Shown piece after piece: positions 1 to 11,008 of a DNA stretch of 11,008 bases. A model generated the notes under the pieces. The model was not told the DNA's origin. It did no database searches and saw nothing but the letters and a program-made list of their open reading frames with translations. The first letter of the stretch is position 1, and each line of letters begins with the position of its first letter. The translations under genes were made by a program, and so were the position numbers. The stretch comes from Candidatus Babeliales bacterium (GTDB lineage: Bacteria > Babelota > Babeliae > Babelales > JACPOV01). The stretch covers positions 1-11,008 of the forward strand of contig JAGVKP010000123.1 in the NCBI GenBank assembly GCA_020050475.1, given 5' to 3'.

Positions 1-1
1 A

Positions 2-1852
2 GAGACCAAAAAGGGTACTGCGCTGGTCATTAGTGAGCTGCCGTATCAGGTGAATAAAGCTGAACTTATTATCAAAATTGCCGATCTGGTAAAAAATAAA
101 ATTATTGATGGTATCTCTAATATCCGCGATGAATCGGATAAAAAAGGGATGCGCGTGGTGATTGAGCTCAAACGCGGTGAAATTCCGACGGTTGTCCTTA
201 ATCAGCTCTATAAATTTACGCAGCTTGAAACGAGCGTTTCTATTTTGATGCTCGGACTTTTGGAAAATCGCCCACTCATTTTTAGCTTGCGTGATCTGAT
301 TAGAGAATTTTTACTCCATCGCCAAGAAGTTATTTACAAGCGCACGGTATACGATTTGAGTAAAGCGCAAGCGCGTGAGCATATTTTGGCTGGTTTTATT
401 ATCGTGCTGAATAATATTGATGAAGCGATTGTGCTCATTAAAGCCTCCCCGACACCGGAAGATGCTATTGCGCAACTGAATAAGCGCTTCTTGCTTTCAG
501 CTGAACAAGGCAAAGCAATTCTTGAGATGCGCTTGCAGCGACTGACCGGCCTTGAGCAGGAAAAAATATTTACCGAAATGGATGAGCTCAAAAAGCTGAT
601 TGGCGAGCTTAAGCTGATTTTGGGCGATAAGACCGTTTTGAAAAAAGAGATCGAAAAAGAGCTTATACAAATTAAAGCTGATTACGCCGATCCGCGCAAA
701 ACGCGCATCGAAGGGCCAATTGATATTTTAACGGAGGCTGATTTAATTCCGGATGAAGAGGTAGTCGTTACGTTGACTGAGCGGGGGTACATTAAACGTG
801 TTCCGCTGACTATCTACGGCGTGCAGCATCGTGGCGGTAAAGGCAAAATGGGAATGGCGCCGCTTGAAGAGTCGGGTGATTTTATCCATGATGTGTTTGT
901 CGCTAAAACGCATGATGAACTGATGTTCTTTACCAACCTTGGGCGTGTGTACAGTATGAAAGTATACGAAGTTCCTGAAGGATCACGCACTTCAAAAGGG
1001 CGCGCGATTGTCAATTTATTGCAGCTCAATCCGGATGAGCGTGTCGTGAAATTATTATGTATTCGCGAGATGGAAGGCAAATCACTCGTCATGCTTACCA
1101 AGAACGGTATCATTAAGCGTACCGATGCGGCTGAATTTGCGAAAATTCGTAGCTCCGGTATTCGAGCGGTCAGTCTGCGCGATGGTGATGAATTAGTATT
1201 TTGTGCATTGAGTTCTGGTCAAGATTCGATCGTGATTGCTACTGGCAAGGGGCAGGGAATTCGCTTTAAAGAGACTGAAGTTCGTCAGATGGGCCGCCAA
1301 GCAGCGGGTGTGATGGGTATTCGTTTGCGCGAAAAGGATTCGGTCGTCGGGATGGAAGTGATAGCTGATGATCGCGATATTCTATTTGCCACTTCCGGTG
1401 GGTATGGCAAGCGCGTAAAAGCAGAAGATTTCCGCGTCGCGCATCGTGGAGGCTATGGAGTCCGCACGATTCCAACTGACGATCGCAATGGCGATGTCAT
1501 TGGATTGGCTGCAGTCAGCGATGACTCGAATGTCCTGCTCATTGACGAAGCGGGTAAAATGATTCGTCTGGCACCGACTGAAATTCGTACGATGGGTCGC
1601 CAAGCAAAAGGCGTTCGCCTTATTCGTCTTGATGCTGATCAGCGACTTGCGCGTATTGTTGCCTTTGAAGAAGAAACCGACAGTGGTCCTGAAAATGAAT
1701 CATCAAATCTGCAAGCTGCGCCTACCAAAAAAGCTGAAGGTGATGGGCAGCAGGTAAGTATTTTTGATTTTGATATCAGTACGCCGTCTGATGAGATCAT
1801 CAAAGCATTAAATGCAGATTCTGCCTTTTTTGATGACGAAACGGTGATGTAA
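2..1852 (+). CDS. gyrA: DNA gyrase subunit A, 3' portion (N-terminus outside window)
   Basis: The GyrA subunit cuts and rejoins DNA in the ATP-driven gyrase A2B2 complex that introduces negative supercoils. The reading frame is open from base 2, so the gene enters from the left; 616 residues are visible. By comparison with E. coli GyrA, where the motif ELPYQVNKA-like segment lies near residue 265, about 250 N-terminal residues including the catalytic tyrosine are missing. Visible in order: tower and coiled-coil segments of the breakage-reunion domain, then from about base 750 a six-repeat C-terminal beta-pinwheel. A GyrA box QHRGGKG at 824-844 supports gyrase rather than ParC, although the usual second residue R/K is H. 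The last ~55 residues form an acidic, low-complexity tail ending in FDDETVM. dprA begins 6 bases after the stop, suggesting co-transcription. The internal GTG at 50 is not the true start. Confidence 0.96.
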   Translation, partial: ETKKGTALVISELPYQVNKAELIIKIADLVKNKIIDGISNIRDESDKKGMRVVIELKRGEIPTVVLNQLYKFTQLETSVSILMLGLLENRPLIFSLRDLIREFLLHRQEVIYKRTVYDLSKAQAREHILAGFIIVLNNIDEAIVLIKASPTPEDAIAQLNKRFLLSAEQGKAILEMRLQRLTGLEQEKIFTEMDELKKLIGELKLILGDKTVLKKEIEKELIQIKADYADPRKTRIEGPIDILTEADLIPDEEVVVTLTERGYIKRVPLTIYGVQHRGGKGKMGMAPLEESGDFIHDVFVAKTHDELMFFTNLGRVYSMKVYEVPEGSRTSKGRAIVNLLQLNPDERVVKLLCIREMEGKSLVMLTKNGIIKRTDAAEFAKIRSSGIRAVSLRDGDELVFCALSSGQDSIVIATGKGQGIRFKETEVRQMGRQAAGVMGIRLREKDSVVGMEVIADDRDILFATSGGYGKRVKAEDFRVAHRGGYGVRTIPTDDRNGDVIGLAAVSDDSNVLLIDEAGKMIRLAPTEIRTMGRQAKGVRLIRLDADQRLARIVAFEEETDSGPENESSNLQAAPTKKAEGDGQQVSIFDFDISTPSDEIIKALNADSAFFDDETVM

Positions 1853-1858
1853 GGCTCC

Positions 1859-3013
1859 ATGGCAGCGGTTCAAACGACACTCCTTCATCTTTCACTCATA
1901 AAAGGAGTGGGGCCAGCAGTATGTACGCAGCTTGTGCGTACATTTGGCTCTGAGGGATTGTCTGGTTTGTATCACATGAGCTTATCTAATCTTCAGCGCA
2001 TTGGTGGGCTCTCTGCTGGTGCTGCACAAACGGTGATCAATGGGTTAGCTGATAGCTCGCTCCTTGAAAAAGAGTTGGTGCGCATCGATAAAAATCAGGT
2101 GAGCTGGTGTACATTTATTGATGACTCGTATCCGCCGGATTTAAAAGAGATACATCTACCACCCGTGATTCTTTACTACAAAGGATCATTTGAAACGAAA
2201 AATGCTCTTGCCGTCGTTGGGTCGCGTGCGGCTGATGAATATGCACAGAAAGTTATCGATATACTTATTCCTGAACTTGTTGCGTATCGAATGCCGATTG
2301 TGAGCGGTGGGGCAATCGGCGCTGACACGATGGCGCATCGAGCCGCCTTGCATGCGGGCGGTAAAACGATAGCTATTCTTGGTTCCGGGCTTGCTCATCT
2401 TTACCCGTATGCCAATAAAAAACTTTTTGCGCAGATTATAGATGCTGGCGGGGCAGTTGTAAGCCCGTTTTCAGTTGATACGCTGCCGCATCCGGGTAAT
2501 TTTCCGGCGCGTAACCGCGTCATTGCCGGTATAAGTCGCGGATGCTTGGTGGTGCAGGCAGCGCAAGAAAGTGGTGCCAGAATTACCGCGCTTTTTGCTC
2601 TTGAGCAGGGGCGAGAGGTATGCGCCGTTCCGGGAAGTATTTTCAATCCGTTAAGTGCTGGCTGTCATGATCTTATCAAGCAAGGGGCGACGGTAGTGCA
2701 GAGTGCCGCGGATATTTTGCAAGCGCTTAATCTGAGCGCCGACAAAAAAGCCGAACCACTGCAATTACCGACTTTGGAGCAGCAGTCGCTCTCTTTACCA
2801 TCAAAAGCATCCGATAATTTGCCACTCGAGCAGGCGGATCTGCCGCTCGCGCGAAAAATTATTGCGCTTTGTAAAAAACCGCAGTCAATTGATGCCCTCC
2901 TTGATCAACTTGATCAGGATATGCCGAGTATGCAGGCGGCGCTTTTTGATCTGCAGTTGTGTGGCGCGCTTGAACAAAACGCTGCCGGATTATGGTATAC
3001 TGTCCGCCCATAA
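1859..3013 (+). CDS. dprA: DNA processing protein DprA (Smf)
   Basis: DprA binds incoming single-stranded DNA in the cytoplasm and loads RecA during natural transformation. The 384-residue protein has the full three-part plan: an N-terminal helix-hairpin-helix/SAM-like region (two G-x-G turns, residues ~10-60), a Rossmann-fold core (~85-290) and a C-terminal winged-helix (DML1-like) region (~325-384). Core motifs seen are VVGSR (119-123), SGGAIGADTMAH (149-160), GSGLAHLYP (175-183), FPARNRVIAGIS (215-226), SGARITA (238-244) and AVPGS (256-260). The linker at ~292-325 is rich in Q, L and S. The start ATG lies 6 bases after the gyrA stop, with AAGG overlapping that stop as a weak ribosome binding site. 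The protein is complete with no missing core motif. Other competence genes are not in this window, so whether the cell is transformable cannot be said from here. Confidence 0.95.
   Translation: MAAVQTTLLHLSLIKGVGPAVCTQLVRTFGSEGLSGLYHMSLSNLQRIGGLSAGAAQTVINGLADSSLLEKELVRIDKNQVSWCTFIDDSYPPDLKEIHLPPVILYYKGSFETKNALAVVGSRAADEYAQKVIDILIPELVAYRMPIVSGGAIGADTMAHRAALHAGGKTIAILGSGLAHLYPYANKKLFAQIIDAGGAVVSPFSVDTLPHPGNFPARNRVIAGISRGCLVVQAAQESGARITALFALEQGREVCAVPGSIFNPLSAGCHDLIKQGATVVQSAADILQALNLSADKKAEPLQLPTLEQQSLSLPSKASDNLPLEQADLPLARKIIALCKKPQSIDALLDQLDQDMPSMQAALFDLQLCGALEQNAAGLWYTVRP
2993..3001 (+). promoter_or_regulatory. Possible extended -10 promoter element before the NUDIX gene
   Basis: TGGTATACT matches an extended -10 (TG-n-TATAAT with one mismatch) about 33 bases before the NUDIX start and inside the last codons of dprA. 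The nearest -35-like hexamer TTGAAC (2970-2975) is 20 bases upstream, too far for a standard spacer, but extended -10 promoters can work without a good -35. The NUDIX gene may equally be read from the gyrA-dprA transcript. Confidence 0.3.
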
Positions 3014-3020
3014 GGAGACC

Positions 3021-3026
3021 AAAGGG
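3021..3026 (+). promoter_or_regulatory. Ribosome binding site deciding the NUDIX start
   Basis: AAAGGG lies 7 bases before ATG 3034. An AAGGAG at 3012-3017 overlaps the dprA stop but is 16 bases away. Both favour ATG 3034 over the in-frame ATG at 2992, which lies inside dprA and has no such site. Confidence 0.55.
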
Positions 3027-3033
3027 TAAATCA

Positions 3034-3573
3034 ATGCATCGACAAAAACTCATTCAAGCGCTTCAATCGTATGTACCTTCTTTTGAAGAACGTGAAACGT
3101 CGCATAAAATCATCAATTTTGTTCAGGAAAATTGCGACTGCTTTGAACGTACGTTAGCTCCGGGCCATATAACTGCCTCTGCCTGGCTTTTAAATAAAGC
3201 CGGTACGCATGCTCTTTTAATGCATCATGCAAAGCTTGGTATTTGGGTGCAGCTTGGCGGGCATTGCGACGGCGATGCCGATACGCTGCGGGTGGCGATA
3301 AAAGAGGCGCAAGAAGAATCGGGAATTTCGGCCATTGAGCCGGTATCGCCTGCCATTTTTGATCTTGATATTCACTTTATCCCCGCATCAAAAAAAGAGC
3401 CGGCACACTATCATTATGATATACGGTATCTTTTACGGGTAGCCAGCGATGAGTCTTTTGCCCAAAATAGCGAATCACTCCAGCTGAGGTGGTTTGAAAA
3501 AAATGAAGAGCTACCTACAGAGAGCCGCGCCGTGACCCGTATAGCTGAAAAATGGCGTGCGCTTAAATTGTAA
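3034..3573 (+). CDS. NUDIX hydrolase
   Basis: This 179-residue protein is a NUDIX-fold hydrolase, a family that cleaves nucleoside diphosphates linked to another group using Mg2+ or Mn2+. An N-terminal helical segment (~1-45) precedes the NUDIX domain (~46-179). The NUDIX box runs from G76 to I98: G-x5-A-x7-K-E-A-x-E-E-x-G-I. Compared with G-x5-E-x7-R-E-U-x-E-E-x-G-U, the first Glu is Ala (A82) and the Arg is Lys (K90), while the metal-binding E91, E94 and E95 are kept. The GGHxDGD entry to the box resembles a NUDIX subgroup of about this length whose substrate is not settled. It follows dprA by 20 bases. The substrate cannot be predicted from sequence. No signal peptide is seen, so it should be cytoplasmic. 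Confidence 0.88.
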   Translation: MHRQKLIQALQSYVPSFEERETSHKIINFVQENCDCFERTLAPGHITASAWLLNKAGTHALLMHHAKLGIWVQLGGHCDGDADTLRVAIKEAQEESGISAIEPVSPAIFDLDIHFIPASKKEPAHYHYDIRYLLRVASDESFAQNSESLQLRWFEKNEELPTESRAVTRIAEKWRALKL

Positions 3574-3595
3574 AAAATCGCATTTTTGGTATCTT
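3568..3595 (+). promoter_or_regulatory. Possible weak sigma70-type promoter before the HAD gene
   Basis: TTGTAA (3568-3573) and TATCTT (3590-3595) are separated by 16 bases; each hexamer matches 4 of 6 consensus positions. It sits in the 60-base gap between the NUDIX stop and the HAD start, the right place for a promoter of its own, but the match is modest. Confidence 0.28.
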
Positions 3596-3620
3596 GAAAC
3601 GATGGACGGAGTCTCTTGCA

Positions 3621-3626
3621 AAAGGA
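3621..3626 (+). promoter_or_regulatory. Ribosome binding site deciding the HAD gene start
   Basis: AAAGGA lies 7 bases before ATG 3634. This selects ATG 3634 over the upstream in-frame TTG at 3616, which would put the binding site inside the coding region and spoil the signal peptide N-terminus. Confidence 0.6.
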
Positions 3627-3633
3627 TATTTTC

Positions 3634-4488
3634 ATGCAGATGCGATCTTTTTATATAAAATATGTCTTTATTGCGGTCAGTTTGGTTGCCGCGTGCGGTA
3701 GCCAAGCCAAAACGATTCTGTGGGATTTGGGCGGTGTTCTTTTTAAGCCTGATCGTCTTTCCATGTCGTATTATGAGCTTGGGTGGCTTGATATGGGCAG
3801 CTATATGATTACTGACCAAAAAAGTCCGCTGCACGTCAAAGATCTCCTTTTTGATGATCTTCTTTACCGTTTGCCGGCCGAGTCTGATAGCCAGAATTTA
3901 GTAGCGTATTTGCCTGATGGCACCCCGATGGCGCCGATTATGATGGACTGGCTGAAAGGGATTATCAGTGGCGATAAAATTATTAAGATGCTTTTTGAGC
4001 TGATCGAAGATTTGGATACGCGCCACTATTTTTCAAGTCCGCGCGAAAAGATGCTGCTCCAAAAAATGGTAAAAGCAGTATTTGATCCGCAAGTGCTTGC
4101 TCGGTATACCAAACCGATCGCGGCGGGGATTAAGCTGCTTAATGAGTGTGCGGCGCATGGGTGCATGAATATTATTGTCTCTAATTGGGATCCGTATTCG
4201 TTCCAGTTTCTTACCAGAAGTTCTCAAGGGCGCAAAGCGCTTAAAGTAATCAGCCCACATCACTTTTTTATCTCTGGTACGCATGGCCTAATGAAGCCGG
4301 ATATACAGGTGTTTAAAAAGGTGCTGAATATCTATCAACTCAATCCGGGCGACTGCTTTTTTATTGATGACCAAATCGAAAACATTAAGGCGGCAGAGGG
4401 CTGCGGTATTAAAGGCCATTGGCTTGAAAAGGGCGATTATCATAATTTGAGACGCGCTTTGATACAGGCCGGTTATTTGCCTGCTTAG
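3634..4488 (+). CDS. Exported HAD-family hydrolase (phosphatase-like)
   Basis: A 284-residue haloacid dehalogenase superfamily protein, most like subfamily IA proteins of the YihX/epoxide-hydrolase-N type that begin with D-x-G-G/N-V. All four HAD motifs are visible: motif I ILWDLGGVLF with predicted nucleophile D31, motif II IIVSNWD with S183, motif III GLMKPD with K221 and motif IV FFIDDQ with D245/D246. The usual second Asp of motif I (general acid/base) is Gly33, as in the YihX-type variant. A helical cap occupies roughly residues 45-150. Unusually for this family, the catalytic core is preceded by a leader: M-Q-M-R-S-F-Y-I-K, then a hydrophobic stretch 10-21. VAAC (18-21) fits a lipobox with Cys21, while SQA-K (23-26) could be a signal peptidase I site. 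It is therefore likely periplasmic or membrane-attached. The substrate is unknown. Confidence 0.85.
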   Translation: MQMRSFYIKYVFIAVSLVAACGSQAKTILWDLGGVLFKPDRLSMSYYELGWLDMGSYMITDQKSPLHVKDLLFDDLLYRLPAESDSQNLVAYLPDGTPMAPIMMDWLKGIISGDKIIKMLFELIEDLDTRHYFSSPREKMLLQKMVKAVFDPQVLARYTKPIAAGIKLLNECAAHGCMNIIVSNWDPYSFQFLTRSSQGRKALKVISPHHFFISGTHGLMKPDIQVFKKVLNIYQLNPGDCFFIDDQIENIKAAEGCGIKGHWLEKGDYHNLRRALIQAGYLPA

Positions 4489-4510
4489 CAGCAGTTTTTT
4501 TGCCTTTTTT
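4481..4510 (+). terminator. Weak possible terminator after the HAD gene
   Basis: A short hairpin CTGC-TTA-GCAG (4481-4491), overlapping the stop codon, is followed by CAG, seven T (4495-4501), then GCC and six T (4505-4510). The stem is only 4 base pairs, so termination would rest mostly on the T-runs. An alternative 5-bp stem CAGGC/GCCTG (4465-4483) overlaps it. Confidence 0.3.
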
Positions 4511-4566
4511 AAGATTATAAAGTACCCTTGTAATCACCATAATTTTGACAATGTATATTATAAACA
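4511..4566 (+). promoter_or_regulatory. AT-rich probable promoter region of the rpmF run
   Basis: This gap before rpmF is AT-rich and contains TTGTAA (4528-4533), a perfect TTGACA (4545-4550) and overlapping -10-like hexamers TATATT (4554-4559), TATTAT (4556-4561) and TATAAA (4559-4564). TTGACA is too close to these -10 candidates, and TTGTAA is about 20 bases away, so I cannot name one correct pair. A promoter here is expected because a new housekeeping run begins after a likely terminator. Confidence 0.35.
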
Positions 4567-4581
4567 GCGGAGTTTATCGCT

Positions 4582-4836
4582 ATGCCAGTACCAAAACGTA
4601 AGCGTTCCCGAGCGCGCAGAGATTCTCGATTTGCAAATAAAGGGCTCAAGCTTAAAGCTATTGCCAAGTGTAACCAATGCAGTGGGCCGCTTATGCCTCA
4701 TCAGGCATGTAGTGGGTGCGGGTTTTACAAAGGTGCAAAAGTAATGGCTACCAAAGCCGATCGTGGCGTCAAGCGCCAAGAAATAAGAGCGAAGCAAAAG
4801 AGTAAGCCGCAAGAATCATCATCTGAGTCTGCGTAA
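4582..4836 (+). CDS. rpmF: Large-subunit ribosomal protein L32 with a C-terminal extension
   Basis: L32 is a small structural protein of the 50S subunit. The N-terminus MPVPKRKRSRARRDSRFAN is the typical basic bL32 start, followed by a zinc ribbon with C30-x2-C33 and C43-x2-C46 and then GFYKG, near which most bacterial L32 proteins end. This one is 84 residues, against about 57-60 usual, with a tail of ~28 residues that is first Lys/Arg-rich and then Ser/Glu-rich. The ribosome binding site GGAG (4569-4572) is 9 bases before the ATG. plsX follows 33 bases later, the widespread rpmF-plsX pairing. Confidence 0.95.
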   Translation: MPVPKRKRSRARRDSRFANKGLKLKAIAKCNQCSGPLMPHQACSGCGFYKGAKVMATKADRGVKRQEIRAKQKSKPQESSSESA

Positions 4837-4869
4837 AAAAAGTTCGCTTAGCCGATCGATTTTAATCCT

Positions 4870-5919
4870 ATGATAGCTATAGATGCTATGGGGGGCGATT
4901 ATGCTCCTGAAGCAATAGTGCACGGTGCCCTGTTGGCGGCAAAACGCGGTGTTATGCTCTGCCTGTATGGGGATCGTGAAAAAATAGAAATCTGTCTTGA
5001 ACGTCTTGATACTCAATGGCGTTTGTACCCAATCAGTATAGTTCATTGTTTTGACACAATTTCTATGCATGATGAGCCGGTAAGTTCTTTTTTGAAAAAG
5101 AAGGATACTTCTCTCATGCAGGGGCTTGCCGACGTCGCTCTTGGTAAGGCAGATGCATTTCTCTCTGCCGGTAATACGGGAGCGTGTCTTGTCGGGGGGA
5201 TAATGGTCGTGGGCAAAGCCCCGGGCATTATGCGGCCTGCTATTGGTGAGTTTATTCCGACGCTCAAGGGACAGGTTTTCTGTATTGATTTGGGAGCAAA
5301 TGTTGATTGCAAACCGGAGCACCTTGAGCAATTTGCCTTTATGGGATGCGCGTATGTGCAGCTTAAAAAGCAGATTGAAAAGCCGCGCGTTGTACTCCTT
5401 GCCAACGGGATTGAAGATTCTAAAGGTAATAAAACTACTGTAGCGACTCATGAGCTGCTCAAAAAAAGTGGGCTTAATTTTATTGGTAATCGCGAGCCGC
5501 TTGATATTTTGCAGGGGGATGCGGATGTCATGGTTTCGGATGGCTTTACCGGCAATATTATGCTCAAGTCGCTTGAAAGTATTATTCACTTGGCACCACG
5601 CGTGATCGAAAAAGAGTGCAGCAAATCATTTATCGGGCGGTGGGGTTGGTTTTTAGGCTCGCGTATTTTTCAAAAAATGAGGCGCAGAGTTTCGCGCGTT
5701 CAAAAAGGCGGCGCGCTTCTTTTGGGAGTCAATAAACCGATTATCATTGCGCATGGCGCTAGCCAGCCAGCTGCCATTGAGGATGCAATTATGTATGCAG
5801 ATTCGGTAGTTCGCACACAGTTTCTCGAGCGATTTAATAGAGTAATCAATCAATCAATTGCTCACCCGGCAGGTCATGCGGGGAGTAATGCAGCGGTGAG
5901 TGAACAGTTGCAAAGTTGA
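4870..5919 (+). CDS. plsX: Phosphate acyltransferase PlsX
   Basis: PlsX makes acyl-phosphate from acyl-ACP and inorganic phosphate at the cytoplasmic membrane surface, giving PlsY its substrate for lysophosphatidate synthesis. The 349-residue protein has the family signatures in order: IAIDAMGGD at residues 2-10, SAGNTGA (99-105), DLGANVDCKPEHLEQFA (140-156), GNREPLDI (206-213), VSDGFTGNIMLK (222-233) and a LLGVNKPIIIAHGAS segment near 285-300. The N-terminus begins right at the first beta strand, so ATG 4870 is a sound start although no clear Shine-Dalgarno sequence precedes it. It lies between rpmF and a membrane TPR gene, with the ACP gene two genes further on. The final ~25 residues after the core are Ala/Ser/Gln-rich and not recognisable. 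Confidence 0.96.
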   Translation: MIAIDAMGGDYAPEAIVHGALLAAKRGVMLCLYGDREKIEICLERLDTQWRLYPISIVHCFDTISMHDEPVSSFLKKKDTSLMQGLADVALGKADAFLSAGNTGACLVGGIMVVGKAPGIMRPAIGEFIPTLKGQVFCIDLGANVDCKPEHLEQFAFMGCAYVQLKKQIEKPRVVLLANGIEDSKGNKTTVATHELLKKSGLNFIGNREPLDILQGDADVMVSDGFTGNIMLKSLESIIHLAPRVIEKECSKSFIGRWGWFLGSRIFQKMRRRVSRVQKGGALLLGVNKPIIIAHGASQPAAIEDAIMYADSVVRTQFLERFNRVINQSIAHPAGHAGSNAAVSEQLQS

Positions 5920-5937
5920 GCGTTGAGAAGTTTAAAG

Positions 5938-5969
5938 TCGTGTGCTACGTTGGGCACGAAGCTTTTTTT
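5938..5969 (+). terminator. Possible intrinsic terminator or attenuator after plsX
   Basis: TCGTG (5938-5942) pairs with CACGA (5955-5959), extended by one T-G wobble pair, giving a loop of about 10 bases. It is followed by AGC and seven T (5963-5969). This lies in the 62-base gap between the plsX stop and the next start, just before its ribosome binding site. With no obvious new promoter after it, partial read-through seems more likely than full termination. Confidence 0.4.
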
Positions 5970-5970
5970 C

Positions 5971-5976
5971 AAGGAG
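5971..5976 (+). promoter_or_regulatory. Ribosome binding site deciding the TPR gene start
   Basis: A perfect AAGGAG lies 5 bases before ATG 5982. This selects ATG 5982 over the in-frame TTG at 5916, which overlaps the plsX stop and would add 22 residues encoded by the hairpin and T-run. Confidence 0.7.
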
Positions 5977-5981
5977 AACTT

Positions 5982-6656
5982 ATGAATTTTTCTATGTTAT
6001 TGTCGACCGATTTTTGGCTTAATTTTTACGAACAGCATCGTACGTATATTATTGGCTGTTGTTGTGCTATTGCGTTGGCAGTAGGTGGCGGTATCTATCT
6101 GCGTATGTCTCGCGCTCAGCAGCATGAGCTTGCGCAGGCTGCGCTTGCCGAAATGTTGCAGGAGGCATCCCGCGCGCAGCAAAATACTGAACTCTGGTCG
6201 GAAGTTGAGGTAGCCGCACGTACCGGGCATTATCAATATAAATCGACCTCATTTGCGCCGTATTTTTTATCGTTACAAGCCGATGCTCTTGCCCAGCAGG
6301 GTAAAATTGATGAAGCGGTGGTTGTTATGAGTAGTATGCTGGATGAGTTACCAAAAAAATCGCCACTGTATCATGTATATGCTATTAAAAAAGCACGTAT
6401 GATGCTTGATAGTGCTCAGGAGAGCATGCGTGCACAAGGACTTGAACTGCTTGCTGGCCTCGCGCAAAATACCGCCAATGCGCAGCAGGATGAAGCACTC
6501 TATTATCTGGGTATGCATTATATGTCTCAGGGTAATAAAAGCGAAGCGAAAAATAGCTTCCAGAAATTGATGGATACGTTCGGCGCAAAACAGTCTGATT
6601 ATCGTTCACCGTGGCTTTCGATGGCGCAGATTGCACTTCAACAGGAACTTGCATGA
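5982..6656 (+). CDS. Single-pass membrane protein with TPR-like C-terminal region (YfgM/TPR_21-like)
   Basis: This 224-residue protein has a short N-terminal segment (1-20), one hydrophobic membrane segment (~22-40, containing a CCC run), a charged Ala/Gln-rich helical linker (~42-75) and Ala-rich helical repeats. Two stretches resemble TPR helices: ~101-125 (FLSLQADALAQQGKIDEAVV) and ~165-195 (DEALYYLGMHYMSQGNKSEA). The topology and repeat style resemble YfgM/TPR_21 proteins, which sit in the inner membrane with the repeats outside and act with envelope chaperones and the Sec translocon in proteobacteria. Whether this protein does so is inference. Its TGA overlaps the gltX start by four bases (ATGA), so translation of the two is probably coupled. 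A general TPR scaffold is the alternative reading. Confidence 0.75.
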   Translation: MNFSMLLSTDFWLNFYEQHRTYIIGCCCAIALAVGGGIYLRMSRAQQHELAQAALAEMLQEASRAQQNTELWSEVEVAARTGHYQYKSTSFAPYFLSLQADALAQQGKIDEAVVVMSSMLDELPKKSPLYHVYAIKKARMMLDSAQESMRAQGLELLAGLAQNTANAQQDEALYYLGMHYMSQGNKSEAKNSFQKLMDTFGAKQSDYRSPWLSMAQIALQQELA

Positions 6657-8041
6657 GCGTACGGGTACGATTTGCTCCATCACCAACTGGCCACCTTCAT
6701 ATAGGTGGACTGAGAACAGCGCTTTTTAATTGGCTGTTTGCGCGCCATCATGGCGGCACTTTTTTAGTGCGCATCGAAGATACTGATCTTGAGCGCTCAA
6801 AGGCGACATTTACTGAATCCATTCTTGATTCACTTGAGTGGGCTGATTTGCAATCTGATGAGCCGCTGGTAACCCAAACCGAGCGCATGGCGATCTACAA
6901 GCAACATATTGATCAGCTCGTGCAGGAAAAAAAGGCCTATCGTTGCTTTTGCGCAGCGCAGCCGATGCGCAGTGAAGAGGACTATTTTAAATACGATGGT
7001 AAATGCCGCATACGCAAGCCACAACCAGGTGATGAGCAGCTGCCGCATGTTGTTCGTATAACATTACCGCTTGAGCAAAAAACGATCGAATTTGATGATA
7101 GTATCCGTGGGCGCATTATTTTTGAAACGACGCAGCTTGATGATTTTATCATTGCGCGTACTGATGGTTCGCCTATTTATAATTTTGTCGTGGTCGTTGA
7201 TGATGCGCTTATGAAAATAACGCATGTGATTCGCGGTGAAGATCATATTTCAAATACCCCAAAGCAGATTGTATTGTATCAGGCATTTGGCTTTCCGTTA
7301 CCGCAGTTTGCTCATTTGCCCCTTATCTTGGGGCCAAGTGGCGCACGATTAAGCAAGCGTGATGCAGCCACGGCAGTTACTGATTACAAAAAAAATGGGT
7401 ATTTGGCTGATGCGCTCTGCAACTATTTGGTCAGACTTGGGTGGTCACATGGTGATCAAGAAATTTTTACGCGAGCTGAGCTTATTAAACTTTTTACGCT
7501 CGATGCGGTAGGAAAAAAAAGTGCTATTTTTGATCAAAACAAATTAGATTCTGTTAATAGTACGTATATTCGATCTGCACAAGCGCACGATTTATTAGTA
7601 TTGATGCTGCGAGATGTTCGCTCCGATTTAAAACTAGTTTTAGAAAAATGGGATGATGATCGAATTATAAAAGCAATTGCACTCTATAAAGATCGCGTCA
7701 AAACGCTCGTTGAGCTTGCTCGTGAAATCGAAGGGCTTTATTGCCAATCGATGAGGGCAACCAAAGATGAGATTCAGCTAACGCTCGGTATGGCGGGAGT
7801 CCAGTTTCTCGACGAATATAAAAAACTTTTAGAACGCTCCGCGCCAGAAATGATTGGTCAGGCGACTAAAGATTTTGCTCAGCAAAAAAAGATAAAGCTG
7901 GTCGAATTGACGCAACCGTTGCGCTTAGCACTCACTGGTAAAATTAATGGGCCGGGTGTCTTTGATCTTATCTATTTTTTAACGTTGCCGGAAAGTAGCA
8001 GACGTATTGCTAGTTTCTTGACTGACTATGTACAATCGTAA
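6653..8041 (+). CDS. gltX: Glutamyl-tRNA synthetase
   Basis: A class I aminoacyl-tRNA synthetase that charges tRNA-Glu with glutamate in the cytoplasm. The protein is 462 residues, close to the usual 465-500. It starts with VRVRFAPSPTGHLHIGG, containing the HIGH-type signature at residues 16-19; the KMSKS-type loop is LSKRD at 233-237. The catalytic domain also shows EDTD (42-45), HVIRGEDHISNTPKQ (191-205) and the YDGKCR element near 114-119. A partial zinc-binding pattern C98-x-C100 ... C118 is present without an obvious fourth ligand. The C-terminal half (~300-462) is the helical anticodon-binding region. ATG 6653 is chosen because the conserved N-terminus begins there, AGGA lies 6 bases upstream, and it overlaps the previous stop as ATGA. 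Discriminating versus non-discriminating charging cannot be decided by eye. Confidence 0.96.
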   Translation: MSVRVRFAPSPTGHLHIGGLRTALFNWLFARHHGGTFLVRIEDTDLERSKATFTESILDSLEWADLQSDEPLVTQTERMAIYKQHIDQLVQEKKAYRCFCAAQPMRSEEDYFKYDGKCRIRKPQPGDEQLPHVVRITLPLEQKTIEFDDSIRGRIIFETTQLDDFIIARTDGSPIYNFVVVVDDALMKITHVIRGEDHISNTPKQIVLYQAFGFPLPQFAHLPLILGPSGARLSKRDAATAVTDYKKNGYLADALCNYLVRLGWSHGDQEIFTRAELIKLFTLDAVGKKSAIFDQNKLDSVNSTYIRSAQAHDLLVLMLRDVRSDLKLVLEKWDDDRIIKAIALYKDRVKTLVELAREIEGLYCQSMRATKDEIQLTLGMAGVQFLDEYKKLLERSAPEMIGQATKDFAQQKKIKLVELTQPLRLALTGKINGPGVFDLIYFLTLPESSRRIASFLTDYVQS

Positions 8042-8066
8042 TTAAACCAATGAGGCGATGAATAGA

Positions 8067-8318
8067 ATGGCACAGTTTGATACGCATGATACGCAAGAAA
8101 AAGTTATAGCAATTATTGCTGAAGTTCTTCATATTCCCAAAGAGCAGATCAGTGGGGAAGCAACGCTTGATCAACTTGGTGCGGATTCGCTTGATAAACT
8201 TGAAATCGTGATGAAGCTTGAAGAAATGTTTGGCATTGAAATTGACGATGAGCAGGCCGCTCAAATTAATTCAATCAGCCAAGCGATTGAAAAAATTCAT
8301 CAAATGAGAAGCAAGTAG
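8067..8318 (+). CDS. acpP: Acyl carrier protein
   Basis: ACP carries growing acyl chains on a 4'-phosphopantetheine arm for fatty acid and phospholipid synthesis. The 83-residue acidic helical protein contains the attachment motif LGADSLDKLEIV with Ser41, followed by the typical helix KLEEMFGIEIDDE. GAGG at 8052-8055 is 11 bases before ATG 8067 but only 2 bases before an in-frame ATG at 8058, so 8067 is preferred; starting at 8058 would add Met-Asn-Arg. It lies 25 bases after gltX and in the same run as plsX, which uses acyl-ACP. A convergent gene ends 23 bases downstream. Confidence 0.94.
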   Translation: MAQFDTHDTQEKVIAIIAEVLHIPKEQISGEATLDQLGADSLDKLEIVMKLEEMFGIEIDDEQAAQINSISQAIEKIHQMRSK

Positions 8319-8341
8319 TAGTTGTTTTAAGTTGCGCTACC

Positions 8342-9100
8342 TCAAGCTTGTGTCGTGTTATTTTTGAATGAATGAGTCATTTGGCGAGCAAGCACTAATC
8401 TTTCTTCATCAGATGGATGGGTAGGCTCTGGAGCTTGGGCTGGTGATTTTTCCATCCAATAGCTTATATACTCGAGATATCCGTCAGCGTAATCTGGTCC
8501 ATGCTCAGCGCATAAAATATCAGCGCGTATTTCAGTAAATCGACGAAATTCATTAAGTGGGCAGGTAAATGAATCAGAGTGAGCGAGTCCCGTTTTTTGC
8601 ATGATAATTTCATCCATGAGCATATCCTGATAGATAAAGTGAATGAGCTCATGGCCAATGATATACTTCTTGCCCTTAATTGAATAGGTATTAAGTTTTT
8701 CTTCGTCGATGTAAATACTATTTCCGTGTGATGCGGCAGAACTTGGCATTTTGGCGCCATAAAAAGATACGGTAACCGGATTAATGCCAAACGCTGGCAA
8801 GATTTCTAGGCAGAGTTTTTGAGTTTCTTTGCTTATATTTTTGAATGTCGAATGAACTCTGGTATTCTTACTGCGGTTTTTGCTGAGCTGTTCATCACAT
8901 GCGGTCTTTGATGCGCCGGCAAGAGCTAGTTTTTTCCAGACGGTGCTTTCAAGTTCAGTTAAATAGCCAGAAGATGAGGTATTGATCTCGGTGCACCTAT
9001 TGATAACCGAAAGAAGCGTGCCTGCTGCACACAACCCCAGAACTACCAGCAAGGCACTAAGTAAAAGTTTGTTATTCATGAGCTTCGTTTCGTTATGCAT
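8342..9100 (-). CDS. Membrane-anchored M48-like zinc metallopeptidase, paralog A
   Basis: This 252-residue protein has an N-terminal hydrophobic anchor (~11-33), a charged helical linker (~45-105) and a metallopeptidase-like domain. The zinc site is HELIH at 150-154 with catalytic E151; the third ligand is probably E190 in RFTEIRADI, and THPSDEERL (227-235) matches the C-terminal M48-style HP motif. The topology suggests a domain outside the cytoplasm, tethered by one helix or released after cleavage. No lipobox is seen. It is the last gene of the paralog operon: ATG 9100 overlaps the stop of paralog B by 8 bases (ATGCATAA). An in-frame ATG at 9079 (residue 8) gives a cleaner signal-like N-terminus and is a real alternative start. 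The HExxH/ExxxD/HP combination supports M48 or a related gluzincin family; substrate unknown. Confidence 0.75.
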   Translation of the reverse strand: MHNETKLMNNKLLLSALLVVLGLCAAGTLLSVINRCTEINTSSSGYLTELESTVWKKLALAGASKTACDEQLSKNRSKNTRVHSTFKNISKETQKLCLEILPAFGINPVTVSFYGAKMPSSAASHGNSIYIDEEKLNTYSIKGKKYIIGHELIHFIYQDMLMDEIIMQKTGLAHSDSFTCPLNEFRRFTEIRADILCAEHGPDYADGYLEYISYWMEKSPAQAPEPTHPSDEERLVLARQMTHSFKNNTTQA

Positions 9101-9875
9101 GATTTATCCCAAATGATGCTAAAATCTGGTTTGAAAGTGCCAGGCGCTGTTCAAGTTTGGGATGCGTAGTACCCGTATTTTTTACTTTTGCGTCGAGCAA
9201 CTCTTGAATACATGCATGGTATCCGCGAGCGTAGTCGCTATTTTTTGATGCTGAATTAATGTCGGCACGCAGTTCATGAAAACGCGAAAGTTCATTGAGC
9301 GGACAATCTGCGGTCCTACCTTCCAGCCGCGTTGTTGTTTTGAGTATCTCACGTGCGATACTATCCTGCGTTATTAAATGTTGTAATTCATGTGCCAAGA
9401 GCCATTTTTGGCTGTGGCTAGCGAGCTTTCTCATCTCCGGTTCATTGATATAGATAGTACGTTTATGCGTCCATGCAGGGTGCGCTTGCGTGGTATTTAC
9501 CAGTACTACTGAGTTTGGGTTTACATCAAAATCGCGCAGTACGCCATGAACGAACTCTTTCATGGCTGTTGAAAGACTATCGACCTGTTTTTTTACCGTG
9601 TGTTCGCTCTTTTTCTCGCGCTCGATTTTTTGATCAATTAATTTTTTATCTGCGCCAGCTTGCGTAAGATGTTGCCATGCATTTTTTTCAAGTGCTTCCA
9701 AAAATTCTTTTAAATCAGTCTGACCAGTTGACGTGTCGCGTTGTTTTTGAACTAAAGACAAAGAGCTACTTTTTTTGTTTTTGTTATTGGTACAAAAATA
9801 AAGAGGTGCAGCTATGCCGATCGCAACAGCTGTGCCTAAAATAATAAGTTTTTTTGTTATCGTTATGTTTTCCAT
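9093..9875 (-). CDS. Membrane-anchored M48-like zinc metallopeptidase, paralog B
   Basis: A 260-residue paralog of the two neighbouring genes. It has an N-terminal hydrophobic anchor (~9-28), a Lys/Ser-rich linker (~30-110), a beta element RTIYINEPE (139-147), and the zinc site HELQH at 162-166 with catalytic E163. The third ligand is predicted as E201 in RFHELRADI, and THPKLEQRL lies at 237-245. The CPLNELSRF block just before the third ligand is shared with the sister genes. The ATG follows the stop of paralog C after one base, and an AGGAG at 9885-9889 (9 bases before the start) is embedded in the end of paralog C, so translation is probably coupled. Role and substrate are unknown. Confidence 0.78.
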   Translation of the reverse strand: MENITITKKLIILGTAVAIGIAAPLYFCTNNKNKKSSSLSLVQKQRDTSTGQTDLKEFLEALEKNAWQHLTQAGADKKLIDQKIEREKKSEHTVKKQVDSLSTAMKEFVHGVLRDFDVNPNSVVLVNTTQAHPAWTHKRTIYINEPEMRKLASHSQKWLLAHELQHLITQDSIAREILKTTTRLEGRTADCPLNELSRFHELRADINSASKNSDYARGYHACIQELLDAKVKNTGTTHPKLEQRLALSNQILASFGINHA

Positions 9876-9876
9876 C

Positions 9877-10650
9877 CTATGCTACTCCTACGGGTGATTG
9901 GTTAACTGACCCTGATATTTTCTGCGCCCATGCTAATCGCTCTGCGTGTTTCGGGTGGCAGGTGCCAAAGTCGGCGTTATTTTTCAACCAACCATGAGCA
10001 CGCTCCACATATCCTTGCGCAAATTCTGCTCCCAGTGATGCGGCCCTGATATCAGCTCTAAATTCAAAAAAGCGCGAGAGATAATTAATTGGGCAATCGG
10101 GAGATGTCGGGTTCAGCTTGAGATGATCGGTAAATTCTTCAACTACTTGTAACACCAGGGTATCACTGTTGATGATGTGCTGTGCCTCATGGCCAATGAC
10201 AAATTTCTTTGCTTGTTGGGTTAAGCCATTAAAAATATCTTGCGTAATATAGAGGCAACTATTGCCGGCGGCTGCTGCTGAATAACTTTTTTCTCGATGG
10301 TAAAGGGCTATGGTTTCAGGGTCTATGCCTGATTGAGTCAGTACGGTATCTACCAGCGTGCGCGTCGAAGTCGCAATTGATTTATCGATATGTCGCTTTG
10401 TAATTTTTTTTCGTAGCCCCTGCGCTTTTTGCACAACAGTTGCTTTATCAATATTTAGTTTTTTCAACTGTGCCCATGCTTCAGCCTCTTTTTCATCAAG
10501 AAAGGCCTGAGAATCGATAGTCTTTGTCGGTGCCTTGATAACGGGAGCTTTGCTAGATGTAAGAGTTATTACGCTTCCAATAATGAGCAGGCCGGCAATT
10601 GCCGAGACCGAGATAGCTAGATACTTAAGATAGCGGTGTATTGATTCCAT
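9877..10650 (-). CDS. Membrane-anchored M48-like zinc metallopeptidase, paralog C
   Basis: First gene of the three-gene protease operon, 257 residues. N-terminal anchor at ~9-30, helical charged linker (~45-105), a beta element CLYITQDIF (132-140), zinc site HEAQH at 154-158 with catalytic E155, third ligand predicted as E196 in RFFEFRADI, and CHPKHAERL at 231-239 in place of the sisters' THP. CPINYLSRF precedes the third ligand, as in the others. The start is set by a strong GGAGG 5 bases before ATG 10650. An upstream in-frame ATG at 10662 would place that ribosome binding site inside the gene and lies too near the predicted transcription start. The last residues SVNQSPVGVA are not shared with the paralogs. 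Cellular role unknown; an envelope-side protease is inferred. Confidence 0.78.
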   Translation of the reverse strand: MESIHRYLKYLAISVSAIAGLLIIGSVITLTSSKAPVIKAPTKTIDSQAFLDEKEAEAWAQLKKLNIDKATVVQKAQGLRKKITKRHIDKSIATSTRTLVDTVLTQSGIDPETIALYHREKSYSAAAAGNSCLYITQDIFNGLTQQAKKFVIGHEAQHIINSDTLVLQVVEEFTDHLKLNPTSPDCPINYLSRFFEFRADIRAASLGAEFAQGYVERAHGWLKNNADFGTCHPKHAERLAWAQKISGSVNQSPVGVA

Positions 10651-10655
10651 AAGAA

Positions 10656-10660
10656 CCTCC
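10656..10660 (-). promoter_or_regulatory. Strong ribosome binding site of paralog C
   Basis: GGAGG on the minus strand is 5 bases before ATG 10650 and immediately follows the alternative ATG at 10662. It decides the start codon in favour of 10650. Confidence 0.75.
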
Positions 10661-10673
10661 ATTTATATTTCTA

Positions 10674-10701
10674 ATTGTAAATATCATGGAGATTTAGTCA
10701 A
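10674..10701 (-). promoter_or_regulatory. Sigma70-type promoter of the protease operon
   Basis: On the minus strand TTGACT (10701-10696) and TACAAT (10679-10674) are separated by 16 bases; each matches 5 of 6 consensus positions. Transcription would start near 10667, leaving a leader of about 17 bases that contains the GGAGG site of paralog C. It lies in the 118-base gap between the partial paralog D and paralog C, implying C-B-A can be transcribed independently of D. Confidence 0.6.
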
Positions 10702-10768
10702 AATATGCGCAATTAATGGGCATACTTTGCTCGAAATGAGACATTATGGCTTGTAACGAGAGGAGATT

Positions 10769-11008
10769 TTAGCTTGTGAGGTTAAAAAAATGTCCAAGCG
10801 CGATGGACAGTTTTTTACGTTCTGCGGGTGCTGGATGGCTGGGTAGGGTACCGTAAATCGTCGTGTGCCATGGGTGATGGATATACAGATGGTACCCATA
10901 GAGGTAGTAGGGACTTTTTACCGCAGCAAGGATATCGGCGCGCAGTTCCATAAAATGAGATAACATATGGCACAGTGGTTCTTGGACCTCTTGTGCGATT
11001 GATCGTTC
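10769..11008 (-). CDS. M48-like metallopeptidase paralog D, C-terminal part (cut by window edge)
   Basis: The minus-strand frame is open to base 11008; 79 residues up to the TAA are visible. It contains HFMELRADILAA, aligning with the third-ligand block of the three neighbours, then a GYHLYIHH segment and SHPAPAERKKL, the counterpart of their HP...ERL motif. The HExxH zinc site would lie beyond the right edge and is not seen. The loop before the third ligand is about 12 residues shorter than in paralog B, and the CPLNE block is changed to EPLCHML. The internal ATG at 10966 falls within this conserved block and is not a plausible start. It is separated from paralog C by 118 bases and the promoter there, so it probably belongs to a preceding transcript. 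Confidence 0.6.
   Translation of the reverse strand, partial: ERSIAQEVQEPLCHMLSHFMELRADILAAVKSPYYLYGYHLYIHHPWHTTIYGTLPSHPAPAERKKLSIALGHFFNLTS

Follow-up and report, generated by a model that had tools for sequence, protein, structure and literature searches.

Divergent tandem M48 metallopeptidase genes beside acpP in Babeliales, with a mosaic pattern pointing to exchange of catalytic domains

Most familiar M48 proteases are housekeeping enzymes encoded by single genes, and a tandem run of diverged M48-like genes raises the question of what such enzymes do together and how they came to differ. We addressed this question for a bacterium of Candidatus Babeliales, a group that NCBI places in Candidatus Babelota, which we take to be the Dependentiae of the literature. 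The window, that is, the whole stretch of DNA analyzed (11,008 nucleotides), is the complete contig C7 of a 738 kb genome assembled in 128 contigs and 79% complete.

On the minus strand of the window, positions 8342 to 11008 contain, by the list of open reading frames, three full-length genes and a truncated fourth, all M48-like, which confirms the row of genes with a common plan described in a sequence-only reading of this DNA. Gene a (8342..9100, minus strand), the nearest to the convergent acyl carrier protein gene acpP (8058..8318, plus strand; Pfam PP-binding, 53.5 bits, and synteny), encodes an N-terminal hydrophobic stretch followed by the motifs HELIH, FTEIRAD and HPSDEER. Gene b (9093..9875, minus strand) overlaps a by 8 bases and has a similar N-terminus with HELQH, FHELRAD and HPKLEQR; gene c (9877..10650, minus strand), located 1 base from b, likewise encodes a hydrophobic N-terminus, with HEAQH, FFEFRAD and HPKHAER. 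Given this spacing and overlap, c, b and a resemble a single transcript or operon. The open reading frame of c reaches 10662, beyond 10650; its true start is probably at 10650, where the public protein P0001 begins, since the ATG at 10662 lies in the string ATGGAGG that resembles the ribosome-binding site of this protein. The 3' part of gene d (10769..11008, minus strand; FMELRAD and HPAPAER) is open-ended, being cut by the end of the contig, and sits 118 bases upstream of c. This spacer (10651..10768, minus strand) includes a promoter-like site at 10701-10674, a consensus match only, in a region that has 2 such sites compared to a mean of 6.1 in shuffles.

The remainder of d was located on contig C26 of the same assembly, which terminates in 99 bases identical to the reverse-strand opening of the window and whose list of open reading frames includes the 5' part of the gene (G000:C26, L065:8266-8886; start at L065:8266; motif HELIH). 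Neither this list nor a genome-wide profile search revealed a further array gene upstream of d, and relatives share the gene order of the array locus. Taken together, the contig overlap, the lack of an array gene upstream of d and the synteny suggest that this genome most likely has four array copies, with the join of C7 and C26 resting on the 99-base overlap and synteny; the earlier count of at least four thus stands as to the four present and narrows to most likely exactly four. Upstream of d, C26 encodes a 103-residue protein with 9 cysteines, at L065:7810-8121, and then a 516-residue protein, beyond which uppP, ftsK, murF and rsmH are found on the opposite strand. The names of these four genes and of fabD, gltX, yfgM, plsX, rpmF and gyrA were recognized from the sequence by eye and are presumptive, whereas those of acpP and dprA are backed by Pfam.

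The assignment of the array proteins to the M48 metallopeptidases is based on several concordant observations. HExxH, F-x-E-x-R-A-D-I and HPx4R are present in all four copies (for d, HExxH is on C26). According to PMC7950410, HPx4R is the active-site plug and HExxH-x(30,140)-HPx4R is the M48 pattern. This pattern was found in 30 of 31 proteins, the exception being d, cut at the contig end, and in 2 (a), 4 (b) and 1 (c) of 20,000 shuffled sequences, which rules out chance motifs. The alignment of 21 array proteins contains 13 invariant columns, among them H158, E159 and H162 of HExxH as well as E200, A203 and D204 (ExxAD), the latter aligned with E201, A204 and D205 of BepA. A profile built from four proteins matched BepA with an E-value of 8.8e-5 and a probability of 59.8%, with the zinc ligands aligned; comparison with the BepA sequence by itself fell short of significance (probability 1.6%) but placed H236 on H246. 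HMM searches, which had been proposed as a check, gave graded results: against the Pfam M48 profile (PF01435, cut-off 20.3 bits), c scores 35.1 bits, a and b fall under the cut-off (19.3 and 18.6 bits), neither piece of d yields a match, and an E-value of 0.01 or less is reached by 17 of the 21 array proteins. Structure prediction, another proposed check, gave a confident AlphaFold2 model of c (pLDDT 90.9), the closest folds to which are 3c37, BepA and ZMPSTE24, so that the predicted fold is that of M48 proteins.

Several other profile matches were set aside. Protein b passes the cut-off of Pfam eCIS_core (23.9 versus 22 bits) over residues 129-171 only; among the Pfam hits of the array proteins, which include eCIS_core, M78 and M56, the metallopeptidase-like ones in a, b and c cover only the HExxH stretch and its surroundings; and the NCBIfam match of b to an MG289-type lipoprotein (20.9 bits, cut-off 225) was rejected.

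Each copy contains one N-terminal hydrophobic stretch, with the best 19-residue mean hydropathy of 2.54 in a, 2.19 in b, 2.31 in c and 1.25 in d. By this measure, a, b and c appear to be membrane-anchored, as described; the putative anchor of d is less certain. Across the array copies, this value is 1.6 or higher in 16 of 22 and lower in d, G001_1, G001_3, G002_1, G002_3 and G004_3. In a, b and c, inspection of the N-terminus by eye revealed no lipobox cysteine after the hydrophobic stretch. The N-terminus of G005_2 resembles, also by eye, a signal peptide.

The distribution of the array indicates that it occupies a fixed genomic place. With copy c as the query, matches were detected in 7 of 49 genomes, and with the array profile at E <= 1e-5 in 28 of 101 genomes of the phylum, the genome of the window included in both counts; many of the weaker profile matches are probably other M48 proteins. 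Among 5.8 billion protein sequences, copy c matched only itself, and the profile gave 5 matches among the 7,996 scored candidates sharing most words with it. Of the relatives, only copy 5 of G001, a genome congeneric with that of the window, bears a public name, "M48 family metalloprotease [Candidatus Babeliales bacterium]". No match to copy c was obtained by tblastn among 50,697 phage records, and a phage origin was set aside.

Among the 100 genomes listed, families f1 and f2 are represented by six (G000, the window's own, to G005), and in all six the array adjoins acpP, with 4, 5, 5, 2, at least 4 (G004, where the contig is cut) and 3 copies, respectively. On the other side of the array, the cysteine-rich gene and an outer-membrane barrel gene are found in 5 of the 6 (for the window's genome, on contig C26), the contig of G004 ending inside the array. 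The comparison of copy number across relatives that the sequence-only reading had proposed accordingly yields 2 to 5 genes in these genomes and absence from the locus in five relatives (G007, G009, G012, G016 and G031), in all of which the barrel and acpP genes adjoin. No array-like open reading frame of at least 70 residues lies between barrel and acpP in these five; small unmatched frames do (two in G009, one in G012). Hence the block murF-ftsK-(uppP)-barrel-acpP-(fabD)-gltX predates the array. In G066, four barrels were found at the locus along with a 48-bit M48 match, in a 155-residue open frame that lacks a start codon giving at least 40 residues.

The model of the barrel protein has poor loops (pLDDT 68.4) and resembles the outer-membrane channels FapF and COG4313 (E-values 5.7e-10 and 2.5e-7); the family was found in 33 of 33 genomes searched, the window's own included. 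Strong matches to the cysteine-rich protein were limited to 5 of 101 genomes, each with the array, and two further matches are weak (20 and 19 bits). The N-terminal part of the barrel protein, signal stretch included, contains 4-7 cysteines in all 8 barrels from G066, G031 and G009, and 0-2 in all 6 barrels located beside an array. Our literature search for cysteine-rich outer-membrane proteins in Dependentiae returned none.

The copies of the window's genome are mutually 23-31% identical (d by its N-terminal 207 residues), which rules out recent copies and, in agreement with the tree, upholds the earlier view of old tandem duplications. The divergence can be compared to that of the flanks in two close species, G001 and G002, where the flanking DNA is 88-90% identical and the flanking proteins are 96.9% (barrel), 90.8% (fabD), 95.5% (gltX), 91.5% (yfgM) and 96.0% (plsX) identical, whereas the array proteins at positions 1-5 are 67, 38, 40, 84 and 31% identical. 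For the two same-position pairs testable by dN/dS, G001_1/G002_1 and G001_4/G002_4, the estimates are 0.21-0.34 and 0.09-0.11, compared to 0.03-0.09 in five flanking genes. Positions 1 and 4 would accordingly have evolved under relaxed constraint or faster, and not under positive selection on average; pairwise dN/dS shows no positive selection, with averages that leave room for selected sites. For the exchanged pairs described below, dS is saturated (1.5-2.9). The diversifying pressure proposed from the sequence is therefore not borne out as stated, dN/dS being below 0.35 in both testable pairs; at two positions of the G001/G002 pair, the informative sites point instead to exchange of catalytic bodies.

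In the tree of 33 rows, G001 and G002 pair position 1 with 1 and position 4 with 4 (both 100/100), but other copies pair across positions, namely G001_3 with G002_2 (100/99) and G001_5 with G002_3 (95/90); G001_2 groups with c of the window (96/81), whereas no partner is resolved for G002_5. The gene ends at position 3 follow the position: the first 30 codons are identical between the two genomes at 76 of 90 bases (27 of 30 third positions), the last 12 codons at 33 of 36 bases and the preceding spacer at 19 of 21. The body (alignment codons 38-244) shares 143 of 218 informative sites with position 5 of G001, and the sites outside it share 46 of 52 with position 3, a pattern reached in 0 of 300 permutations. 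Preservation of the edges by protein constraint is unlikely at position 3, where identity at third positions is 27/30 compared to 0.68-0.80 in five flanking genes. Position 2 displays a like pattern (0 of 300 permutations; outside the body, 26 of 36 sites agree with its own position), and its first codons are dissimilar between the genomes (35/90 ungapped, 0.43 gapped), so that this case is based on the 3' edge and the permutation test. Altogether, eight mosaic tests gave 0/300 in three (two of position 3 and one of position 2), a weak 17/300 at position 5, non-significant values of 69 and 48 in two reverse tests, and 29 and 93 at two control positions.

One mosaic border follows the hydrophobic stretch and the other HPx4R, which implies that it is the catalytic domain that moves as a unit. 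Between G001 and G002, exchanged bodies share only 42-48% identity, so the donors were not recent copies. A single species pair thus shows a body/edge mosaic at position 3 and lends partial support to one at position 2, and array diversification appears to be, at least partly, domain exchange. Elsewhere in the tree, copies cluster by genome (G005, 97/91; G035, 96/91), suggesting independent expansion or homogenization. A bolder proposal, which we regard as doubtful, is that the array is a recombination-driven diversification locus, in which fixed positions keep anchor and tail and the whole catalytic domain is swapped in from other positions or strains. If this is the case, a population could retune protein cutting in the envelope or the host in a manner reminiscent of antigen-cassette swapping but with enzymes.

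How do these proteins compare to characterized M48 proteases? BepA (YfgC), the periplasmic M48 protease of E. coli, has a C-terminal TPR domain that the array proteins lack, ending within about 20 residues of HPx4R; the gap from HExxH to the glutamate is 35-42 residues in the array and 61 in BepA (H140 to E201); and the array proteins differ further by their tandem arrangement and by a hydrophobic helix at the N-terminus that shows no clear cleavage site. YcaL and LoiP of E. coli are closer in length (about 250 aa), in having one protease domain and in the motif set, but are single genes, and the array copies are 14-17% identical to YcaL. LoiP is a lipoprotein. YcaL is described as an outer-membrane lipoprotein in PMC7950410; in a, b and c no lipobox was seen by eye. 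The best NCBIfam match of c, in the HExxH region, is to HtpX (PRK05457 and others; 24.4 bits, far below the cut-off of 245). HtpX is a multi-pass inner-membrane protein, unlike the array copies with their single N-terminal hydrophobic stretch.

Based on these comparisons, we favor, at about even chances, a lineage-specific array of small M48 proteases that combines general proteolysis of the envelope and secretome with diversification of the array. Each protein, a hydrophobic N-terminal stretch joined to a compact M48 domain, is encoded at a fixed site of a conserved envelope and lipid gene block in Babeliales, between the barrel gene with the small cysteine-rich secreted protein gene and acpP. 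By alignment with E. coli BepA and from the predicted fold, zinc would be held by the two HExxH histidines and the ExxAD glutamate, with the histidine of HPx4R serving as the fourth ligand and plug. If the N-terminus is cytoplasmic, the protease domain would lie in the periplasm, where it would most likely cut or clear secreted and outer-membrane proteins that cross this compartment, the plug opening on substrate arrival as in BepA, YcaL and LoiP. Several divergent copies might widen the substrate range, and the array would change through gain and loss of copies and exchange of bodies between positions, the anchor and C-terminal ends staying in place.

The point that speaks most strongly for a role outside the cell is the contrast between same-position array proteins (31-85% identical in G001 and G002) and their five flanking proteins (91-97%). 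Variable proteases released through a cleaved signal, outer-membrane vesicles or export could act on proteins of protists or rivals, with an arms race driving the exchange. The lineage is akin to intracellular protist parasites, for Chromulinavorax, PMC6561590 reports outer-membrane vesicles as well as secreted M48 peptidases, and the 6 of 22 copies with hydropathy under 1.6 and the N-terminus of G005_2 would suit release. We nevertheless consider this unlikely, if well worth keeping in mind: the other 16 copies reach a hydropathy of 1.6, the two pairs open to dN/dS estimation gave 0.09-0.34, an active site with ExxAD and the HPx4R plug fits envelope housekeeping proteases, and contact with a host is itself putative. 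The modeled barrel next door invites a narrower role, in which the array matures or controls the quality of the cysteine-rich protein and the barrel, as BepA does with LptD. The co-occurrence of the cysteine-rich gene with the array is in line with this, as are the cysteine-richer N-terminal parts of barrels in several relatives that lack the separate gene. The barrel, however, stays 97% identical across a species pair whose array turns over, which argues most strongly against a narrow role in barrel folding; moreover, most of the 33 genomes with a barrel lack the array, and G012 and G016 have neither an array at the locus nor a cysteine-rich barrel tail. We deem this role rather improbable.

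The diversity might also have no particular role, having arisen by neutral birth and death of redundant paralogs in a duplication-prone genome. Copy number ranges from 2 to 5, other M48-like tandems are detectable in the phylum by motif (2 genes in L072 and 4 in L073), and Babela massiliensis is reported to have 37 tandem gene duplications (PMC4378268). The retention of the catalytic motifs in every complete array copy tested is the strongest argument against neutral decay; together with dN/dS well below 1 in both testable pairs and an array kept in 6 of 6 f1/f2 genomes, it leaves this explanation very little room. General envelope and secretome proteolysis with diversification thus remains the reading that we prefer.

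The earlier statement that the array could not be placed in a known system holds in part. M48 proteases were already known, tandem duplication is reported for Babela, a family protein is already named as such, and PMC6561590 mentions that a Dependentiae isolate has secreted M48 peptidases. In the open-licence literature, we found neither a description of the array nor one of body exchange among M48 genes, and what appears to be new is the G001/G002 contrast of conserved flanks and divergent array, with body exchange. A conserved site with 2-5 divergent, intact copies swapping catalytic bodies would be an unusual way to vary proteolysis. It hints at a fast-changing toolkit for protein cutting at the cell surface and offers a defined locus for studying adaptation of the envelope and secretome to protists in little-studied, probably host-dependent bacteria.

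The same FxExRAD/HPx4R plan, with a signal-like N-terminus, was also observed elsewhere in the phylum, in single M48-like genes of G078, G081 and G100 and in a tandem of three in G035. These genes are located at other loci, where they stand alone or have expanded independently; in the tree, the four copies of G035 form a clade of their own.

Adjoining both the array and the outer-membrane barrel gene that flanks it on the side opposite acpP, five loci encode a small, secreted-looking protein with 9-14 cysteines. One of these genes belongs to the window's own genome and lies on contig C26, which continues the truncated fourth array gene (locus L065, 7810-8121), and the others come from relatives (L028, 5248-5520; L029, 5702-5983; L030, 5250-5561; L032, 8124-8510). 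Chlamydia possesses a disulfide-linked surface layer and, by analogy, the cysteine-rich protein could form a layer of this kind. Barrels adjoining the cysteine-rich gene contain only 0-2 N-terminal cysteines, whereas 4-7 are present in the N-terminal part, signal stretch included, of 8/8 barrels from G066, of a distant family, and the array-less relatives G031 and G009, all of which lack this gene. The barrel of G007, likewise array-less, also appears richer in N-terminal cysteines as judged by eye; the barrels of G012 and G016 show no such enrichment, though the cysteine-rich gene is absent.

Despite unequal tail lengths, alanine is the last residue in 17 of the 21 array proteins, a count drawn from kindred proteins and hence not from independent observations (C-terminal codons of the window genes at 8342, 9093 and 9877, and of the genes in relatives); the remaining four end in F, I, V and T. 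The alanine content of the array proteins averages 8.8%, and the alanine end is perhaps a processing or recognition end.

In the window, fabD is absent between gltX and acpP (8042-8057), where it is present in the five relatives with the array beside acpP (G001-G005). At the syntenic place in G066, a 48-bit M48 match (L069, 8126-8359) lies amid barrel genes, within a 155-residue open frame in which no start codon yields at least 40 residues; this match is perhaps a remnant.

The window's genome encodes at least one further M48 protease besides the array, because a protein on contig C55 (L027, 1-840) clearly matches the Pfam family (53.9 bits); two weaker M48 proteins are found on contigs C70 and C33. 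Further M48-like tandems, identified by motif, occur elsewhere in the phylum, away from the array site: four genes in G092 (L073, 541-4041) and two each in G095 (L072, 6019-7697), G001 (L066, 3909-5905; HExxH in just one of the two ORFs) and G002 (L067, 5097-6969).
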